Part shown: positions 1 through 64,000 of the stretch, in pieces | Numbering within the stretch: the first letter of the stretch is position 1 | Layout: each line of letters begins with the position of its first letter | Assembly (NCBI GenBank): GCA_022870705.1 | Contig: CP072107.1 | Span: 310,001 to 374,000 of the forward strand | Source: Oscillospiraceae bacterium CM | GTDB lineage: Bacteria > Bacillota > Clostridia > Oscillospirales > Oscillospiraceae | DNA length: 64,000 nt | Direction of reading: 5' to 3' | Made by a program: the position numbers and the translations under genes | Notes under the pieces: generated by a model | What the model saw: the letters and a program-made list of their open reading frames with translations, nothing else | What the model was told of the DNA's origin: nothing | Database searches by the model: none

Positions 1-71
1 AAGCGCCGCCACATTTTGGGCGTGTAGTCGTCGAGTTCGGCATAAAACTGATAAATAGGTTGTGATGCCAT
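1..71 (-). CDS. pRiA4b ORF-3-like protein, 5' end only
   Basis: The gene runs off the left edge of the window; only the first 23 codons are visible. They include YQFYAELDDYTPKMWRR, which resembles the N-terminus of the plasmid pRiA4b ORF-3 / IS1096 passenger family (consensus near Y.F...L....P.IWRR, from memory). The ATG at 71 lies 23 bp after the stop of the YaiI-like gene on the same strand, so it is probably the last visible member of the leftward defence operon. The function of the family is not established. Confidence 0.6.
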   Translation of the reverse strand, partial: MASQPIYQFYAELDDYTPKMWRR

Positions 72-94
72 GCGGAAAGCGCCCCCTTCGTATT

Positions 95-529
95 CTAAAA
101 TGTCATCAGCATATCGCGCAACTTCGCACGGAATGCCACATCCTGCGCCGGTGCGCGTTTATGCATACCCTTGAGGTGGCCTCCAGCATTACGGATCTTT
201 TTTGAGTTATGCCGCTCGGCCAACAATGCGTCGATGTTATCTGCCGTATACTCCATTCCGTCTTGGTTAAGCACCAGCGCTTTCCGGGCAAGACACATCG
301 CGGCAAGCCCATAATCCTGCGTGATTACGAGGTCGCCGGCCCTGACCATATTCACCAAAGCAAAATCCACGCTGTCTGCACCTTTGGAAAAGGTCAGAGT
401 TTTTGCCCCATCCTTCTCAAATACATGGGAGGTATCGCACAGAAGAATACATCCAATAGTTCGCTTTTTTGCTTCTGCTATAGCGATGTCTACGACTGGA
501 CACCCATCCGCATCTATTAATATACGCAT
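95..529 (-). CDS. YaiI/YqxD (DUF188) family protein
   Basis: A 144-residue protein of the usual length for the UPF0178/DUF188 family. It begins MRILIDADGCPVV, the acidic PIN-like motif typical of the family, and has a second acidic cluster in LVITQDYGLAAMCL near residues 68-80. The fold is PIN-nuclease-like, but the biochemical role of the family is unproven. The start lies 4 bp after the ImmA-like gene, so the two are very likely cotranscribed. This family is often chromosomal, so its presence in a defence operon may be a passenger or may mark the end of the island. Confidence 0.85.
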   Translation of the reverse strand: MRILIDADGCPVVDIAIAEAKKRTIGCILLCDTSHVFEKDGAKTLTFSKGADSVDFALVNMVRAGDLVITQDYGLAAMCLARKALVLNQDGMEYTADNIDALLAERHNSKKIRNAGGHLKGMHKRAPAQDVAFRAKLRDMLMTF

Positions 530-533
530 ATCT

Positions 534-869
534 TCACCGTGCAGGCTGTGAAGCCAACCCTATTCTGGTTTCTATTTCTTTCACATCTTCTGCGTCAAAT
601 CCGTCGCAATTGTACATAGACTGTGCTCGCGCCAACAGAAGAGAAAATTCTGTGCTAACCGTGTCATTCACCAGATCCTTGGCGGCGAAGGCATCCGCCG
701 CTACCTCTAAATCAAGAAGTGCGTTATTGGCGGCGTATAATCTGCATTCTTTGGCATACTCTTCTGACTGGGAATCAAAATGAAGATAATCATTGTTGAC
801 ATAGTGACCGATCTCGTGAAACAAAATCATCTTGGCTTCTGCTGAGCTCCGCTCACACTTTATTTTCAT
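534..869 (-). CDS. Short ImmA/IrrE-like zinc metallopeptidase
   Basis: A 111-residue protein with the HEIGH zinc motif at about residues 18-22 and a downstream EVAADAFAA, which matches the third-ligand region (E..AD.FA) of ImmA/IrrE peptidases. Family members typically cleave a partner XRE-type repressor and switch on a mobile element or stress response. This one is short and lacks the usual N-terminal helices, so it may be a minimal or reduced form. The start overlaps the stop of the GmrSD-like gene (ATGA), implying coupled translation. No XRE gene is adjacent; the nearest is at 13,781. Confidence 0.75.
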   Translation of the reverse strand: MKIKCERSSAEAKMILFHEIGHYVNNDYLHFDSQSEEYAKECRLYAANNALLDLEVAADAFAAKDLVNDTVSTEFSLLLARAQSMYNCDGFDAEDVKEIETRIGLASQPAR

Positions 870-2950
870 AGGCTCTTGGTTACCTTAGCACTGTACACGA
901 ACTCACTATGCTCAATGTCGTACTTATCGAGCAACGCGGCAATGATTCGAATAATGTGTGCAGCTGAGAAGCCAACATTCTGATAAATGTCTGTATCTTT
1001 AACCTTGTAATCTCCGTTCACATTGTCCGGGTTGTAAGAGAACATAATGTTTTGCGACCATGAGTTCAGTTTCTCATCATTTCGTGCCATCCCTTCGATG
1101 ATGCTGCTGTCAAGTTCATATAGTCGGTCAACAACAGAACGCAGCATTTCAGCGAAACTGGTCGAATTGACACGCTCACCAAGAAGAATATAGTAATTAG
1201 GGACTTTATATGTGGCTTCATCAGGTTCTTCACAGGTGTATTCCGCATACTTGGGGTCGGAAAAAGAAATAGCGACTGCGGGTGTTTCTATTGGGAACAG
1301 TCCAAGAACAAGCCCGGATAGGCGCTTTGCTCTTGCTTCTATGGCCGATGCATCCCAGCGGTCACAAGTCTTTACATCCTCATAAAGAGTCACCACTTTT
1401 GTTTGTACTTCTGCCAGTTTCTCTTTTTTCTCAGCAAAGGGCTTATCACCTAATTCCCCATTATAAGCAGTAAGCGTCAGATTGCCGAGTGTGTGCAGAT
1501 ATTTATCGTGGTCAGCCTCCCAGTTATCGCCAAGCATTTTCTGCCATGAGGTTGAGAGGTTACGGTTCTGCGGAAGAATATGCTCCACGGTAAGATTGTC
1601 GGTTAATAGCTGCTCCTTGCCCTGATTCTCAATTGCTGTCAGTAGATATTTGCACAGGGCGTTCTTGCGATAAAGGTTTTTCTGCTCTAAAGCCGTCCTA
1701 AACGCCGAATCTGCGGGCAACGTGTCTTTCGATGTGAGCTGCATCATAAAAGAAACAATCGCATCGTAATAGTGCTGCTTGTTCTCCGCTCTTGCGAATA
1801 CGCGCGCATAAAGGGTCTTATACAAACCACGCAGCGAGTTAGAGCCAATTTCACAGATCAGGCGTCGAATGCTGTAGTTCAACAGAAAACGCAATACCTT
1901 CTCAAGCACCTCTTGATCGATGATCTTGGCCTCGTAATCGTCAAAAACTCGAAACAGGAACAGAAAGACCGTTGTTTGCTTCAGCTTCTGCAAGTCAGCC
2001 AGAAGCGCATTGACAGCTTTCCCGTACTTGAGGTCTCCGTACAGGAATGCCTTGTAGTATTTTGCGTAATGGAAGATCTCATCCAGCATTTTCTTATTCG
2101 TGAACGTGCCGTCAGTATATACGGCCTTGAACACATCATAGGCTTCATCCTCGCGCGGAAAGCCGTCAACCTTCAGGTTCAAATAATTGATGAAGAAAGG
2201 CGCCATATTCTCTCGGCGAACGGCTTCCTCGGTGGGAAGCCAATATTCCTCGTATAGCTTTTCCTGATCGGCGTCGGTCATCAGCACATAGTTTCGGATC
2301 TTGTCGGCCAGCCCCAACGGGATACCGGTAGAATTGATGCGCTCAAAGATCTCCTGCGCGTTGTCATCAGCGTCCAACAGAATGCTGGCACAGGTCAGCT
2401 TTTCCAAACCCTTGTAAATTTCCTTTACATACATGCCGGCTTCGAGCTGTTCTTTTATGAGTCTACAGAACAGATCATAGTTGCGCCATATTCCGCTGGT
2501 GATATCGACCTCATCCGTTTTTTCGTCCATCATAAGAAAAAGTTGACGGTTATCGCTTTTTATGGGTTTGAGCTTCAGCTTACTGGCAACATCGACATCA
2601 TATGTATTGAACTTGTCCTTATTAAAAAGTGCTTCCTTCATGGCATCACGTTCGGCGTCAGACTCCGCCATATCAAGCAGGGCTTTGATTAGGATATATA
2701 CTGTCGTCAGTCGCTGCTGGCCGTCGATAATGACATAGTAGTGGATATTGTGTTCTTCCTTCAAAGGCGCATAAACCACGGACCCGCAGAAGTGGGTCTT
2801 GTCCTCTTTATATGCCTTCACAATATCCTCGAACAGCTTGACGCATTGCTCCCTTGACCATTCGTAGTTGCGTTGGTAAACGGGGATAGCGTATTGCCTT
2901 TTATTGGGCTCTATGAAATCATTGATTATTCTGCCTGGTCCGATCTTCAT
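866..2950 (-). CDS. GmrSD-like DUF262/DUF1524 nuclease
   Basis: A 694-residue protein. The N-terminal DUF262 (ParB/Srx-like) domain shows YAIPVYQRNYEW near residue 20 and IIDGQQRLTTV near 75, the NTP-binding and nickase region of GmrS. A DUF1524 HNH domain follows, with EHILPQN near residue 455 and TLGNLTL about 30 residues later. The last 150 residues form an extra domain that I do not recognise. GmrSD-type (type IV) enzymes cut DNA carrying modified cytosines, so this fits the type I restriction locus it is cotranscribed with. It starts 11 bp after the small gene and overlaps the ImmA-like gene by 4 bp. Confidence 0.88.
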   Translation of the reverse strand: MKIGPGRIINDFIEPNKRQYAIPVYQRNYEWSREQCVKLFEDIVKAYKEDKTHFCGSVVYAPLKEEHNIHYYVIIDGQQRLTTVYILIKALLDMAESDAERDAMKEALFNKDKFNTYDVDVASKLKLKPIKSDNRQLFLMMDEKTDEVDITSGIWRNYDLFCRLIKEQLEAGMYVKEIYKGLEKLTCASILLDADDNAQEIFERINSTGIPLGLADKIRNYVLMTDADQEKLYEEYWLPTEEAVRRENMAPFFINYLNLKVDGFPREDEAYDVFKAVYTDGTFTNKKMLDEIFHYAKYYKAFLYGDLKYGKAVNALLADLQKLKQTTVFLFLFRVFDDYEAKIIDQEVLEKVLRFLLNYSIRRLICEIGSNSLRGLYKTLYARVFARAENKQHYYDAIVSFMMQLTSKDTLPADSAFRTALEQKNLYRKNALCKYLLTAIENQGKEQLLTDNLTVEHILPQNRNLSTSWQKMLGDNWEADHDKYLHTLGNLTLTAYNGELGDKPFAEKKEKLAEVQTKVVTLYEDVKTCDRWDASAIEARAKRLSGLVLGLFPIETPAVAISFSDPKYAEYTCEEPDEATYKVPNYYILLGERVNSTSFAEMLRSVVDRLYELDSSIIEGMARNDEKLNSWSQNIMFSYNPDNVNGDYKVKDTDIYQNVGFSAAHIIRIIAALLDKYDIEHSEFVYSAKVTKSL

Positions 2951-2961
2951 GCTGAGCCCTC

Positions 2962-3156
2962 CTATAGCTTTATTACCTTACTGGCAATGTCAACCGCCTG
3001 ACTGCCAAGTTTCTTGAGATTACCCTTGTTCTTTACAATCAGAGTGACAGCCAATGTAAAACCGCCAAGATGCTTGAGAGCCCTTGCTCCGCGCTCCATG
3101 CCCTTGTAATCATCCCTATTGAGTGGCTTCTTCTGAAACCGTTTCTGATTTTCCAT
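2962..3156 (-). CDS. Small basic protein of unknown function
   Basis: A 64-residue protein starting MENQKRFQKKPLNRDD. It is rich in lysine and arginine and has one hydrophobic stretch (GGFTLAVTLIV) near residues 30-40 that may be a membrane or packing helix. I chose the internal ATG at 3156, because the longer frame would extend far into the preceding gene. Even so, it overlaps the end of the 373-residue gene by 41 bp and sits 11 bp before the GmrSD-like gene, which suggests translational coupling. I do not recognise a family. Confidence 0.6.
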   Translation of the reverse strand: MENQKRFQKKPLNRDDYKGMERGARALKHLGGFTLAVTLIVKNKGNLKKLGSQAVDIASKVIKL

Positions 3157-4237
3157 CGCTAAGCGCCTCCAACAAATTATCCCCTGACACCTCAAGGGCG
3201 ATATAATCGAACCCCTTTGCTTCATTCATGTATACATTTCGCTCTGCTGCAAGGTATTCCACCGGCCTAAGATAAAACATATCATTTGCCGATTGATGTA
3301 AATACTGTATTGTCTTTACTTTAGAGAAATCTAACGTCGACAGATACTGCTCAGCAAATTCGAATGCTTTTTCCGCCGTTGGCATATCTGAACAGAGCAC
3401 ATAGGATGCCGCAATCAACTTCGTCGCATTAAGATATAGATCGTAGTACTCTTGGATTTCTTCAACCTCGTAATCCTTTCCTTGCAAATATCCACTGTGA
3501 AGGGATTCCCGCAAGAATCTAACGGCGGCAAATTTGGAAATGGGTGCAAATTCCGATGTTCTGCGTTCAAGCGTTTTTCCTATTTGCGCCTGTGCTGTCA
3601 AAAGGTTTTGCCTGCTTGCAACAATTTGCATTTTGCGTTCTTCGCCCTCTGGCATGGACAGCGCCAATGAGATGCCGTTCTTCCCAGCGAGGAGCAAACC
3701 AATTCGGTCATCCATCTGGCCGTGTTCAATGCGTTCGACGACACGATAGGTTTCCTCGGCTACGAGAGCGAGCTGTGCCATCTGCTGCTGTATCAAGATG
3801 TTCTGAAAGCCATTCGCCAAATCCTGAATTGGATTGCCCTGCACAAAGCTCTGCTCCTTTATGGGCAGCGGCGTCACGACCTCGTTCCGACCGCTTTTTG
3901 CTACTCTCATTAATGTAGGCCAACGCTTTCCGGTTTCCTTGTTCTCCATCAGAAAGCTTTTTCCAGCTTGAAATGCGGCCTGATATTCTGTCGGAATCTG
4001 GACGACATACTGTGTTCCAGCCTTAATCTTGGCTAACACATCAGCCATATTGATATACTGAACCACTTGCCCGAGAAAACTTCGGTAGTCAATGCCTTCT
4101 GTTGTTTGCGAGATATATAGAGTTTTACCATTTTGCGGGCAGAGTGAATCATTATCGGGCAGGACTGTTAGGTTTTCATTGGGCGTAATCATATCTTTCA
4201 TTTCGGCGGCTCCCATTTTGTTTTCTTCAGCGGGCAT
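3116..4237 (-). CDS. Unknown protein of the restriction operon
   Basis: A 373-residue soluble protein with no signal peptide or membrane segment that I can see, and no motif I recognise. It is mostly helical in appearance, with a long central stretch rich in Q, E and A (about residues 140-260). It starts 34 bp after hsdR on the same strand and overlaps the next small gene. Placement between hsdR and a GmrSD-like nuclease makes a defence or regulatory role plausible, but that is inference from position only. Confidence 0.75.
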   Translation of the reverse strand: MPAEENKMGAAEMKDMITPNENLTVLPDNDSLCPQNGKTLYISQTTEGIDYRSFLGQVVQYINMADVLAKIKAGTQYVVQIPTEYQAAFQAGKSFLMENKETGKRWPTLMRVAKSGRNEVVTPLPIKEQSFVQGNPIQDLANGFQNILIQQQMAQLALVAEETYRVVERIEHGQMDDRIGLLLAGKNGISLALSMPEGEERKMQIVASRQNLLTAQAQIGKTLERRTSEFAPISKFAAVRFLRESLHSGYLQGKDYEVEEIQEYYDLYLNATKLIAASYVLCSDMPTAEKAFEFAEQYLSTLDFSKVKTIQYLHQSANDMFYLRPVEYLAAERNVYMNEAKGFDYIALEVSGDNLLEALSDGKSETVSEEATQ

Positions 4238-4271
4238 CCATTACACTACACGTCCAGAACGTTATACAAAG

Positions 4272-7200
4272 TCAATTTGCATATTTTTTGAAGTTCTCTG
4301 CCTGTTCCAAAACTTCCTTGTAGACATCATCCAGTGTTACCGGGGGGTATCCGAACTCATCCAGCAAAAGAATCAGGTCGACTTGAAGGTTGGCTTTAAT
4401 ATCTTCTCGGGTAGACCAGTCTGTATACTTTGATTTGTCATCGACGATCAGCTTGATGCGTTTGGACAACTCTATCATTTTGTCGTCAGGATACCCGAAT
4501 TCGTATTTTCTTGCGACGGCTTTCAGAATGTCGTAAAACGCCTTTTCCTCGAAATCTATGCCCATTTTCTTGAAGGACTCTTTCTCACCCTTCAATTCCT
4601 CAAGCAGCTTGGCAAGCTGCTCAGCGACATCATCTAAAACTTCATTCGCATAAGCCTCATCGCGCCGCCTATTGTTATACTCGTCAATAACGTGTTTGAG
4701 ACGGTCAGCAAACTCAATGCCCATAATCTTGTTGACCTTCTTGAACTCATCAATCGCTTGCGTAAGAAGACGCTGCAATATCTTAATCTTTGTGTTGGGA
4801 AGCTGGATGGCATTAATCTTGTCCATATACTCATCGCTGAAAATATCGACAGAGATGTGTTTCCCCGTTTCAAAGAGTTCTTCGATGCCGTCAGACTGTA
4901 TTGCACCCTCAAGCAGTTCTCTGACACGGGCATTCATCTGTGCAATATCAGGCGCATCTCCCCGTGTGAGCTTAAACAGGATAGAGCGAACCGCGCAGTA
5001 GAAATGGATGTAGCTCTTTTCCTCGTCTGAAATCTTCTCGCTTGAGCTGCAAAGGTTGAAGGCTTGCTTCATTCTTTTCACAGCCGCCATGAAACGAGTC
5101 TCCAACTCTTCTGAGAGCTGGACATACTCGACGGCTCTGTTCAGGCAATGAAGCTGTTCTTTCGGTGTGCCATTGAAAAAGTCTGAGCTGTTGAAGATAT
5201 GGAACATTTGCGCCAGAACTTCAAGCTGATCCTTGACAATGGTGATGGATTGCTCTATTTCCTCAAACTCATCAGTCTCGAAGTTGGTGTACTTCTTGAG
5301 AGCAAGATTCATATTCTTCTTGATGCCGATGTAGTCTACAATTAAGCCCTTGTCCTTTCCCTCATAAACACGATTTACGCGAGAAATGGTCTGGATAAGG
5401 GAATGTTGCTGAATCGGCTTGTCAATGTATATGGTATCCAAAGAAGGTACATCGAAGCCGGTCAACCACATATCAACGACTATGGCAATCTTGAAGTTTG
5501 ATTTGATGTTCTTGAATTGCCGGTCAAACTCTTTGCGGTCATCCTTTGTTCCGAGTATGTCAAAGAGTTCTTTTTCATCGTCCTTGTTTCGCGTCATGAC
5601 CAGCTTTATCATTTCAATGGGCTTGAGTTCCTTTTTGTTCTTTTCGCTCAGCTCAACTCCATCAGCGCAAATCTTCTTCTTAGCCCATGCAGGACGCAGC
5701 TCTATGATGATCTTGTAGAGCGCAAAAGCAATGTTCCGGTTGGAACAGACAAACATTGCTTTACCGGCGACAGTAGCACCCTCTGCGACTCTTGTTTCAT
5801 AATGTTTTATGAAGTCTTCGGCAACAGCATGAAGACGGTCAGGATCTCCGATAATCATGTCGATATGAGCGACGGCTTTTTGGCTTTCCTCTATCTGATA
5901 CTCATTTGCGCCTTCAATCTCACATTTGGCGTAATAATCCTCAATCTCCTTGACTTTCTGCTGATTGAGCGTTACCCTCGCAGCGCGTCCGTCGTAGACA
6001 AGGTTTACGGTTATTCCATCCCGGACGGATTCGGTCATGGTGTATGCGTCAACTATGCCGCCGAATACCTCAATCGTTCCATCGACAGGTGTGCCGGTGA
6101 AGCCGACATAAGTAGCATTCGGCAGAGAATCATGCAGGTACTTGGCGAACCCATAGGTGCGTTCCACACCTTCCGCCGTGACGCGGACTTTTTGATCAAG
6201 ATTGATCTGGCTGCGATGGGCTTCATCAGAGATACAGATGACGTTTGTTCTATCCGTTAGTAGGCTCAGGTCTTCGGTGAATTTCTGTATGGTCGTCAAG
6301 TAGACCCCGCCGCTTGTCCTGCCTTGCAGTTCTTGGCGAAGGCGCTCACGGGAGTCGATGCTGACAACGGTTTCGTCACCTATGTATTTCTTTGAGGACA
6401 CAAACTGCTTTGAGAGCTGATCGTCAAGGTCAGTTCTGTCCGTGATTACAAGTATTGTCGGGCTGCGGAAGTGGGTATCCTTCATCAGACGCCGGGTGAG
6501 GAAAAGCATGGTATAGCTCTTACCACAACCGGTAGCTCCGAAATACGTGCCGCCTTTACCGTCGCCATCAGGACGTAGATGCGTCTTGATGTTTTCAAAC
6601 AGTTTGTTGGCAGCAAAGAACTGCGGATAGCGGCAGACCACCTTGAGGTCTTTATCTGAGCTATCGGGGAAATACACGAAGTCCTTGATTACGGAGAGCA
6701 AGCGTTCTTTGCGAAACATGCCCTTGACCATCGTGACAAGAGAGCTGATGCCATCAAGGTCTTTATCCTCGGACTCGACCTTGCGCCAAGCATAGAAGAA
6801 GTCATACGGGCTGAAAAATGAGCCGTACTTATTGTTTGCTCCGTCGCTGATGACGATGAAGGCATTGTATTTGAACAGCTCAGGAATATCCCGGCGATAC
6901 CGGACAGTGAGCTGCGTGTATGCGTCCATGATTGTTGTGTTCTCTTTGACGGCGCTCTTAAACTCAAGCACGACAACAGGAATGCCGTTGATGAACATGA
7001 TGCCGTCAGGAATGCGCAACTGATTGTTGATGCCCTCGATCTCAAACTGATTGACCACTTTGAAGCTGTTGTTTTCGGGAGTGTCGAAATCAATCAGTTC
7101 AATATATAGGTCTTTTTGGGTGCGATCCTCACGATTGAGGATAAAGCCATCGCATATCATCTTGGAGACAGCCTTGTTCGCCTCATAGATCGTGCCGGAA

Positions 7201-7415
7201 ATGCCGCGCAGCATAAGAAGGATGCTTTCCACCTCACTTGGTGTAATACCATCCTGTGCATAGCGGTTATAGAGATACTGCTTCAAGTCATCAGCAAGCA
7301 GCACCTCAGTCCTCTCTCTATGGATTTGTTCGCCGTTCAGGTAAGTGTATTCTTCATCCTTGAACAGCTCCATGATAGACATTTCCAATGCGTGTTCGTT
7401 GAATAACGACATCAT
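4272..7415 (-). CDS. hsdR: Type I restriction enzyme HsdR
   Basis: The motor and nuclease subunit of a type I restriction enzyme. About 1047 residues, normal for the family. The N-terminal nuclease region contains VVVLEFKSA near residue 150 (the D/ExK half of the catalytic motif). The helicase has Walker A GATGCGKS near 297, the Walker B box SDEAHRSQ near 395, and QTISRVNRVYEGK near 685 as motif VI. I took the ATG at 7415 because AAAGGAG lies just upstream; a GTG at 7421 is also in frame. It is read in the same direction as hsdM and both hsdS genes, and lies downstream of the switchable locus. Confidence 0.96.
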   Translation of the reverse strand: MMSLFNEHALEMSIMELFKDEEYTYLNGEQIHRERTEVLLADDLKQYLYNRYAQDGITPSEVESILLMLRGISGTIYEANKAVSKMICDGFILNREDRTQKDLYIELIDFDTPENNSFKVVNQFEIEGINNQLRIPDGIMFINGIPVVVLEFKSAVKENTTIMDAYTQLTVRYRRDIPELFKYNAFIVISDGANNKYGSFFSPYDFFYAWRKVESEDKDLDGISSLVTMVKGMFRKERLLSVIKDFVYFPDSSDKDLKVVCRYPQFFAANKLFENIKTHLRPDGDGKGGTYFGATGCGKSYTMLFLTRRLMKDTHFRSPTILVITDRTDLDDQLSKQFVSSKKYIGDETVVSIDSRERLRQELQGRTSGGVYLTTIQKFTEDLSLLTDRTNVICISDEAHRSQINLDQKVRVTAEGVERTYGFAKYLHDSLPNATYVGFTGTPVDGTIEVFGGIVDAYTMTESVRDGITVNLVYDGRAARVTLNQQKVKEIEDYYAKCEIEGANEYQIEESQKAVAHIDMIIGDPDRLHAVAEDFIKHYETRVAEGATVAGKAMFVCSNRNIAFALYKIIIELRPAWAKKKICADGVELSEKNKKELKPIEMIKLVMTRNKDDEKELFDILGTKDDRKEFDRQFKNIKSNFKIAIVVDMWLTGFDVPSLDTIYIDKPIQQHSLIQTISRVNRVYEGKDKGLIVDYIGIKKNMNLALKKYTNFETDEFEEIEQSITIVKDQLEVLAQMFHIFNSSDFFNGTPKEQLHCLNRAVEYVQLSEELETRFMAAVKRMKQAFNLCSSSEKISDEEKSYIHFYCAVRSILFKLTRGDAPDIAQMNARVRELLEGAIQSDGIEELFETGKHISVDIFSDEYMDKINAIQLPNTKIKILQRLLTQAIDEFKKVNKIMGIEFADRLKHVIDEYNNRRRDEAYANEVLDDVAEQLAKLLEELKGEKESFKKMGIDFEEKAFYDILKAVARKYEFGYPDDKMIELSKRIKLIVDDKSKYTDWSTREDIKANLQVDLILLLDEFGYPPVTLDDVYKEVLEQAENFKKYAN

Positions 7416-7513
7416 GTTCACTCCTTTAGCTGTCTCTCTGGAAGCATCTCTGCCTCATGAGATAATGATACTATACTTTCGCCCCTTTTGGTCGCCGCGC
7501 TTGCGACATCGGC

Positions 7514-7536
7514 GATAAATGATAATTTAGCGGCTT
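7514..7536. repeat. hsdS inversion site A
   Basis: A copy of the hsdS repeat (core TAAATGATAATTTAG on the plus strand) immediately after the stop codon of the intact hsdS. It is identical over 23 nt to site D in opposite orientation and over 20 nt to site B in opposite orientation. In the orientation that would follow inversion, it would encode NLAA followed by a stop. Confidence 0.88.
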
Positions 7537-8662
7537 AGCATGCAACTATGCTTATTCGTCTCACAAGCTGATCCCTTGTATCGAATAAGCTGTTAATCTC
7601 CTTGAGATTATTATATATCTCATAAAATATTGGCTGCGCTTTACAGTTAAATTGCTCAGCAATCTCAGAACTGAAAGGAAGAGTGAGACGCTTGAGGTCT
7701 TTAACTGTGACATGCCCCAACCCGGTTGTTTGCTTACCCATTGCCGCTTTCACGAACTCAGGTTTGCAATACTTGAGCATGAAAAAGGTAAACGCTTCAC
7801 CATATTGACACTCCATCTTGAAGGTGTGCTGATTCAAAATGCTACCTCCATGACTCCAAATGAAAGCGTCAATAGAAGTGTCCGGGTTTCCTGACCATGA
7901 GAATAAAACATCCTTGTCCCTAATCATGTATTTGCCGTCCTTTGACCCTGTGAAATACTGAGTTGCCGACGTTACGCCGTCTTTAAGCTCAGCAATCTTG
8001 ATTATTGGCAAGCCGGTTTCGGAATACTCTTCTTCTGAGAAGGACGTTCCGTTAATATATCCCGCCAATTCATATAGGGGCGTATTGACCAGCTCATCGG
8101 AAGTAACGTAAAAATGCGCCTTGAACATGGCAAGTCCAATCTCCGCTAAATTATCATTTATCTTTTGCTTTAACTCGATCCGATCAGTGATAGTCTGATA
8201 TGCTTTCACAATCGCTTTCTGCCTGTCAATAGGGGGAATGGGCAGTTCAACCTTGCACATCTCATCCCAGTCCATGACCTCGCGGACACTACCATGAGAT
8301 TTGAAACGAGCGTATCTGTCAAACTCCGGGCGGCTGAACCAAAGCATAAGGTAATCCGGCAAGAGCTGAGTTTCATCTATCACTTCAAAGACGGTGTAGA
8401 TGTTGCTGACTAATCCCTCGTCGTACTCAGAGAGAAGGGCTATGCCAATCTTATCCCCACGCCGAGATGTGTCGGGAATGTAGGTGAACTGACCTCTCTT
8501 CACGACTTTATACTTAGTGAAGTCCGTACCCACTGTATTTGCAATAGAAGGAATGAACTTCTTTTGTACGGAAACACCGAGAAGATTGTCTTCTCGACCA
8601 TCCGTATTTCGCACGTCTACTTGACGAATATAGCCGCCAAGCAATTTGTCCCCGTCTTTCAT
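7535..8662 (-). CDS. hsdS: Type I specificity subunit HsdS, intact copy
   Basis: A 375-residue specificity subunit with two target recognition domains. The first spans about residues 1-150, followed by the conserved helical spacer ITDRIELKQKINDNLAEIG. The second is about residues 190-350, followed by the C-terminal helix. Each DNA-recognition domain reads half of a bipartite site. The segment encoding KINDNLA is inversion site B, and the gene ends at site A, so the second recognition domain is bracketed by an inverted repeat. A GAGGTGG ribosome binding site precedes the ATG, 9 bp after the recombinase gene. This copy looks functional in the present orientation. Confidence 0.94.
   Translation of the reverse strand: MKDGDKLLGGYIRQVDVRNTDGREDNLLGVSVQKKFIPSIANTVGTDFTKYKVVKRGQFTYIPDTSRRGDKIGIALLSEYDEGLVSNIYTVFEVIDETQLLPDYLMLWFSRPEFDRYARFKSHGSVREVMDWDEMCKVELPIPPIDRQKAIVKAYQTITDRIELKQKINDNLAEIGLAMFKAHFYVTSDELVNTPLYELAGYINGTSFSEEEYSETGLPIIKIAELKDGVTSATQYFTGSKDGKYMIRDKDVLFSWSGNPDTSIDAFIWSHGGSILNQHTFKMECQYGEAFTFFMLKYCKPEFVKAAMGKQTTGLGHVTVKDLKRLTLPFSSEIAEQFNCKAQPIFYEIYNNLKEINSLFDTRDQLVRRISIVAC
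8143..8162. repeat. hsdS inversion site B
   Basis: The sequence ccgctaaattatcatttatc within the intact hsdS, encoding the spacer peptide INDNLA on the minus strand. It is the exact reverse complement of site A (20/20) and has the same orientation as site D. It lies at the border between the two recognition domains. Confidence 0.88.
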
Positions 8663-8671
8663 CTTGCCACC

Positions 8672-9652
8672 TCAGCCAATGAATTTTCTATGCGCCAGCT
8701 TTACGTTCTGCTGCTTGACCATTGCATAGTGCATGGTCGTATCGATCTTTTGATGCCCTAAGAGCTGCTGGACTTGCTCGATGGGCATTCCTTTGTCTAT
8801 GGCTGTCGTAGCCAGTGTTCGCCGGAACTTGTGAGGATGTACCTTTGGCATATTGAGACTTTTTCCCAGCTCGCGCAGCCTTGTTTCTACGCCTCCGATC
8901 ATGAGCCTTTCATGAGGCGCATTCAAAGAGACAAATAAAGCTGGGTTGCTGTCCGTCCGGCTGTTCAGGTAGTCTTGCAAGTGGATCTTCGTCCTGGCAT
9001 CGAAGTACACGAGCCGTTCCTTATTTCCCTTGCCAAAGACTACGCATTCACGCTCTGCGAAGTTGATGTCCTCACGGTTGAGAGTGACCATTTCGCCGAC
9101 GCGCATACCGGATGATGCAAGCAGATCAATGATTGCCAAGTCTCTCTCGGTGGTGGAGTGATCCCGCATAAGCTCCAAAGCTTCATCCGTGTAGGTGTCC
9201 TTGACCATTTTGCCGGTCTTGACCTTGTGTATCCTGCGTACAGGACTTTTCACAATGAAATCCTCATCCTCAAGCCAAGAAAAGAAGCTGGACAGGATGC
9301 GCCGGATGTTATCAATCGTCACCTTGCTCGACTTGCGGCGGCATTGATATTCAGTAAGATACCTTCTGAGGTCTTCCGTCATGATCCGCTGCGGGGGCTT
9401 GCCTATATCTGAAACCATTGCCTCAATCGTGTTGAGGTAGTAGTTCAGCGTCTTCTCTGAGCATCCTTCTATCCTCTTAGCCGAGATGAATGCCTCAATA
9501 GCTTTATCCTCGGATGGAGTATGGCACTCTTCCGCGCTGATGTTCAAGCCGCTTAACGTCTTTGATAGAACGTCCTGAAGCCTCAGCAGTTGCTCGTTGT
9601 TGAGATAGGGCAGCATTTGCCTTTCAATCTCATTGATCAGTTCTTCCTTCAT
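8672..9652 (-). CDS. Tyrosine recombinase, likely HsdS invertase
   Basis: A 326-residue XerC/D-like recombinase. A SAM-like core-binding domain covers about residues 50-135. The catalytic domain has ASSGMRVGEM (first Arg, near 176), HPHKFRRTLA (HxxR, near 270) and LLGHQKIDTTMHYA ending in the nucleophile Tyr near 310. It lies between two hsdS loci bordered by inverted repeats, the arrangement known from phase-variable type I systems in streptococci and Bacteroides, so it is the obvious candidate to drive inversion. Its start is preceded by AAAGGAGA. An imperfect palindrome at about 9711-9731 lies in its leader. Confidence 0.92.
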   Translation of the reverse strand: MKEELINEIERQMLPYLNNEQLLRLQDVLSKTLSGLNISAEECHTPSEDKAIEAFISAKRIEGCSEKTLNYYLNTIEAMVSDIGKPPQRIMTEDLRRYLTEYQCRRKSSKVTIDNIRRILSSFFSWLEDEDFIVKSPVRRIHKVKTGKMVKDTYTDEALELMRDHSTTERDLAIIDLLASSGMRVGEMVTLNREDINFAERECVVFGKGNKERLVYFDARTKIHLQDYLNSRTDSNPALFVSLNAPHERLMIGGVETRLRELGKSLNMPKVHPHKFRRTLATTAIDKGMPIEQVQQLLGHQKIDTTMHYAMVKQQNVKLAHRKFIG

Positions 9653-9710
9653 CGTCGTGTCTCCTTTGTATTCAAGAGAACGACTTTCAGTGGCAGTCCC
9701 TTTGTGATAA

Positions 9711-9731
9711 CTCTCGCCACTGGTGAGAGTC
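9711..9731. repeat. Imperfect palindrome upstream of recombinase
   Basis: A 21-nt near-palindrome with outer arms ACTCTC and GAGAGT, lying between the recombinase start and inversion site C. It could be an accessory or regulatory site for the recombinase; this is inferred from symmetry and position only. Confidence 0.35.
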
Positions 9732-9735
9732 TGAG

Positions 9736-10392
9736 GTAAATGATAATTTAGTTGACTCTCTATGCACCGTTTATCGTGAACGGTTTTACGGTGAGCAAGA
9801 CTCTTTCGAGAAGCACGCTCTCAAAGAATTGTGCAGCAAAATCGGAAGCGGGGCAACACCTAAAGGTGGAAAACAAGGGTATTCCGAATCAGGCATATCT
9901 TTGATTCGTAGCACAAACGTATTAGATTACTCATTTTCGTATTCTGACCTTGCTCATATTTCTGATGAACAAGCAGATGTCCTTTTGAATGTGGAAGTCT
10001 CTGCTCATGATGTTTTGTTCAACATCACTGGGGTATCGGTTGCCCGATGCTGTATGGTTCCAGAGGATGTATTGCCAGCGCGAGTTAATCAGCATGTCAT
10101 GATAGTTCGTCCGATTCAGGGCTGTGAAATGAGCTATTACATAATGTGTACGCTTTGTTCCACAGATTACAAGGCGCGGTTGCTGGGAATAGGTCAATCC
10201 GGTTCGACGCGAGAGGCGATAAACAAACAAGAGCTTGAATCATTTGTTATTCCCGTTCCAAGCATCAATGATATTAAGTCATTTGGGCGCTTAGCTGACA
10301 GCCTCTATAAAGAGATCGCCAAGAACAACAATGAGATTAGGGCTTTGAATGACATGCAAAGTGTGCTGTTATCCAACCTCTCAAGCCGCTAA
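9736..10392 (+). pseudogene. hsdS: Inverted, headless hsdS second-half cassette
   Basis: The open frame begins inside site C as VNDNLVDSLC and runs to a stop inside site D. It encodes the second target recognition domain and C-terminal helix of an HsdS (GSGATPKGGK near its start; NEIRALNDMQSVLLSNLSSR at the end). It has no proper start, and it points against every other gene of the operon. If 9737-10405 were inverted, the codons AAT GAT AAT TTA of the two repeats would join in frame, extending the upstream half-gene into a full HsdS of about 385 residues. I therefore read it as a stored cassette, not a decayed gene. Confidence 0.88.
9737..9751. repeat. hsdS inversion site C
   Basis: A 15-nt copy of the shared core TAAATGATAATTTAG, in the same orientation as site A and opposite to sites B and D. 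It marks the 5' border of the silent second-half cassette. The flanks differ from the other three copies, so 15 nt may be close to the minimal crossover core. Confidence 0.82.
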
Positions 10393-10905
10393 ATTATCAT
10401 TTATCTTCCGTTTAAGCTCAATCCTTTCCGTAATAGCCTTGTAGCTCTGAACAATTCGCATTTGTTCATCGTAAGGAAGAACCGGCACCTCAATTCTGCA
10501 AAAATCGTCCCATGTAATGCCGCCTCTTACGCTGCCATCGGTCTTGAGCCAGCACATGCGATCGAACTCTGGGCGGCGAAACCACATCATCAGGAATTCG
10601 TCGTTCATCACCGACTTGTCTGTTATCTCAAATATGAAGTAAGCGGGTGACACAATAGCCGGTGAGCTTTCCGTATAGAGTGCAACAGGCAAGCGTTCAT
10701 CGCGTCCAACGTGCATAGGATTACAAGCAAAGCGTCCCTGTGTAATCAGCTTGTACTTGCTCAAATCTGTTCCAATCACATTGGCGACTGACGGCATAAA
10801 GAATTTGTCGATGTTAATACCCAATACTCGGTCTGACAGCATTGCGCCGTTTCGCTCATCAACAAGCTGGATGTGATTGCCCAAGAGGTCATAGTTCGAT
10901 TTCAT
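10381..10905 (-). CDS. hsdS: HsdS first half, truncated by inversion
   Basis: 174 residues containing only the first target recognition domain and the spacer ITERIELKRKINDNLAA, then a stop just beyond site D. It is aligned colinearly with the first half of the intact copy (IGTDLSKYK / IGTDFTKYK-like, W..RPEFDR), but its recognition sequence is clearly different. The ATG overlaps the end of hsdM by 17 nt and uses an AAGGAG inside hsdM, so this is the primary expression position for specificity. In the present state it makes a half-subunit, which might pair as a dimer or be inactive. Confidence 0.9.
   Translation of the reverse strand: MKSNYDLLGNHIQLVDERNGAMLSDRVLGINIDKFFMPSVANVIGTDLSKYKLITQGRFACNPMHVGRDERLPVALYTESSPAIVSPAYFIFEITDKSVMNDEFLMMWFRRPEFDRMCWLKTDGSVRGGITWDDFCRIEVPVLPYDEQMRIVQSYKAITERIELKRKINDNLAA
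10383..10405. repeat. hsdS inversion site D
   Basis: A copy in the orientation of site B. It contains the stop codon of the plus-strand cassette and also codes for INDNLAA of the minus-strand half-gene. It is identical over 23 nt to site A in opposite orientation. Confidence 0.88.
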
Positions 10906-12460
10906 ATCCCAGCTCCTTAAATACTGTCAGCAACGATGCTTTTGATGCTTCCTCCGCGACAAGAAGTTCTTTTAATTCTGCTTGCAGCGACTTCATCTTT
11001 GTATCAAAGTCGATGTTCTCATCACGGTTGATGAACTCGATATAACGGCTCGGAACAAGCGTAAATCCCTTTTCTTTTACCTCATCAAAGGAAGCACTGT
11101 GGCAGAACTCAGGAACATCCTTATATGTTTCCTCAAAGCCTTCCTGCTGCCAGCTATGGTACACCGCAGTTACCTTTGCACGATCCTCTTCCGTCAGCTC
11201 AATGTATTTCTTTTCAAACGGGCTGCCCATCTGCCGCAAGTCCATGAAGAGGATTTCCTTTTCTCTGTTGCGGTAGCGTTTCGTCTGCCCGTTCTGCTCG
11301 ACGACACGAGCCTTCTTGTTCTTGTTCAGGATCCAAAGCGTTACACTGATGTCGGTGGTATAGAACAAGCTGCGAGGAAGAATAACGATTGCTTCTACAA
11401 GGTTGTTCTCGATAAGCTGCTTTCTGACTTTCAGTTCAGTCCCATCGTCAGACAGTGCGCCGTTGGCAAGCAGGAAACCGGCAACACCGTTTTGAGACAG
11501 CTTCGACACGATGTTCAGAATCCACCCGTAGTTCGCATTGCTTGTCGGAGGAACTTCGTAGCCGTTCCAGCGCGGATCGTCAATAAGCTCATTATCGGCT
11601 CTCCATTCTTTCTGATTGAAAGGCGGATTCGCCATTATAAAGTCTGCCTTGAGGTCTTTATGCTGGTCGTTTGAAAAAGTGTTTGCAGCCATCTCTCCGA
11701 GGTTTGCAGATATGCCTCGAATTGCCAAGTTCATCTTCGCCAGCTTGTAGGTCGTGTTGGTATACTCCTGACCATAGATGGACACTTTTCTCTTGTTACC
11801 GCTGTGAGCCTCAACAAAGCGGATGGACTGGACAAACATGCCGCCTGAGCCGCAGCAGGGATCGTAGAGTACGCCATCGTAAGGCTCAATCATTTCGGCA
11901 ATCAGATTGACGATGCACTTGGGCGTATAGAATTCGCCCTTGCCTTTACCTTCTGCAAGGGCAAACTTTCCGAGAAAGTATTCGTAGACCCGCCCGATTA
12001 TATCGTTCTCTTTGTCGCTGGTGTTGATCTTATCAACCTCATCGAGCAGAGATGCAAGCTTCGTAGTATCTATGTGAAGGCGCGAGTAGTAGTTGTCGGG
12101 AAGAGCGCCCTTCAAAGCAGGATTGACCTTTTCAATCGTAAAGAGCGCCGTATCAATCTTGAGCGCAATGTCGTCCTGTTTTGCGTTCTCCATGATGAAT
12201 GACCAACGGCTTTCAGGCGGAAGATAGAACACATTGTCCTGCGTATAGAAGGCTATACGGTCAACGTGTTTTTCACCATATTTTTCGGTGATGATTCTTC
12301 GCTGCGCTTCAAACTTATCACTTGCAAACTTTAGAAAGAACAAACTCAGAACAACATGCTTATACTCTGCTGGCTCAACAGACCCTCGCAGCTTGTCCGC
12401 AGATTTCCATAGAGCTTCTTCCATAGAGGCTTCTTTTTTTTGCTTTATTGCTTTTGCCAT
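10889..12460 (-). CDS. hsdM: Type I DNA methyltransferase HsdM
   Basis: The N6-adenine methyltransferase subunit, 523 residues. An N-terminal helical HsdM_N domain covers about residues 8-140. The catalytic domain follows, with GEFYTPKCIV near 180, the SAM-binding YDPCCGSGGMF near 205 and the catalytic IMANPPFN near 280. With two HsdS subunits it modifies the host site; with HsdR it restricts foreign DNA. It is first in the restriction genes, downstream of the riboswitch and the HTH gene, and overlaps the switchable hsdS. The start has a GGGGG-type ribosome binding site. Confidence 0.97.
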   Translation of the reverse strand: MAKAIKQKKEASMEEALWKSADKLRGSVEPAEYKHVVLSLFFLKFASDKFEAQRRIITEKYGEKHVDRIAFYTQDNVFYLPPESRWSFIMENAKQDDIALKIDTALFTIEKVNPALKGALPDNYYSRLHIDTTKLASLLDEVDKINTSDKENDIIGRVYEYFLGKFALAEGKGKGEFYTPKCIVNLIAEMIEPYDGVLYDPCCGSGGMFVQSIRFVEAHSGNKRKVSIYGQEYTNTTYKLAKMNLAIRGISANLGEMAANTFSNDQHKDLKADFIMANPPFNQKEWRADNELIDDPRWNGYEVPPTSNANYGWILNIVSKLSQNGVAGFLLANGALSDDGTELKVRKQLIENNLVEAIVILPRSLFYTTDISVTLWILNKNKKARVVEQNGQTKRYRNREKEILFMDLRQMGSPFEKKYIELTEEDRAKVTAVYHSWQQEGFEETYKDVPEFCHSASFDEVKEKGFTLVPSRYIEFINRDENIDFDTKMKSLQAELKELLVAEEASKASLLTVFKELGYEIEL

Positions 12461-12557
12461 AATATATCCCCCGACCAGTCAGATTGTTTTTTATATCCCA
12501 TAGATGCCACATCTTCAGTGTACATGATAAAGCACAAGCTGTCCTATACTCTGTACA

Positions 12558-12752
12558 CTAATCGCCAAATTGCCTTTTTCGTTCTTTCCTGGCATCCGCA
12601 GGTTTTTCTGCATCTTTGGGGATAGCCCACGCTTTCCCGAACTTTGTTAGTCCGGGGATTCTGTCCGTATTGCACAACACTTGAACGCGGCGGCGGGTAA
12701 TTCCCCATCTTTTTGCGGCCTCGGCGATAGAAATGTAATCCATACTGTTCAC
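12558..12752 (-). CDS. Small HTH DNA-binding protein (excisionase-like)
   Basis: A 64-residue protein with a single MerR/excisionase-type helix-turn-helix: ISIAEAAKRWGITRRRVQVL near residues 7-26, then a short wing and a basic tail ending ADARKERKRQFGD. Proteins of this kind act as recombination directionality factors or small regulators. The longer frame starting at 12762 is in another phase and is a shadow. The gene lies directly downstream of a cyclic-di-GMP riboswitch with a terminator, and 98 bp upstream of hsdM, so it could connect c-di-GMP to recombination or to restriction gene expression. Confidence 0.78.
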   Translation of the reverse strand: MNSMDYISIAEAAKRWGITRRRVQVLCNTDRIPGLTKFGKAWAIPKDAEKPADARKERKRQFGD

Positions 12753-12767
12753 CCCACGTCATTATAC

Positions 12768-12794
12768 AAAAACAGCCCTACAAAGCGTAGGGCG
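12768..12794 (-). terminator. Riboswitch expression-platform terminator
   Basis: The minus-strand stem GCCCTAC / GTAGGGC with loop GCTTT is followed by GTTTTTGT. It lies immediately after the c-di-GMP aptamer and before the HTH gene start, where a transcriptional switch is expected. Confidence 0.8.
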
Positions 12795-12799
12795 TTCCA

Positions 12800-12880
12800 T
12801 TTATAGCTGGCTGCCATCCAAACGGTACAGGCCCTTGTAGCTTTGCGCCGCCGTCTTTCGACGGTTTTGCCAAAAATACG
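12800..12880 (-). promoter_or_regulatory. Cyclic-di-GMP-I (GEMM) riboswitch aptamer
   Basis: On the minus strand the characteristic pieces occur in order: GGCAAAACC, a stem ACCGTC-GAAA-GACGG with GNRA tetraloop, GCGCAAAGCTAC, GGGCCT, then ATGGCAGCCAGCTA as the tetraloop-receptor side. These match what I know of the class-I c-di-GMP riboswitch. A terminator hairpin follows within 10 nt and a good promoter precedes it. It probably controls read-through into the 64-residue HTH gene, and possibly hsdM. Whether binding turns expression on or off cannot be read by eye. Confidence 0.87.
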
Positions 12881-12890
12881 ATTTTTAATT

Positions 12891-12919
12891 AGTATATACC
12901 ATTTGGCGAATAGATGCAA
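12891..12919 (-). promoter_or_regulatory. Sigma-A type promoter of riboswitch transcript
   Basis: On the minus strand, TTGCAT (12914-12919) and TATACT (12891-12896) are separated by 17 bp, and the c-di-GMP aptamer starts about 10 nt downstream. Confidence 0.65.
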
Positions 12920-12942
12920 TGAGGAACTTAACTTCTGTATTC

Positions 12943-13185
12943 TTATTGCTTCCGCCTTTGTTTGCGAACAACATCGGCTGTATATGCGATGAGCTCTTCT
13001 GGCGTCGGAATATCACCTTCACACGGGATGCTGCGCCAATATTCCTTGACTTTGGGATCTGAGCTCACGAGGCCATTTATCATGGACACCTTTATTTGAA
13101 GACGGACTTCCTCTACCGTTGTATGATTCTCTTTTGCAATTCGTTCAATGGCTTTCGCTGCTATCTCTATCTTTTTCTTACCCAT
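12943..13185 (-). CDS. Conserved-looking small protein, function unknown
   Basis: An 80-residue, mainly helical protein, KKKIEIAAKAIERIAKEN near the start, then TTVEEVRLQIKVSM and a C-terminal RSIPCEGDIPTPEELIAY. It resembles small clostridial proteins found in mobile elements (my recollection; no family name is certain). It lies 12 bp after the SLOG gene on the same strand and upstream of the riboswitch promoter. No function is inferred. Confidence 0.65.
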   Translation of the reverse strand: MGKKKIEIAAKAIERIAKENHTTVEEVRLQIKVSMINGLVSSDPKVKEYWRSIPCEGDIPTPEELIAYTADVVRKQRRKQ

Positions 13186-13197
13186 ATTGCATCTCCC

Positions 13198-13665
13198 TTA
13201 TGCCAGGTTAACTATTTTAATGCCAGACCTTCTTGCATAGTCAACCGTATATGCCGTCCCACCCTTACTTTCGCTTAAGTAGCAGACACAGGCGCTGCTA
13301 TTGTCTACCAAATGGCGATTGCGCTTGAGCATGCAGCCTCTTGTATAATCCTCTGAGGTGTAAACGACTTTATTACATCGTTGTTTGATATCCTTATATA
13401 TTGCGATATCCTCCTTTTCCCAACCGCGAGTTTGTGTTTTGCACGGCAGCACAAGAATGAGTTTTATTTGCGGACATGACTGTTGTAAAGTTAAGACTGT
13501 CTTTGCGGCAATCGTATCAAATCCGAGAGCACCTCCTGCGCCAAAATAAAGATAGCCTTGGTCAATCAGTTTAATAAGTTCCGTCTTTAGCCGCTCTGCA
13601 ATCTCAACAGACTGCATGGGCGGTATTTTTCTATGCCCAGTAAAGCAACAAGTTCGTTCTTTCAT
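13198..13665 (-). CDS. SLOG-family nucleotide-binding protein (DUF1273/YpsA-like)
   Basis: 155 residues from the ATG at 13665 (MKERTCCFTGHRKI), preceded by GAGAGG; the longer frame lacks a site. The FTGHRKI motif and YFGAGGALGFDTIAAKTVL near residue 50 are typical of the YpsA/DUF1273 group of the SLOG superfamily, which bind nucleotide-derived ligands. SLOG proteins are frequent in defence and mobile contexts and in sensing of nucleotide signals. It is divergent from an XRE regulator, with a shared inverted repeat between them. Confidence 0.85.
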   Translation of the reverse strand: MKERTCCFTGHRKIPPMQSVEIAERLKTELIKLIDQGYLYFGAGGALGFDTIAAKTVLTLQQSCPQIKLILVLPCKTQTRGWEKEDIAIYKDIKQRCNKVVYTSEDYTRGCMLKRNRHLVDNSSACVCYLSESKGGTAYTVDYARRSGIKIVNLA

Positions 13666-13680
13666 CTTGACCTCTCGAAA

Positions 13681-13756
13681 ATTGACCAGTATCGCGGACA
13701 ATACTTAACGAAATGATATCATACAATATTTATAGTTGCAACCAATACTGGTCAAT
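13681..13756. promoter_or_regulatory. Divergent promoter region with 12-bp operator pair
   Basis: ATTGACCAGTAT at 13681-13692 and its exact reverse complement ATACTGGTCAAT at 13745-13756 bracket the AT-rich gap between the SLOG gene and the XRE gene. Related half-sites (CAATACTT, AGTATTG) lie nearby. This arrangement suggests that the XRE protein binds here and controls both directions. Confidence 0.7.
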
Positions 13757-13780
13757 CATAGTATTGAGGGAGGTAGCAGT

Positions 13781-14023
13781 GTGGAGCAAAAAATACGGCG
13801 TGACCGCAACATGGGCGACAACCTCAGAAGGCTAAGAGATGCAAGCGGCTTGTCTCAGGAGAAGCTCTGCGCTGAGCTTCAGCGTCGAGGTTGTGACATT
13901 GCAAGAAGCTGCTATGCGAAGTATGAAGCAGGCGAATTGAATATTCGCGCCAGCGTAATAATTGAACTCAAGAAAATCTACGGCTGCACCTTTGACGATT
14001 TTTTCTTTGGGCTCGACAAATGA
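13781..14023 (+). CDS. XRE-family transcriptional regulator
   Basis: 80 residues from a GTG at 13781, seven bases after GAGGGAGG; the ATG at 13736 lies inside the operator and lacks a ribosome binding site. The HTH spans about residues 12-65: MGDNLRRLRDASGLSQEKLC, then RSCYAKYEAGELNIRAS. It probably represses its own promoter and the divergent SLOG gene through the 12-bp inverted repeat. It could be the substrate of the ImmA-like peptidase at 534-869, though the two genes are far apart. Confidence 0.85.
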   Translation: MEQKIRRDRNMGDNLRRLRDASGLSQEKLCAELQRRGCDIARSCYAKYEAGELNIRASVIIELKKIYGCTFDDFFFGLDK

Positions 14024-14290
14024 CTGGGCAGCTCGTTAGCTTGTATCTCTATTTGTTTAAACTGGTTCCAAAGTCAAGGACAGTTTTCTGACAGTTATTT
14101 CAAGGCAAAATCATATTTATTTGCTAAAAAAGCGCAAACACAGCATGGCCGCCGCATATGCGCCGACCGTGCTGTGTTTATAGGTGGGGTGTTCTTGATG
14201 TTAGTAAATTTACCGCAATTAAATCTGCAAAGCAGTCGGCGGGTTCACACATTCCTTTACCGACGGGCACCTGTCAGCAGATTACTTTTG
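14024..14290. other. Intergenic region, left end of transposon-like unit
   Basis: No gene is seen. It holds the candidate terminal repeat at 14076-14093 and the terminator at 14126-14179 of the three-gene transposon-like unit. Confidence 0.6.
14126..14179 (-). terminator. Terminator after transposase genes
   Basis: A stem of 10 bp (AAACACAGCA with TGCTGTGTTT) is extended by GC pairs around CGCATATGCG. On the minus strand it is followed by a run of six T. It ends the leftward transposase transcript. Confidence 0.7.
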
Positions 14291-15601
14291 TTAGAAAAGC
14301 TCTCGCATATCATAAATATAGGCAAGCTCCGGATATCTGATCCAGCTTTGTCCACAGCTTAGTTCTGCGATAAGATTAGCCGATGCCGACAGTAGGTAGC
14401 TTTGTGCTCGTTTTGCCTTTTCAAGCACTTCTTTCAAATGAGTAACTTGTAACATGGCAGTTTTCTTGGAGCGTGTCCACTTTGATATTTCACGCTGCAA
14501 AATACGCTGATCCCTTGCTACAACCATCGTGGGATTTTTTATGATTTTCTGTGCTACTTCCCGTTTCCGTGCATTAGCAGCTCTTGCTTTGCTGCTTTTC
14601 TCCGCTGCCGCATTGAGCCGTGCCGTTACTAAGGTCCCAATCGGCATAAGCTCTGTCGCTTTGATGCCGTAGTAGTTGTCCATAGGGTAAATCCCGGTGG
14701 TAATGTATGTATAGTATTCAGACGGTGTCAGTCCCGCAAGGGCATATTGATAGTGCTCATCATTGTAAGCGCCTATGTAGCCGGTAACCATGCGTTTGGC
14801 AGTCTCCGCATCCGGGCAGAGTGCTATTAAATCGAGCATCTCGCATTTCATTCGACCGAAGAATGATTCCATGGGTGCGTTGTCCTGCGAATTTCCCCTG
14901 CCGGAAACAGATTGAACAAACCCATCGTCTGTTAGCAGTGTCTGAAAGGTTGTGGAAAGATATTGAGACCCCTGGTCGCTGTGGATCACGCATTGGGCGT
15001 CATGCAATTCTTTGCCATGCTTCTCCATCATGGCGTTGTAAGCATTTTTCACAAGCTCTACTGTCATACGGGTGTCAATATCGTGCCCAAGAATTTCTTT
15101 CGTGTAAGCATCTCTAAAGGCGCAAAGATAGATGGGTGTGCGAGCAAAACCATAGTAGAGATAGGTAATATCGGTCAAGATGACTTTTCGAGGGCCAATG
15201 TAGAAGTTTTGATTTACCCTATTTTCCGGGGAGGCACACTCGTGATCATGGGTTGCCTGATGCTTGTAGGCATCCTTTTTTGGTTTGTTTGCCGCAAGGT
15301 TCATTTCTTTCATGAGCGTCCGGCAACGCTTCACGCTGATGCTGATATTGAAATCCCGCCACATATAGGTCTGAAAAGTCCGCTTTCCCGGGACAAAGCC
15401 CAATTTTCTCACGATTTGCCGAAACTTCTCTTTTAATTCATTTCGGCTTTCCTGTTTTGCCACGCGGGAACCCTTCGTATCTTTCTGACGTTCAATCCAT
15501 GAATAGTAGCCGGAACGTGACACGCCAAACATACACAGGCACTGCGTAGTGGACAAGCCGTCCTTTTTCCCAGCTTGCCGACCAATAAAAGCGTCTGCCA
15601 T
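14291..15601 (-). CDS. IS3-type DDE transposase with C-terminal extension
   Basis: 436 residues. After a short helical region with SRSGYYSWIERQ near residue 30 comes the HTH_21-like segment, then the rve catalytic core. Candidate DDE residues are in ILTDITYL near 142, VIHSDQGSQYLS near 208 and NAPMESFFGRMK near 244. About 130 basic, lysine-rich residues follow the usual end of an IS3 OrfB (YNDEHYQYALAGLTPSEYY), which is unusual and may be a DNA-binding tail. It is third in the unit, 17 bp after the 148-residue gene. Confidence 0.88.
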   Translation of the reverse strand: MADAFIGRQAGKKDGLSTTQCLCMFGVSRSGYYSWIERQKDTKGSRVAKQESRNELKEKFRQIVRKLGFVPGKRTFQTYMWRDFNISISVKRCRTLMKEMNLAANKPKKDAYKHQATHDHECASPENRVNQNFYIGPRKVILTDITYLYYGFARTPIYLCAFRDAYTKEILGHDIDTRMTVELVKNAYNAMMEKHGKELHDAQCVIHSDQGSQYLSTTFQTLLTDDGFVQSVSGRGNSQDNAPMESFFGRMKCEMLDLIALCPDAETAKRMVTGYIGAYNDEHYQYALAGLTPSEYYTYITTGIYPMDNYYGIKATELMPIGTLVTARLNAAAEKSSKARAANARKREVAQKIIKNPTMVVARDQRILQREISKWTRSKKTAMLQVTHLKEVLEKAKRAQSYLLSASANLIAELSCGQSWIRYPELAYIYDMRELF

Positions 15602-15618
15602 TTGAAATCTGTCTGCAT

Positions 15619-16065
15619 TTACGTTTTCGGATTCGATGATATAGTCATGTCCGCCAATGCGGATTGGAGTTTTTTTTGAGCAGAAACCAGCTCCTCTAAA
15701 TAGAAGTTTCTTGCCTTTAAGTAAGCCAATTCTTCCAATGGAGACATAGCTCCCATGGCCTCTCTGGGTACGGAGCCATCGTAGCTGGAAGGGTTTACGG
15801 TAAACAGCCGTTCCTCACGAGCCATCTGCATCGCACGTTTTCCCGCTGAATTGGCTCGATCCTCTCCAAGGACAGCGGTGGAAAAGCCGAGACTGTTATA
15901 TGCCGCCACGTAGGTCATGTGTTCCTCGGATATTTTTTTATACATGGCCACGTAAAAATCCTTTGTGTAGATCATATCGCGGCCTCTAAAGTCCTTCAAG
16001 AATGGATTGTCCAGAAATGGTCTAATCTCATCTGAAGGCTGTTTTCTTATCTGATTTTGTTTCAT
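15619..16065 (-). CDS. Transposon-associated small protein (OrfA-like?)
   Basis: 148 residues, charged and helical. The middle reads as a possible HTH (MTYVAAYNSLGFSTAVLGED) and the end as a coiled-coil-like stretch (SPLEELAYLKARNFYLEELV) that recalls the leucine zipper of IS3 OrfA proteins. It is placed directly before an OrfB-like transposase, but there is no frameshift overlap. It may supply DNA binding for the 436-residue transposase. Confidence 0.65.
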   Translation of the reverse strand: MKQNQIRKQPSDEIRPFLDNPFLKDFRGRDMIYTKDFYVAMYKKISEEHMTYVAAYNSLGFSTAVLGEDRANSAGKRAMQMAREERLFTVNPSSYDGSVPREAMGAMSPLEELAYLKARNFYLEELVSAQKKLQSALADMTISSNPKT

Positions 16066-16089
16066 AACAGCAGCCTCCCATCGCTTTTC

Positions 16090-18030
16090 TCATACGCCTA
16101 AGCTCTTTGCTCGTTCAATCGCCAGTTTTGCGGCTTTCACTTTCATCCGCTGATATTTTTCTTCCTCACACAACAGATATTCACCAAAGTCATTCTCTGT
16201 CATATTCAGGAGATACTGCTCATATTCGACCGGTGTCATGCGATTTCTATCCCACATACGCCTCTCGTAGTTATAGTAATCTGCATACCCGGCAACCAAT
16301 GCTTTCAGTTCATCAAGATCCCTGCACCTTGAGTAATTGCACTCATCTTTGAAATGCCCGAAAAACGACTCTTGCGGAGCGTTGTCCTGACAGTTTCCAC
16401 GCTTAGACATGGACTGCTCAAACCCTTGATCGCTGACCTCTTGCTGGAAGGTGCCGGATAGATATACCACACCTTGATCGGAATGATAGATGCCTCCGTT
16501 GCAGCATGGATGTGAATCCGATTGCCGGAGTGTTTCAAGGGCAAGCTGCAAATCATTGTGTTCGCTAACAAGAAAAGCAATCAGCCTGCCGGTAACGGGG
16601 TCAAGCAGTGCAGATCCGTATGCTCTGCATCCGTCACCGTAAGTCAGATAGGTGACGTCTGTCAACCTCACCTCGTTCGGTCTGTGGAGGCGAAATCTAC
16701 GTCCAAGAAGATTTGGTTTTACATTTTTTCGGAGTGCTGCTCCACCCATACGATTTGAGGAATCCGATTTCCGAATGGATGATGTAATCCCATATTCCTT
16801 CATGATGCGGCGTATCTTTTTTAGTCCCAAGTGCTGCCCCGTGAGAGTGGGCAGCATCATATAAATCTGTCTTGATCCCTTGGCGAAGCCTTTGTATTCC
16901 ATCACCCTTCGAATAAGCTGGGCATCTTGCGCATCCTTTTCATTTCGTTTGATGACCGCTTGACCATAGTTCCCATTTTTCAAGATCGCATAGTATGATG
17001 CGCGAGAAATGCCAAGCAATGACAGAATATATTTCACCGTATATTTTCGCCCGGGATCTGCCATAAGTTCTTGAAGCCACAAGCAAAGAGCCTTTCTTTG
17101 AAACACATTCAAAGCAGGGACGATGTCGCCAATTCGAAGAAATCCTTTTTCCGCAATACCATCCAGTGCATTTATTCTGCTGCGGAGAATCTCTCGTGTA
17201 GGAATCACCTCCGGGACATCAGCACCGTCTGTCTTAACCCATTGGCTTAAAATTCGGCTGATACGGTATCGCTCCGTCGCAGAAAATATGCTTGGCTCAA
17301 TGTCAAATACACGGAAAATATCGTCAATCGGCAGAGAGGAAATCGGCGCTGCCGCCTCAAAAAACGCAGCCTGCAGCGTTATCTTCTCACGAGTAGCCGT
17401 TTGAATATAGGGGTGATTTGTGTACTGCTTCACGGTTGCGGCATCGTAACCCGAATTGCGGCCTTTTTTCATGCTGCGGCCAGTATCTCTACCTGAGGAA
17501 CGCTCAAATTTTTCCTTTAGACAATAAATTTTGTGGTAGCCTACATCCGCCGGAGCTATTCCATGTGCAAGCAAACCATCCTCTATGGACTGTTTTGGAT
17601 AGTTTCGATATAGCTCCGCCTCAAAGTCCGGGTGCAGGATTAGCCGATTGACATCCCAAATGAATTTCCCGCTTTCAAGCAGTTCCTCCGAGGTTTTCGT
17701 GGGCATATTCATTGTTTTAGACCAATTTGCCTGTGTTTCGGGCGATGCCTTGGAATACTTCGGGCGTCCTCCTCGCTTAAAAACAGACCCTACCGATTGG
17801 GTAAAATTCTGCCCGAGCTGCTGCGTGTCAAAACCGTTAATTTCCAGCATTCTTCGGACGGTTGACCTTTCAGGCTTTAAAACCCATTCCTCATAGACCT
17901 GCTGCCTAAACTCAATTGTCAGCGATAGACGGTTTTCCAAAACCTCTAACACATTCGGATTTTTGCGCAGTGCTTCCATTTCTTCTTCTGAATATTTTTT
18001 GGCACCACATTTTTTTGCCATGTTCTTCAC
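16090..18030 (-). CDS. Long IS3-type DDE transposase
   Basis: 646 residues, nearly twice a usual IS3 OrfB. The first ~300 residues contain several HTH-like segments (EVLENRLSLTIEFRQQVYEE; RSTVRRMLEINGF; two helix-rich blocks), as if OrfA were fused. The catalytic part has RLTDVTYLTYG near 450, IYHSDQGVVYLSG near 510 and CQDNAPQESFFGHFKDE near 545, so the three acidic residues are present. It is only distantly similar to the 436-residue transposase. It is first in the unit; an in-frame ATG at residue 4 is an alternative start. Confidence 0.88.
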   Translation of the reverse strand: MKNMAKKCGAKKYSEEEMEALRKNPNVLEVLENRLSLTIEFRQQVYEEWVLKPERSTVRRMLEINGFDTQQLGQNFTQSVGSVFKRGGRPKYSKASPETQANWSKTMNMPTKTSEELLESGKFIWDVNRLILHPDFEAELYRNYPKQSIEDGLLAHGIAPADVGYHKIYCLKEKFERSSGRDTGRSMKKGRNSGYDAATVKQYTNHPYIQTATREKITLQAAFFEAAAPISSLPIDDIFRVFDIEPSIFSATERYRISRILSQWVKTDGADVPEVIPTREILRSRINALDGIAEKGFLRIGDIVPALNVFQRKALCLWLQELMADPGRKYTVKYILSLLGISRASYYAILKNGNYGQAVIKRNEKDAQDAQLIRRVMEYKGFAKGSRQIYMMLPTLTGQHLGLKKIRRIMKEYGITSSIRKSDSSNRMGGAALRKNVKPNLLGRRFRLHRPNEVRLTDVTYLTYGDGCRAYGSALLDPVTGRLIAFLVSEHNDLQLALETLRQSDSHPCCNGGIYHSDQGVVYLSGTFQQEVSDQGFEQSMSKRGNCQDNAPQESFFGHFKDECNYSRCRDLDELKALVAGYADYYNYERRMWDRNRMTPVEYEQYLLNMTENDFGEYLLCEEEKYQRMKVKAAKLAIERAKSLGV

Positions 18031-18185
18031 CCATAGGCTCTGCTCATATTTTGCATGATTCTTTTGGCATTTGTCAACCCTGTGTCCATTGCTTTTGCAT
18101 CGTTGGCAGAATAATGTCTATTTTTCCTGCTTCGCTGTCAACCAGCAGTCTATTTCTCATGCCTTTTTGTCAGAGCATTGTCCTT

Positions 18186-18328
18186 TCTATGGGTACCATT
18201 TTAGTTCTTTCTCTGTTGTTAAGTATTCTTAGGGTGAGTCCTTCAAGGGGGTTCATCATGAACCTCACCTGGGTTCAGCTAATACGCATAGCACCCCCTT
18301 GGCGGAAAAGTGTATTTTCACCCGATCA
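18186..18328. other. Gap between transposon and conjugation genes
   Basis: No gene is seen. It holds a short hairpin, ggttcatcatgaacc at 18250-18264, flanked by runs of G and C, just downstream of the wHTH gene. Confidence 0.5.
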
Positions 18329-18595
18329 TCAGGGCAACGCTTTTTCGACTACATACAGATTGGAGCTGCTGCTTCCGTTTTCACGGTAGCGCGGCTTCTT
18401 TTCTATCAACCCTGCTTTATATAGGTCGTCCAACGCCCGTTTGACGGTGCTGCGGGAGAGGTGCAGGTCAGAGGCTATCTTTTTGATCCCCGGCCAGCAG
18501 GTTCCGGAAGCGTTGGTTCGGTCGCGCAGATACATATACACAGACTTTGCCCTGTGCGGGATGTCCTCGGCGTATACGGTTCCAAAGTAACTCAT
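18329..18595 (-). CDS. Winged-helix protein of the conjugative element
   Basis: 88 residues. It has a clear helix-turn-helix of the replication-initiator / phage-type: RAKSVYMYLRDRTNASGTCW, then IASDLHLSRSTVKRALDDLY, with wing residues LIEKKPRYRENGSSSSNLY. Small proteins like this sit at the start or end of VirD4 operons in clostridial elements. The ATG overlaps the VirD4 stop by 4 nt. The C-terminus is close to the transposon end, but the frame appears complete. Confidence 0.8.
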   Translation of the reverse strand: MSYFGTVYAEDIPHRAKSVYMYLRDRTNASGTCWPGIKKIASDLHLSRSTVKRALDDLYKAGLIEKKPRYRENGSSSSNLYVVEKALP

Positions 18596-20430
18596 GTCTT
18601 GCCCTCCTGATGCTGGAATCCTCTCTGGCCGCGACGTTTTGAGTCGCGCAGACTGATGTCTGAGTCGCGCTGGCTGATGCCGCCCTTGGCGCTGGTGTCG
18701 TTTATCGGCACATCCTCGACCGCTTTTCCAGCGTGAAAGCGAGTCAGTATCCTCTGCTCCAATTCATCCTTGTCGGCATATGCGACCTTTCGCTCAGCCT
18801 TCTCAGGCACTTCGAAGACGCTATCGAAGGTAATGCCCCAATCAAGGAACAGGCGCAATCTTGTCTGCATGGGATGCGTGCCGGTTTTCATGACGACAAA
18901 CTGTCCCTTGGGCAAGCTCTTGAGCTCGTCGGGCATCATGAGCGGGCGCTCCATCATCTGAAGGCTCTGGCTGGGGTCGTTTTTGCCTCGCGAGATGCTA
19001 CCCGACATAACGGTGCGGCTGCCCAGCGCTTTTGACAGCACATCTGCAGTCTGGCTGTTGGGCGCGAAGCCTCCGAAGATGGTGCATTGGCAGTTATCGA
19101 CGATGATCTCCGAGCCCTCCTTGCCGTAGTTCTTTTGGAGCTGGCCGAAGCTCTGGATTATCGGCACCATGAGCAGACGGCGAGAGCGTGAGGCTGAAAA
19201 AATGAGCTGAAGCGACTCTATGGGCGGAATGGTGCCCAGCTCGTCGCAGTAGAACACCACGCGGTTGTTGAGCTTCCCTCCGTTCTCATCCGCCACGGAA
19301 AGGATCTCCCGATAGAGCTGCTGGATCATGAGACTGACCATGAAATACTTCGTCAGGTCTTCCTCCGGCAACACAATAAAGATGGCGCTTTTCGTATTGC
19401 AGAACTTCTCAGCGTCGATGGCCGTGTCGAAGCAGAGGATCTGCTCCATCTCAGAGTCAAGAAACGCATTGAGCCGGGACAGCACCGTGGACATGACCGA
19501 CGCCATGGCCTGCTCGGATGAGTTGAGGGCGGCGCCGGCGAACCACTTCGCTTTATGCTCAGCCGGGAGCTTCGCCATGAGGAGCTGAAACTGACTCTTG
19601 CCCTTTACTTTGGAAGGCTCCAACAACTCCTGCACCATTTTGAACACAGAGATGATGTGCCGCCGTTCCTCCGGGTGGTCGTCGTCGGGCGCGAGGAACT
19701 CCGCAAGGAGAAGGATGACGGAAGTCAGTAGTCCCTCGGCGGCGTCATAGAAGAATGCGTTTTGCCCGTAGTTGGCGCTGTCGCCAGAGGAGTTGATGAT
19801 GGTCTTGCTGATGATCTTGGCGTACTTCTCCGCCTTGGCCTTGGCTGCAAGGTTGTGTTCGTCGGCGCGATACTCGTCCATATACTTGTTGACCAGATGA
19901 AGAAGATTGTTGCCGTCCGAGCGGGTGGGGTTTCTCAAATCGATGACCGCGATATTGTAGCCGTAATGATCACGGGCAACAGCACCGTAGTTGCGGAACA
20001 GATCCCCCTTTGTGTCTGTGCAGAGAAAACTCATGCCGGTGGCACAGGCGTACTCCAAGTTGGGGTAAAGGAAGAAGGCGGTCTTTCCGACGCCCGATGC
20101 GCCGATCATGAGGGTGTGGACGTCGTCCGTATCCACCAGCGCCGTGACCTCATTTTTCTTTCCGACGCTCCCGAGGATGATGCCCTGTTTCTGTGGCAGC
20201 TCCTTGCTCTTGCGCCACGCCTTGGGGCGAAATGGGATGCGCTTGTAGGTGCGCTGGATCTCCTTCTTGGTGGCGAACCGGGCTGTGCCGTGCTGACCGT
20301 CGCCCACGGTGCGAGATTTGATCCCGTTGAGGGTATAGTAATGCGCCAACAGCGAGAGCCCACCGATGACGGCGAACATGATCGCTGCGGCGGCGATCAG
20401 ATAATAGACTTTTTCTTGCAACGCGCTCAC
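18592..20430 (-). CDS. virD4: VirD4-type conjugal coupling ATPase
   Basis: About 612 residues. Type IV coupling protein that delivers the relaxase-DNA complex to the secretion channel at the inner membrane. A membrane helix lies near the N-terminus (YYLIAAAAIMFAVIGGLSLL). Walker A is MIGASGVGKTAFF near residue 115, Walker B is RVVFYCDELGTIPP near 400, and IFSASRSRRLLMVPIIQSFGQL is typical of TraG/VirD4. I chose the GTG at 20430, which overlaps the stop of the preceding gene as GTGA; a TTG at 20466 is also in frame. Confidence 0.94.
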   Translation of the reverse strand: MSALQEKVYYLIAAAAIMFAVIGGLSLLAHYYTLNGIKSRTVGDGQHGTARFATKKEIQRTYKRIPFRPKAWRKSKELPQKQGIILGSVGKKNEVTALVDTDDVHTLMIGASGVGKTAFFLYPNLEYACATGMSFLCTDTKGDLFRNYGAVARDHYGYNIAVIDLRNPTRSDGNNLLHLVNKYMDEYRADEHNLAAKAKAEKYAKIISKTIINSSGDSANYGQNAFFYDAAEGLLTSVILLLAEFLAPDDDHPEERRHIISVFKMVQELLEPSKVKGKSQFQLLMAKLPAEHKAKWFAGAALNSSEQAMASVMSTVLSRLNAFLDSEMEQILCFDTAIDAEKFCNTKSAIFIVLPEEDLTKYFMVSLMIQQLYREILSVADENGGKLNNRVVFYCDELGTIPPIESLQLIFSASRSRRLLMVPIIQSFGQLQKNYGKEGSEIIVDNCQCTIFGGFAPNSQTADVLSKALGSRTVMSGSISRGKNDPSQSLQMMERPLMMPDELKSLPKGQFVVMKTGTHPMQTRLRLFLDWGITFDSVFEVPEKAERKVAYADKDELEQRILTRFHAGKAVEDVPINDTSAKGGISQRDSDISLRDSKRRGQRGFQHQEGKT

Positions 20431-21386
20431 TCCATTCTCATTGATATTTTTGACTCCGATTCGCAAGCACAGACCAACTCATCATTCCAGTCTTTTTGCT
20501 CAGAACGGTCTATCAGGATGTTGCTGTATCCATGCTCCAGAAGGATGGCGGTCAGGCGTTCCGTCGCCTTGATGCCGGCGTCATCGTTGTCGAGGCACAG
20601 CACGACTTCGTCGAGCTGCGCGTACTGCTCCAGCATCCAGAGCATTGCGTGTTCCGCCGTGCCGCACAGAGACACATAGCTGTGTTTCTGCCAGGCCTCC
20701 GGGTGCAGTGAGATATACGAGAGCATATCTATCGGAGCCTCGAACACAAAAAGACGTCCGGACGAGCCCAGCCAATGAAAGCTGTACCGGGGATCGCTGC
20801 TCTCGATGTTGCCGCGATAGCTCTTGCCCTCTGTGTAAATGCTCCGCTTATGCCCGTGACGGGAAACGCCGTGTTCGTCCAGTCCGACGAACACGGCGTT
20901 GTGATATATCTTGCTTTTATCTGCGGAAGGCTCTGCGCTCTCGTAGACGATCTTTTCTCTTGCGAAGGCTGTAAGCACCTCGCGGTCGATGTGGCGGTGC
21001 TGAAGAAGATAGGCATAGACACGGCGCATATCCGTGTGCGCCGGGGGCAGCGTAAAGGGCTTGCGCTCCTGCACAGGCTCCGGCTGTGCCCGCAGATAGG
21101 TCACGCCGGTTTCGCCGCCGAGGAGCATAGTAACGGCGTCCGGGAAACTCAGGCCATAGAACTGCTGCACAAAATCGATGGCGAGTCCGCCTTTCTCAGC
21201 GGCGTGGTCGAACCATTGATTACTGCGCACGGTGATGCTGTGATCCGAGGCGAGGCGCTTGTCCCGCCCGGACGGTATGAGCTTCTCGCCCTTGTGCCGA
21301 AGAAACTCGGGCAGGTCGACCGAATTAGCTCGGTGCTTCTGCTCGTCTGAAAAATGAATGTACTGTGCGATGATGCTCGCCTCCAA
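20427..21386 (-). CDS. TOPRIM/DUF3991 primase-like protein
   Basis: 319 residues. The N-terminal segment (NSVDLPEFLRHKGEKLIPSG; SNQWFDHAAEKGGLAIDFVQ) looks like the zinc-less CHC2/DUF3991 module, and the C-terminal half carries a TOPRIM fold: FVFEAPIDMLSYISLHP with the acidic residue near 210, then VVLCLDNDDAGIKATERL near 265. Such proteins probably prime or process the transferred strand in clostridial conjugative elements. It is coupled to virD4 by a 4-nt overlap and starts 2 bp after the relaxase gene. Confidence 0.88.
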   Translation of the reverse strand: MEASIIAQYIHFSDEQKHRANSVDLPEFLRHKGEKLIPSGRDKRLASDHSITVRSNQWFDHAAEKGGLAIDFVQQFYGLSFPDAVTMLLGGETGVTYLRAQPEPVQERKPFTLPPAHTDMRRVYAYLLQHRHIDREVLTAFAREKIVYESAEPSADKSKIYHNAVFVGLDEHGVSRHGHKRSIYTEGKSYRGNIESSDPRYSFHWLGSSGRLFVFEAPIDMLSYISLHPEAWQKHSYVSLCGTAEHAMLWMLEQYAQLDEVVLCLDNDDAGIKATERLTAILLEHGYSNILIDRSEQKDWNDELVCACESESKISMRME

Positions 21387-21388
21387 TC

Positions 21389-23227
21389 TTAGTAGGTGAT
21401 GTAGGTCTGCTCCTGCTCATGATCGTCCGCCTTGTGACCCTGGGCGATCTTCTTTTGCTTGAGTTCACGCAGGAGCTTCTTGTCAAGCTGGATTCTGCCG
21501 CCGCGCCTGGGCGGGGTGTTATCCTGAAATATCCGGCTCATGTGATGCAGGACCCGCGTCGCCGCAATGAACGAGGACGGGCTTCGCACCTCGTTCCAAT
21601 GGTCAACGAAGAACTGAGCGTACTGATTGCCCTGCTCGGCGGCGCGGGTAAACCATAGGAGCGCAGCCTTCATGTCTTTGGGCACATCCGCGCCGGAGAG
21701 GTACAGCTTTCCCAGCGCGTACTGCGCCGCGGCGTTGCCTTGCTCAGCGGCCGACGCGAACCAGCACAGCGCATCGGAGGCATTCTTAGGAGCATCCTCG
21801 CCGGTTATACTACGCTTACCGAGCTGGTACATGGCGTAGCTGTTGCCGGCGTCGGCGGCGGTGCGGAAATAGTCGAGCGCCTTTGGAGCATCCTTTTGCA
21901 TGATGCCCTCGTCCATGAGCAGCTTTCCCACGGCGTATGCGGCATCGGAGTTTCCACCGTCCGCCTTGCGTAGCAACAGCATCACCGCATTCCGTCGCTC
22001 TGTTTCATCAGCGTCGTCCGCTTTGACCGTGCGTATCAGAGCCCACACGTTTGCCTCCGCTTCCGGCTCGTCATTCGCATCTTCCTCAAAAGAGAACTCA
22101 TGGCCGACCAGCTTGGCGGCCTCCACAACGACCATGTTCCGCACGGGCTTGAACTCCTTCTGCTTGGAGAGCGGTGGGATCTCCTGCACCTCGTCTTGGT
22201 AGGTGCTGAGAATGTCCGTGCGGATATCGAACCATAGGCGAAACGCCTCCGTCACATCCGCACCCCGCGCCAGCTCATCCACGATCTCATCGACGATGGC
22301 CTTGACCGGCGCTTGCAGATAGCCGTACTGCATCTTGCCCTTGTGCATCGCCAGCTTCGCCACGAGCTGTTCGGTGAGCTTTTCGATGCGATCGTTTTTT
22401 AGAACGCCGCTTGCCATGCGGTCGATGAGTTCTTGATACAGTCGCCGTGCGTTTTCCTTGAGTGCGTCGCGCTGCCGGGTGTCCGCCGCATAAAGCTCCT
22501 GAAGCTGTTCAGGGAAAATGCTCCGCGCCAAGGCCGACTTGACCTGAGTGATGCCGTCTTTTGTGAGGAAGCCCTCTTTGGGATCAGTGGAGTACAGGAT
22601 CATGTGGACATGGGGATGGTGGGTCTGGTCATGGAAGGACGCATACCACCGCAGATGCTCCGGCTTTATCTTGTATGCTTTTGCGAGGTCAGCGGCGCAG
22701 GCGGAGAGCATCGCTCGCCAGCTCTCCGGGGATTCATATCCCATCGCCTGTGCGTCCTCGCGCCTGAGTGAAATAACCGGCGTCCACACGACGCCAGGAT
22801 GCTCTGATATTTCTTTCTGTATTTGCGACAGCACAAGCTCTCTGCCGCCGCCGTCGAACAAACCGTGAGCGCCGGTCTTGGATACGCCGGGGCGTGTTCC
22901 GATGTAGTCCACATAGTTTTCACGCTTGCCAATCTGGTCGAGGTTCTGCTCCAAGGCGATCCCAATATAGTCCGAGGCATTTGCTATCGTCGGGTTTGCG
23001 AGATAGTCCTGATACTCGAAACGCTTTTTGGTCAACGGAAAATCTTTGACGATTTGGCGGATGAGCTGCGCTTGCTTTTGCGTCGAGGGTTTGTTGCTGT
23101 CAGTCGTCGGTGTGGGTGCTGCGCCCTCCCGTGTTGCGATGTAGCGCACGAGATACGAGAGGTGCGCGGCGTTACCAGCCCCGCTTTTGAAGTGCGGCGA
23201 GATAAAAATAAGGCGAGGCATGATCAC
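21389..23227 (-). CDS. MobP3-like relaxase with Sel1 repeats
   Basis: 612 residues. The relaxase nicks the transfer origin and pilots the strand. The metal-binding motif is FHDQTHHPHVHMILYS near residue 205 (HxDQ...HPHVH), and the likely catalytic Tyr lies in the N-terminal region (LSYLVRYIATREG or ENYVDYIGTRPG). The C-terminal third has at least three Sel1-like repeats (AAYAVGKLLMDEGI; YAMYQLGKRSITGED; AAQYALGKLYLSGAD), a protein-interaction solenoid. It overlaps the preceding accessory gene by 4 nt. Confidence 0.92.
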   Translation of the reverse strand: MIMPRLIFISPHFKSGAGNAAHLSYLVRYIATREGAAPTPTTDSNKPSTQKQAQLIRQIVKDFPLTKKRFEYQDYLANPTIANASDYIGIALEQNLDQIGKRENYVDYIGTRPGVSKTGAHGLFDGGGRELVLSQIQKEISEHPGVVWTPVISLRREDAQAMGYESPESWRAMLSACAADLAKAYKIKPEHLRWYASFHDQTHHPHVHMILYSTDPKEGFLTKDGITQVKSALARSIFPEQLQELYAADTRQRDALKENARRLYQELIDRMASGVLKNDRIEKLTEQLVAKLAMHKGKMQYGYLQAPVKAIVDEIVDELARGADVTEAFRLWFDIRTDILSTYQDEVQEIPPLSKQKEFKPVRNMVVVEAAKLVGHEFSFEEDANDEPEAEANVWALIRTVKADDADETERRNAVMLLLRKADGGNSDAAYAVGKLLMDEGIMQKDAPKALDYFRTAADAGNSYAMYQLGKRSITGEDAPKNASDALCWFASAAEQGNAAAQYALGKLYLSGADVPKDMKAALLWFTRAAEQGNQYAQFFVDHWNEVRSPSSFIAATRVLHHMSRIFQDNTPPRRGGRIQLDKKLLRELKQKKIAQGHKADDHEQEQTYITY

Positions 23228-23688
23228 TCATCCTCGTCCATATCCTCGCCCTGTATGAGCGTGTCAATATCCAAATCATATTCCAGCGGTATCGGATCTT
23301 GATAGAGCTGCTCATATGTCAGCGTGCCCTTGAGCCGTTTGACATCGCTGATGGATTTGTTGTGGATGTGCTTGAGCTGTTCCGGGCTCACTCGTATCAG
23401 TCCGGAAATGATATTCATTGTCTTTGCTTCCTCCACCGAGAGACGGAAGAGGTTGCGGTTGGTGTGTGCGGCGAAGCTGTCGAGCAGTCCGCGCAACACC
23501 TGAGTCAGCACCGGCACGAGGTATGCGGTCGCGTCCTTTGCCGAAATGTATCCGGCGTAAAACCGTATCGCGTTCTCAGCAAACTCCGACTGGCTCTGAC
23601 AGTTGTCTTTCTGAAAGTTAATTTCGACCAGTCTCTTGGTATCCGGATTGAGCCAAAAGGCATATTTCTTCTTTATCTGTTCGTTCAT
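23224..23688 (-). CDS. Mobilisation accessory protein
   Basis: 154 residues from the ATG at 23688 (MNEQIKKKYAFWLNPDTKRL), preceded by GAAAGGA. The N-terminal segment, FWLNPDTKRLVEINFQKDNCQSQSEFAENAIR, could be a ribbon-helix-helix as in MobC/TraY-type proteins. It is translationally coupled to the relaxase and adjacent to a 330-bp gap with hairpins. It likely binds the transfer origin and recruits the relaxase. Confidence 0.72.
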   Translation of the reverse strand: MNEQIKKKYAFWLNPDTKRLVEINFQKDNCQSQSEFAENAIRFYAGYISAKDATAYLVPVLTQVLRGLLDSFAAHTNRNLFRLSVEEAKTMNIISGLIRVSPEQLKHIHNKSISDVKRLKGTLTYEQLYQDPIPLEYDLDIDTLIQGEDMDEDE

Positions 23689-23800
23689 AAATAATTCTGT
23701 CCTTTCCGCCCACGTCACCCGTCAAAAGCCTGTAACACTGGGCTTTTCCGTCCTTCACGACCCCGGTCGGTTCAAAAAAGCGGTTTTACGACCCCTCTTC

Positions 23801-23828
23801 AAAAATGCCCCGACCCGCTCTGCGGGGC
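23801..23828 (-). terminator. GC-rich hairpin terminator
   Basis: On the minus strand GCCCCG / CGGGGC is followed by ATTTTTG. Confidence 0.6.
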
Positions 23829-23918
23829 GGTGTTTTCCGCATCGGAGGGCGCTCTGCGACCCCGGTGCTTTATCCTGTACTAAAATCGTGAGCGTCATTT
23901 TGCCTTCAAACCTCCCGC

Positions 23919-23955
23919 AAAAAGCCCCGACACGGCGGTCAAGCCATGCCGGGGT
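23919..23955 (-). terminator. Terminator after the 338-residue gene
   Basis: On the minus strand CCCCGGCATGG pairs with CCGTGTCGGGG and is followed by CTTTTTG. It would end the transcript running from the NlpC/P60 gene. Confidence 0.65.
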
Positions 23956-24016
23956 ACTGGGATGCCACACAAGCCCGAAGGAGGGCACACAGGGCGGCAC
24001 AGGCCGTCACGGTGGC

Positions 24017-25033
24017 TTACATGGTCGGTTGCGCCTGTGGGCTGTCCGTCTGCGCCATGCACCGCTTGCTGTATTCGACGACATTCATGCCGCCCGTCTG
24101 CTCCTGGCAGTAGGCGTCCATCGCACGGAGCAGAACTTCTTTCTCGGCTGCGTTCAGCGTGTAGCTGAGTTCTGTCTGTCCGTCGTCCTTCCAGAGAATG
24201 ATGTCCAGCGAATCACAGACCTTCTGTGCCTCCATATCGTAGTTTGCGTAGAGATTGATATAGTCGTCATTCTCATCTGTGCAGACATGGGTTCCGAACA
24301 CAGCGTCCACATCAAAGTTGGCGTCGATATAAAAATTGAGTTTCCCGTTATCCATGTCTATGATCTCATCGGAGAGGGAGAAACTTCGCGCACTGAGATG
24401 CCCAGCCGATGTGATTTGTTTGCCGTCCAGCTTGTCAAGAAAAGCGGCCCACTTCTGCTCTGCCGAGAGACAATCCTTTCGGAATGCGTGATGGGCCACC
24501 GTGCTGACGTCGCCCATGGCGAAGGTTTCCCAGCCGTTCATGATATTGACGGCAGAGAACTCCCGCTTGTCGAGGTCGATATCGAACGCGCCGACCACCT
24601 TGCCGGTGTTGTCCATTCGGACGCCGACCATCTCATCAAACTCGTCTGCGGTGATTGCTTCGCGGCAGACATACGTTTCTGCAAAGGAATCCGTGACGAG
24701 ATTTTCTTGGAGATACAACCGCAGCCTGTGAGCGGCGTCGAGGAATTCATGTCCACGGTCGGTTTTGAAATACTGCTCTGTGCCGTTCTCCGTCACATGA
24801 AACACAGAGACGTGCCGTGTTTCCTCCGCCTTCTGCTCCGCTGCAATGCGCTCGGCCTCAATCGCCATATTGATTTCGGTGCGCTCCTGCGCCGGGACAT
24901 ACTGTGCATACAGCTCATCCAGCCGCGCCTGCATGACGGTCTGCGTATCTGTGCCGCTCTCATTCAGCACGCGCTCCAGCGCGGCGAGTCGCCGTCTGTC
25001 CATCCAGAGTTCGATAGAATTATCATCAGCCAT
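24017..25033 (-). CDS. Conjugative-element protein of unknown function
   Basis: 338 residues, soluble and acidic. The first 80 residues are helical and charged (RRRLAALERVL, QERTEINMAIEAERIAAEQKAEE). The rest is a mixed domain with many Asp and Asn (FDIDLDKREFSAVNIMNGWE; YINLYANYDMEAQKVCDSLD). It resembles DUF6329-like proteins of clostridial ICEs in my recollection, without certainty. It overlaps the preceding gene by 8 nt, so it is translated as part of the same operon. Confidence 0.7.
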   Translation of the reverse strand: MADDNSIELWMDRRRLAALERVLNESGTDTQTVMQARLDELYAQYVPAQERTEINMAIEAERIAAEQKAEETRHVSVFHVTENGTEQYFKTDRGHEFLDAAHRLRLYLQENLVTDSFAETYVCREAITADEFDEMVGVRMDNTGKVVGAFDIDLDKREFSAVNIMNGWETFAMGDVSTVAHHAFRKDCLSAEQKWAAFLDKLDGKQITSAGHLSARSFSLSDEIIDMDNGKLNFYIDANFDVDAVFGTHVCTDENDDYINLYANYDMEAQKVCDSLDIILWKDDGQTELSYTLNAAEKEVLLRAMDAYCQEQTGGMNVVEYSKRCMAQTDSPQAQPTM

Positions 25034-25319
25034 TTTTCTCAGCCTCCTTCATCGGCGCGACAGCAGAGACGGTCGGCTTCGCAGGTGCAGGCTGTGGCTT
25101 TGGTGTGGGCTGCTTCGCCGGACGCTTGGGCTTGGGAGTAGCAGGCGCGGTTTTGCTGTCAACATACTCGCGCAGAGCTTCCGGCACCGCTTTCTCATAC
25201 AGCTCTATGAGCGTCCGTTCCAGTCGCTGCTGTGTAGTGGCGTTTTCCTTTTTGAGAGTGAATTCCAAGGCTTTGAGTTTTTCCTCATCAAAGGGAATCG
25301 TGATATCAATCATATTCAT
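25026..25319 (-). CDS. DUF6103-like small ICE protein
   Basis: 97 residues from the ATG at 25319, after GGAGG. The N-terminal half is a helical segment (IPFDEEKLKALEFTLKKENA; QQRLERTLIELYEKAVPEALREYV). The C-terminal half is a Pro/Lys/Ala-rich tail (TPKPKRPAKQPTPKPQPAPA) that is probably disordered. It matches DUF6103-type proteins of clostridial conjugative elements as I recall them. Function unknown. Confidence 0.72.
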   Translation of the reverse strand: MNMIDITIPFDEEKLKALEFTLKKENATTQQRLERTLIELYEKAVPEALREYVDSKTAPATPKPKRPAKQPTPKPQPAPAKPTVSAVAPMKEAEKNG

Positions 25320-25333
25320 GTTGTTTCCTCCAA

Positions 25334-25711
25334 TCAAAATGTGATAAACCGCATGTGCGGCTCAGCGTCAGGTTCATATTCTGCGAACTGCTCTGGCTTT
25401 CCGAAGACCTCTTTGTACTGTTCCAGTTGCTGTTCGGAGAGAGAGGCAAAGTCACCCTCGCCGTCATCTCTGACGAGAAAGAACGGCCCGCAAATAATGT
25501 CTTCGCCCAGCCGTCTGTTCATTTCCATGCCGCCCAGCTTGCCTTCCTCGTTGCACACGAGAATGGTGCCAGAGTCATCATCCAGATACACGCACTCAAT
25601 CAGACCGCCGACTTCTTCTTGTAGGCTCTTGAGGTCAGAACCAATATCCTTTTCTTCAGGAGCCTTGCCCGGTTCCACGCGCAGGATGTGCAGCGTTTTG
25701 TTTTCGCTCAT
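25334..25711 (-). CDS. DUF3846-like small ICE protein
   Basis: 125 residues from the ATG at 25711, preceded by GGAGGAAA. The ATG overlaps the upstream stop (ATGA). Features are LHILRVEPGKAPEEKDI near the start and IICGPFFLVRDDGEGDFASL near residue 75, typical of DUF3846 proteins that occur with ArdA-like and other accessory genes in mobile elements. Function unknown. Confidence 0.76.
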   Translation of the reverse strand: MSENKTLHILRVEPGKAPEEKDIGSDLKSLQEEVGGLIECVYLDDDSGTILVCNEEGKLGGMEMNRRLGEDIICGPFFLVRDDGEGDFASLSEQQLEQYKEVFGKPEQFAEYEPDAEPHMRFITF

Positions 25712-26883
25712 GGTGTTTCCTCCGTTTCTGTGATATAGGTGATGTAGGGTACCTCCAACCACACCGTCCAGCTTCGCTCCGAGAGCTGCGTCTTGACCAC
25801 GCCGTACTTGGTTCCCATGGCTTCGATGACCTCGCCGTTTCCGATGTATACGCCGATATGCCCTTCGTGCCAGACGGCGAGACCCGGCGTGTCGGGCATG
25901 GTGGACATATCTCCCTTGACTGTGGCGTTGTAATACATTCCGTCCGCACCAACATCCGGCATTCCGTTAATGGCATAGCCAATGCTCATGTCGCTGACGT
26001 CGAGCCAACCGTAGCCCTTGATAAGCCCCACGCAGTCTGTGGTTCTGCCGCCGAGCCAATTCTCACGGATGAAGTCCTCGTAGTTGCCGACGCCGTCCGG
26101 GTACTGTGCCAGCTTGGACGCAAAGAGGCTGTCGGTCAGCACCCATCCGCAGGTGCCCCAGACATACCCCCAGCCGTTTTCCCATGCGCTGACCGCATAG
26201 GTGGCAAGGTCGAGATTGTTTTTCGTGTATGGATCTGTGAATGCCGAGATATCCAACTCAATGCTGGCTCCGTCGCCACGGAGATATGCGCCGGAGAAGG
26301 TATCTCCGCCACTTCGTGTGCGGAGCATAACTGCGGTGACATTTTCCTTTACCACATCGGTGATGGGTATGCCCATTACGCTTTGAATATTTTCGTAGGC
26401 CGTTTCGATGGGGAGCGGCACGGCTACAGTGTAGATGTTACCATCGGCGTTCGTGCGCTGCTCATAGGATACGAAGCAGTCCACGAAGCGGCTGATGCCT
26501 ATTGCGCTGGGATTCTGTTCGCCGAAGTACAGAGAATAAAAAATGGCCTTGACCCGGTGAGAGTCAAGGCCGTTGCCGCCCTCCGCCATTGAGTTGACGG
26601 CGGCGATCTCGCTATCCACGATGGCGAGGCTGGATTGCATTTGTTCGATATGCTCCCGGTACGCCTCCGGCACAGAGCCGGCGATCATGCCGCCGTAGTA
26701 CGAGAGATCGAGCGCTTCAATGTTGTGATCCGCCCCGCCTGATAGGAAGCTGCACACGATGACCAGCAGAATAATGAGCGGAGAGAGAACGGCGGCGATG
26801 ATCCAGCCGACCGTCTTGCGGAGCTTATCGTTGGTGAGTACAGTTGCAGCAATCTTCGCCGCCGCTGCCGCAGTGAACGCCAT
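25708..26883 (-). CDS. NlpC/P60 cell wall hydrolase for conjugation
   Basis: 391 residues. One N-terminal membrane helix (GWIIAAVLSPLIILLVIVCSFL, roughly residues 26-47) is followed by an extracellular region. The C-terminal NlpC/P60 domain has the catalytic Cys in TTDCVGLIKGYGW near 282 and the His in WHEGHIGVYIGNGEVIEA near 345. It opens the peptidoglycan for the transfer channel, like Orf14/CwlT of Tn916. A CwlT-type lysozyme domain may occupy the middle, but I cannot confirm it. It sits directly after virB4 (1-nt overlap). Confidence 0.88.
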   Translation of the reverse strand: MAFTAAAAAKIAATVLTNDKLRKTVGWIIAAVLSPLIILLVIVCSFLSGGADHNIEALDLSYYGGMIAGSVPEAYREHIEQMQSSLAIVDSEIAAVNSMAEGGNGLDSHRVKAIFYSLYFGEQNPSAIGISRFVDCFVSYEQRTNADGNIYTVAVPLPIETAYENIQSVMGIPITDVVKENVTAVMLRTRSGGDTFSGAYLRGDGASIELDISAFTDPYTKNNLDLATYAVSAWENGWGYVWGTCGWVLTDSLFASKLAQYPDGVGNYEDFIRENWLGGRTTDCVGLIKGYGWLDVSDMSIGYAINGMPDVGADGMYYNATVKGDMSTMPDTPGLAVWHEGHIGVYIGNGEVIEAMGTKYGVVKTQLSERSWTVWLEVPYITYITETEETP

Positions 26884-28730
26884 CAGCGACCACCTGCCTT
26901 GCCGAACAGCTTTTCCTTATACGCCGGAACGTGGACCATAAGGTTATACCGCTCGTTGCCGCATTTGTAGAGGCAAACGCCCCGCTGGGGGAAGCGGATG
27001 AGGTTGTACTCGGATTCCTCGAGCTGGAGCGTGTCCATATAGAAGCGCTTGTCGATGTTGCCGGCGTTGAACAGGAAGGCGTGGGTGGGGATGCTGAACA
27101 GGGGCTTTGTCAACTCGGCGATGCCGGGGATGGCGAAGTCTTCGAGGTTCTGGCTGGCAAGGATGACGCTGGATTCCTTCTTGCGTACCCGCTTCATGAA
27201 GTTCCTGATGTATTCGATGGCGGTCAGATTGGTTAGGAAGAGGTACAACTCGTCGATGGACGCTGCCGTGTTGCCCTCGGTCAAGAGCTTATCGCTCATG
27301 AAGGACAGTACATTGAACAGCAGGGCGTTCTTCACATTCTTGCTGGCCTGTAGAAGTCCTTTCACGCCGAATACCACGAAGCGGGAGCTTGTAACATTCG
27401 TATGTCCGTTGAAGAACTGGCTTTCCGCGCCCTGGCACATGGAGTGGAGCCCCAAGAGGATCTCCTGCAAAAGCTCCTTGGTGTAGAGCTGGTATCTGTT
27501 TTCGTCGAAACCCTTGTACTCCGCCTCAATCAGCGCATACAGATCCGATAGGATGGGGTAATCCACAGGCGTCAGCTTGGCGAAGTTCGTGCGGTCGCTG
27601 ATACCCCATTTTGCGTATAGCTTCGCCAGCATCAGCTCGATGACGTCGATATTCTTGTCATCAAAATCCTTGTAGCATCGGAAGAAGTCCTTGAGGAAGG
27701 AGATGTGCTGACTGAGCTTGGTGGTCTGGCGGAAGGTCTGGGGTGCGTCGGCATCGGCAATGTCCGCCGCATCGCTGCCATCGCTGCCATCGTCCCATGA
27801 CTTGGGTTCAAGCGGGTTGATCATGTACTGGCCCGACATGAGGTCGATAAAGCATCCGCCAAGGTTCTCCGCCAGATCGATGTATTCGTGCTCGGGGTCC
27901 AGACATAAGACATTCTTGCCGCTCTCCAGAATGTTGCACAGGAGCAGCTTGAGCAGATAGCTCTTGCCCTGACCGCTGTTGCCAAGGATGAGGCAACAGG
28001 GGTTGGTCTTGTCATCGTCGCGCTTGTCGAGGTCGACGAGAATGTTGCTGCCGAACTTATCCCGCCCGATGTAGAAGCCGTGGGCGTCGGTCTTGCCGGA
28101 ATAGTTGAAGGGATAGAGGTTGGCGACCGAGCTGGCCGGCAGAACACGCTCGAACTGCGCGCCAAACACATTTCGCCCGGAAGGGCCGACGCAGAGGAAG
28201 CCCTGCTGCTGACGGAGCAGGAGTCTGTCCACATTGAGCTTGCTCCGTACCAGTTCCGTCAGTACATCGGTCTGGAGCAGCTTGAGGGCGTCGTATTCGT
28301 GGGCGATAAGTTCGATATATACCGCGCAGTGCAGGAGCGGCTCACGGTTGCGGTGCATGCTGGATACCAGCACGGCCACATCCTGCAGGTTGCTCTCGGC
28401 GGTGACCGTCTGCTGGAGGTCATTGGCGTTGGAGCCCGCCATTCGATTTTTGTTGGCGGCGTTATGAATGATCTGCTTTTCCTCCGTGGGCGTGACCTGC
28501 CGGGTATAGATGCGAAGCGTCACGCCGTCCTTCTCGCCCAGATGCCGCAGGATCGCCTGTTCGTCGGTCGCCGTGGGATATTCCCGCAGCGCCCAGACGC
28601 AACGATAGGTGTTGCCGCAGATGATATGGTCGGTGTTGAACTTGATGATCCCCGGCGAGACCATATCCAGAAACTCCTTGATCTGAGCATCCTTCACCGG
28701 GGCGGTGCCTTTCTTGGTGTGCTTACCCAA
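26883..28730 (-). CDS. virB4: VirB4-type conjugation ATPase
   Basis: 615 residues. The motor of the type IV secretion channel. The N-terminal domain (residues ~1-200) precedes Walker A LILGNSGQGKSYLLKLLL near 252 and Walker B-like residues LDPEHEYIDLAE near 283. Late motifs are SIDELYLFLTN near 495 and SSVILASQNLEDFAIPG near 530. It is shorter than many VirB4 proteins (about 800 residues), and the preceding gene may hold material usually found at the N-terminus. Confidence 0.93.
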   Translation of the reverse strand: MGKHTKKGTAPVKDAQIKEFLDMVSPGIIKFNTDHIICGNTYRCVWALREYPTATDEQAILRHLGEKDGVTLRIYTRQVTPTEEKQIIHNAANKNRMAGSNANDLQQTVTAESNLQDVAVLVSSMHRNREPLLHCAVYIELIAHEYDALKLLQTDVLTELVRSKLNVDRLLLRQQQGFLCVGPSGRNVFGAQFERVLPASSVANLYPFNYSGKTDAHGFYIGRDKFGSNILVDLDKRDDDKTNPCCLILGNSGQGKSYLLKLLLCNILESGKNVLCLDPEHEYIDLAENLGGCFIDLMSGQYMINPLEPKSWDDGSDGSDAADIADADAPQTFRQTTKLSQHISFLKDFFRCYKDFDDKNIDVIELMLAKLYAKWGISDRTNFAKLTPVDYPILSDLYALIEAEYKGFDENRYQLYTKELLQEILLGLHSMCQGAESQFFNGHTNVTSSRFVVFGVKGLLQASKNVKNALLFNVLSFMSDKLLTEGNTAASIDELYLFLTNLTAIEYIRNFMKRVRKKESSVILASQNLEDFAIPGIAELTKPLFSIPTHAFLFNAGNIDKRFYMDTLQLEESEYNLIRFPQRGVCLYKCGNERYNLMVHVPAYKEKLFGKAGGR

Positions 28731-28749
28731 TTATAGATACCTCCTAACT

Positions 28750-29337
28750 TTACTCGCCGAGGATAATCCAACGCTCGCCGTCGTTGTCCTCATAGACCTC
28801 GGTGGTCACATTCTGCTCATAGTACACGCCGAGAAGCCGCTTGATGTCCTCATTTCCGAAGCGCCGCACGGTGAAGTTCTGATCTTTCAGGGATTTTTCG
28901 ATGCGGGAGAGATACGGGAACACCTCCGCTTCCTTTTCCTTTCTGAGTCTCACAATGATGAGAAACTCACGGGCGGTCGCCATCTGCACCTGCAGGCGGT
29001 CGAGGCTGACCGCGTCCTGCTCCAGCAGCTTCCGCACGGCAGGCAGATTCTCCGCCTCGGTGCGGCTCTTGAGATAGCTTTTGTTATCCTCAAAGCTCTC
29101 GCGGCTGTTGATGCAGAGCATCTCCAGCTCCGCGATGCCCTTGAGAACAGTCATCAGCGCATAGATCCGCGCCGCCACGCTGGTGTCGGACAGCACGCTG
29201 ATGTTGGTCGGCTTGATAGAGAAAAAGACCAGCTCTCCGTTGCCGGTCAGCAGACTGTAATCGGTAATGCCGAGGATGTTCAAGAGCTGCCGGGTGGACT
29301 GTCGTTCCTTCTCGGCTGTTTTCTTTTTTCTGCTCAT
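28750..29337 (-). CDS. Conjugation protein between PrgI and VirB4
   Basis: 195 residues from the ATG at 29337, which overlaps the PrgI stop (ATGA). It is highly charged, with SVAARIYALMTVLKGIAELE and ATAREFLIIVRLRKEKEAEV, and resembles the N-terminal domain of TraE/VirB4-type ATPases. No Walker motif is present. It may be a separately encoded partner or N-terminal domain of VirB4. The position (PrgI - this - VirB4) is typical of clostridial elements. Confidence 0.72.
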   Translation of the reverse strand: MSRKKKTAEKERQSTRQLLNILGITDYSLLTGNGELVFFSIKPTNISVLSDTSVAARIYALMTVLKGIAELEMLCINSRESFEDNKSYLKSRTEAENLPAVRKLLEQDAVSLDRLQVQMATAREFLIIVRLRKEKEAEVFPYLSRIEKSLKDQNFTVRRFGNEDIKRLLGVYYEQNVTTEVYEDNDGERWIILGE

Positions 29338-29612
29338 GCGTTCATCTCCCATCTGTAGGTTTGCGGCTTCAGGAAAAAGAAGCCGATGGCGTTTGCAATA
29401 AAGTCCTTGATGCTGGTGCCCTCAAAGCGGATGGAGAGAAAGGCGTAGACCGCCGTGATCACGATGGGCAGAAAGATGTGGAGCTGCGCCAGCGCAAAAA
29501 CAGAGAGCAGAAGCCCCACGCCGATAATGCCGATATCCTTCAGCTCCCACAGGAACAGCGTCGCCTTGGCCTTGAGGTTGTCAGGGTATAGATACAAAGT
29601 GTTCACCTCCAA
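29334..29612 (-). CDS. PrgI family (VirB3-like) membrane protein
   Basis: 92 residues with two closely spaced membrane segments (IGIIGVGLLLSVFALAQLHI and FLPIVITAVYAFLSI) and a cytoplasmic tail ending LKPQTYRWEMNA. This is the PrgI/VirB3 layout. It anchors the channel and pairs with VirB4. A GC-rich hairpin at 29611-29641 lies directly before its ribosome binding site. Confidence 0.86.
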   Translation of the reverse strand: MEVNTLYLYPDNLKAKATLFLWELKDIGIIGVGLLLSVFALAQLHIFLPIVITAVYAFLSIRFEGTSIKDFIANAIGFFFLKPQTYRWEMNA

Positions 29613-29641
29613 AAGTTTAGGGGCCGCCTTTCGGCAGCCCC
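29611..29641 (-). terminator. Hairpin in prgI leader
   Basis: On the minus strand GGGGCTGCC and GGCGGCCCC flank a GAAA tetraloop, followed by TAAACTTTT and then the PrgI ribosome binding site. It may separate prgI from the upstream RHH gene as a terminator or attenuator. Confidence 0.55.
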
Positions 29642-29658
29642 CATACGGTCGTATTGGA

Positions 29659-29970
29659 TTATTCGATGTTTGCGTCGTCCAGAGCCTGCTGGATAAGTCC
29701 CAGCACGAACTCCCGCTGACTGAGCTTCTTGCCGGTGCGCTCCGACTCGCTATCGAGGTAGCGCTTGATCCGCTGGAAGAGTTCCTCCGGGATCTGGAAT
29801 GCCATAGTTCTGTTGCCGTCCATTTTCTTTCCTTCTTTCTGATTGTAGTATTCTGTTATAAGCATAGTCACATATTGGCTGAGCGTCTGACCTGATTGCT
29901 CCTGCTCCGAGCGCACTCTGGCGTGCAGGGATTCTGGTATCTGAGCGCAGAGGTTCTTAGTGTTCTCCAT
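29659..29970 (-). CDS. Tandem ribbon-helix-helix protein
   Basis: 103 residues from the ATG at 29970 (MENTKNLCAQIPESLHARV), after a GGAAAGAAG-type site. Two RHH-like units occur in series: AQIPESLHARVRSEQEQSGQ... and AFQIPEELFQRIKRYLDSES. Each has the beta strand then two helices. It is probably a regulator of the conjugation operon that follows. Confidence 0.76.
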   Translation of the reverse strand: MENTKNLCAQIPESLHARVRSEQEQSGQTLSQYVTMLITEYYNQKEGKKMDGNRTMAFQIPEELFQRIKRYLDSESERTGKKLSQREFVLGLIQQALDDANIE

Positions 29971-30081
29971 GGCGGGTACTTCCTTTCTCCTGATTTGCAA
30001 CGCAAGTATAGCGAAAGAATGAAGCGATAGCTATTACCAAACCCAACGAAGAACACCCGAAAAACGAAGCATATTACATAC

Positions 30082-30561
30082 TTACCCGACCACTCGGAGA
30101 GCGGCGGCAAGGCCATGCAGAACGAACTCAACGCAGGGGATCGCCACGCTGTTGCCCAGCGCTTTATACCGTGCGCTGTCGGATGCATCAGGGATATCCG
30201 TCCAGCCATCGGGGAAGCCTTGGAGCCTTTCGCACTCCAGAGGCGTCAGGCGGCGGATGAGGCAGGTGCGTTCCACGATGCATTTATCCTCGCTGACGAA
30301 CTGATTGTTGACGCCCTTGTGGTCGCTGTAGCCGATGGTGCCCACCGTCTGCTGATAGGTCGGCTGGCAGACGAGATCGGTGGCATCCTTGTGCTGCCTT
30401 GCGCTCTGGGTGCTGGCAATCTCATCATCCTTGAAAACATCCACACGCTGTCGGGAAAAGACTGCGTGATGATCTAATCCCGAGGATTGAGTTATTCCGA
30501 TGTTGTCAGGTAAGGGCGGAGCTACTTGTTGAGAATCAAGCTTTTTTTCATCCGTTGACAT
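30082..30561 (-). pseudogene. 3' part of C5 DNA methyltransferase fused to element start codon
   Basis: 159 residues. The first 30 (MSTDEKKLDSQQVAPPLPDN...) come from the terminal repeat of the 29.5-kb insertion. The rest continues the interrupted methyltransferase: HAVFSRQRVDVFKDDEIAST, then RRLTPLECERLQGFPDGW (motif IX-type) and ARYKALGNSVAIPCVEFV (motif X). The partner half is at 59,946-61,205. The outward RBS GGAGGT and ATG in the repeat mean that this fragment may still be translated. It lacks the catalytic motifs of its own. Confidence 0.88.
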
Positions 30562-30595
30562 TATTAAACCTCCAGATAATAGATTAAAAGCGGTC
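30474..30595. repeat. Left terminal inverted repeat
   Basis: The tip is CTAATCCCGAGG. It contains, reading outward on the minus strand, GGAGGT, ATG and 30 codons including LDSQQVAPPLPDNIGI. It matches the right copy over 122 bp at about 85-90% identity by eye, with a perfect run through the central 45 or so bases. Confidence 0.92.
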
Positions 30596-30626
30596 TGGCA
30601 GTAAATGCTGCCAAGACCGCTTTTTT
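30586..30626. terminator. Bidirectional hairpin at left end of insertion
   Basis: AAAAGCGGTCTGGCAG pairs with CTGCCAAGACCGCTTTT over about 15 bp with a small bulge. T runs on both sides. It would stop transcripts of the element genes before the outward ORF. Confidence 0.75.
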
Positions 30627-30659
30627 CGTATTCATACTAATTGTTGATCTAATTTTTCT

Positions 30660-31148
30660 TTAGGCATATATTGCGTTTAGAATAGCTTTCCCACTCAATG
30701 TTTTAAACATTTTACCCCCGGCACTGTGAACGGAGTCAATCGACATATCATCCTCATAAAAATTAACAAGAAAGTCCGCCTCAACCAGTATCTGATAATC
30801 GATTCCCTGAATGTCGGTATAGGTATGATGACGCGCGATAAGCCAGCAAACACGGTCAATAACACCCGATTCGATGTCTAACCCCTCCAGAAGCTTTTTT
30901 GCTTCAGGCGGACCTTCAATCTGCTGATAGTTTCCAGCGGAGCTGTTGTACTTTTCCTCGCTGTTTTTAATCCCAATGTCATGAGTAAGCGCCGCGATTT
31001 CAATAATCTCCTGCGTGCTTTCGTCTAATCCTTCCATCTCTCCGATTGCCTTGGCAAAACCGTATACCTTCAGAAAATGGTTAATTCGCCGAACATCCCC
31101 GGCGTAATAGGCAATCATAGCGGTGATTATCTGTCCAATAAGGTTCAT
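30660..31148 (-). CDS. HD-domain phosphohydrolase
   Basis: 162 residues with the HD signature: H in DVRRINHFLKVYGFA near 24, HD in ALTHDIGIKNSEEKY near 54-57, ARHHTYTDIQG near 106-110 and a late Asp in LVEADFLVNFYED. All metal ligands of the family are therefore plausible. It hydrolyses a phosphate or nucleotide substrate that cannot be deduced. It is the last gene of the leftward cargo, just inside the left repeat and 20 bp after the DsrE-like gene. Confidence 0.87.
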   Translation of the reverse strand: MNLIGQIITAMIAYYAGDVRRINHFLKVYGFAKAIGEMEGLDESTQEIIEIAALTHDIGIKNSEEKYNSSAGNYQQIEGPPEAKKLLEGLDIESGVIDRVCWLIARHHTYTDIQGIDYQILVEADFLVNFYEDDMSIDSVHSAGGKMFKTLSGKAILNAIYA

Positions 31149-31168
31149 TTCGTGCCCCTTGCCTCTCT

Positions 31169-31489
31169 TTAGAAGGTTACCGTTTTATCCGCCCATTCCA
31201 CCATCTTCAGGCAATCAATCATTGTTGAAAGTGGGCAGACTTCGCTGCCGTCCATATTCCTTGATTTGAGGCAAGTGCCGCAAGCGAGAATTTCTCCGCC
31301 TGCCTCATGAAACGCCTCAACCTGAGTAGCCACGTCAAATTTTTCGTGGTGAAGGCTCTCAATTTCAACAGCTTCCCCCATCAGAAAAACCTTTACTTCA
31401 TGCCCGTTCTTTCTGGCTGTAACGGCAAAACGCATCGCGTTCCAGGACTTCTCAAATTCCTTTGTCTCGATAATAACCCCAATTTTCAT
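31169..31489 (-). CDS. DsrE/DsrF-family sulfur-relay-like protein
   Basis: 106 residues from MKIGVIIETKEFEKSWNAMR, after GGGAGG. The DsrE fold is suggested by RFAVTARKNGHEVKVFLMGEAV, then GGEILACGTCLKSRNMDG with a CxxC near residue 75. Members transfer sulfur or bind thiols. The pair with an HD hydrolase and a redox operon suggests a role in sulfur or nitrosative stress chemistry; that is inference. Confidence 0.84.
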   Translation of the reverse strand: MKIGVIIETKEFEKSWNAMRFAVTARKNGHEVKVFLMGEAVEIESLHHEKFDVATQVEAFHEAGGEILACGTCLKSRNMDGSEVCPLSTMIDCLKMVEWADKTVTF

Positions 31490-31523
31490 TTTGCAGCCTC
31501 CCAACATTAATTTGATGCTAATA

Positions 31524-31532
31524 ATTATACCA
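31524..31532 (-). promoter_or_regulatory. Extended -10 promoter for DsrE gene
   Basis: The minus strand reads TGGTATAAT, an extended -10, 35 bp upstream of the DsrE start. TTAACA lies about 15 bp further upstream. Confidence 0.55.
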
Positions 31533-31569
31533 TAATCAGTGCGATGTTAAATAATGATTAGATGATGAT

Positions 31570-31607
31570 GCGCCCTTCTGAACTGCCAAAACCTTTCAGA
31601 AGGGCGC
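31570..31607 (-). terminator. Hairpin after ferredoxin gene
   Basis: GCGCCCTTCTGAA and TTCAGAAGGGCGC form a perfect 13-bp stem just downstream of the ferredoxin stop. No T run follows, so it may be a processing or stability hairpin. Confidence 0.6.
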
Positions 31608-31617
31608 TGATTCATGG

Positions 31618-31806
31618 TTATTCTACCGTGATAACAGAGACGGGACAGTTATCCCGCGCTTCTGCTGCCGCGTCTTCCGCAGATTCAGGAACAGGGTCCG
31701 CGCAAACCTCCGCGCGCCCGTCATCAGCCATCCGGAATACCTCCGGACAGGTTGATGCGCATAGTCCGCAGGAAATACAGTCTTCTCTGTCGATCATCGC
31801 TTTCAT
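31618..31806 (-). CDS. Small ferredoxin
   Basis: 62 residues from MKAMIDREDCISCGLCASTC; CxxCxxC...C near residues 10-20 and CPVS near 55 give one cluster of the [4Fe-4S] type with CPEVF after the first ligands. Preceded by AAAGGAA. It lies directly downstream of hcp, so it is likely an electron donor for the hybrid cluster protein. Confidence 0.87.
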   Translation of the reverse strand: MKAMIDREDCISCGLCASTCPEVFRMADDGRAEVCADPVPESAEDAAAEARDNCPVSVITVE

Positions 31807-31827
31807 ATGCTGATATTCCTTTCCCAA

Positions 31828-33459
31828 TCAGGCATTCATGAACAGTTTGATGTCATCGTCAACCGCTCCGACACCCGCGATACCGAATTTTTCAACCAGC
31901 ACCTTGGCCACATTGGGTGACAGGAAGCCCGGCAGCGTGGGGCCGAGATGGATGTTCTTCACGCCCAGGTACAGCAGAGCCAAGAGAACGATGACGGCCT
32001 TCTGTTCGTACCAGGCGATATTATACGCAATCGGCAGCTTGTTGATATCGTCGAGTCCGAACACCTCTTTGAGCTTAAGGGCAATGACCGCCAGAGAATA
32101 GGAGTCGTTGCACTGCCCGGCGTCCAGAACCCTCGGAATACCGCCGATATCGCCCAGCTTCAGCTTATTATAGCGATACTTCGCGCAGCCCGCCGTAAGA
32201 ATCACCGTGTCCTTCGGGAGCTTCTCGGCAAACTCGGTGTAGTATTCTCTGGACTTCATGCGTCCGTCACAGCCGGCCATAACAAAGAACTTCTTGATCG
32301 CGCCTGATTTGACGGCATCGACAACCTTGTCGGCCAGGGCAATTACCTGATTATGGGCAAAGCCGCCCACGATGCTGCCAGTCTCAATTTCATCTGGTGC
32401 GGGAAGAGTTTTGGCAAGCGCGATGATTTCGGAAAAATCCTTTTTGCCGTTCTCCTCGGCTTCAATGTGCTTGCAGCCAGGATAGCCCGTGGAACCCGTT
32501 GTAAATATCCTGCCCCGGACCTCCTCGCTTCTGGGCGGAACGATGCAGTTGGTGGTAAACAGGATGGGACCATGGAAGGAGACAAATTCGTCAAGCTGCT
32601 TCCACCATGCGTTGCCGTAGTTGCCCGCGAAATTATCGTATTTTTTGAAAGCCGGGTAATAATGGGCGGGCAGCATCTCGCTATGGGTATATACATCCAC
32701 GCCAGTTCCCTTCGTCTGCTCCAAAAGCTGTTCCAGATCGGTCAGGTCATGGCCGGAAATCAGGATCGCGGGATTTTTTCTGACGCCGATATTAACTTCA
32801 GTGATTTCAGGATTGCCGAACCGCGAGGTGTTGGCCTCATCCAAAAGAGCCATGACTTTGACGCCGTATTCGCCTGTTTTCAGTGTCAGCGCAACCAGAT
32901 CATCGGCGGAGAGGGAGTCGTCCAGCGTTGCAGCCAGCGCCTCATAGATGAAGGCGTTGATGGCCAAGTCTTCTTTTCCGATGTTTTTCGCATGCTCGGC
33001 ATAGGCCGCCATGCCCTTAAGACCGTATGTGATCATCTCGCGCAGAGAACGCACATCCTCGTTTGCGGTTGACAGCACGCCGACGGTTGCGGCCTTTTCC
33101 AGCATGGATTCTCTTGAACTAACCGTGAAAGTCGCCGCGTCGTGTAAACCCGCAGAAGCAACAGAATCTCTGAGTTTGTCTCTTGCGGCGATCATTTTCA
33201 TGATCTGCTTTTCAATAGAGCCGTCGTCGAAATTCGCGTTGGTGATGGTCATAAACAGGCTGCTGAGCACCTCATAATTTGTTTCGCCGAGGGTTTTGAC
33301 GTCCAGCTTTCCTTTGACTACAATTTCTGAAATGCCCTTGAGGGTGTAAATCAGAAGATCCTGAAGCTTTGCTACTTCTTCGGTTTTTCCGCAGACGCCG
33401 CGCACCGCGCAGCCCTTTCCTCCAGCGGTTTCCTGACACTGATAACAAAACATACTCAT
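31828..33459 (-). CDS. hcp: Hybrid cluster protein / hydroxylamine reductase
   Basis: 543 residues, the usual family length. The N-terminal [21 protein letters not shown] holds the cysteines of the [4Fe-4S] cluster. Hybrid cluster ligands are visible in [13 protein letters not shown] (His), CGRMK-type residues in [29 protein letters not shown] and [16 protein letters not shown]. The protein reduces hydroxylamine and/or nitric oxide and protects against nitrosative stress in the cytoplasm. It is encoded in an operon with rubredoxin, a cupin and ferredoxins, next to a Crp/Fnr regulator. Confidence 0.97.
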
Positions 33460-33480
33460 TTTTGCTTCCTCCTTTAAAAT

Positions 33481-33645
33481 TCAGTCTTCAACAGGTTCGA
33501 ATTCGTCCTTGCCGACAAAACAGATCGGGCACTGCCAATCATCGGGTAAATCTTCAAATGCCGTGCCGGGCGCGATGCCGCTGTCGGGATCGCCAAGCGC
33601 GGGATCGTAGATATACCCGCAGGGAATACACCTGTACTTTTTCAT
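33481..33645 (-). CDS. Rubredoxin
   Basis: 54 residues, found by reading the gap between hcp and the cupin gene. It starts [19 protein letters not shown] and ends with [16 protein letters not shown], so the two CxxC iron-binding knuckles are in place. GGAGG precedes the ATG. It carries single electrons and probably serves Hcp or a peroxide-reducing path. 21 bp downstream of the cupin gene. Confidence 0.95.
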
Positions 33646-33666
33646 CCGGATTCCTCCTACACTTTC

Positions 33667-33981
33667 TCAGCTTTTCGGTGCGGGCGCCTTTACGATAATC
33701 AGCTCCAGCGTTTCGTCATGCGTATTTCTGACATTCATTTTGGCTTGAAACGGGATTTTCAGCAGAGTCCCGGCTTCGTACTCATGGATTTCCTGCTCAT
33801 CAAGGCCGATGGAGAGCCTTCCGCGAATGACGGTCATATACACGTTTGAATTGGATAAGTGCTCCGGCAATCCCTCACCCTTGTTGAACACCATGTGGAG
33901 GTAATGAAGGTTTTCGTCAAATATAACTTTTTCTATCGCTTTTTCATTTGTTTTGGACAGCTTATACTCTTTTTCTATCAT
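33667..33981 (-). CDS. Single-domain cupin protein
   Basis: 104 residues forming one cupin barrel: HYLHMVFNKGEGLPEHLSNS (motif 1, with a reduced metal site), VIRGRLSIGLDEQEIHEYEAG, then LLKIPFQAKMNVRN (motif 2). Only some of the usual His ligands remain. Small cupins of this type often sit beside hcp in anaerobes. Function is not known; it may sense or stabilise the redox operon products. Confidence 0.8.
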   Translation of the reverse strand: MIEKEYKLSKTNEKAIEKVIFDENLHYLHMVFNKGEGLPEHLSNSNVYMTVIRGRLSIGLDEQEIHEYEAGTLLKIPFQAKMNVRNTHDETLELIIVKAPAPKS

Positions 33982-33996
33982 TATGCTTACCTCCTG

Positions 33997-34701
33997 TCAA
34001 TCAAGAATTGTTCCATCGGTTGAAATCGTCACTACCTGCCAGGGAATCATTTTGCCGCTGTTTTGAAGCGCCCTTTTTACTGCGTTTTCGATCCCGCCGC
34101 AGCAGGGAACTTCCATTCTGACAACCGTAACGCTTTTTATATTGTTGTTTCGAATGATCTCCGTGAGTTTGTCGCTGTAATCCCCTTCGTCCAGCTTGGG
34201 GCAGCCGATCAGCGTCACTTTGTTCCTGATAAACCTGTTGTGAAAATCGCCGTAAGCATAGGCCGTACAGTCGGCGGCGACCAGCAAATTGGCGTCCGCG
34301 AAATACGGCGCGCCCAACGGCGCAAGTTTGATCTGGACGGGCCACTGTGACAACTGGCTTTTGTTTTCGCTGATATTGGGCCGGACGGCCTCACACTCAT
34401 TTTCCCGATGGATTGCTTTAGACTGCGTCCCCGGACATCCGCAGGCCAGCGTTTCTCCCTGTTTGCTCAGCTTGCTTTTCTTCACGGCGGCTTCGTCGTA
34501 TTCCTTCGCTTCGCGTTCCTCAAAGCTGATCGCGCCTGTCGGGCAGGCTGGCAGGCAGTCGCCCAGGCCGTCGCAATAATCGTCGCGGAGAAGCGTGGCC
34601 TTTCCGTTTATCATTCCGATTGCCCCTTCGTGGCAGGCTTTTGCGCACAGACCGCAGCCGTTGCATTTCTCTTCATCAATTCTGATAATTTTTCGAATCA
34701 T
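33997..34701 (-). CDS. Iron-sulfur protein with two ferredoxin clusters
   Basis: 234 residues. The N-terminus has two [4Fe-4S] motifs, CNGCGLCAKACHEGAI near residue 13 and CDGLGDCLPACPTGAI near 43. A linker carries another Cys pair (LACGCPG). The C-terminal domain (LLVAADCTAYAYGDFHNRF; VVRMEVPCCGGIENAV) contains conserved cysteines and looks like proteins found with Hcp in clostridia. First gene of the redox operon, divergent from a Crp/Fnr gene, so it is probably electron transfer to Hcp. Confidence 0.86.
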   Translation of the reverse strand: MIRKIIRIDEEKCNGCGLCAKACHEGAIGMINGKATLLRDDYCDGLGDCLPACPTGAISFEEREAKEYDEAAVKKSKLSKQGETLACGCPGTQSKAIHRENECEAVRPNISENKSQLSQWPVQIKLAPLGAPYFADANLLVAADCTAYAYGDFHNRFIRNKVTLIGCPKLDEGDYSDKLTEIIRNNNIKSVTVVRMEVPCCGGIENAVKRALQNSGKMIPWQVVTISTDGTILD

Positions 34702-34745
34702 GTTCCGTTCACCTCTTTTTCGGAGTGCGTTATTTCATATTATTG

Positions 34746-34782
34746 TTGACTTTATGTCTTGAGTTTACTATTCTTAAGTCAA
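34746..34782. promoter_or_regulatory. Divergent promoter region with TTGACTT inverted repeat
   Basis: On the plus strand TTGACT (34746-34751) and TATTCT (34769-34774) are separated by 17 bp, a sigma-A promoter for the Crp/Fnr gene. Its mirror AAGTCAA at 34776-34782 gives a -35 for the redox operon. The inverted TTGACTT arms could also be a Crp/Fnr-type operator. Confidence 0.55.
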
Positions 34783-34816
34783 TAAGTCGGTTGGAATTCC
34801 AACGAAAGAGGATTTA

Positions 34817-35476
34817 ATGAAAAATTATATGGATGTGCTGAAAACAGTACGATTATTCAAGGGTATTGAAGAGGCTGATTTACAGCCGCTTTTATCGTGC
34901 CTGGCCGCGAAATCGGTTCGTTTTGAGAAAGGTCAAACCGTGTTTTCCAGCGGCGAAAGCATCGAAAAATTCGGCATTGTTCTATCGGGACAGGTCCAGG
35001 TCGTTCAGGATGACTATTACGGAAACAGAAGCATACTCGGAAAAATTGACATTGGGAACCTGTTCGGGGAATCCTTTGCCTGCGCGGAAATAAAAACGCT
35101 TCCGGTCAGTGTAATCACAACGACCGAAAGTGAACTGCTATTTATCGACTGTCACAGGCTTGCCGTCCCGTGCGCCAAGGCATGTGGTTTTCACAGCAGG
35201 CTCATTCAGAATATGTTGAGTATCGTATCCATGAAAAATATATCGCTGACACAGAAAATTGAATTTACCTCAAAACGCACCACCCGTGAAAAGCTCCTGG
35301 CCTACCTTGCGACTGAGGCCAAGAAATCGGGAAGCAGTCACTTTTGCATTCCATTCAACCGGCAGGAACTGGCGGACTACCTTTCCGTCGAGCGCAGCGC
35401 CATGTCGGCCGAGCTTTCAAAGCTCAGGGATGACGGCGTTCTAAAGTTTCACAAAAACCAGTTCGATCTGTTATAG
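34817..35476 (+). CDS. Crp/Fnr-family regulator, divergent to redox operon
   Basis: 219 residues. The N-terminal cyclic-nucleotide-binding-like barrel covers about residues 15-120 (FEKGQTVFSSGESIEKFGIV; GNLFGESFACAE), with the long helix, then a C-terminal HTH: FNRQELADYLSVERSAMSAELSKLRDDG. There is no obvious N-terminal Cys cluster as in FNR, so the signal may be haem, NO or another ligand as for HcpR-type regulators. It most likely controls the divergent hcp operon. Confidence 0.88.
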   Translation: MKNYMDVLKTVRLFKGIEEADLQPLLSCLAAKSVRFEKGQTVFSSGESIEKFGIVLSGQVQVVQDDYYGNRSILGKIDIGNLFGESFACAEIKTLPVSVITTTESELLFIDCHRLAVPCAKACGFHSRLIQNMLSIVSMKNISLTQKIEFTSKRTTREKLLAYLATEAKKSGSSHFCIPFNRQELADYLSVERSAMSAELSKLRDDGVLKFHKNQFDLL

Positions 35477-36106
35477 CTGTATCGTACGGTTACCAATTTC
35501 AATGATTCCCTCGTCCTTCATTTTTTTCAGTTCCCTGAACAACGACGGTCGTTGAACGCCCAAGTAATCTGCCAGTTCTTTTTTACTGAAAGGGAGGACG
35601 ATTTTCGAAGAGCCTTGAATAATGGATTGTTGCTTGAGATAGTCCATTAAATTCTCACGCAGCGTTTTTTGGGTTAGCATCGTAATCTTTCGATTCATGC
35701 CTTGGGAATTCAGAGACAAAGATTTTATATACCGCATGACAAAGTGATATTCATGCAGAAATTCCATAACCGCATCTTTTGATATATGAAGCACGTCGCA
35801 AGGTGTTACGCCGTAAATATTTAATGGATATATGGTGTTTTCTCCAAACAGCAAATTGGCTCCGATGATACTGTCTTTTTGAAACTCGAACATTGTAATC
35901 GCTGAACCGTTTTCCGACAAGGAATACGCAACAAGCTTTCCTGATAAAACAACGTCGAGCACAGAACAGGCTTCATGCTGATGGTGTACCGTCGCGCCCT
36001 TCGAGTAATGCCTTACAAACAGCTGATTTTCCGTAACACATCTATCCAAAACGGCGGTATCCATTTCCGAAAGCAAGGGAATATGCCGTATTTTCTCAAT
36101 TATCAT
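35471..36106 (-). CDS. Second Crp/Fnr-family regulator
   Basis: 211 residues with the same architecture: barrel (FVRHYSKGATVHHQHEACSV; KDSIIGANLLFGE), connecting helix, and HTH LPFSKKELADYLGVQRPSLFRELKKMKDEG. It is convergent with, and overlaps by 6 bp, the first regulator, and is divergent from the permease pair. It probably controls the permease genes. Confidence 0.88.
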   Translation of the reverse strand: MIIEKIRHIPLLSEMDTAVLDRCVTENQLFVRHYSKGATVHHQHEACSVLDVVLSGKLVAYSLSENGSAITMFEFQKDSIIGANLLFGENTIYPLNIYGVTPCDVLHISKDAVMEFLHEYHFVMRYIKSLSLNSQGMNRKITMLTQKTLRENLMDYLKQQSIIQGSSKIVLPFSKKELADYLGVQRPSLFRELKKMKDEGIIEIGNRTIQL

Positions 36107-36212
36107 ATAGACCGCTCCTTTTTGAATATTATAGCAAAAAGAAACATAGGTGTCTATTTCAATTGAATAATACCCACTATAATCAAATCAAACAGATTAT
36201 AGGAGGTATCAC

Positions 36213-36695
36213 ATGGATGTATTGACTTTGGCAATGTGGATCGGAACCGCCATATTCCTAATGTTTTCTTTTGCCAAGGATAAGGGAAAAACAAAGCAGG
36301 CCCTCAAAATGGCGTTTGGCATGGGCAAAGGAATGCTGGGCAGTATTTTGTCCATTATTTTTTTGATTGGTTTGATCTTGACTGTATTCCCGCCTGAAAA
36401 CATTGCCGAATTCGTCGGTAAGCAGTCGGTACTTTTGGCCACTGTAATTGCTGCCGCGTTCGGAGCAATTACCTTGATTCCGGCATTTATCGCTTTCCCG
36501 CTTGTCGGTACGCTTGTGCACGCAGGCGTGGGGATAGTTCCCTCCGTCGCTTTTCTGACAACGCTTACGATGGTCGGTATCGTCACATTTCCGCTGGAAA
36601 GGCGTGAGTTTGGCTTAAAATTTACCGCCGTGAGAAACGGGCTGAGTTTTATATTTGCGATTATTATTGCGCTTGTTATGGGGGTGATTGTATGA
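36213..36695 (+). CDS. Membrane permease, first of a pair
   Basis: 160 residues with about four membrane helices (LAMWIGTAIFLMFSFA; GSILSIIFLIGLILTVF; LATVIAAAFGAITLIPAFIAFPL; SFIFAIIIALVMGVIV). Matches a half of the DUF318/YraQ-like permease family as I recall it. An AGGAGG lies before the ATG. It overlaps the next gene by 4 nt and the two probably form one transporter. The substrate is unknown. Confidence 0.78.
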   Translation: MDVLTLAMWIGTAIFLMFSFAKDKGKTKQALKMAFGMGKGMLGSILSIIFLIGLILTVFPPENIAEFVGKQSVLLATVIAAAFGAITLIPAFIAFPLVGTLVHAGVGIVPSVAFLTTLTMVGIVTFPLERREFGLKFTAVRNGLSFIFAIIIALVMGVIV

Positions 36696-37414
36696 AGGTT
36701 CTGCGAAAAGCAAAAGAAAACCTGTTTATCCTGTTCATCGCGGCAGCTTACATTGCCATGTTTATTATAAACCAGAACATGGGGATTGCCTCTGTCAAGA
36801 ACAGCTTTTATTATATAAAAGAAATGATTATGATCATGCCGGTCATATTTGTTTTGACTGCTCTCCTGGATTTATGGGTTCCCAAGGAAAAAATCATGAA
36901 ATATCTTGGAAAAGAAGCAAAAGTAAAAGGCGTCGTTCTTTCTCTTGCGCTTGGAAGTATATCTGCAGGCCCAATCTACGCAGCGTTTCCGCTGTGCGTG
37001 ATGCTGCATAAGAAAGGCGCTTCAGTCAGAAATCTTGTGATAATATTAAGCGCTTGGGCCGTGATAAAAGTCCCGATGCTATTAAATGAGTTGAAATTCC
37101 TGGGATTTAAGTTTATGGCGGTTCGCTGGGTTTTGACTGTCATTGCTATCGTTGTATTTTCATGGATCACAGCGAAAATTGTAAAGGATGATGACCTGCC
37201 TCAGCTCAAGGCAAATCAGAGCGGCCCTTCCATCAACAAATCCGCCTGTATGGGGTGCTCTTTGTGTACAAAAAATTACCCGGAGTTATTTGAGATTCAG
37301 AACAAAAAGGCTTCTCTCAAAACAATCAGTAAAGAGATCGATCAAGAGAAGCTTATGAAGGCAGTCAACGCATGCCCGGTCAAGGCAATCTCTTTTTCTG
37401 CAGATGAATATTAG
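36692..37414 (+). CDS. Permease with C-terminal ferredoxin domain
   Basis: 240 residues. Residues 1-165 carry about five membrane helices (LFILFIAAAYIAMFII; MIMIMPVIFVLTALLDLW; VVLSLALGSISAGPIYAAFPL; VLTVIAIVVFSWITA). After a linker, the last 60 residues are a ferredoxin-like domain, CMGCSLCTKNYPELFE with CPVKAISF. The cluster has one CxxCxxC plus a distal Cys. A redox-sensing or electron-delivering transporter is suggested; neither substrate nor direction can be read. Confidence 0.8.
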   Translation: MKVLRKAKENLFILFIAAAYIAMFIINQNMGIASVKNSFYYIKEMIMIMPVIFVLTALLDLWVPKEKIMKYLGKEAKVKGVVLSLALGSISAGPIYAAFPLCVMLHKKGASVRNLVIILSAWAVIKVPMLLNELKFLGFKFMAVRWVLTVIAIVVFSWITAKIVKDDDLPQLKANQSGPSINKSACMGCSLCTKNYPELFEIQNKKASLKTISKEIDQEKLMKAVNACPVKAISFSADEY

Positions 37415-37479
37415 TGACAACTAAATTAGGAGTTTAAACCTTCTTTTTACTCGCATGGTTTCAATAACTAAATATATTG

Positions 37480-37541
37480 AAAGCACCTCTATAATGAAGT
37501 TGACGGTTATCGGCCGACCCACAACATTATGGAGGTGCTTT
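37480..37541 (+). repeat. Long inverted repeat masking recombinase RBS
   Basis: AAAGCACCTCTATAATG at 37480-37496 and CATTATGGAGGTGCTTT at 37525-37541 pair over 17 positions (16 exact and one G-U). The right arm contains GGAGGTG, the ribosome binding site for the ATG at 37545. As RNA it would hide the site; as DNA it resembles a recombinase binding site pair. Confidence 0.7.
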
Positions 37542-37544
37542 GTT

Positions 37545-38114
37545 ATGCAAAAAGAAATTGAACTAAAATGTCTTTGCGACGGACTGCTCGATGCGTTACG
37601 CGAGATGGGGCTGGGAAAATACAGCCTTCGTAACTATTACTATGAGGGCATGTGGCCTCTCATTAAGGCGTACCGAAAAGCCGGGAAAGAGTTATATGAT
37701 CCTGTGTTTACAAACGAGGTGGTTCTTGATATCCAGAAGCAATTTCAAGAAGGTCTTGTTGGGAATCACATAAGCATGCACATTCGTAAGATGGCAGCAT
37801 TGATGGAGGAATATTCTTTAAACCGTTGCATCGTGTGGCATAGAATAAAGCCTTGTCCCGCTATTCAGCTATCTGCCTATTATGAATACATCATACTGGG
37901 ATTTAAATCTTGGGAAGAAGAAAGGAAGGTGCGTACTCCTAAAGGAATCCAAAGTTTTGTTGGGATAGCGCGTAAATTTTTCAGATATCTCGAAATGAAT
38001 GGGCATTCCTCACCCAAAACGATAACGCTTAAATTGGTCAGTGGATTTCTGCTGTTTGTTGCGCCGCAGCATAAAGGCAGTATGGAACGTGTATTAATAC
38101 TGTGGATGCTTTGA
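37545..38114 (+). pseudogene. Tyrosine recombinase, N-terminal part only
   Basis: From the ATG at 37545, 189 residues. The N-terminus MQKEIELKCLCDGLLDALRE and the segment YYEGMWPLIKAYRKAGKELY followed by FRYLEMNGHSSPKTITLKLV are like the first ~180 residues of long clostridial site-specific integrases. The catalytic domain with R...HxxR...Y is missing. The frame runs into the start of a serine recombinase fragment at about 38,095, so this appears to be a recombination scar. Confidence 0.7.
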
Positions 38115-39370
38115 ACTATATCCGTGAACTGAAAGACATGGGGATCAGCATATACTTCGAAAATGAGAATATAGACACGCTAACACCTGGAGGCGAGGTC
38201 TTAATTACCATACTGGCAGCAATGGCGGAACAGGAATCCCGCACGATGAGCACTAATATAAAATGGACGTACCAAAAGAAATTCAAAAACGGTGAGGTCG
38301 TCCTCAATACTGGACTGATGCTCGGATACACGAAAGTCGGCGACGGCGAATATGTAATCAACGAAGAAGAGGCCAAGATCGTTCGGCGAATTTACCGCGA
38401 ATACCTTGCAGGGATTACAGTAACACAGATATGTAGAGGGCTGGAATCGGACGCTATACTGACAAAGCTTGGTAAAAAGCATTGGCACAGCAACGTGGTA
38501 ATAAGTATCCTAGGCAACGAAAAATACACCGGCAACGCGATCCTCGGGAAAACTTTCAAGCCTGATGTGCTCTCAAAATACAGGCAAAAGAACAAAGGAC
38601 AAGCCCCGATGTACTACGCAGAAGGAACGCACCCGGCCATAATCGATAAAGAGATGTATGAAATGGCAAAGAAAGAGATGCAACGACGAAGAGATGATAG
38701 GAACAACGCGATTGGCAGCAGTCGATACACCAGTAAATACCCGTTAAGCGGCCTGCTAATATGTGGGATCTGCGGCCATAGGCTTAGACGCCATGTGCGT
38801 ACAGTAGGAAGCGGCGCCAAGGTGCCGGCGTGGGGCTGTGCCAATAGAATCGAAAATGGTAGAAACGTCTGCAATTCGCACCATATTAATGAAGATCAGC
38901 TGCAGCGTACATACCTCGCAGCGATCAGAGAGATGATCGACAGCGCAGAGGAAATCGTGAGCGCCGTGTGTGAAAGCGCAGGTTTAATCATGGAGCCAGA
39001 TAACCGCAATGCTCTCAATAAGGTTGAACAGCAGATCATCGACCTGCAGGCAGCGGCGTTGGAGCTGCACAAGGCAAAGCAGCGGATGGCAATCAGTGAG
39101 GCAGACTGCGCAGCTCAGGTACGGAGCTACAAAGAGCAGATGGATGCGCTTGAAGAGAAGCAAGCTGTGCTGCAGACAACAGGCATTCGGTACGCCGAAG
39201 TCAGAGCATGGCTGGCTGCTTTCGAGGAACACATCAAAACCGGTGCAATCATGAACGTACATGACGGAATCATTATGAAGCAGATGGTCGAGCAGATCAT
39301 CATCGGTGACACCAGCATGGAGATTCACTTCCAATGCGGCGTCGTAATAGAGCAGGACTATACAGAGTAA
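38102..39370 (+). pseudogene. Large serine recombinase lacking N-terminal catalytic part
   Basis: 422 residues from a GTG, starting in the middle of the resolvase domain (VDALNYIRELKDMGISIYFE; AAMAEQESRTMSTNIKW). The recombinase domain (LGYTKVGDGEYVINEEEAKI), the zinc ribbon (LICGICGHRL...WGCANR...CNSHHI) and the coiled coil follow intact. The catalytic Ser and first ~80 residues are absent, so it is probably inactive. Upstream frame INTVDAL suggests the break lies near 38,093. Confidence 0.82.
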
Positions 39371-39376
39371 AGCGAC

Positions 39377-39412
39377 GCCCTTGGCGGTCGAATGAAGTCG
39401 GCTGCCAAGGGC
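39377..39412 (+). terminator. Hairpin after serine recombinase fragment
   Basis: GCCCTTGGC and GCCAAGGGC form a 9-bp stem, followed by ATCTATTT. Confidence 0.6.
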
Positions 39413-39472
39413 ATCTATTTATCAGGACTGCTTTAAAGTTTTTGCAATAAAAGTATGAAAATGCCGTTTATT

Positions 39473-41008
39473 TCATTCTTGGCTTTGCTTTATACGCTGA
39501 ATATAATCAGCCAACATTTTTGCAGATTCTTTATTATTTGGGTATTGATATGGTTTTTCTGCGATCATACTGCGCAAAAAATCCCAAAAGGCAGTTGCTA
39601 AGTTAGCCTCATTAATTGCCAAAACAACTGGAGGAGTAGATGTTTTAGCGACTATTGCGCCAAGCTCTTCTCTTGCATATACGATATACTGGGCTTCTGT
39701 TTCTCCATTTGTGAAATAAACATGGAAATTTTCATATTTCTCGAGGAGAAGCAATATGTATTCTAGATGCAGGATATATTCCTCCAAAGTGTAGTAGACT
39801 GTATCTCCGAGCAACATCTCCGAAAAAGCAACTTTAATTTTCCCGCTCTTGGCATAATCAGCGTCAAAAAGATTTATGATCTCCGCACATGAGTTGACCT
39901 TTAAATTGTTTTCGAAAAGCCGTGTTCTTTGATCCCGTATATTATTGTAATCAACATCTTTATTTCCGATACGGGCAATTATCCCTGAAACTATGTTGTC
40001 AGGCATTGTCAGAATGGATAGTGATTCTGTTTTTATAATGGAATTACTTTTTTCTTTTTCATATTCAATTAAAGTATTTAAATACGCCTCTTTGTCTTTA
40101 ACAGTAAATGTTCGCATTAGCGGTTTACAGAGGCTCAAATACTGGTTGAACTCTTCAGCATATGTACTAATCATTTTGCCGTTTCTTATAAGCATATTTG
40201 CAGCGTGCTCGATCGAATTTCCAATAGAGCTCGAAATAACAGCGGTGACACCGGGGGAAATAAACAGTGTTTTTTTGAATATTCCATCCCTCTTTTTGGG
40301 ATAGAAATACGGCTCAATCAACCCAGTCATGTAAAGGGGCATCCATTGACTTATTGCGTTCAACATTTCATCCAGGTCACGACTAACTGTATGAATGATT
40401 TTTATCCTGTTTCCTTTAGAAAGCAGTTGTACCATCAAGGAAGCCCATTGCGATGCGAAATCACGATCTGCCGTCATCCAGTCGGTTGTCTCATCACTAA
40501 ATAACAGCAAAGTCTGAGGCTTGCTTTGTGCAATTACTTCAGAAAGAAAATATAAGGCTGCTTGACGCTTTCCATCCACGCCATAGTAAACAGAAATATC
40601 TTCTTGCGGATATTCGGCTTTTGCTTTCAACTGTTGAAAAATATCTGGATTTACTTGTATGGTATTGGAATTTGAAAACCCGGCAAGAAAACTCCCGACG
40701 TATTCCGTATCTTCCACCTGTTCATCAATCAGCCATTTTGATATATGTTTAGAAAGCTCCCCACTGTCTGCCGCAGAAGAACTAAGTTTTAGCGCTTCGG
40801 CCATAGCTTTGCGCTGATAATCCTCTTTGCCGTTTCTCGCAAAGTACTCAGCCATAGACTTTATGCAGGCGATATCTTTTAATGCGCCCCGCTGCCCTTT
40901 TCGAAGGCGACTGATATAGGATGCATCCAGTTTAATCTTCTGCCCTAGCGCGCTATTGCTTGTTCTTGTTATATTCATAAGAAAATCAAGTTTTTCATAA
41001 AACTGCAT
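39473..41008 (-). CDS. HTH regulator with large unknown sensor domain
   Basis: 511 residues from MQFYEKLDFLMN at 41008. Near the N-terminus is a Cro/C1-like HTH: NSALGQKIKLDASYISRLRKGQRG. The remaining ~430 residues do not match any domain I recognise; they are mostly helical with strands (TLLLFSDETTDWMTADRD; VTAVISSSIGNSIEHAANML). It is divergent from the surface-protein genes, so it may control them. Low GC agrees with the surrounding cargo. Confidence 0.74.
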   Translation of the reverse strand: MQFYEKLDFLMNITRTSNSALGQKIKLDASYISRLRKGQRGALKDIACIKSMAEYFARNGKEDYQRKAMAEALKLSSSAADSGELSKHISKWLIDEQVEDTEYVGSFLAGFSNSNTIQVNPDIFQQLKAKAEYPQEDISVYYGVDGKRQAALYFLSEVIAQSKPQTLLLFSDETTDWMTADRDFASQWASLMVQLLSKGNRIKIIHTVSRDLDEMLNAISQWMPLYMTGLIEPYFYPKKRDGIFKKTLFISPGVTAVISSSIGNSIEHAANMLIRNGKMISTYAEEFNQYLSLCKPLMRTFTVKDKEAYLNTLIEYEKEKSNSIIKTESLSILTMPDNIVSGIIARIGNKDVDYNNIRDQRTRLFENNLKVNSCAEIINLFDADYAKSGKIKVAFSEMLLGDTVYYTLEEYILHLEYILLLLEKYENFHVYFTNGETEAQYIVYAREELGAIVAKTSTPPVVLAINEANLATAFWDFLRSMIAEKPYQYPNNKESAKMLADYIQRIKQSQE

Positions 41009-41181
41009 CACAACCACCCCTGTTTCAGTTTATCAGAGGTATTATTGGAAATCAATTCTTTTGTCATGATTCATGCCACACAATTTGGCATTGCCAGTTT
41101 CTATAAAACTATTCATCCAGATTTTAGAATCAGATATAATTCCTAAATAGAGGGAAAAAACAAGATTGAAACGAGGTGACT

Positions 41182-41487
41182 GTGTTGGGCTTCGAATTCC
41201 GTCTAAAAACGGGTTTCTTCGAAACAAAACCGTTTGATTTGCTTATCAGTAAAGGAAAATTAATACTTTCGCCTTCAGAAGCTGAAGACCAGGTAATCAC
41301 AATATCTGAGAAAGATATCCTGAATATTACATTAAAGAACGTGAAGTCTTTAGAAATTGAAATTCAGACATGGGACAAGATTTATCAGGGCGTATTTGAC
41401 AACAAGGCGGAGTATGAGAAACTACTCGGCGATCTAAAAGAAAACATTAACAAGAAGATAGTTTGTGAATATGAGGGAGGAAATTGA
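41182..41487 (+). CDS. Small beta-rich protein before surface protein gene
   Basis: About 101 residues. ACGAGG lies a few bases before GTG 41182 and TTG 41185; I list the GTG. The sequence alternates hydrophobic and polar residues (FEFRLKTGFFETKPFDLLIS; EKDILNITLKNVKSLEIEIQ), suggesting a PH-like beta domain. No signal peptide. Its end overlaps the ribosome binding site of the next gene, so the two are probably coupled. Function unknown. Confidence 0.6.
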   Translation: MLGFEFRLKTGFFETKPFDLLISKGKLILSPSEAEDQVITISEKDILNITLKNVKSLEIEIQTWDKIYQGVFDNKAEYEKLLGDLKENINKKIVCEYEGGN

Positions 41488-41488
41488 T

Positions 41489-44400
41489 GTGAGAAAAAAA
41501 GTACTTTCATGGTTGTTGGCAGTCTCTATGGTTCTGTCAATTTTTGGATCAGTGCCGCTAACCGCATCTGCAGCCAGCTATACAGAATATAATATCGAAG
41601 CTGGCGCAGTAATTATTTCTGCTAATGGTGATTATCGAATATATGGCACTGGCGCCTCCACCGCAAACACAATTGTGGTAAACACAGGTGTAACAGCAAA
41701 TATCGTTCTTGATGATATTAATATCAATGTCAGCGGTACCAGTAACGCCTGTGCTTTTGATATCCAAGGAACAGCTCAAATCAGTGTTGTTCTTGCTGCG
41801 GGATCCGAAAACACTTTGCTTAGCGGCGAGTACAAGGCCGGATTACAGGTGGCAGATTTGGCTCAATTGACAATTGATTCTGATGCAGATAATGCGGGGA
41901 TTCTTAATTCTTACAGCGGAAACTATGGAGCAGGAATTGGCGGCGCTTACCAGCACAGCGGCGGCGTTATCATCATTAATAACGGAATAATCAACGCCAA
42001 CGCAAGCTATGGTGCTGGATCAGGTATCGGCAGCGGACTTTATGGCGACGACTGCAATATCACAATCAATGGTGGCAGTATTACGGCAAACGGTTCCGGT
42101 GCAGGAGCCGGAATTGGTTCAGGCGGAAGCGGAGATGTTGGCAGAATCCATATTCACGGAGGAACCGTTGTCGCTAGCAGCACCGGCAATGAAGCTTCCT
42201 ATGACGGAGGCAGCGGAATCGGCAGCGGCGACGAAGGCTACAACGGCGAAATTCTCATAGACGGTGGGGCTGTAACCGCCTACGGAAAATATGACTGTCC
42301 GGGCATCGGCGGTTGTTACGGATCCACAGGCACAATCACCATACGCGGAGCGGGCACAACTGTGACGGCTAGCAGCGGGCTCTATGCGGCCGCTATCGGC
42401 GGCGGCGGTGGCATAATAAATATCGAAGGCGGCACAGTCACGGCAAATGGTAGATACAGAAGCCCCGGCATAGGCGATTATGATGATGGTACCACTGTTA
42501 TTAACATTAGCGGGGGAACAGTAATTTCGAATGGCGGTGAAGATGCCTGTGGAATCGGCAGCGGCTACTATTCCGAGTATAATCCTCTTCCAATCTTAAA
42601 TTTCAGCGGCGGTAATCTATCAGCCAGCCACGGTGCCGGCGCGTCCTATGACATCAATGCCATATTAAAGACAAGCGAAGGAGAAGCCTTTTCCGCCGGC
42701 GGTCGTTTAGTTGCCGCTTCCGGTCAGGTTACAAGCATTGCAGGCTCGGTCACAGGCGTATTCGCTTATGACTTAAACGGGATCGCGACCAATGAAGCAG
42801 TTGTTACCTCAATGGAGGAAAGCGCCTCGGGATATTTTGTGCTCTACCCTCTTGAGACGGGTATGCAAATTATTAGGCAGGACGATAATTTAAGCTGGAA
42901 ATATGCATCCGACGCAGTCCAGCCACAGTTAACTGCCGGCACGGTGGAAAGAAATTCCGATTCTCAGGCGGATATTACATTTACCTGCGATGAATTTGCC
43001 GGAGTCTTCTTTGAAGTGACGGCTGATGGCGCGGCAACTCCGGACATTGACACGTCTGGCAGCGGCGATTACTGTAACGGTGAAACAACACTGCATCTGG
43101 ATAGTCTTACGGCGGGAGCGTGTGATATATATTTACAAGCGAAAGATTTTGCCGGCAACATAGGTCCAATCATAAAAATGGATATCGATTCTTTTACCGT
43201 AGATGTCTGCCAAATAGGAGATACCAAGTATACATCGCTGGCTGATGCACTGGACGAATTGACGAGCGGACAAACAATCACATTGCTTAGCGATATTACA
43301 TACAATGAAAGAATTTGGGCAGGCTCCAGTTATCGCCCCTCGCTGAGCCTTGACCTGAACGGATATGAACTCGATATATCTAATGTCGAAGTACCTATTG
43401 CTGCGATAGACGGATACGACATCTTAGTGACAGACAGCTCGGAACCCGGCGGAGGAACACTCATTTTAACTACGACATCCGGTGATTCGGCTCCAACTGG
43501 CGTAACAGCAGTCGGGATTGGAAGCAGTGTTTTGGTGGACTCCAGCGTCACAACAACTATCACCGCAACCGGTGATAACAGTAAGGGTGTATCTGCTTAT
43601 AACGGAGGAAGTGTAGAAATAGGCAGTGGCAATATTACTTCAGATACATATGGCATATATACCTACGGAATGTCTGGAGATACCGCAAGCCTGATTACAT
43701 TCACGGGCAATATTACAGCAACAGGTGTAGACAGCGAAGGATTGGAAGCGAATAGCGGTGGCGAAATTACTATAAATGGAAACGTCTCTGGTGGCCGATA
43801 TGGAGCTCTGGCAATGTACGCAGGAACTATATCGGTTAGTGGAAATGTCACGGCGTTCGGAAATCTCTCACCCCAATACTCGGCGGCGGCAGCAGCTGAG
43901 GGAAACGGCAGCAGCGTGGCAGTCGGCGGCAACGCAACAGTGACGGGCAGCTATGGCTACGGAGCTCTGGCCAATAACGGCGGCGTTGTCACGGTAGGCG
44001 GTGATGTGAGCGCGACCGGTACAGGATGCTATGGCGTATATGCCATTGGATATGACTACGGTGGCGAAATCACAATTGATGGAACAATCGATGCTGCAAC
44101 CTACATCAGCGTCGGCGGTAACGTAAGAACCCCGAATCAGACCGATGAATCACCAGCAAAAGCAGGGTATCTTACATATTCCTACGGAGACCCGGCCAGC
44201 ACGGTCTGGGTCAAGAACCAGTTTAGTGCTTTTGTCTGGGTTGTTACTAATCAAGGTGCCGAAATCGCCACCGGGCCGGCGAAGTTGGGAATACCGGACG
44301 GTCCGCTGACCTCCATTCGCAATGTAGCAGAAGGTTTCTGGATGTCCGGAGCGGATTTCGTTGGAACCCAGCTCTATGGAGTAAGTTACGGCGAAGGTAA

Positions 44401-47263
44401 TTCGGGTTTATACAAAATTAATGAGCAAACCGGTGAATATGAACTGGTTGACTACACCGGCTCGTCCCTGACTGGATTTACTTATGATGCACAAAACCAG
44501 GTGGCCTATGCAATCGGTCAAGTCAATACGTACAACTACTTATATACCGTCGACCTCGAGACCGGCGTCTCAACGCCTATGGGCATATTAGACGGTCCAT
44601 ATCTCATCGTAGATATTGCGGTAGATAATGCTGGCAACCTGTACGGACTGGATATTAATAATGACGCTCTGCTATCCATTAATCCGAGTACTGCGGCAGT
44701 TACCCAAATTGGGAGCCTTGGATTAAATATAAATTATGCCCAAGATATTGCTTATGACAGGGATAACGGCGTATTATATGGTACGCTTTATGCTTATGAT
44801 GGTGGATCTCACGGTTTATACATCATTAACACATCAACTGGGCTTGCAACACTAAAATACGCATTCGATGGAAATATAGAAGTAGATAGTTTTGCAATTC
44901 CATATATTCCAGCTACGGATACAGACTGCATCGTCCCCGGCTGCACAACCTCCACCGATGACGGTGGGTTTACGGAATTCACGATGATCGGAGATGAAAA
45001 ATATTATCACATCTCCACAGCGGCTCAGCTGGCGCACATAAACGAACACCTAGACCTGAATTACATCCAGACCGCGGACATCGACCTTGCCCAATATAAC
45101 GGAGGGTTATGGAATCCGATCGGTGGATATCTAGGAAGCGACTGGTTTACAGGCCGATATCTGGGAGACGGCCACAAGATCGAGAATATGAAAATAGATG
45201 TGACCAGTCCCGACGGATCAATCATCTATGCAGGATTGTTCGGCTTAACCTCTCCATCAGCACATATCGAGGGAATCAATCTAGAGATTGATAGCATGTC
45301 AGCAGCCCAGGGTTTCCTAGCCTATGGGGAAGTATACCTGGGTGGAATCGCGGCTACCCACCGATCTACAGCGACGATTGAGGACTGCCATGTCAGCTTA
45401 AACGGAAATGTTTCTGCAACCAGTGACGGCGGAAATGTCTATGTGGGCGGCATCGCGGGCTATAACAGCGGCAATATCAGCGACTGCAGTACAGCCACTT
45501 CTACGGCAAGCACCGTGACTGTTGCAGCACGGGGCAAAGAAGCTTTTGTTGGCGGAATTGCTGGCTATACCAGCGGAAATGTTCTGAATTCGGATAACAG
45601 CGGTAAGCTGCATGCAGAGGCTGCCAGCGATACCTATACCCGTAGGGTCTATGTCGGCGGTATTGTCGGTTACGCTGTCGACTCCTCAACCGATACGATC
45701 ATTGAAAACTGCCAAAACGATGCTGACATTGAAAGCATCAACAACTGCGACGTCGAAAATACCTACCGGGCTTATGCCGGAGGAATTGTTGGACATATCT
45801 ATTGGAATGATTCGGCACAATCGGTCATCATAAGAAACTGCGCAAATATCAGCAAGGATAAGCAGGTTTATACAAAAGCGCCCTCTACCTTGACCGGGGG
45901 CATTGCCGGCTCTGCCCGCTTTGTCCCGCAGACCAATATCAAAATTGAAAACTGCTATAATCGCAGCAATGTAATTAGCGATATGCTTAATTTTAACTGG
46001 AATAAAGGGCCGGAATACTGTACGGGCGTCACTGCGGGCGGTATTATCGGCGCTGCCGGCGGAATCAGAGTTCAGAACTGCTATTCTTCTGCGGCAGATA
46101 TTTCCGCAACAGCCACGACAGGCGAGGACGCCTATGAGGGCGGCATCGCCGGCCTGATCTGGGGTACAATGCTAAGTGAAGACTATTACGAAACCAATGC
46201 AAACGTCGCTGTGGGAATCGGCGGTGCCGTTGACTCCAGCATGGCAATTGTTCTCCAAGCAGATTTGGCGGGGGAAGCTGAAGGCGCTACGGCTGCTCAG
46301 CTTCAAACGAAATCCTTCTACGGTGATAGCTGGCAGTGGTATACCAGCGGCGGCACGGAGCCTGCGTACTACAGTTCTACGGATCCCTGGCGATTCGCGG
46401 CGGCTGATAGCTATCCCGTCCTGCGGGGCTTGCCGTATACCCCAACTCCTCCCAGCGGAGGCAGCTCCTACACTCCAAGCACATACCGGATTACCTCGAC
46501 AGCCAATGTGGGCGGGGCAATAACTCCGGCCGGAAATTCTATTGTGACGGAATACGGCAGCATCACATTTACGATCAAGCCGGATAAAAACTACATCATC
46601 AAAGATGTACTCGTTGACGGAGCTAGCATCGGTACAGTGACAACATACACCTTTTCTTCCGTCAGATCGAATCATACGATCGAAGCAATTTTTGCGCATG
46701 ATTGCCCGAGTAAGCCGTTTACCGATGTGGACATCACGCAGTGGTACCATGAAGGGATTGACTATGTGTTGCTTGCCGGCCTGTTCAAAGGGACCTCTGC
46801 AACGACGTTTGAGCCAAATACCTCTATGACAAGAGCGATGCTGGTCACCGTCCTCCACCGTCTCGAAGGAACTCCGGCGGCTACAGGTAATACTTTCTCC
46901 GATGTAGCTTCCGGAAAATGGTATACTAACGCCGTTGTCTGGGCAAACGTAAAAGGCATTGTCAAGGGGTATGACTCGGATACCTTTGGTACGAATGATT
47001 TCATCACCCGTGAACAGCTTGCCACAATTTTGTACCGTTATGCTCAATATAAAGGCTACGACGTAATCGTTGGCGAAGACACCAACATCCTTTCCTATGA
47101 GGATGCTTTCAACATTTCCGAATATGCTATTCCCGCAGTCCAATGGGCTTGCGGCGCAGGCATTATGCAAGGCGATGCAGCAAAACTTGATCCCCAAGGT
47201 AACGCCACCCGGGCACAAGTCGCGGCGATGCTTATGAGATTCATTGAGAATGTTGTAAAATAA
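41489..47263 (+). CDS. Giant SLH-anchored surface protein with beta-helix repeats
   Basis: 1924 residues from the GTG at 41489 after GGAGGA. A signal peptide is present (KKVLSWLLAVSMVLSIFGSV, cut near LTASA). Residues ~30-430 are Gly-rich repeats with GAGIGSG and ITINGGSITANG motifs, a likely right-handed beta-helix. Further beta-helix-like repeats cover ~560-880. Residues ~1160-1560 have GLUG-type repeats (YVGGIAGYNSG, YVGGIVGYAV). Then comes a 70-residue beta domain, and three SLH domains (FTDVDITQWYHEGIDYVLLA; MTRAMLVTVLHRLEG; TREQLATILYRYAQ) that bind cell wall polymer. Confidence 0.93.
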   Translation: MRKKVLSWLLAVSMVLSIFGSVPLTASAASYTEYNIEAGAVIISANGDYRIYGTGASTANTIVVNTGVTANIVLDDININVSGTSNACAFDIQGTAQISVVLAAGSENTLLSGEYKAGLQVADLAQLTIDSDADNAGILNSYSGNYGAGIGGAYQHSGGVIIINNGIINANASYGAGSGIGSGLYGDDCNITINGGSITANGSGAGAGIGSGGSGDVGRIHIHGGTVVASSTGNEASYDGGSGIGSGDEGYNGEILIDGGAVTAYGKYDCPGIGGCYGSTGTITIRGAGTTVTASSGLYAAAIGGGGGIINIEGGTVTANGRYRSPGIGDYDDGTTVINISGGTVISNGGEDACGIGSGYYSEYNPLPILNFSGGNLSASHGAGASYDINAILKTSEGEAFSAGGRLVAASGQVTSIAGSVTGVFAYDLNGIATNEAVVTSMEESASGYFVLYPLETGMQIIRQDDNLSWKYASDAVQPQLTAGTVERNSDSQADITFTCDEFAGVFFEVTADGAATPDIDTSGSGDYCNGETTLHLDSLTAGACDIYLQAKDFAGNIGPIIKMDIDSFTVDVCQIGDTKYTSLADALDELTSGQTITLLSDITYNERIWAGSSYRPSLSLDLNGYELDISNVEVPIAAIDGYDILVTDSSEPGGGTLILTTTSGDSAPTGVTAVGIGSSVLVDSSVTTTITATGDNSKGVSAYNGGSVEIGSGNITSDTYGIYTYGMSGDTASLITFTGNITATGVDSEGLEANSGGEITINGNVSGGRYGALAMYAGTISVSGNVTAFGNLSPQYSAAAAAEGNGSSVAVGGNATVTGSYGYGALANNGGVVTVGGDVSATGTGCYGVYAIGYDYGGEITIDGTIDAATYISVGGNVRTPNQTDESPAKAGYLTYSYGDPASTVWVKNQFSAFVWVVTNQGAEIATGPAKLGIPDGPLTSIRNVAEGFWMSGADFVGTQLYGVSYGEGNSGLYKINEQTGEYELVDYTGSSLTGFTYDAQNQVAYAIGQVNTYNYLYTVDLETGVSTPMGILDGPYLIVDIAVDNAGNLYGLDINNDALLSINPSTAAVTQIGSLGLNINYAQDIAYDRDNGVLYGTLYAYDGGSHGLYIINTSTGLATLKYAFDGNIEVDSFAIPYIPATDTDCIVPGCTTSTDDGGFTEFTMIGDEKYYHISTAAQLAHINEHLDLNYIQTADIDLAQYNGGLWNPIGGYLGSDWFTGRYLGDGHKIENMKIDVTSPDGSIIYAGLFGLTSPSAHIEGINLEIDSMSAAQGFLAYGEVYLGGIAATHRSTATIEDCHVSLNGNVSATSDGGNVYVGGIAGYNSGNISDCSTATSTASTVTVAARGKEAFVGGIAGYTSGNVLNSDNSGKLHAEAASDTYTRRVYVGGIVGYAVDSSTDTIIENCQNDADIESINNCDVENTYRAYAGGIVGHIYWNDSAQSVIIRNCANISKDKQVYTKAPSTLTGGIAGSARFVPQTNIKIENCYNRSNVISDMLNFNWNKGPEYCTGVTAGGIIGAAGGIRVQNCYSSAADISATATTGEDAYEGGIAGLIWGTMLSEDYYETNANVAVGIGGAVDSSMAIVLQADLAGEAEGATAAQLQTKSFYGDSWQWYTSGGTEPAYYSSTDPWRFAAADSYPVLRGLPYTPTPPSGGSSYTPSTYRITSTANVGGAITPAGNSIVTEYGSITFTIKPDKNYIIKDVLVDGASIGTVTTYTFSSVRSNHTIEAIFAHDCPSKPFTDVDITQWYHEGIDYVLLAGLFKGTSATTFEPNTSMTRAMLVTVLHRLEGTPAATGNTFSDVASGKWYTNAVVWANVKGIVKGYDSDTFGTNDFITREQLATILYRYAQYKGYDVIVGEDTNILSYEDAFNISEYAIPAVQWACGAGIMQGDAAKLDPQGNATRAQVAAMLMRFIENVVK

Positions 47264-47276
47264 GATGCAGTAAGAA

Positions 47277-47339
47277 GCAACAACGGGAACAGCAGTCAGA
47301 TGTGCTACGTTAGCCTCTTACTGCTGTTCCCACATGAAC
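47277..47339. repeat. Hairpin repeat copy 1 after SLH protein
   Basis: About 63 nt, with GGGAACAGCAGT and ACTGCTGTTCCC making a 12-bp stem. It is the same unit as copy 2 at 49,688. Probably a transcript end or a dispersed repeat. Confidence 0.8.
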
Positions 47340-47422
47340 AAAGTGTTTTAATATATTTGAAAGATGATTTTCCTCATTAAATGCTATATAGGTGAATGTA
47401 TATGATCGAAAGGAGCTGTGCC

Positions 47423-49612
47423 ATGAAAATGATTAATCTGTCCCTAAAACGGTACACTGTATTGTTGATATCCACACTGCTGCTTTTCTCAGCACTTGTT
47501 ACCCCTGCATATGGCATTACAATTACGCCAATCACACCGACTCAGCCGATAACACCAATTACGCCGATTACTCCAATAACTCCGATTCAGCCGGGCGACG
47601 GTACGACATTGCCGCCTTTAATTTCCCCGGAGTATGATTTTACTTTATCCAATGGTGCCGCAACGATTACGAAATACAAAGGAACCGCTTCAAAAGTAGT
47701 GATCCCGTCACAATTAGGCGGAAGTCCGGTCAAAGTAATCGGCATCATGGCATTCAACGGGAATAAAACACTTACTGATGTAGTTATCCCCGAGGGAGTC
47801 ACCACGCTTAAAGACATGTCTTTCTATAATTGCACAAACCTTGTCAATGTAACCCTTCCCTCGACACTAACAAGGTTGGAGGGTGAGTCTTTCGCATTAT
47901 GCTCAAAACTTACAAGTATCACTCTTCCGGATAACCTCACTTTTTTGGATTCCTATGCTTTTCATGGCTCTGGGTTGACCTCCATAACCTTCCCCAAAAA
48001 CCTAACGGATTTTTTATTCTTTCATGAAACCAATAATCTGAAAGCAATCAATGTTGTGCCGGAAAATCCCGCTTTCGCAAGCATCGACAGGGTGCTATAC
48101 ACTAAGGATAAAAAAGACCTTCTCCTGTATCCTCCGGCAAAACCAGATATAACCTTCAGCGTTCCCGATGGCGTCTTGTATCTTTCTCATGGTGCATTTT
48201 CCGGGAGCCGGTATTTACAAAAGGTAACCGTGCCTGCGAGTGTAGTTTTCGTATATGGTTCTTTTCGCTATTGCGAAAGCTTGACCACGGTTGAATTCTT
48301 GGGAAGCACGACAAAACTATACGTTGATTGCTTTAAGGGCAGCAAGATGTTGACAAATGTTACTTTGCCAGCCAAGCTGGAACTGATTCCGGCAGAAGCT
48401 TTCTATAAATGTTCCAGTCTGAAAAGCATTGTGATCCCTTCTACAGTGAAAACAATCGAACATAACGCTTTTTCAGAATGCATAAATCTAGCGTCGATCA
48501 ACCTTCCGGCTGGCCTCAAAGAAATCCAAAGTGGTACTTTCTCCGGATGCACTGCGCTTTCGTCTATAGCAATACCCGAGACTGTTGAACTGATCAACAA
48601 CTATGCTTTTTCTGGCTGTTCCAATCTGTCCACTGTTACGATCCCGTCCAACGTTGCCAAGATAGGCAAAAAAGCATTTCAGAGCTGCTCAAATCTCGCC
48701 GACGCAAGATTCACCGGCAACGCGCCGTCAATCGGCATTGAACTCTTTTGGAACACATCCGAAGGCTTTACCATTTACTATCCTTTTGGGAAAGAAGGCT
48801 GGACTACACCGACATGGTACGGATATCCCACAAAAGGGTACCTTGCGTATTCTGATCTGCCTATTATTAAGGTCCGGACACCCATCACGTTCCCGATTCC
48901 CTCATCAGATCCACAGACTCCTCCTCTGACAATTCCCAGGCCGGATTTTACCTTGCCATTGATACCGGCGCCTACAGAGGACGAAGCCCCCGACCTGCTT
49001 CCGAAGGAAGTGCTTCCAATCTTACCCGGCACTGACAGCTTTTACTCCAACGCCAGCGCATGGGCCGTACCCGAACTGAAGGAGGCAAACGGGCTGGGTC
49101 TTATTCCCGATATTCTTAAAGGCGCCGATATGACCAAATCCATTACCCGTGAGGAATTCTGTGAACTTGCTGTGTTGCTGTATGAAAAGATGACGGGAAC
49201 GACAGCATCTCCTATGACTCCGAACCCCTTTACAGATACGACGAACAGCCAAATCCTTAAGGCCTATAAGCTGGGCATCACGACGGGCACATCGGCCACG
49301 ACTTTCTCCCCCAAAACGCTGATCAATAGAGAACAGTGCGCCACAATGCTGTTCAGGGCCATCAAAGCCATCGCGCCAAACGCCGATTACAGCGTTTTGG
49401 GTGTGAATGATTTCCCCGATCAAAAGGACATTTCCACTTGGGCTGTGGATGGAGCCAAGTACATGTCGAAGCTCGGCATCATCAAGGGCGACACTGCGGG
49501 CAACTTCATGCCGAAGCCAATTACCGTGGCGCAGACCACAGCCGGCTTCGGGATGGCTGCTCGGGAGGCGGCAATCCTTATGACTGTAAGAACCTATAAC
49601 GCGATAGATTAA
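47423..49612 (+). CDS. BspA-type leucine-rich repeat surface protein with SLH
   Basis: 729 residues from the ATG at 47423 after AAAGGAG. The signal peptide (YTVLLISTLLLFSALVTPAYG) is followed by a Pro/Thr/Ile tandem repeat of the type ITPITPITPI near residues 27-50. About ten BspA-like leucine-rich repeats follow (VVIPEGVTTLKDMSFYNCTN; ITLPDNLTFLDSYAF). The end carries three SLH domains (FTDTTNSQILKAYKLGITTG; NREQCATMLFRAI). This is an outer-wall adhesin-like or pattern protein. Confidence 0.93.
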   Translation: MKMINLSLKRYTVLLISTLLLFSALVTPAYGITITPITPTQPITPITPITPITPIQPGDGTTLPPLISPEYDFTLSNGAATITKYKGTASKVVIPSQLGGSPVKVIGIMAFNGNKTLTDVVIPEGVTTLKDMSFYNCTNLVNVTLPSTLTRLEGESFALCSKLTSITLPDNLTFLDSYAFHGSGLTSITFPKNLTDFLFFHETNNLKAINVVPENPAFASIDRVLYTKDKKDLLLYPPAKPDITFSVPDGVLYLSHGAFSGSRYLQKVTVPASVVFVYGSFRYCESLTTVEFLGSTTKLYVDCFKGSKMLTNVTLPAKLELIPAEAFYKCSSLKSIVIPSTVKTIEHNAFSECINLASINLPAGLKEIQSGTFSGCTALSSIAIPETVELINNYAFSGCSNLSTVTIPSNVAKIGKKAFQSCSNLADARFTGNAPSIGIELFWNTSEGFTIYYPFGKEGWTTPTWYGYPTKGYLAYSDLPIIKVRTPITFPIPSSDPQTPPLTIPRPDFTLPLIPAPTEDEAPDLLPKEVLPILPGTDSFYSNASAWAVPELKEANGLGLIPDILKGADMTKSITREEFCELAVLLYEKMTGTTASPMTPNPFTDTTNSQILKAYKLGITTGTSATTFSPKTLINREQCATMLFRAIKAIAPNADYSVLGVNDFPDQKDISTWAVDGAKYMSKLGIIKGDTAGNFMPKPITVAQTTAGFGMAAREAAILMTVRTYNAID

Positions 49613-49687
49613 TGATTTGCCGACAGCTGTTTTCCATTAAACCACAGGCTGTAGGTATGTTATTGTATGGTGGTTAGAATCAAGCAA

Positions 49688-49750
49688 GCAGCAACGGGAA
49701 CAGCAGTTAGAGGAGCTTTTTATAGCCTCTCATTGCTGTTCCCACATAAC
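49688..49750. repeat. Hairpin repeat copy 2 after BspA-like gene
   Basis: The same unit as 47277-47339: GCAACGGGAACAGCAGT... ending TGCTGTTCCCACAT. The stem is preserved although the loop differs, indicating a maintained hairpin. Confidence 0.8.
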
Positions 49751-49786
49751 AATATCTAACATCTGTTGCAGAAAGAAGAATTCCCC

Positions 49787-50644
49787 ATGACTAATGATAT
49801 CTTACTATCTAAAATAGAAGACGAGCTTGAACGGTATCGCAAACTTTACGATGCCCTAAGAATAATTGACCCTGTTAATAAAAGAACAATTGGTCGCTCT
49901 GACAATTCCGATTATGGATTGGGCAATATTTCTTTTGACTATTGGACGTACGACTTGATAAGTGATGACTCCATTGCAACAAAAGCATTTCAAGAAAATA
50001 CGTGTGTTATGAGATTGGTGCATATGGGTGGTCCCACTTTTCTTATTACCGCTTTTCCAATAGAAATCTCAGGTGAAAAATTGGTAATTGAGTTGTTAAA
50101 GAATGTTTCCAACAGCCTGTCCATTAACCCTAAAGATTATTCTGATCCAAGCAACAGTTTGGCTTTGAAGGATGAACTGACGAACTTATTTAACAGGCGG
50201 TATGTCGATGAGCGTCTATCGAAAGATATTGTGAAGGCTTTTGTCGAGCAGTTGCCAATGTCAGTAATATTTTTGGATGTTGATAATTTGAAAGAAATAA
50301 ATGATTCACTAGGACATGCATTCGGAGATAAAGTCCTGATAGACGTTGCTGATATCATAATGCGATCAATCCGTTCTGATACCGATTGGGTGGCTCGATA
50401 TGGCGGCGATGAATTTTTGATTTGCCTAAACAAAACCGATGCAAATGAGGCATTTGAAATTGCTGAAAGAGTACGAAATAAAGTAGCTGAACTAGTTATT
50501 TTGCAAAATAAGAAAATAGGGACGACCGTTTCGCTAGGCATATATTCCGGGCAAAAAGAAATGACTGCGGCTGAAGTAATATCTTTCGCTGATAAAAAAA
50601 TGTACGAAGCTAAAAGAAACGGAAAAAATTGCACGATGCAGTAA
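49787..50644 (+). CDS. GGDEF diguanylate cyclase
   Basis: 285 residues from the ATG at 49787. The N-terminal 125 residues form a small unrecognised sensor region. The GGDEF domain begins at DELTNLFNRRYVDERL, with FLDVDNLKEINDSLGHAFGD and the active site RYGGDEFLICLNKT. An RxxD inhibitory site is not obvious five residues upstream (DTDWVAR). It makes c-di-GMP in the cytoplasm. It is soluble. Confidence 0.92.
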   Translation: MTNDILLSKIEDELERYRKLYDALRIIDPVNKRTIGRSDNSDYGLGNISFDYWTYDLISDDSIATKAFQENTCVMRLVHMGGPTFLITAFPIEISGEKLVIELLKNVSNSLSINPKDYSDPSNSLALKDELTNLFNRRYVDERLSKDIVKAFVEQLPMSVIFLDVDNLKEINDSLGHAFGDKVLIDVADIIMRSIRSDTDWVARYGGDEFLICLNKTDANEAFEIAERVRNKVAELVILQNKKIGTTVSLGIYSGQKEMTAAEVISFADKKMYEAKRNGKNCTMQ

Positions 50645-50684
50645 ATACATGCGTGGAAAATCCAAAAAAAGGCGGTGATGAGTT

Positions 50685-50954
50685 GTGAATATTCGGCTTT
50701 GGCCAAAAGCGAAAGCAGGAAAATATGCGTCATGTTTTACTCTGCTTTTTATTGTCATGATGATCTTAAAATATTATACTTACAGCATTCCTTTCCCAAC
50801 TCCAGCTATCGCCGGCCTAGGAGTGATAGGCTTTGTTTTAGGAACTAGCTCAATGATAATAAACAAAGACAGATCTTTGCTGACACTGCTCTCTGTTGTC
50901 CTTGGCCTATTGGTTGTTCTTTGGATAGCAGCAGAAATACTGTTTCCTCATTAA
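50685..50954 (+). CDS. Small two-helix membrane protein
   Basis: 89 residues from a GTG start, with membrane segments YASCFTLLFIVMMILKYY, AIAGLGVIGFVLGTSSMII and LLTLLSVVLGLLVVLWIAAE. No family recognised. It follows the diguanylate cyclase gene by 40 bp. Confidence 0.6.
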   Translation: MNIRLWPKAKAGKYASCFTLLFIVMMILKYYTYSIPFPTPAIAGLGVIGFVLGTSSMIINKDRSLLTLLSVVLGLLVVLWIAAEILFPH

Positions 50955-51070
50955 ATTAAAGTTCATGAATTACATATTTGGATGGATTGTTTATTATGCT
51001 TGTGTTATGATGTGCTTAGGTTACATTATTCGGCATAAAATACAAAATAATTTTGAAAGGGGTAAGAAAG

Positions 51071-51475
51071 ATGTCAAAGCTAAGCATTATTGAGGGAATC
51101 GGAGAGACCTATGAGACCAAGTTGGAAGCGGCTGGAGTAAAGTCAATCGAAGCACTACTGGATACTTGCGCGACAAAAAACGGAAGAACTGAACTCGCTG
51201 AAAAAACAGGGATTTCTGAAAAGCTGATTCTCAAGTGGGCAAACCATGCCGATCTTGCCCGTATCAAGGGCATCGGCGGAGAATATGCTGAATTGCTGGA
51301 AGCTGCCGGCGTTGATACCGTCCCCGAGCTGGCAATGCGCAAAGCTGAAAACCTTTTCAAAAAGATGCAGGAAACCAACGATGCCAAATCTCTCGTAAGG
51401 AAATTGCCTACAGAGGCGCAGGTTGAAGATTGGGTAAAACAAGCGGCAGCGCTGCCCCGTATTCTGCAGTACTAA
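51071..51475 (+). CDS. DUF4332 helix-hairpin-helix protein
   Basis: 134 residues from MSKLSIIEGIGETYETKLEA. Two helix-hairpin-helix-like units (SIIEGIGETYETKLEAAGVK and ARIKGIGGEYAELLEAAGVD) are typical of DUF4332. These proteins have a ruvA/polX-like DNA-binding or scaffold fold, but the function is unknown. AAAGGGG precedes the start. It is first in a cargo operon with mscL. Confidence 0.85.
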   Translation: MSKLSIIEGIGETYETKLEAAGVKSIEALLDTCATKNGRTELAEKTGISEKLILKWANHADLARIKGIGGEYAELLEAAGVDTVPELAMRKAENLFKKMQETNDAKSLVRKLPTEAQVEDWVKQAAALPRILQY

Positions 51476-51496
51476 AAAAATCAAGAGGGTGTTCAA

Positions 51497-51895
51497 ATGC
51501 TGAAAGAATTCAAAGAGTTTGCATTAAAAGGAAATGTCATCGACCTGGCCGTTGGCGTAATCATTGGTGGAGCGTTCGGCAAAATCGTCTCATCTCTAGT
51601 AAATGATATCCTCATGCCTGTAATTGGCGTTATTTTGGGTGGGGTAAGCTTCACTGATTTAAAATATGTTATCACACCTGCAAGCGGCGATATTGCAGAA
51701 GTGGCTATCCTTTACGGTTCGTTCATTCAAGCAATCGTAGATTTCCTTATTATTGCTTTTTCTATTTTCCTGTTTATTAAACTCCTAGCATCCAGAAAAA
51801 AGAAAGAAGCAGAAGCACCCTCGGCTCCGCCGGCACCTGCTCCGGAAGTTCTATTACTTGAAGAAATTCGCGACCTGCTGAGAACAAAACAGTAA
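51497..51895 (+). CDS. mscL: Large-conductance mechanosensitive channel
   Basis: 132 residues, normal for MscL. The N-terminal amphipathic helix and TM1 ([30 protein letters not shown]) match the family, followed by TM2 ([21 protein letters not shown]) and the cytoplasmic helix ([12 protein letters not shown]). It opens under osmotic shock at the inner membrane. 22 bp after the DUF4332 gene. Confidence 0.96.
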
Positions 51896-51907
51896 GGAGT
51901 AGGAAAC

Positions 51908-52126
51908 ATGGACATAAAAGGAAAAATAGAAAAGCTTGTGGACAAGGTTAAGTCGGACAATGACTTTGCATCCAAGTTCTCCAGTGATCCGGTGAAGGCA
52001 ATCGAATCTGTTCTTGGGATCGATCTACCCGATGATCAGATTAAAGCTCTCATTGATGGCGTAAAGGCAAAGGTATCTTTAGATCAGGCGGGCGGCCTGC
52101 TGGGTTCTATTAAGAAATTGTTTTAG
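51908..52126 (+). CDS. Small helical protein after mscL
   Basis: 72 residues. Charged helices KGKIEKLVDKVKSDNDFASK and DQIKALIDGVKAKVSLD, then GGLLGSIKKLF. The middle (SDPVKAIESVLGIDLPDD) recalls Nif11/NHLP-type leader sequences, but no modification enzyme lies nearby, so I do not claim it. GGAGTAGG precedes the start. Confidence 0.65.
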   Translation: MDIKGKIEKLVDKVKSDNDFASKFSSDPVKAIESVLGIDLPDDQIKALIDGVKAKVSLDQAGGLLGSIKKLF

Positions 52127-52206
52127 CCGTGACGGGCAGAAGTGGCGGAAGCATAGCATCACAGATATTAACTCCCGTTTATTAAATGAAAAGGAGATGT
52201 TATATC

Positions 52207-52878
52207 TTGGAGGATACTAATTACAGAATGCCTTTAATCGGTGACACTGCTCCAGCTTTTGAAGCTGTGACCACCCAGGGGCCGATCAAGTTCCCGGAAG
52301 ATTTCAAAGGGAAATGGGTTATTCTTTTCTCACACCCGGCAGATTTTACCCCTGTCTGCACCACTGAATTCATGACCTTTGCATCAATGGCGGACGAGTT
52401 CAAGGAATTGAACACTGAGCTTGTAGGTCTTTCGGTTGATTCCTTATATGCGCACATCGCATGGCTTCGAAAGATTCAGGAACTTGAGTGGAAGGGTATG
52501 AAAAACGTTGAGGTTAAATTCCCACTCATTGAAGATATTAAAATGGATGTAGCCAAAAAGTACGGAATGATACAGTCCCAGTCGACAACACAAGCTGTAC
52601 GAGCAGTATTCTTTATTGACCCGAAGGGTATTATTCGTACTATCCTTTATTACCCTGCCTCTCTTGGCAGAAATTTTGAAGAGATCAAGAGAATTATTCT
52701 CGGGCTTCAAAAGGCTGATAAGGACTCGGTTGCAACACCCGCAAACTGGAGACCCGGTGACGATACCATTATCCCGACCCCCGGCTCTTGCGGTGTTGCA
52801 AAGGAAAGAATGGAGAGCAAGGACGAGAATAAATACTGTCTCGACTGGTTCCTTTGCTTCAATAAGGAAAAGAAATAA
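52207..52878 (+). CDS. 1-Cys (Prx6-type) peroxiredoxin
   Basis: 223 residues from a TTG at 52207, after AAAGGAG; the ATG at 52186 overlaps the site. The peroxidatic Cys is in HPADFTPVCTTEF, with the Thr four residues before it and the distal Arg expected in RAVFFIDPKG. The C-terminal extension (LGLQKADKDSVATPANWRPG) is as in Prx6-like proteins. A late Cys pair (GSCGVAKERM; KYCLDW) may add redox function. It removes peroxides in the cytoplasm. Confidence 0.93.
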   Translation: MEDTNYRMPLIGDTAPAFEAVTTQGPIKFPEDFKGKWVILFSHPADFTPVCTTEFMTFASMADEFKELNTELVGLSVDSLYAHIAWLRKIQELEWKGMKNVEVKFPLIEDIKMDVAKKYGMIQSQSTTQAVRAVFFIDPKGIIRTILYYPASLGRNFEEIKRIILGLQKADKDSVATPANWRPGDDTIIPTPGSCGVAKERMESKDENKYCLDWFLCFNKEKK

Positions 52879-52899
52879 CCACAGAAAAGAGATTTTAAA

Positions 52900-53202
52900 A
52901 TGAAGAAGTTCACATTAACTGAAGCAAATGAAATTGCAGCCAAGCTGGGGATTGATTTCAGCAAAGTAAAGTTTACACCCGAAGAGTATTTGGAAGGCTT
53001 GAACATAGAACTTGAGCATGGTGTTGTTGATTTTGAAACCAATGTAACCAGTGATGACCCGCTTATGACGGGAAAGATTGCACTAGCTCATCTGAACGAA
53101 GTTCCTTTATACTATAATGAGGATATTGGCCTTGAGGCTTGGGAGCATGCGATAGAAGCTTTCAAAGGAGACCCGAAGGGTAAGAAAATCCAAATCGTAT
53201 AG
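52900..53202 (+). CDS. DUF5661 family protein
   Basis: 100 residues; AAKLGIDFSKVKFTPEEYLE and VTSDDPLMTGKIALAHLNEV are typical of DUF5661 as I remember it. Function unknown. 22 bp after the peroxiredoxin gene. Confidence 0.78.
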   Translation: MKKFTLTEANEIAAKLGIDFSKVKFTPEEYLEGLNIELEHGVVDFETNVTSDDPLMTGKIALAHLNEVPLYYNEDIGLEAWEHAIEAFKGDPKGKKIQIV

Positions 53203-53223
53203 CCTACCTGGGACGAACAGTTT

Positions 53224-53257
53224 GAATGGCGAAGGAATGTGGCTTCCTTCGCCATTC
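53224..53257 (+). terminator. Perfect 14-bp hairpin
   Basis: GAATGGCGAAGGAA pairs perfectly with TTCCTTCGCCATTC around a 6-nt loop, after the DUF5661 gene. No T run follows. Confidence 0.65.
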
Positions 53258-53308
53258 TGGTAGTTGTATGAAAAAGTTGCTTGTTAATAAGTTATTATGA
53301 GGTAAATC

Positions 53309-54559
53309 ATGAGTATTGGTTATGCTTGCCTGGCCGTTGGTGTACCAAACACTAGCATAAAAGGATGTCTGCTGAAAAACGCCAATGATGAAAAGCTGGC
53401 CGAATTGATTCGGCATAATTTAACGTCTCTTAAAAACATCATTGAGTATAATGATGCGAATAACGTCCGCCTTTTCCGGATCAGCTCTGATATTATCCCC
53501 TTCGGTTCAAGTCCGGCCAACGCGCTGCAATGGAGGAGCGTTTTTAAGGAAGAGATTTCCAGACTCGGGAGCCGTGTCAGAAAAGCAGGCATTCGGGTTT
53601 CAATGCATCCAGGGCAATATACTGTACTGAATTCGTCAGACAAGCAGGTGGCAGAACGTGCGGTTGATGACCTCGCTTATCATTCAGCGCTCATGGACAG
53701 TCTGGAAGTAGATTTCACCAATAAAATCATTCTACATGTTGGAGGCGCGTACGGAAACAAAAAAGAGGCAATGATGCGTTTTTCGGAACGTTATAAAGAT
53801 CTGGATGATTCTATCAAACGGCGTCTAGTAATAGAAAATGACGACAAGGCCTACCATATCGGCGATGTAATGGAGCTGGGTTCACGCCTTGGGATTCCCG
53901 TCGTTTATGATAATCTTCATAATAAGGTCAATTGCTGCGACCCTTCAAAAAAAGATTACTATTGGATTTCACAGTGTTCAGCATCTTGGAAGCATGAGGC
54001 TGGCAGACAAAAAGTTCACTATTCGCAGCAGGATTTACACAAAAGCTCTGGTTCTCATTCCGAGAGTATTTCCGTAGCTGAGTTCCTGGATTTTTTTGCA
54101 GGCCTTGGCGAAAACAAACCAGATATCATGCTTGAAGTCAAGGATAAAAACCTCTCGGCAATTAAATGCATTAACTGTACGTCATATAATAACATAAAAA
54201 TATTAGAGCTCGAGTGGAGTAGATATAAATACGCTGTACTTGAGAAATCGCCAAATCATTACAAAAAGATAAGGCAGCTTTTAAAGGACAAAACTTCATA
54301 CCCTGCAATTGTGTTTTACCAAGCAATTGAACATGCCTATGCGCAGGAGGCCGTTACAGGAAATGGGGTCAATGCCGCATTACATGTCTGGGGTTATTTC
54401 AAGGGCATGGCAAGCACCAAAGAGAAAGAACGATTTTTTAACCTTTTGCAACTTTGTCAAAAAAGTGGCTCATCAATGGTTTCTTTGAAACGGTTTTTAT
54501 TCAAGCTGGCAGATAAATATAAGCAGGAGTATTTGCTCAATTCCTATTATTTTATTTGA
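53309..54559 (+). CDS. uvsE: UV damage endonuclease UvsE
   Basis: 416 residues, an AP-endonuclease-2-type TIM barrel. It matches the UVDE family: IGYACLAVGVPNTSIKGC, FRISSDIIPFGSSPAN, RVSMHPGQYTVLNSSD, LVIENDDKAYHIGDVMEL, PVVYDNLHNKVNC. These include the metal ligands (H, E, D, H). It nicks 5' to pyrimidine dimers. The C-terminal ~110 residues exceed the bare catalytic core, as in some longer homologues. GAGGTAAATC precedes the start. Confidence 0.95.
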   Translation: MSIGYACLAVGVPNTSIKGCLLKNANDEKLAELIRHNLTSLKNIIEYNDANNVRLFRISSDIIPFGSSPANALQWRSVFKEEISRLGSRVRKAGIRVSMHPGQYTVLNSSDKQVAERAVDDLAYHSALMDSLEVDFTNKIILHVGGAYGNKKEAMMRFSERYKDLDDSIKRRLVIENDDKAYHIGDVMELGSRLGIPVVYDNLHNKVNCCDPSKKDYYWISQCSASWKHEAGRQKVHYSQQDLHKSSGSHSESISVAEFLDFFAGLGENKPDIMLEVKDKNLSAIKCINCTSYNNIKILELEWSRYKYAVLEKSPNHYKKIRQLLKDKTSYPAIVFYQAIEHAYAQEAVTGNGVNAALHVWGYFKGMASTKEKERFFNLLQLCQKSGSSMVSLKRFLFKLADKYKQEYLLNSYYFI

Positions 54560-55349
54560 TGTTGTCATTTGTCGCCGGGAGCAACGAAAAATGATTTCGA
54601 TATAGCCGGATGGCAGCCGCACCTATCAAGACAACCATTCCTACAAGCGCAGTGGTTTGCAGCGGAGCGAATTCTCCTTTAAACCCTTCCGATGATTTCA
54701 AGAATTGATAGATACCAAAATAAGCCCATGCAATTGGCAGCGAAAAAGTAGCACTACGGTTTTTTAATTGGGCCACAATGACCAATAAGACTGCTATAAT
54801 AAGTATAACAATTGCCCATACATTGTCGGCTATTCCAAATCCGTTCCAATTCATCTTGACGAGCGCCGCAGCAATATTAACGACAGTCGCAATAAACAAC
54901 CAGCCAGTGTAAATTCCGAAGCTTAAAGGCAGCAGCCAACGCTTCTTTTCATGGATCTTTAGAAGCCTCTGGCAAAGCAAGGATAATGTGACGACAAATG
55001 CAAGAATGAAAAGCACAGATAACTCAACCAACACAAAGGAAAAAGAAATAATCCAAGCGATATTGAATGCACAGGAAATACAGAAAAGGGTGCTAATCTG
55101 GTCAACAGCACTCTGATAATATGGGTCATTTTTTCTGAAGATCATTACAATTATAGAGATAATGAGCAATGAATAGATTACACTCCAAATACTGAAGGTG
55201 GCAGGGCTAGGTGTTATTAGAGTAAGATACATGTCCGAAATTTGTTTTTGTGAGAGACCGTTTATTAGACCAATAGCACCTAGTGTATTGATAATCAGAG
55301 TGACTACCAAAAATATGCCATTAATCCACGCTTTTTTTGTCCTGTCCAT
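54552..55349 (-). CDS. TspO/MBR-like membrane protein
   Basis: 265 residues with about eight membrane helices. The SPATFSIWSVIYSLLIISI segment and the WLLPLSFGIYTGWLFIATVV helix resemble the tryptophan-rich sensory protein/TspO relatives. It is longer than classic TspO (about 160 residues), with an extra helix set at the C-terminus. Convergent with uvsE (8-bp overlap). Ligand unknown. Confidence 0.78.
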   Translation of the reverse strand: MDRTKKAWINGIFLVVTLIINTLGAIGLINGLSQKQISDMYLTLITPSPATFSIWSVIYSLLIISIIVMIFRKNDPYYQSAVDQISTLFCISCAFNIAWIISFSFVLVELSVLFILAFVVTLSLLCQRLLKIHEKKRWLLPLSFGIYTGWLFIATVVNIAAALVKMNWNGFGIADNVWAIVILIIAVLLVIVAQLKNRSATFSLPIAWAYFGIYQFLKSSEGFKGEFAPLQTTALVGMVVLIGAAAIRLYRNHFSLLPATNDNIK

Positions 55350-55561
55350 ATTAATCCTCCTTCAATGATGTTAAATAGTAATATTATTAATTTACTGACA
55401 TAATAAAAACAACCTAAAATTTTATGCTTGTATTATTGCGTATTCTCCGGCATCCGGCCAAGGTTCGCATCTGATCCGGCCAGATGTCGCATGACATCCG
55501 GCCGGCAATGACCGCCGGTTTAGCATAGTGACGCTGTATTGTTTTTTGCAGTATAGCACGG

Positions 55562-56323
55562 TCAGTTGGCCGTGTCATCAGCGGAGTATAATTTTGCAGG
55601 ATCGTCCCGCATGGTCGGACCGCCGAGCTCGAACCGGACAGAGCCGGTAACGAGTCGGTCCATAATGGCGTCGGCAATAGTCTTGTCGGCAAACGTGCCG
55701 TACCACATGCTGACTGGAAACTGTGCCGAGATGGCGATTGCCTTTTTCTGAGCCCTTCGTTCATCCACGACTTCATACAAGTCCAGGCAGGCCAGGGGCT
55801 GCAGCGTTTCAAGCCCGAAATCGTCCAGGATCAGAAGATCGGGTTTCTTCAAATCGCCGATCAGCTTTTCATAGCTTCCGTCGCCGCGCCCGACAGACAG
55901 GTTCAGGAGCAGCCTGCTCATTTTGTAACAGCGGACGGTCATGCCCGCCCGGCAGGCTTCCCGCCCAAAGGCGCTGACCAGATAGGTCTTTCCCGTTCCG
56001 GTAGGTCCGGTAACCAACAGGTTCCGCCCTTCCCGTATCCATTGCAGATCCGAAAGCCGCGCCACTTTATTCTTATCCAGCATTCGCTCCGGCTTGTAGG
56101 AAAGGTCGGAGAGCGTCGCCGAAGTATCGCGGAGGTTCGCTGTGTGAAGCAGCCGTTTTAACCGGGCGTTCTGCCGGGACAGCCACTGCGCATCCACAAT
56201 CATAGCGAGGCGTTCTTCGAAGCTCAGCTCATTCATCGCGCCGGTTTCGAGCTGGCGGCGGTATTCGGCAACCATAGCTGCCTGCTTCATGGCCTGAAGC
56301 TTCTCCAGAGTCTGATTGATCAT
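55562..56323 (-). CDS. istB: IS21 helper ATPase IstB
   Basis: 253 residues from the ATG at 56323 after a GAGGGGGTGAG site. AAA+ protein with Walker A LLVTGPTGTGKTYLVSAF near 105 and Walker B PDLLILDDFGLETL near 165. IstB loads the transposase onto target DNA. The start lies inside the end of istA. Confidence 0.95.
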   Translation of the reverse strand: MINQTLEKLQAMKQAAMVAEYRRQLETGAMNELSFEERLAMIVDAQWLSRQNARLKRLLHTANLRDTSATLSDLSYKPERMLDKNKVARLSDLQWIREGRNLLVTGPTGTGKTYLVSAFGREACRAGMTVRCYKMSRLLLNLSVGRGDGSYEKLIGDLKKPDLLILDDFGLETLQPLACLDLYEVVDERRAQKKAIAISAQFPVSMWYGTFADKTIADAIMDRLVTGSVRFELGGPTMRDDPAKLYSADDTAN

Positions 56324-56337
56324 TTTCTCACCCCCTC

Positions 56338-57873
56338 TCACTGCCACACGTTGCCGCGCAGATTTTCATGTTCGGGGGTTGGCTTTGCCGAGGGAACGCT
56401 GCCGGTATCCCGTCCGTTCTTCAGAATGTTCCGGATGGTGGTGTAGTTGGCGGCATGCATACCGAGCGCCATGGCACAGGCGGCTTCGAGACGCTCATTC
56501 CCGTAAGTTTGACTCATCTGGAGGATGCCCATACAGGAACGATACGCCTGTTCTTCGACGGCTTGCTGTTTCAGAAGCCTGTCTATGACGGCGGTGGTGT
56601 TTTCTCCGATCTTTTGGGCCCAGTCGGAATATCTACGACCGTCGAAACCGTTGAACTTGACCTGATGCTGGTGGTTGGGCGGCATATGTTCCAAGATGGT
56701 CACATAACGGCTTCCGGAATAGCGGTGCTCATGGGTGGCAACTCTGTCGCCGTTTTCATCGAGAATTTCAATGACATTGCCGGATATGCGCAGTGTCACC
56801 GTCTGCTTGTACAGGGTGTAGGGAACCGAGTAGTAGAAGCCGTCCCACGCCACGTGGTAGTTGTCCGGCACCCGCCGGTCAATGAACTCGGCGAACTCAT
56901 AGGGCTGCGCCGGAAGAGGCCGAAGCGCCGGCTTGTCTATCTCAAGAAATACGCTCTCCCGGGAACCCTGTCTCTTTTGAAACGGTTTGGCAGCGAGCTG
57001 TCTGACCCGCTTCTTGATGGCTGCGTTGAGTTCCCGGAACGAATAGAACACCTGGCCGCGAAGCCATTCCAGCAGCCAGATCTCCAGCCAGCCCACGCCG
57101 GATTCAACAGAACCTTTGTCCCGCGGCTTGCGAATCCGGGCGGGGACGACGGCAACGGCATAGTGCTGTGCAAAACTCCAATATGCCTTGTTGATCTCCG
57201 GATCGTAATACCGGGCGCTGGTAACCGCCGTTTTGGTGTTGTCAGGGACAATAATCTTCGGCACGCCGCCATACCACCCCAAGGCATCTACATGGCCTTT
57301 GATCCACTTATCCGCCTTCTCATCCGGGAAGGCTTCCACAAACGGGTAGGAGCTGTCTCCAAGCGTCGTGATGAAGAAGTGGGCGGTAAGCAGCTCGCCC
57401 GTGGATTCATCCACTACGCAGTCCAGCGTGTCGCCGACCCAGTCCACGAAAAGCTCTCTGCCGGGCTCACGGTTGATGGACATAACCACATTCTTGCCGG
57501 CCTCGTCCTTCCAGTCCTTGTATCGGCGGCAGAATTGACTGTAGCTCATGGAGCTGGCATAATCCTGCTCCCATATGTAGCGCATGTTTTTGCGGTTGTC
57601 TCGGCTTTGGAGGACTTTGTGGATGCCTTCCCACGGCGGGTCTGGTACGCTGGATTTCTTTCCGAAAGAATCCGGATACAGCAGTTCCCGGATTTCATTG
57701 TTGGTCATGGTTGTGGCATGGTCATAGTTCAGCCCTGCCTCCGTACAGCGGTGCTGGATCTCGCCCACGGTACTCTTCCCGCATTTAACGCTTTCTGCGA
57801 TCTCCCGCTGCGTGAGTCCCATCTCCCACAGCCGCAAAATCTCCATAATTCTCATTTTCTCTGTACACCTCAT
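56338..57873 (-). CDS. istA: IS21 transposase IstA
   Basis: About 511 residues from the ATG at 57873 (MRCTEKMRIMEILRLWEMGL); the ATG at 57855 is also possible. An N-terminal HTH (LTQREIAESVKCGKSTVGEI) is followed by the rve core with FVDWVGDTLDCVVDE, KIIVPDNTKTAV and PRDKGSVESGVGWLE as the likely DDE residues. The C-terminal beta domain (YHVAWDGFYYSVPYTLYKQTV) is typical. Confidence 0.95.
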   Translation of the reverse strand: MRCTEKMRIMEILRLWEMGLTQREIAESVKCGKSTVGEIQHRCTEAGLNYDHATTMTNNEIRELLYPDSFGKKSSVPDPPWEGIHKVLQSRDNRKNMRYIWEQDYASSMSYSQFCRRYKDWKDEAGKNVVMSINREPGRELFVDWVGDTLDCVVDESTGELLTAHFFITTLGDSSYPFVEAFPDEKADKWIKGHVDALGWYGGVPKIIVPDNTKTAVTSARYYDPEINKAYWSFAQHYAVAVVPARIRKPRDKGSVESGVGWLEIWLLEWLRGQVFYSFRELNAAIKKRVRQLAAKPFQKRQGSRESVFLEIDKPALRPLPAQPYEFAEFIDRRVPDNYHVAWDGFYYSVPYTLYKQTVTLRISGNVIEILDENGDRVATHEHRYSGSRYVTILEHMPPNHQHQVKFNGFDGRRYSDWAQKIGENTTAVIDRLLKQQAVEEQAYRSCMGILQMSQTYGNERLEAACAMALGMHAANYTTIRNILKNGRDTGSVPSAKPTPEHENLRGNVWQ

Positions 57874-58071
57874 TACCCTGCCCCCTGTACGTTGGTTTTG
57901 TCCATTGTACAAGGCGCGGTTTTGGGTGTCACTACGCTGGCCGGATGTCATGCGAACCTTGGCCCGATGTTATGCGATTCCTGGCCGGATCACGCAAAAT
58001 TACTCATATTATAATATAATTACTGGCAATTTGTAAGCCCCTCTGTACGGAAATCGTCTTACTTTTTATAG

Positions 58072-58752
58072 TTCTTACCCCGATTCTGCTCCGTTTGGTT
58101 AGTCTTTGGCAAAGAGGAACTATCTACCATTTTTAGTGTGATTGACCAATGCCAACCATCAACCCGAACGCCAGCAAAGCACTTAGTTGTTTCCGTGATG
58201 TTCAGAATGATTTACTGCTGCGGATTAAGGCCAATTGAAGCTCGTCGCCTACGTCCGGAAGATGTTGATCTTAATACTGGCTGTGTAAAAATACTGGAAT
58301 CCAAAGGTCATAAAGACCGCATCGTCATGCTTTCGGGCTCAATACTGGAATTGTGCCGCCGGTATTCTAAAAAAGTTGGGTTGATCTATCCGGGAAGAAG
58401 ATTCTTCTTCCCCAGTCCAAGCAGTCGCGGAGAGGGGATGTATTCCCAAGAGTGGATCATTCCCACCTTCAGGAAATTTTTGATTGAGGCCGGACTATAT
58501 CGCCATTGCGCAGGGAACGAACCCAGACTTTATGATCTCCGCCATACATTTGCCACACATCGTTTGTATCAATGGATGAAGGAAGGACAGGATGTCAATG
58601 CCTGTCTTGCTTATCTCAGCGAGTATATGGGACACAAAAATCTATCTGACACCGCCTATTACATTCATCTGGTGCCTGAATTTTTCCCACAAATGTCAGA
58701 TCTTCACCTTGAAGATTACGTAGAAATGATTCCGGAGGTTGAGCGATGCTGA
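58072..58752 (+). pseudogene. Tyrosine recombinase lacking its N-terminus
   Basis: The open frame begins after a TAG at 58069. Visible parts are VFGKEELSTIFSVIDQ, FRMIYCCGLRPIEARRLRP (first Arg), YDLRHTFATH (HxxR-like) and YMGHKNLSDTAYYIH (Tyr). The N-terminal core-binding domain is missing at the IS21 side, so the gene was probably cut by that insertion. Its stop overlaps the start of the next recombinase by 7 nt. It would be one member of a tandem pair or trio of recombinases. Confidence 0.8.
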
Positions 58753-59783
58753 TGAAAGACGAACGCTTTTTCAAAACAATTAAAAATTTTCTTGAGATAT
58801 ATTTACTCAAACAAAAAAACTACAGCAAAAATACGCAAAAATCCTATCGGGAATCATTGAGTCTCCTGCTTCAATATTTTAAGGAAGAACTTGGCCTTGG
58901 GTATGCTCAGATAGGTTTCGATGATCTGACTTATACAAATGTCTGCGGCTTTTTGGATTGGCTCACAGTTTCGCGGGAATGCTCACCTCAAACTGTAAAT
59001 CTGCGCTTGATGGCGATCCGCTCTTTTGCGAAATATTCAAGCATTGTCGATCCGGCAAAGGTCTATTTCCAGGTCGAGTTAGCAAACGTACCCGTTAAAA
59101 AAGCCCACGGTAAGGTAGTGGAATTCATGAGTTTGCCTGCTCTCGAAGCATTATTTCTGCAACCTAACACTAAGAATACAACAGGTTTTCGGGATTTTTG
59201 TTTTATGATTTTAATGTATGACGTTGCCGCACGGTGTCAGGAACTGTTGGATTTGCGGATTGGCGATTTGGAATTGCAGCAAAATACCCCGTCTGTTTAT
59301 CTTACAGGTAAAGGGACTAAAATGCGAAAACTACCAATTTCGACCAAAGTTGCTGGGCACCTGAAGAATTACCTTAATACAGCTCATCCTGCAATATCAA
59401 GGAAAGATGAGGATTTTCTGTTCTACACAATTTCTCATGGCCACAGAAACAAAATGTCTTCGGATGCCGTTTCTCTGTTTATGCGTAAATACGGAGAGAC
59501 CGGTAAAAAAATGTGCTCAGAGATTCCGGATAGAGTTCACCCACACCAGCTACGCCATTCCAGAGCGATGCACTTGTATCGGGGCGGCATGCCTTTGGTT
59601 TTACTTTCTGAGTTTCTCGGACATGCCGATGTAAACACTACTCGGATCTATGCCTGGGCCGATACTGAAATGAAAAGGCAAGCCATACAAAAAATTACGG
59701 ATAAATGTGAAGCCAATGCTACAATCGAGCCGATTTGGGAAAATGACGAGCAGATGATCAAGCGTTTGTATGGTCTTGCATAG
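58746..59783 (+). CDS. Tyrosine recombinase, intact, at right end
   Basis: 345 residues. The core-binding domain spans about residues 20-115 (YSKNTQKSYRESLSLLLQYF). The catalytic domain has DVAARCQELLDLRIGDL, HPHQLRHSRAMHLYRG and FLGHADVNTTRIYAWADTE with the nucleophilic Tyr. It is 57 bp inside the right terminal repeat, together with the truncated partner. It is the best candidate to move the 29.5-kb element. Confidence 0.93.
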   Translation: MLMKDERFFKTIKNFLEIYLLKQKNYSKNTQKSYRESLSLLLQYFKEELGLGYAQIGFDDLTYTNVCGFLDWLTVSRECSPQTVNLRLMAIRSFAKYSSIVDPAKVYFQVELANVPVKKAHGKVVEFMSLPALEALFLQPNTKNTTGFRDFCFMILMYDVAARCQELLDLRIGDLELQQNTPSVYLTGKGTKMRKLPISTKVAGHLKNYLNTAHPAISRKDEDFLFYTISHGHRNKMSSDAVSLFMRKYGETGKKMCSEIPDRVHPHQLRHSRAMHLYRGGMPLVLLSEFLGHADVNTTRIYAWADTEMKRQAIQKITDKCEANATIEPIWENDEQMIKRLYGLA

Positions 59784-59809
59784 TCTGTTGAAACAATATG
59801 ATTCAGTCC

Positions 59810-59849
59810 AAAAGTGGCCGAGTCGGCATTAGCCTACCCGACCACTTTT
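59810..59849. terminator. Hairpin at right end of insertion
   Basis: AAAAGTGG and CCACTTTT, with an inner GTCGG / CCGAC, form a hairpin facing the end of the recombinase gene. It is the structural counterpart of the left hairpin at 30586-30626, though its loop sequence differs. Confidence 0.75.
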
Positions 59850-59962
59850 AATATTATTATCTGGAGGTTTTATAATGACAACGGAAAAACACATACTTGA
59901 TTCTCAACAAGTAGCTCCGCCCTTACCTGACAACATCGGGATAAGTCAACCCTCGGGATTAG
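59840..59962. repeat. Right terminal inverted repeat
   Basis: Matches the left repeat (30474-30595) in inverted orientation. It contains the same GGAGGT, ATG and coding for LDSQQVAPPLPDNIGI, and ends with CTCGGGATTAG at the tip. The peptides from the two copies differ at several of the first codons but agree through the core. Confidence 0.92.
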
Positions 59963-60027
59963 ACCGCTTATCCGGACATCCAGATAAGCGGTCGGTCGCA
60001 GTCAGGGTGTATGCGATGTCCTCCTGA
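59875..60027 (+). CDS. Outward-reading small ORF of right terminal repeat
   Basis: 50 codons from an ATG 6 bp after GGAGGT. The first 30 are from the repeat (MTTEKHILDSQQVAPPLPDN...) and the rest read into the flanking methyltransferase on its antisense strand, ending at 60027. The equivalent ORF on the left is fused to the sense frame of the methyltransferase. Translation here may be accidental at this site. Confidence 0.5.
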   Translation: MTTEKHILDSQQVAPPLPDNIGISQPSGLDRLSGHPDKRSVAVRVYAMSS

Positions 60028-61205
60028 CAACCGAGACCGTTGCCGCCGTTTTTGACCTGCCTGTCGATGATGTTGCCGGCGATGCAGAAGTTGTCCGGCT
60101 CCTGACTGACGAGCGGCACATTGTTTCCACCTGTGCCGTATCGGGCCGACATGGTCGGAGCGACATCATGAGGTCCGGTGTAGCGGCTGTCGATGCCGTG
60201 ATTTTCAAAGACGAGTGGCTGGTGACCATGCTCCTGTGCCCGCAGCGTTCCTGTTTTATCCTCGGTGCAGGACATTTGTGCTCCGCCCTGATCCATCAGA
60301 CACATGATGGACGGCACCATGTTGGAGCCGCTTTCCGCAGCCTTGAGCGTCGGCGCGATTTCCTCTTGATACCCAATGCCTCCCGCCGCTGCACCCTGAC
60401 CTGCGGAGAAGCCTGCCGCAAATACCAGACCTGCGGGATTTCTCCCGCCGCCACCGTCTGCTCCGGCCAGCGTCGGCGCTTTGCTCTCCGGGGTGAAGAT
60501 GCGCTCCTGCTGAGTGTCCCACGGGGTCAGGCATCCTTCTACAGCAAAGGTCTGCTGCTTCATCCCCGGCTGAGCGCCCAAGGCACCGGCAATGTCATGG
60601 AGATCCCGCACCTCATCACGCTGGTTGGCGGCAAAGGCAACCGGGGCAATGACGCCGTTTCGCCCTGTCGACATCCCGCAGTTCACACCAAGAGTGGAAG
60701 AGACTTCGCTTGTGAGGTTGCCTTTGTATCCGTCAAATCCGGTCGGCTCATCTGTTCCGATATCTTCTTCTGTGACTCGCGCTTGTATCTCCAATGCCGT
60801 CTTGAGCTGCTCCGGCAGCTCCTTGCCGCGCTCACGGGCCCGGCGCAGGATTCCCAGACAGGCTGTCTTGGTCAAATAGTATTTTCTCTGCGGCGAGGCC
60901 TCCAAAATCTGCGACAAGAAAGATTCTTTTTCTTCTCTGGGCGACACCCCAGTGTTGAGCATCAAGGCATCGCCACGCCAGGGAGAAAGCATCTCCCAAT
61001 ATGATTCGCCCAGCAGATTCCCAGCTCCCGGCGTCAGGTCGAGGGACATATACGCCTGGTACTTTAATTCGGACGATTTCCTCGAGGACGATGCGGAAGT
61101 CCTCGCCCTTTGGCACCCCGCTGGAGAAGGCTCCGGGGACGTTTTCCCAGACCATAAATCTGGGTCGAACAGACTGACCTGTTCGACCTCGTTGTATGTC
61201 TGCAT
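59946..61205 (-). pseudogene. Second ORF of C5 methyltransferase, 3' end cut off
   Basis: 419 residues, beginning with MQTYNEVEQVSLFDPDLWSG after AAAGGAGATGAGAG, inside the first methyltransferase ORF but in another frame. The long middle part has repeated PTL motifs (SKAPTLAGADGGGGRN; EIAPTLKAAESGSNM; VAPTMSARYGTGGNN), typical of large phage and ICE C5 methyltransferases. It ends ...TATDRLSGCPDKRS, where the 29.5-kb insertion begins; the missing motifs IX-X are at 30,082-30,480. It probably was the target recognition and C-terminal subunit. Confidence 0.84.
59962..59993. repeat. 32-bp palindrome at right junction
   Basis: GACCGCTTATC and GATAAGCGGTC are perfect 11-bp arms around a 10-nt loop, lying between the tip of the right repeat and the methyltransferase sequence. 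There is no counterpart on the left. Confidence 0.8.
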
Positions 61206-61515
61206 CTCTCATCTCCTTTACGATGCGGCATTGCTCCATAAAGAGGCCGGATCGCGCACCGGCAAGTCCTGCTCTGGCTCCGGCTACGGATAAGTCCTGG
61301 CACGGGCTTCCGCCGCAAATGATGTCTACGGGTGGCAGTATTGCTCCGTCCAACTTCGTGATATCCCCGACATGAACCATGTCAGGGAATCGCACTTGTG
61401 TTACCTCGATGGGAAAGGCTTCGATTTCACTCGCCCACAAGGGTATTATTCCGTTGCGTACCGCAGCCAAGGGAAACCCTCCGATCCCATCGAAAAGGCT
61501 TCCCATCGTCAGCAT
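60832..61515 (-). CDS. C5 DNA methyltransferase catalytic part
   Basis: 227 residues. Motif I is GSLFDGIGGFPLAAVRNG, motif IV IICGGSPCQDLSVAG with the catalytic Cys, motif VI FMVWENVPGAFSSG, and motif VIII QRRKRIFLVADFGG. Motifs IX and X are not in this ORF, as in split C5 enzymes such as M.AquI. It overlaps the second ORF by 374 nt. It may protect the element against cytosine-sensing restriction in a new host. The break in its partner probably inactivates it. Confidence 0.88.
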   Translation of the reverse strand: MLTMGSLFDGIGGFPLAAVRNGIIPLWASEIEAFPIEVTQVRFPDMVHVGDITKLDGAILPPVDIICGGSPCQDLSVAGARAGLAGARSGLFMEQCRIVKEMRDADIQRGRTGQSVRPRFMVWENVPGAFSSGVPKGEDFRIVLEEIVRIKVPGVYVPRPDAGSWESAGRIILGDAFSLAWRCLDAQHWGVAQRRKRIFLVADFGGLAAEKILFDQDSLSGNPAPGP

Positions 61516-61518
61516 AGC

Positions 61519-61887
61519 TTACAAACGCATGGAGCAGAAGGGATGCCTTCCCGCAAACGGCCTTTCTCTTTCTGCCATACTCTGTGTCTGCACATATCTT
61601 GTGGGAATGCCGAGCAGTCGCGCTTCGTCAATCTCGCCCTGCATCCCCTCGGAGATGGTTTCACCGAACACCCACAGCTCGTCGCACTTGGAAAGAGCTT
61701 CCTGCCCCATAGTTAGGCCGAGCTGTCTGTCGGCGGGGTTACCCTCGTCCAGCACCTGCGAGTAGAGCAGATGGGGCGCAAAAAAAGCGTGCCCTTCGCT
61801 CATCACGAACCGGCACGCTTCCTTGGCAAATTCCGTATTGACTTCAACGTCCCCGGCGTAGGGGGACGCTATATAAATGAGTTTCAT
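61519..61887 (-). CDS. DUF4406 protein
   Basis: 122 residues, Rossmann-like, beginning MKLIYIASPYAGDVEVNTEF, with FAPHLLYSQVLDEGN and KCDELWVFGETISEGMQGEI as in nucleoside 2-deoxyribosyltransferase-like DUF4406 proteins. These may act on nucleosides or nucleotides. Its stop is 3 bp before the methyltransferase start, so the two are coupled. Confidence 0.84.
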   Translation of the reverse strand: MKLIYIASPYAGDVEVNTEFAKEACRFVMSEGHAFFAPHLLYSQVLDEGNPADRQLGLTMGQEALSKCDELWVFGETISEGMQGEIDEARLLGIPTRYVQTQSMAERERPFAGRHPFCSMRL

Positions 61888-61902
61888 ATTGCCTCCGTTT
61901 CT

Positions 61903-62805
61903 TTACTTTGGTGCGGCCTGCACGATGGTGCGCGTCGTGTTGACCGCCGCCTGTGCGGTGTAGACCGCGCTCATGATATTGGCGCGGGTGCTGGTGTCCA
62001 GACCGAACGCTCCGCAGATGCGCGGCACCTCTCCGGCTGAGAGCATGAGTCCAAGCCCCAGAAGGCAGTGGTCGGGTATGACCATCAGCCCCGCTACCAA
62101 AATTGTGGCTTGCAGGAAGGTGGTCAGGCACAGACCGATGATCTGTTTGCACCACTGAATGAAGCCGTCCATATAGCCGCGGGGAACGCTGAACATATAC
62201 AGAGAGCCCACCGAGATCTGGATGAGCAGGATGCCGCCGCGCTTGAGGTTTGAAAAGAACACCTTGATCACGGCGTAGCCCATCATAATGATGATGAACA
62301 GCAGCAGGATCGGGCTTGTGATCGCACCGAGCCCACCGAACACTCCGGCGCTGAGCGCTTCCTCGGCTGTTCCCGCCGTACTGAGACTGTCAATGATCTG
62401 TGTCGCCAGCGTGTCGATACCGCTACCGTAACCAGTGATGCCAGAGGTCAGACTGGTCTGCAAATTGACGGACAGTTCGAACAGCCTCACCGGGACAATG
62501 GTAAACAGATTAACCGCCATAAAGCCCTTGAGGGCATTGAGCAAAGAATCCTTGACGCTGCCTCGTCCGTTCTGGTATTCAATGCCGCATTCAAACGTCG
62601 CCACCACAAGGCCGACGCCATAGAGCGCCCATGCCAGATAAGAGAAAAACAGCACAATACTCTGTACCCAGCTCATCTCGAACAGCTCGACACCCATGTT
62701 GCCCATTTGGGCAAAGAAGTCCCCGAGAAAACCAATTATCTGCCCGTAGACCCAATCGATGATCTGATCCATGACGTCGCCGAGCAGAAAATCCCATATA
62801 AACAA
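61903..62805 (-). CDS. VirB6/TrbL-like conjugation membrane protein
   Basis: 300 residues from a TTG after GAGGTGATT. It has an N-terminal amphipathic part and about six membrane helices (VQSIVLFFSYLAWALYGVGLV; SPILLLFIIIMMGYAVIKVFF; GLCLTTFLQATILVAGLMVI). This is the layout of TrbL/VirB6 polytopic proteins of the channel in Gram-positive elements. An alternative start is the ATG at residue 12. Confidence 0.84.
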   Translation of the reverse strand: MFIWDFLLGDVMDQIIDWVYGQIIGFLGDFFAQMGNMGVELFEMSWVQSIVLFFSYLAWALYGVGLVVATFECGIEYQNGRGSVKDSLLNALKGFMAVNLFTIVPVRLFELSVNLQTSLTSGITGYGSGIDTLATQIIDSLSTAGTAEEALSAGVFGGLGAITSPILLLFIIIMMGYAVIKVFFSNLKRGGILLIQISVGSLYMFSVPRGYMDGFIQWCKQIIGLCLTTFLQATILVAGLMVIPDHCLLGLGLMLSAGEVPRICGAFGLDTSTRANIMSAVYTAQAAVNTTRTIVQAAPK

Positions 62806-62837
62806 TTGCTAAATCACCTCTCTTTCCGCGCCTCCAT

Positions 62838-63674
62838 TCACATCTGCTGACCACTCATCTGCAGCGCTTCTGCCTGCGTCTGTTCCAGCAGGAGCGGCTT
62901 CGTGAGCATACGCTCAATGGACTCCGAGGAGTCGAACAGCGTGAGGTGCTCATTAACATACTTGCTTTCGTGATACATGAGCACGCCGCACAGCTCGCCC
63001 ATAATCTTGCAGGCGTCCAGATTGGCGGAAAGTGTCTTGATCGTGCCGACGCTGATGGAGTCGCGTCCACTTTCGTCAAACTTTCCCCGCAGACCGCAGT
63101 CGATGTAGATGCCCTCCGAGCCTCCGAAATTGACGATTGGAAGCATATCGAACTCATAGCTGCACAGCTTCTCTTTGTGCCGGTCATCCGGCAGGACATA
63201 ATCGCAGATGTCGTCAAAATTGGCGAGGTCGCCGTTCTCTCTGGCGCACTGCATAACATGGTCAAAGAGCTCGCCGCCGGTCATGCGCTGGCTCTCAATA
63301 TCCTGATTCAGCTTTCGCGTGTAACGCTCCATCAGGTGATCCCATTCGAAGGATGAGTAGGCGCTTTGGACGAGCTCACCGATGCTGCCGGGACTCTCCG
63401 GCAGGTTGTCTCTAAGCTGTGCCAGCCATTCCGCATCTTTCCTGTCGAGGATGTATGCCAGCAGACTCAACTCCTTTACGCCGCCCTCGACTTCTTCGGG
63501 CAAGCGGTCTGTCAGCGCCTCATTAAGTTCTTTGTCCGGCGTATCGAAATGCGCCTTCGCCTGTCCGTAGGCGAGATAGTACGAAACCGACCCTGCCATA
63601 AATTCTTCCGCATGGAGCGGCAGGGACAGTTCTCGCGTATCTCCATTGCGGGTAGTCAGTGTTATATGACTCAT
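62838..63674 (-). CDS. ICE protein of unknown function
   Basis: 278 residues, soluble and acidic. It begins MSHITLTTRNGDTRELSLPL after GAGGTGACC, with YILDRKDAEWLAQLRDNLPE and FDMLPIVNFGGSEGIYIDCG in the middle. I do not recognise the fold; anti-restriction or regulatory roles are possible for ICE genes here, without evidence. It lies between the VirB6-like and DUF3852-like genes. Confidence 0.7.
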   Translation of the reverse strand: MSHITLTTRNGDTRELSLPLHAEEFMAGSVSYYLAYGQAKAHFDTPDKELNEALTDRLPEEVEGGVKELSLLAYILDRKDAEWLAQLRDNLPESPGSIGELVQSAYSSFEWDHLMERYTRKLNQDIESQRMTGGELFDHVMQCARENGDLANFDDICDYVLPDDRHKEKLCSYEFDMLPIVNFGGSEGIYIDCGLRGKFDESGRDSISVGTIKTLSANLDACKIMGELCGVLMYHESKYVNEHLTLFDSSESIERMLTKPLLLEQTQAEALQMSGQQM

Positions 63675-63687
63675 TCAGAGGGTCACC

Positions 63688-64000
63688 TCACATTCCAAGA
63701 ATATCCCACACATAGAGAGGTGCGGTCAGTGTAAACACGAGGCAGGCGAACAGAATCGCAGGGCCTGACCACTCAAACTGACCATGCTTTCTGTAGTCGA
63801 AGTACGCCATACCGAGCTTGGCGAAGAAGAAAACTGCGAGGATGAGGTCAATGGCTGGAAACACCACATTGTTGACCACCTGCTTGATCTGCTCGGAAGC
63901 ATCGCTCCATGTTCCCTCAATGGCTCCGGCAACATCGCCTGTAGCGAGAGCGGGTGTCGCCATGCACAGAGTGACCAGAAGGACAAGGCAGATTGCGACG
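63688..64000 (-). CDS. DUF3852-like conjugation membrane protein, 5' end outside window
   Basis: At least 103 residues; the frame stays open to the window edge. Before the internal Met are VAICLVLLVTLC, so the true start is further out and the protein has a signal sequence ending near ATPALA. Two membrane segments follow (AIDLILAVFFFAKLGMAYF and AILFACLVFTLTAPLYVW), as in VirB2/TrbC-like or DUF3852 proteins. It may be a pilin-like subunit of the channel. Confidence 0.76.
   Translation of the reverse strand, partial: VAICLVLLVTLCMATPALATGDVAGAIEGTWSDASEQIKQVVNNVVFPAIDLILAVFFFAKLGMAYFDYRKHGQFEWSGPAILFACLVFTLTAPLYVWDILGM

Follow-up and report, generated by a model that had tools for sequence, protein, structure and literature searches.

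Phase-variable type I restriction-modification systems are usually described as having one expressed hsdS that is supplied from silent copies. In the inverting systems with a duplicated hsdS, such as SpnD39III/cod with PsrA and those of S. suis, L. monocytogenes and E. faecalis, hsdR, hsdM and hsdS are accompanied by an additional hsdS and a local tyrosine recombinase, and the TRDs, which have short inverted repeats between them, are shuffled (PMC7394358). The hsdS beside hsdM is described as the sole functional one; where a silent copy was examined, it was on the other strand and had neither a start codon nor a promoter (PMC7394358, PMC7096588). This arrangement is what the PMC7394358 examples show and does not strictly define inverting systems. 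The survey of Atack et al. in 2020 applied a 20-bp repeat limit (PMC7394358). At the pneumococcal SpnIV tvr locus, a recombinase lies between hsdS parts, TRD-coding segments are mobile and an RNA structure limits expression of the recombinase (PMC6265443). The locus described here resembles both, with the RNA structure predicted in our case, and its underlying mechanism, recombinase-driven TRD shuffling, is already known.

The window analysed, 64,000 nucleotides from the gut bacterium Oscillospiraceae bacterium CM, contains a complete type I restriction-modification operon consisting of hsdM, hsdS1, a recombinase gene, hsdS2 and hsdR. Its features, in window positions, are as follows.

12799..12881, minus strand: c-di-GMP-I riboswitch aptamer, then a terminator-like hairpin, upstream of the helix-turn-helix frame and hsdM (Rfam RF01051, 51.4 bits against a cut-off of 35)
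12558..12752, minus strand: small helix-turn-helix open reading frame upstream of hsdM, domain assigned by eye
10889..12460, minus strand: hsdM, type I DNA methyltransferase, 523 aa (Pfam N6_Mtase, 6e-100, and HsdM_N; PADLOC MTase_I)
10381..10905, minus strand: hsdS1 first half (TRD1a and central helix), OFF, 174 aa, ending INDNLAA* (PADLOC Specificity_I, 4e-31)
10389-10405, minus strand: site D, 17-bp core
10381..10392, minus strand: hsdS1 OFF tail, ssrA-like, TTA GCG GCT TGA (L A A stop)
9735..10405, plus strand: invertible cassette X (TRD2c and C-terminal region), start end C, stop end D, now antisense to hsdS1; frame open from C to 10392, 217 codons
9735-9751, plus strand: site C (P in the survey), 17-bp core with one mismatch, GG for GA
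9650..9737, minus strand: recombinase mRNA leader, an H-type pseudoknot followed by a hairpin predicted to sequester the SD (covariation in 29 sequences)
8672..9652, minus strand: tyrosine recombinase, XerC-like, 326 aa, Phage_int_SAM and Phage_integrase (Pfam, 2e-31; NCBIfam)
7535..8662, minus strand: hsdS2, intact, 375 aa, TRD1b first half up to site B with cassette Y as second half (Pfam Methylase_S in two stretches; PADLOC, 2e-49)
8146-8162, minus strand: site B, 17-bp core
7514..8162, minus strand: invertible cassette Y (TRD2a), start end B, stop end A, now in the ON orientation
7515..7538, plus strand: latent OFF tail, ATA AAT GAT AAT TTA GCG GCT TAG (INDNLAA*), which would be joined to hsdS2 if Y inverted and which overlaps the hsdS2 sense stop
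7514-7530, plus strand: site A (Q in the survey), 17-bp core
4272..7421, minus strand: hsdR, type I restriction subunit, 1049 aa, GTG start (Pfam HSDR_N, SWI2_SNF2 and T1RH-like_C; PADLOC REase_I, E = 0)

Each hsdS first half begins with ATG and is on the same strand as hsdM, and the intact copy is the one distal to hsdM. The helix-turn-helix frame, which has no NCBIfam match, is probably the first gene of the operon. The riboswitch aptamer (GCCCTACGCTTTGTAGGGCTGTTTTT) is missing in 11 related loci, and riboswitch control was rejected as a trait of the family. The recombinase contains the R..H-x-x-R..H..Y constellation, with R184, H274, R277, H300 and Y309 invariant in seven aligned sequences, and it scores above the NCBIfam cut-off for NF040815 and below those for XerC and XerD. 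Carriage by a phage or plasmid was also set aside; the locus has no close plasmid match. A few human-faecal phage records contain recombinases that are 60-70% identical.

The sequence-only reading had placed four repeat copies at the borders of hsdS half-genes around a tyrosine recombinase, and the gene calls and a genome-wide search confirm this. In the whole 2.19 Mb genome, the core is found at A, B, C and D only, with 0 matches for a control pattern. Identity extends over 23 bp between A and D and 20 bp between A and B, and site C agrees with each other site at 16 of the 17 core bases. Each site lies at the end of an hsdS central helix; taken in pairs, the copies of this one core are direct in two cases and inverted in four. 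Among the tandem loci surveyed below, the four cores are identical within the locus in 39 of 39 (shuffle maximum, 6) and fall into seven versions between loci, which differ solely at the centre, between the constant arms TAAA and ATTTA. A requirement for homology in the overlap would explain why the spacer is identical within each locus and variation is confined to the centre. Conserved arms around a short overlap that is identical in partner sites are what is expected of tyrosine recombinase sites.

In this genome, TRD1b with Y is ON and TRD1a is OFF. As had been read from the sequence, the second half of the intact hsdS2 sits between sites B and A, whereas hsdS1 is halted right after site D (...KINDNLAA*). 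The join foreseen between D and the inverted C-D half (INDN + LVDSLC) also holds up, as C/D inversion in silico yields an hsdS of 385 aa with the junction K[V/I]NDN-LVDSLC and without internal stops. B/C inversion yields another hsdS, likewise of 385 aa. The four pairings that had been expected from A/B, C/D, A/D and B/C inversions are present among the 16 linear states, but the state graph reaches some of them only via 2-4 inversions, and A/D inversion by itself creates no additional hsdS, since A has a stop end on its right side as well. In the proposed scheme, the fixed first halves TRD1a and TRD1b could each be joined to the mobile second-half cassette X or Y to give four specificities; the start end of a cassette would complete an hsdS, and the stop end would truncate it.

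We favor a recombinase-driven specificity switch at four short sites as the explanation of this arrangement, with a probability of roughly 85%. Rearrangements between natural loci point in this direction. In L040 and L181, a 687-bp cassette that is 100% identical is inverted in place exactly between the cores, within flanks that are 94-96% identical. Between L035 and L036, a 675-bp cassette has been moved and inverted, again exactly between cores, and the flanks are 99.85-100% identical. From these comparisons between strains we infer inversion at the locus and, by extension, recombination activity in this strain. The mismatch in the core of site C could indicate instead a static locus made of hsdS duplication remnants that no longer recombine, but this is very improbable, as both the recombinase, whose catalytic residues are invariant, and the C-D cassette frame are intact, each locus has coherent core spacers, and relatives that are nearly identical have undergone rearrangement at the cores. 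The original proposal, a tyrosine recombinase at an invertible type I specificity locus, is thus well supported by the anatomy, by the four-site layout in ~70 loci and by cassettes moved or inverted exactly at cores.

The layout + - R + - occurs in 70 loci (61 clusters) ranging from Firmicutes to Bacteroidetes. Two hsdS around a recombinase, an arrangement at first thought to deserve description, are therefore common across phyla and not confined to this genome. With tandem states counted per recombinase cluster, 42 of the 43 that could be scored have one and only one intact hsdS, with the upstream copy ON in 21 and the downstream copy ON in 21; one state is both-OFF and none is both-ON (p = 1e-11). 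One ON and one OFF copy is hence the normal condition, and the idea that the locus had been caught in a half-inverted state does not stand. Both-ON and both-OFF were sought as ordinary states in the 61 clusters and rejected as such, the single both-OFF locus found (L219) having identical, duplicated X and Y cassettes. In a second both-OFF case, L164, the fourth site has been lost. In 52 of 52 tandem loci, hsdM is on the recombinase strand, and layout change is rare. The convergent layout leaves exactly one copy ON in every orientation, and all four cassette-orientation combinations occur. In almost every case, then, the locus appears to act as a one-at-a-time specificity selector, a statistical rule with two candidate causes.

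The rule may reside in the mechanism itself, a tentative reading that we place somewhat below even odds. If recombination were restricted to certain partners, the first-half sites together and the flank sites P and Q together, cassettes would swap slots, for instance through reintegration of an excised circle of recombinase, hsdS2 and cassette, and one ON copy would be conserved automatically. Alone among the simple rules considered, this accounts both for the one-ON pattern of tandem loci and for the fact that layouts seldom change. Excision and reintegration are established at SpnIV tvr (PMC6265443), and in L217 and L052 the recombinase-hsdS2-cassette unit is present twice in tandem, as a P x Q exchange would produce, though these duplicates are possibly assembly artefacts. 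However, the in-place inversion in L040/L181 and the cassette start at a flank site in L035/L036 need exchange between a first-half and a flank site, unless the cassettes were imported from other strains. A rule pairing like with like (start x start, stop x stop) was rejected: it agrees with L035/L036 but not with L040/L181 and cannot yield the 21:21 split of states.

Selection is likewise a possible cause, to be held with reserve: cassettes would flip freely, and cells with zero or two intact hsdS would be lost or out-competed. The in-place flip between L040 and L181 agrees with this, as do the four combinations in the convergent layout, which imply that single flips happen in the recombinase family. 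Yet a both-ON state should leave defence intact, and cells should enter both-OFF easily, whereas these states number 0 and 1 of 43, and we see no direct reason for selection against both-ON.

The OFF copies end in a characteristic way. C-terminal AA or VA is found at 97 of 127 OFF ends, compared with 0 of 125 ON C-termini and 0.6% of shuffles, and the OFF gene ends -LAA or -LVA, as an ssrA-like degron would at its C terminus. The LAA end is shared with ssrA (tmRNA) tags, for which LVA is known as a variant of the final three residues (PMC9382460); the host tmRNA tag, read by eye, ends PVAA. Whereas ssrA tags are added by tmRNA, the putative degron here is encoded in the inverted cassette. The OFF half-subunit, otherwise a dimerising half-HsdS, would be read 6 codons into that cassette, end -LAA and be marked for proteolysis like an ssrA-tagged protein. 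By analogy, we give this role of the tail close to an even chance.

With nearly the same caution as just expressed, -LAA and -LVA may be by-products of a conserved stop-end DNA motif, with GCGGCTTAG as the commonest form, or of sense-strand coding. At 40 OFF ends, the tail codons overlap sense coding. In Bacteroidetes with the convergent layout, the sense codons that they overlap are conserved (K-Q, Q-A-T), and a change from A to V is silent in the sense frame; there the AA/VA tail could be a by-product, and the 20-aa Bacteroidetes tails were set aside as independent degron evidence because of this overlap. At 75 other ends, however, the sense strand has essentially no coding sequence across the tail codons, the stop alone overlapping, and 57 of the 75 keep AA or VA; most of the variation is at positions of codon -2 where a change is silent or exchanges A and V (GCG, GCA, GCT, GTG, GTT and GTA). 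Tails of 7, 9 and 13 residues share the ending, which, like its absence from ON C-termini and the PVAA of the host tag, argues against a by-product.

In the recombinase leader, stem 1 of the pseudoknot pairs CTCTC with GAGAG and stem 2 AGTGGC with GCCACT. Across 29 sequences, the covariation is strong: 94% of cells are paired, and 59 cells have double changes versus 17.7 in shuffles. A model built here for the leader matches 9650-9742, and a comparison with Rfam gave no family match at the gathering cut-off, nor at E up to 1. The modeled pseudoknot and SD hairpin rather likely constitute a riboregulator that limits translation of the recombinase. The covarying leader offers a concrete handle on the control of switching rate.

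A fuller scheme would combine these parts in a one-of-four selector, in which partner choice guarantees one intact HsdS, the ssrA-like degron on the half-subunit bars a second (palindromic) specificity and an undescribed pseudoknot riboregulator sets the recombinase dose; as a whole we consider it unlikely. If the one-ON rule and the OFF-tail degron are true, the cell would reshuffle restriction specificity without a second, unplanned enzyme from half-subunits. In the literature examined, we found no published description of the one-ON rule, the OFF-tail degron or the pseudoknot leader, though an earlier description is possible.

In contrast to the inverting systems, both first halves here have start codons on the same strand, either can be ON in relatives, and the second halves alone move. 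Some pairs share a repeat of 16-17 bp, under the 20-bp limit of PMC7394358, and the family with two expressible heads is widespread in gut Firmicutes and Bacteroidetes, parts of it below that published limit. SpnIV tvr works through direct repeats and circular intermediates and also has a toxin-antitoxin pair (PMC6265443), whereas direct and inverted pairs of one core coexist here; its RNA structure is a transcriptional attenuator, unlike the pseudoknot and SD hairpin predicted for our leader. Finally, the truncated form differs from half-HsdS methyltransferases such as the engineered CC398 half-S (PMC6158711) in its -LAA or -LVA end and in standing nearly always beside an intact hsdS.

The four repeats described in the sequence-only reading are present and unique to this locus, as the 17-bp core GATAAATGATAATTTAG has no further copy in the 2,185,546 bases of the genome. 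On the minus strand the order is hsdM, the first half of hsdS1 (OFF, cut off by an inverted cassette), inverted cassette X, the recombinase, hsdS2 (ON, complete) and hsdR.

Features of the locus
7514-7530, plus strand: core of site A (core match)
8146-8162, minus strand: core of site B (core match)
9735-9751, plus strand: core of site C (core with one mismatch)
10389-10405, minus strand: core of site D (core match)
9650-9737, minus strand: recombinase leader, pseudoknot and Shine-Dalgarno (SD) hairpin (covariation)

Identity extends beyond the core to 23 bp for A/D, because each has a cassette stop end (GCGGCTT), and to 20 bp for A/B, because the CGG adjoining the core is common to both. The enzyme is a XerC-like tyrosine recombinase with R184, H274, R277, H300 and Y309 invariant across seven aligned sequences. 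A second, distant tyrosine recombinase lies in the window at 59145-59672 (plus strand), matching part of the query at 33% identity.

Inverting C/D in silico turns hsdS1 ON (385 aa), the C-D cassette being free of in-frame stops once inverted. Inversion of B/C joins the hsdS2 first half, TRD1b, to cassette X (385 aa, plus strand), and inversion of A/B turns hsdS2 OFF. All four anticipated TRD1/TRD2 pairings are reachable, though some need several inversions, and A/D inversion alone leaves the hsdS products unchanged. With first-half sites S1N and S2N (D and B) and flank sites P and Q (C and A), 16 linear states are possible. The eight tandem states, with the recombinase on the hsdM strand, have one hsdS ON in four, both in two and none in two, whereas each of the eight convergent states has exactly one ON.

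A recombinase scan of a public genome collection gave 80 loci at 62-83% identity, and additional loci came from searches of GTDB genomes. The + - R + - arrangement of sites about the recombinase (R) occurs in 70 loci, forming 61 clusters when recombinase DNA is grouped at 97% identity, from Oscillospirales, Lachnospiraceae, lactobacilli, Spirochaetes, Proteobacteria and Bacteroidetes (according to record titles, many of them MAGs). Their hsdM genes fall into at least three groups, whose identity to hsdM of the window is 80-90%, about 40% and about 20%. The arrangement is therefore a widespread module and not peculiar to this genome. In a third layout, seen mainly in records from Bacteroidetes (L085, L087, L091, L094, L101 and L129), several hsdS genes stand in a row after the recombinase and their cores are in direct orientation, an order suited to excision, not inversion; some of these loci also carry a second core type, AAATGAGAATTT, in opposite orientation.

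All four 12-mers are identical within the locus in 39 of 39 tandem loci, a count to be read with the caveat that sites were found by a pattern tolerating one mismatch to the commonest form in each locus; shuffling sites among loci left at most six coherent. Between loci there are seven versions; the arms TAAA and ATTTA are constant, and only the bases that they enclose vary (TGAT, CGAT, CAAT, CAAG and others). Since AAT and AAC are synonymous, coherence acts at the DNA level, and it is what the short overlap of a tyrosine recombinase demands.

Two pairs of relatives differ by rearrangements at the cores. L035 and L036, with flanks 99.85-100% identical, share a 675-bp cassette that occupies the first slot in one and lies inverted in the second slot of the other, the breakpoints coinciding with the cores. 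L040 and L181 (flanks 94-96% identical) carry a 100% identical 687-bp cassette inverted in place between cores. By these comparisons, natural inversion at the cores is well supported, in relatives rather than in the window strain. Twice in tandem, L217 (2895-8114) and L052 (3588-11452) carry a recombinase-hsdS2-cassette unit. The duplication fits the product expected of direct-site P x Q recombination or integration of an excised circle, similar to excision-reintegration of the SpnIV tvr locus (PMC6265443); an assembly artefact is a possible alternative.

In the tandem layout the two hsdS states are anticorrelated: 21 ON/OFF, 21 OFF/ON, one both OFF and none both ON, each distinct state being counted once per recombinase cluster. 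Against the 50% expected under independent flips, p = 1e-11, with clusters treated as independent. Thus what had been read as a half-inverted state in the window, one ON and one OFF, is the normal state, as in the 42 one-ON tandem states. The both-OFF state is L219, whose two cassettes are identical; one further tandem state, L170, has a broken cassette and falls outside these classes. L164 (5210-8146), with both hsdS OFF and its fourth site lost, is apparently locked OFF. In the convergent layout, cassette orientations combine freely (9 unlike vs 5 alike among loci with both first halves). A restricted choice of recombination partners might produce the one-ON regularity, at somewhat under even odds, and selection is an equally tentative explanation.

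With an inverted cassette, the first half reads into the antisense strand of the cassette and then stops. Among 127 unique OFF ends from inverted layouts, 72 end in AA and 25 in VA, vs 0 of 125 ON C-termini of the same cassettes. Such ends made up 0.6% of shuffled sequences (maximum 4.4%) and none in the other two frames, these controls covering 143 ends including direct arrays (98 AA/VA). The OFF stop is thus non-random. The ending could be a by-product of sense codons in the Bacteroidetes 20-aa tails and the NGQAT group, which were not counted as independent support; AA/VA is found in 57 of 75 ends whose tail codons are non-coding in sense (only the stop overlaps), with variation at codon -2 (GCG, GCA, GCT, GTG, GTT, GTA). 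The commonest OFF ends, LAA and LVA, match the ssrA end and one known variant of it (PMC9382460) and are candidate degrons; the host tmRNA tag, as judged by eye on its Rfam match, ends in PVAA.

In the leader, the ~90 bases preceding the recombinase, the loop of stem 1 (CTCTC/GAGAG) pairs with a segment further downstream (AGTGGC/GCCACT) to form an H-type pseudoknot, and a hairpin on its 3' side covers the Shine-Dalgarno sequence. Across 29 distinct sequences, pairing holds in 94.3% of cells and 12 of 22 pairs change on both sides, with 59 double-change cells vs 17.7 in shuffles and at most 12 in slid controls. Stem 2 takes the forms AGTGGC/GCCACT, AACGGC/GCCGTT and GGTGG/CCACC, and related leaders include L025 5907-6003, L044 5903-6003 and L057 5909-6003. 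In related loci a covariance model places the leader immediately ahead of the recombinase, and it has one match in this genome. Phylum-wide it matched 3 of 328 genomes: the present genome, a second in which a 77% identical recombinase follows the match, and a third with a weak match and no recombinase. The leader had no match in Rfam 15 and is possibly a new RNA family; we take it as a candidate riboregulator of recombinase translation.

A small HTH ORF and hsdM are directly preceded by a c-di-GMP-I riboswitch aptamer and its terminator-like hairpin (12799-12881, minus strand). In this genome c-di-GMP may control the whole restriction operon, including the recombinase; the aptamer was not found in 11 related loci. 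Near hsdR, a 694-aa protein (866-2950, minus strand) matches PADLOC Orf5/HEC-06/SspE models and may form a small defence island with the type I system. An IS3-like transposase pair (14291-16065, minus strand; by eye from ORF translations) also lies near the operon.

Recombinase-shuffled type I hsdS genes are already known from cod/SpnIII, S. suis, Listeria, E. faecalis and SpnIV (PMC7394358, PMC7096588, PMC6265443). Unlike these, the present family has two expressible first halves, with only second halves mobile; its one-ON regularity is strong, its OFF ends are conserved as -LAA/-LVA, and it has a leader RNA. We found no prior description of these last three features in the accessible literature, which included few subscription papers. 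As the locus is of a known kind, the novelty lies in the rules that hold across the family rather than in this one locus.
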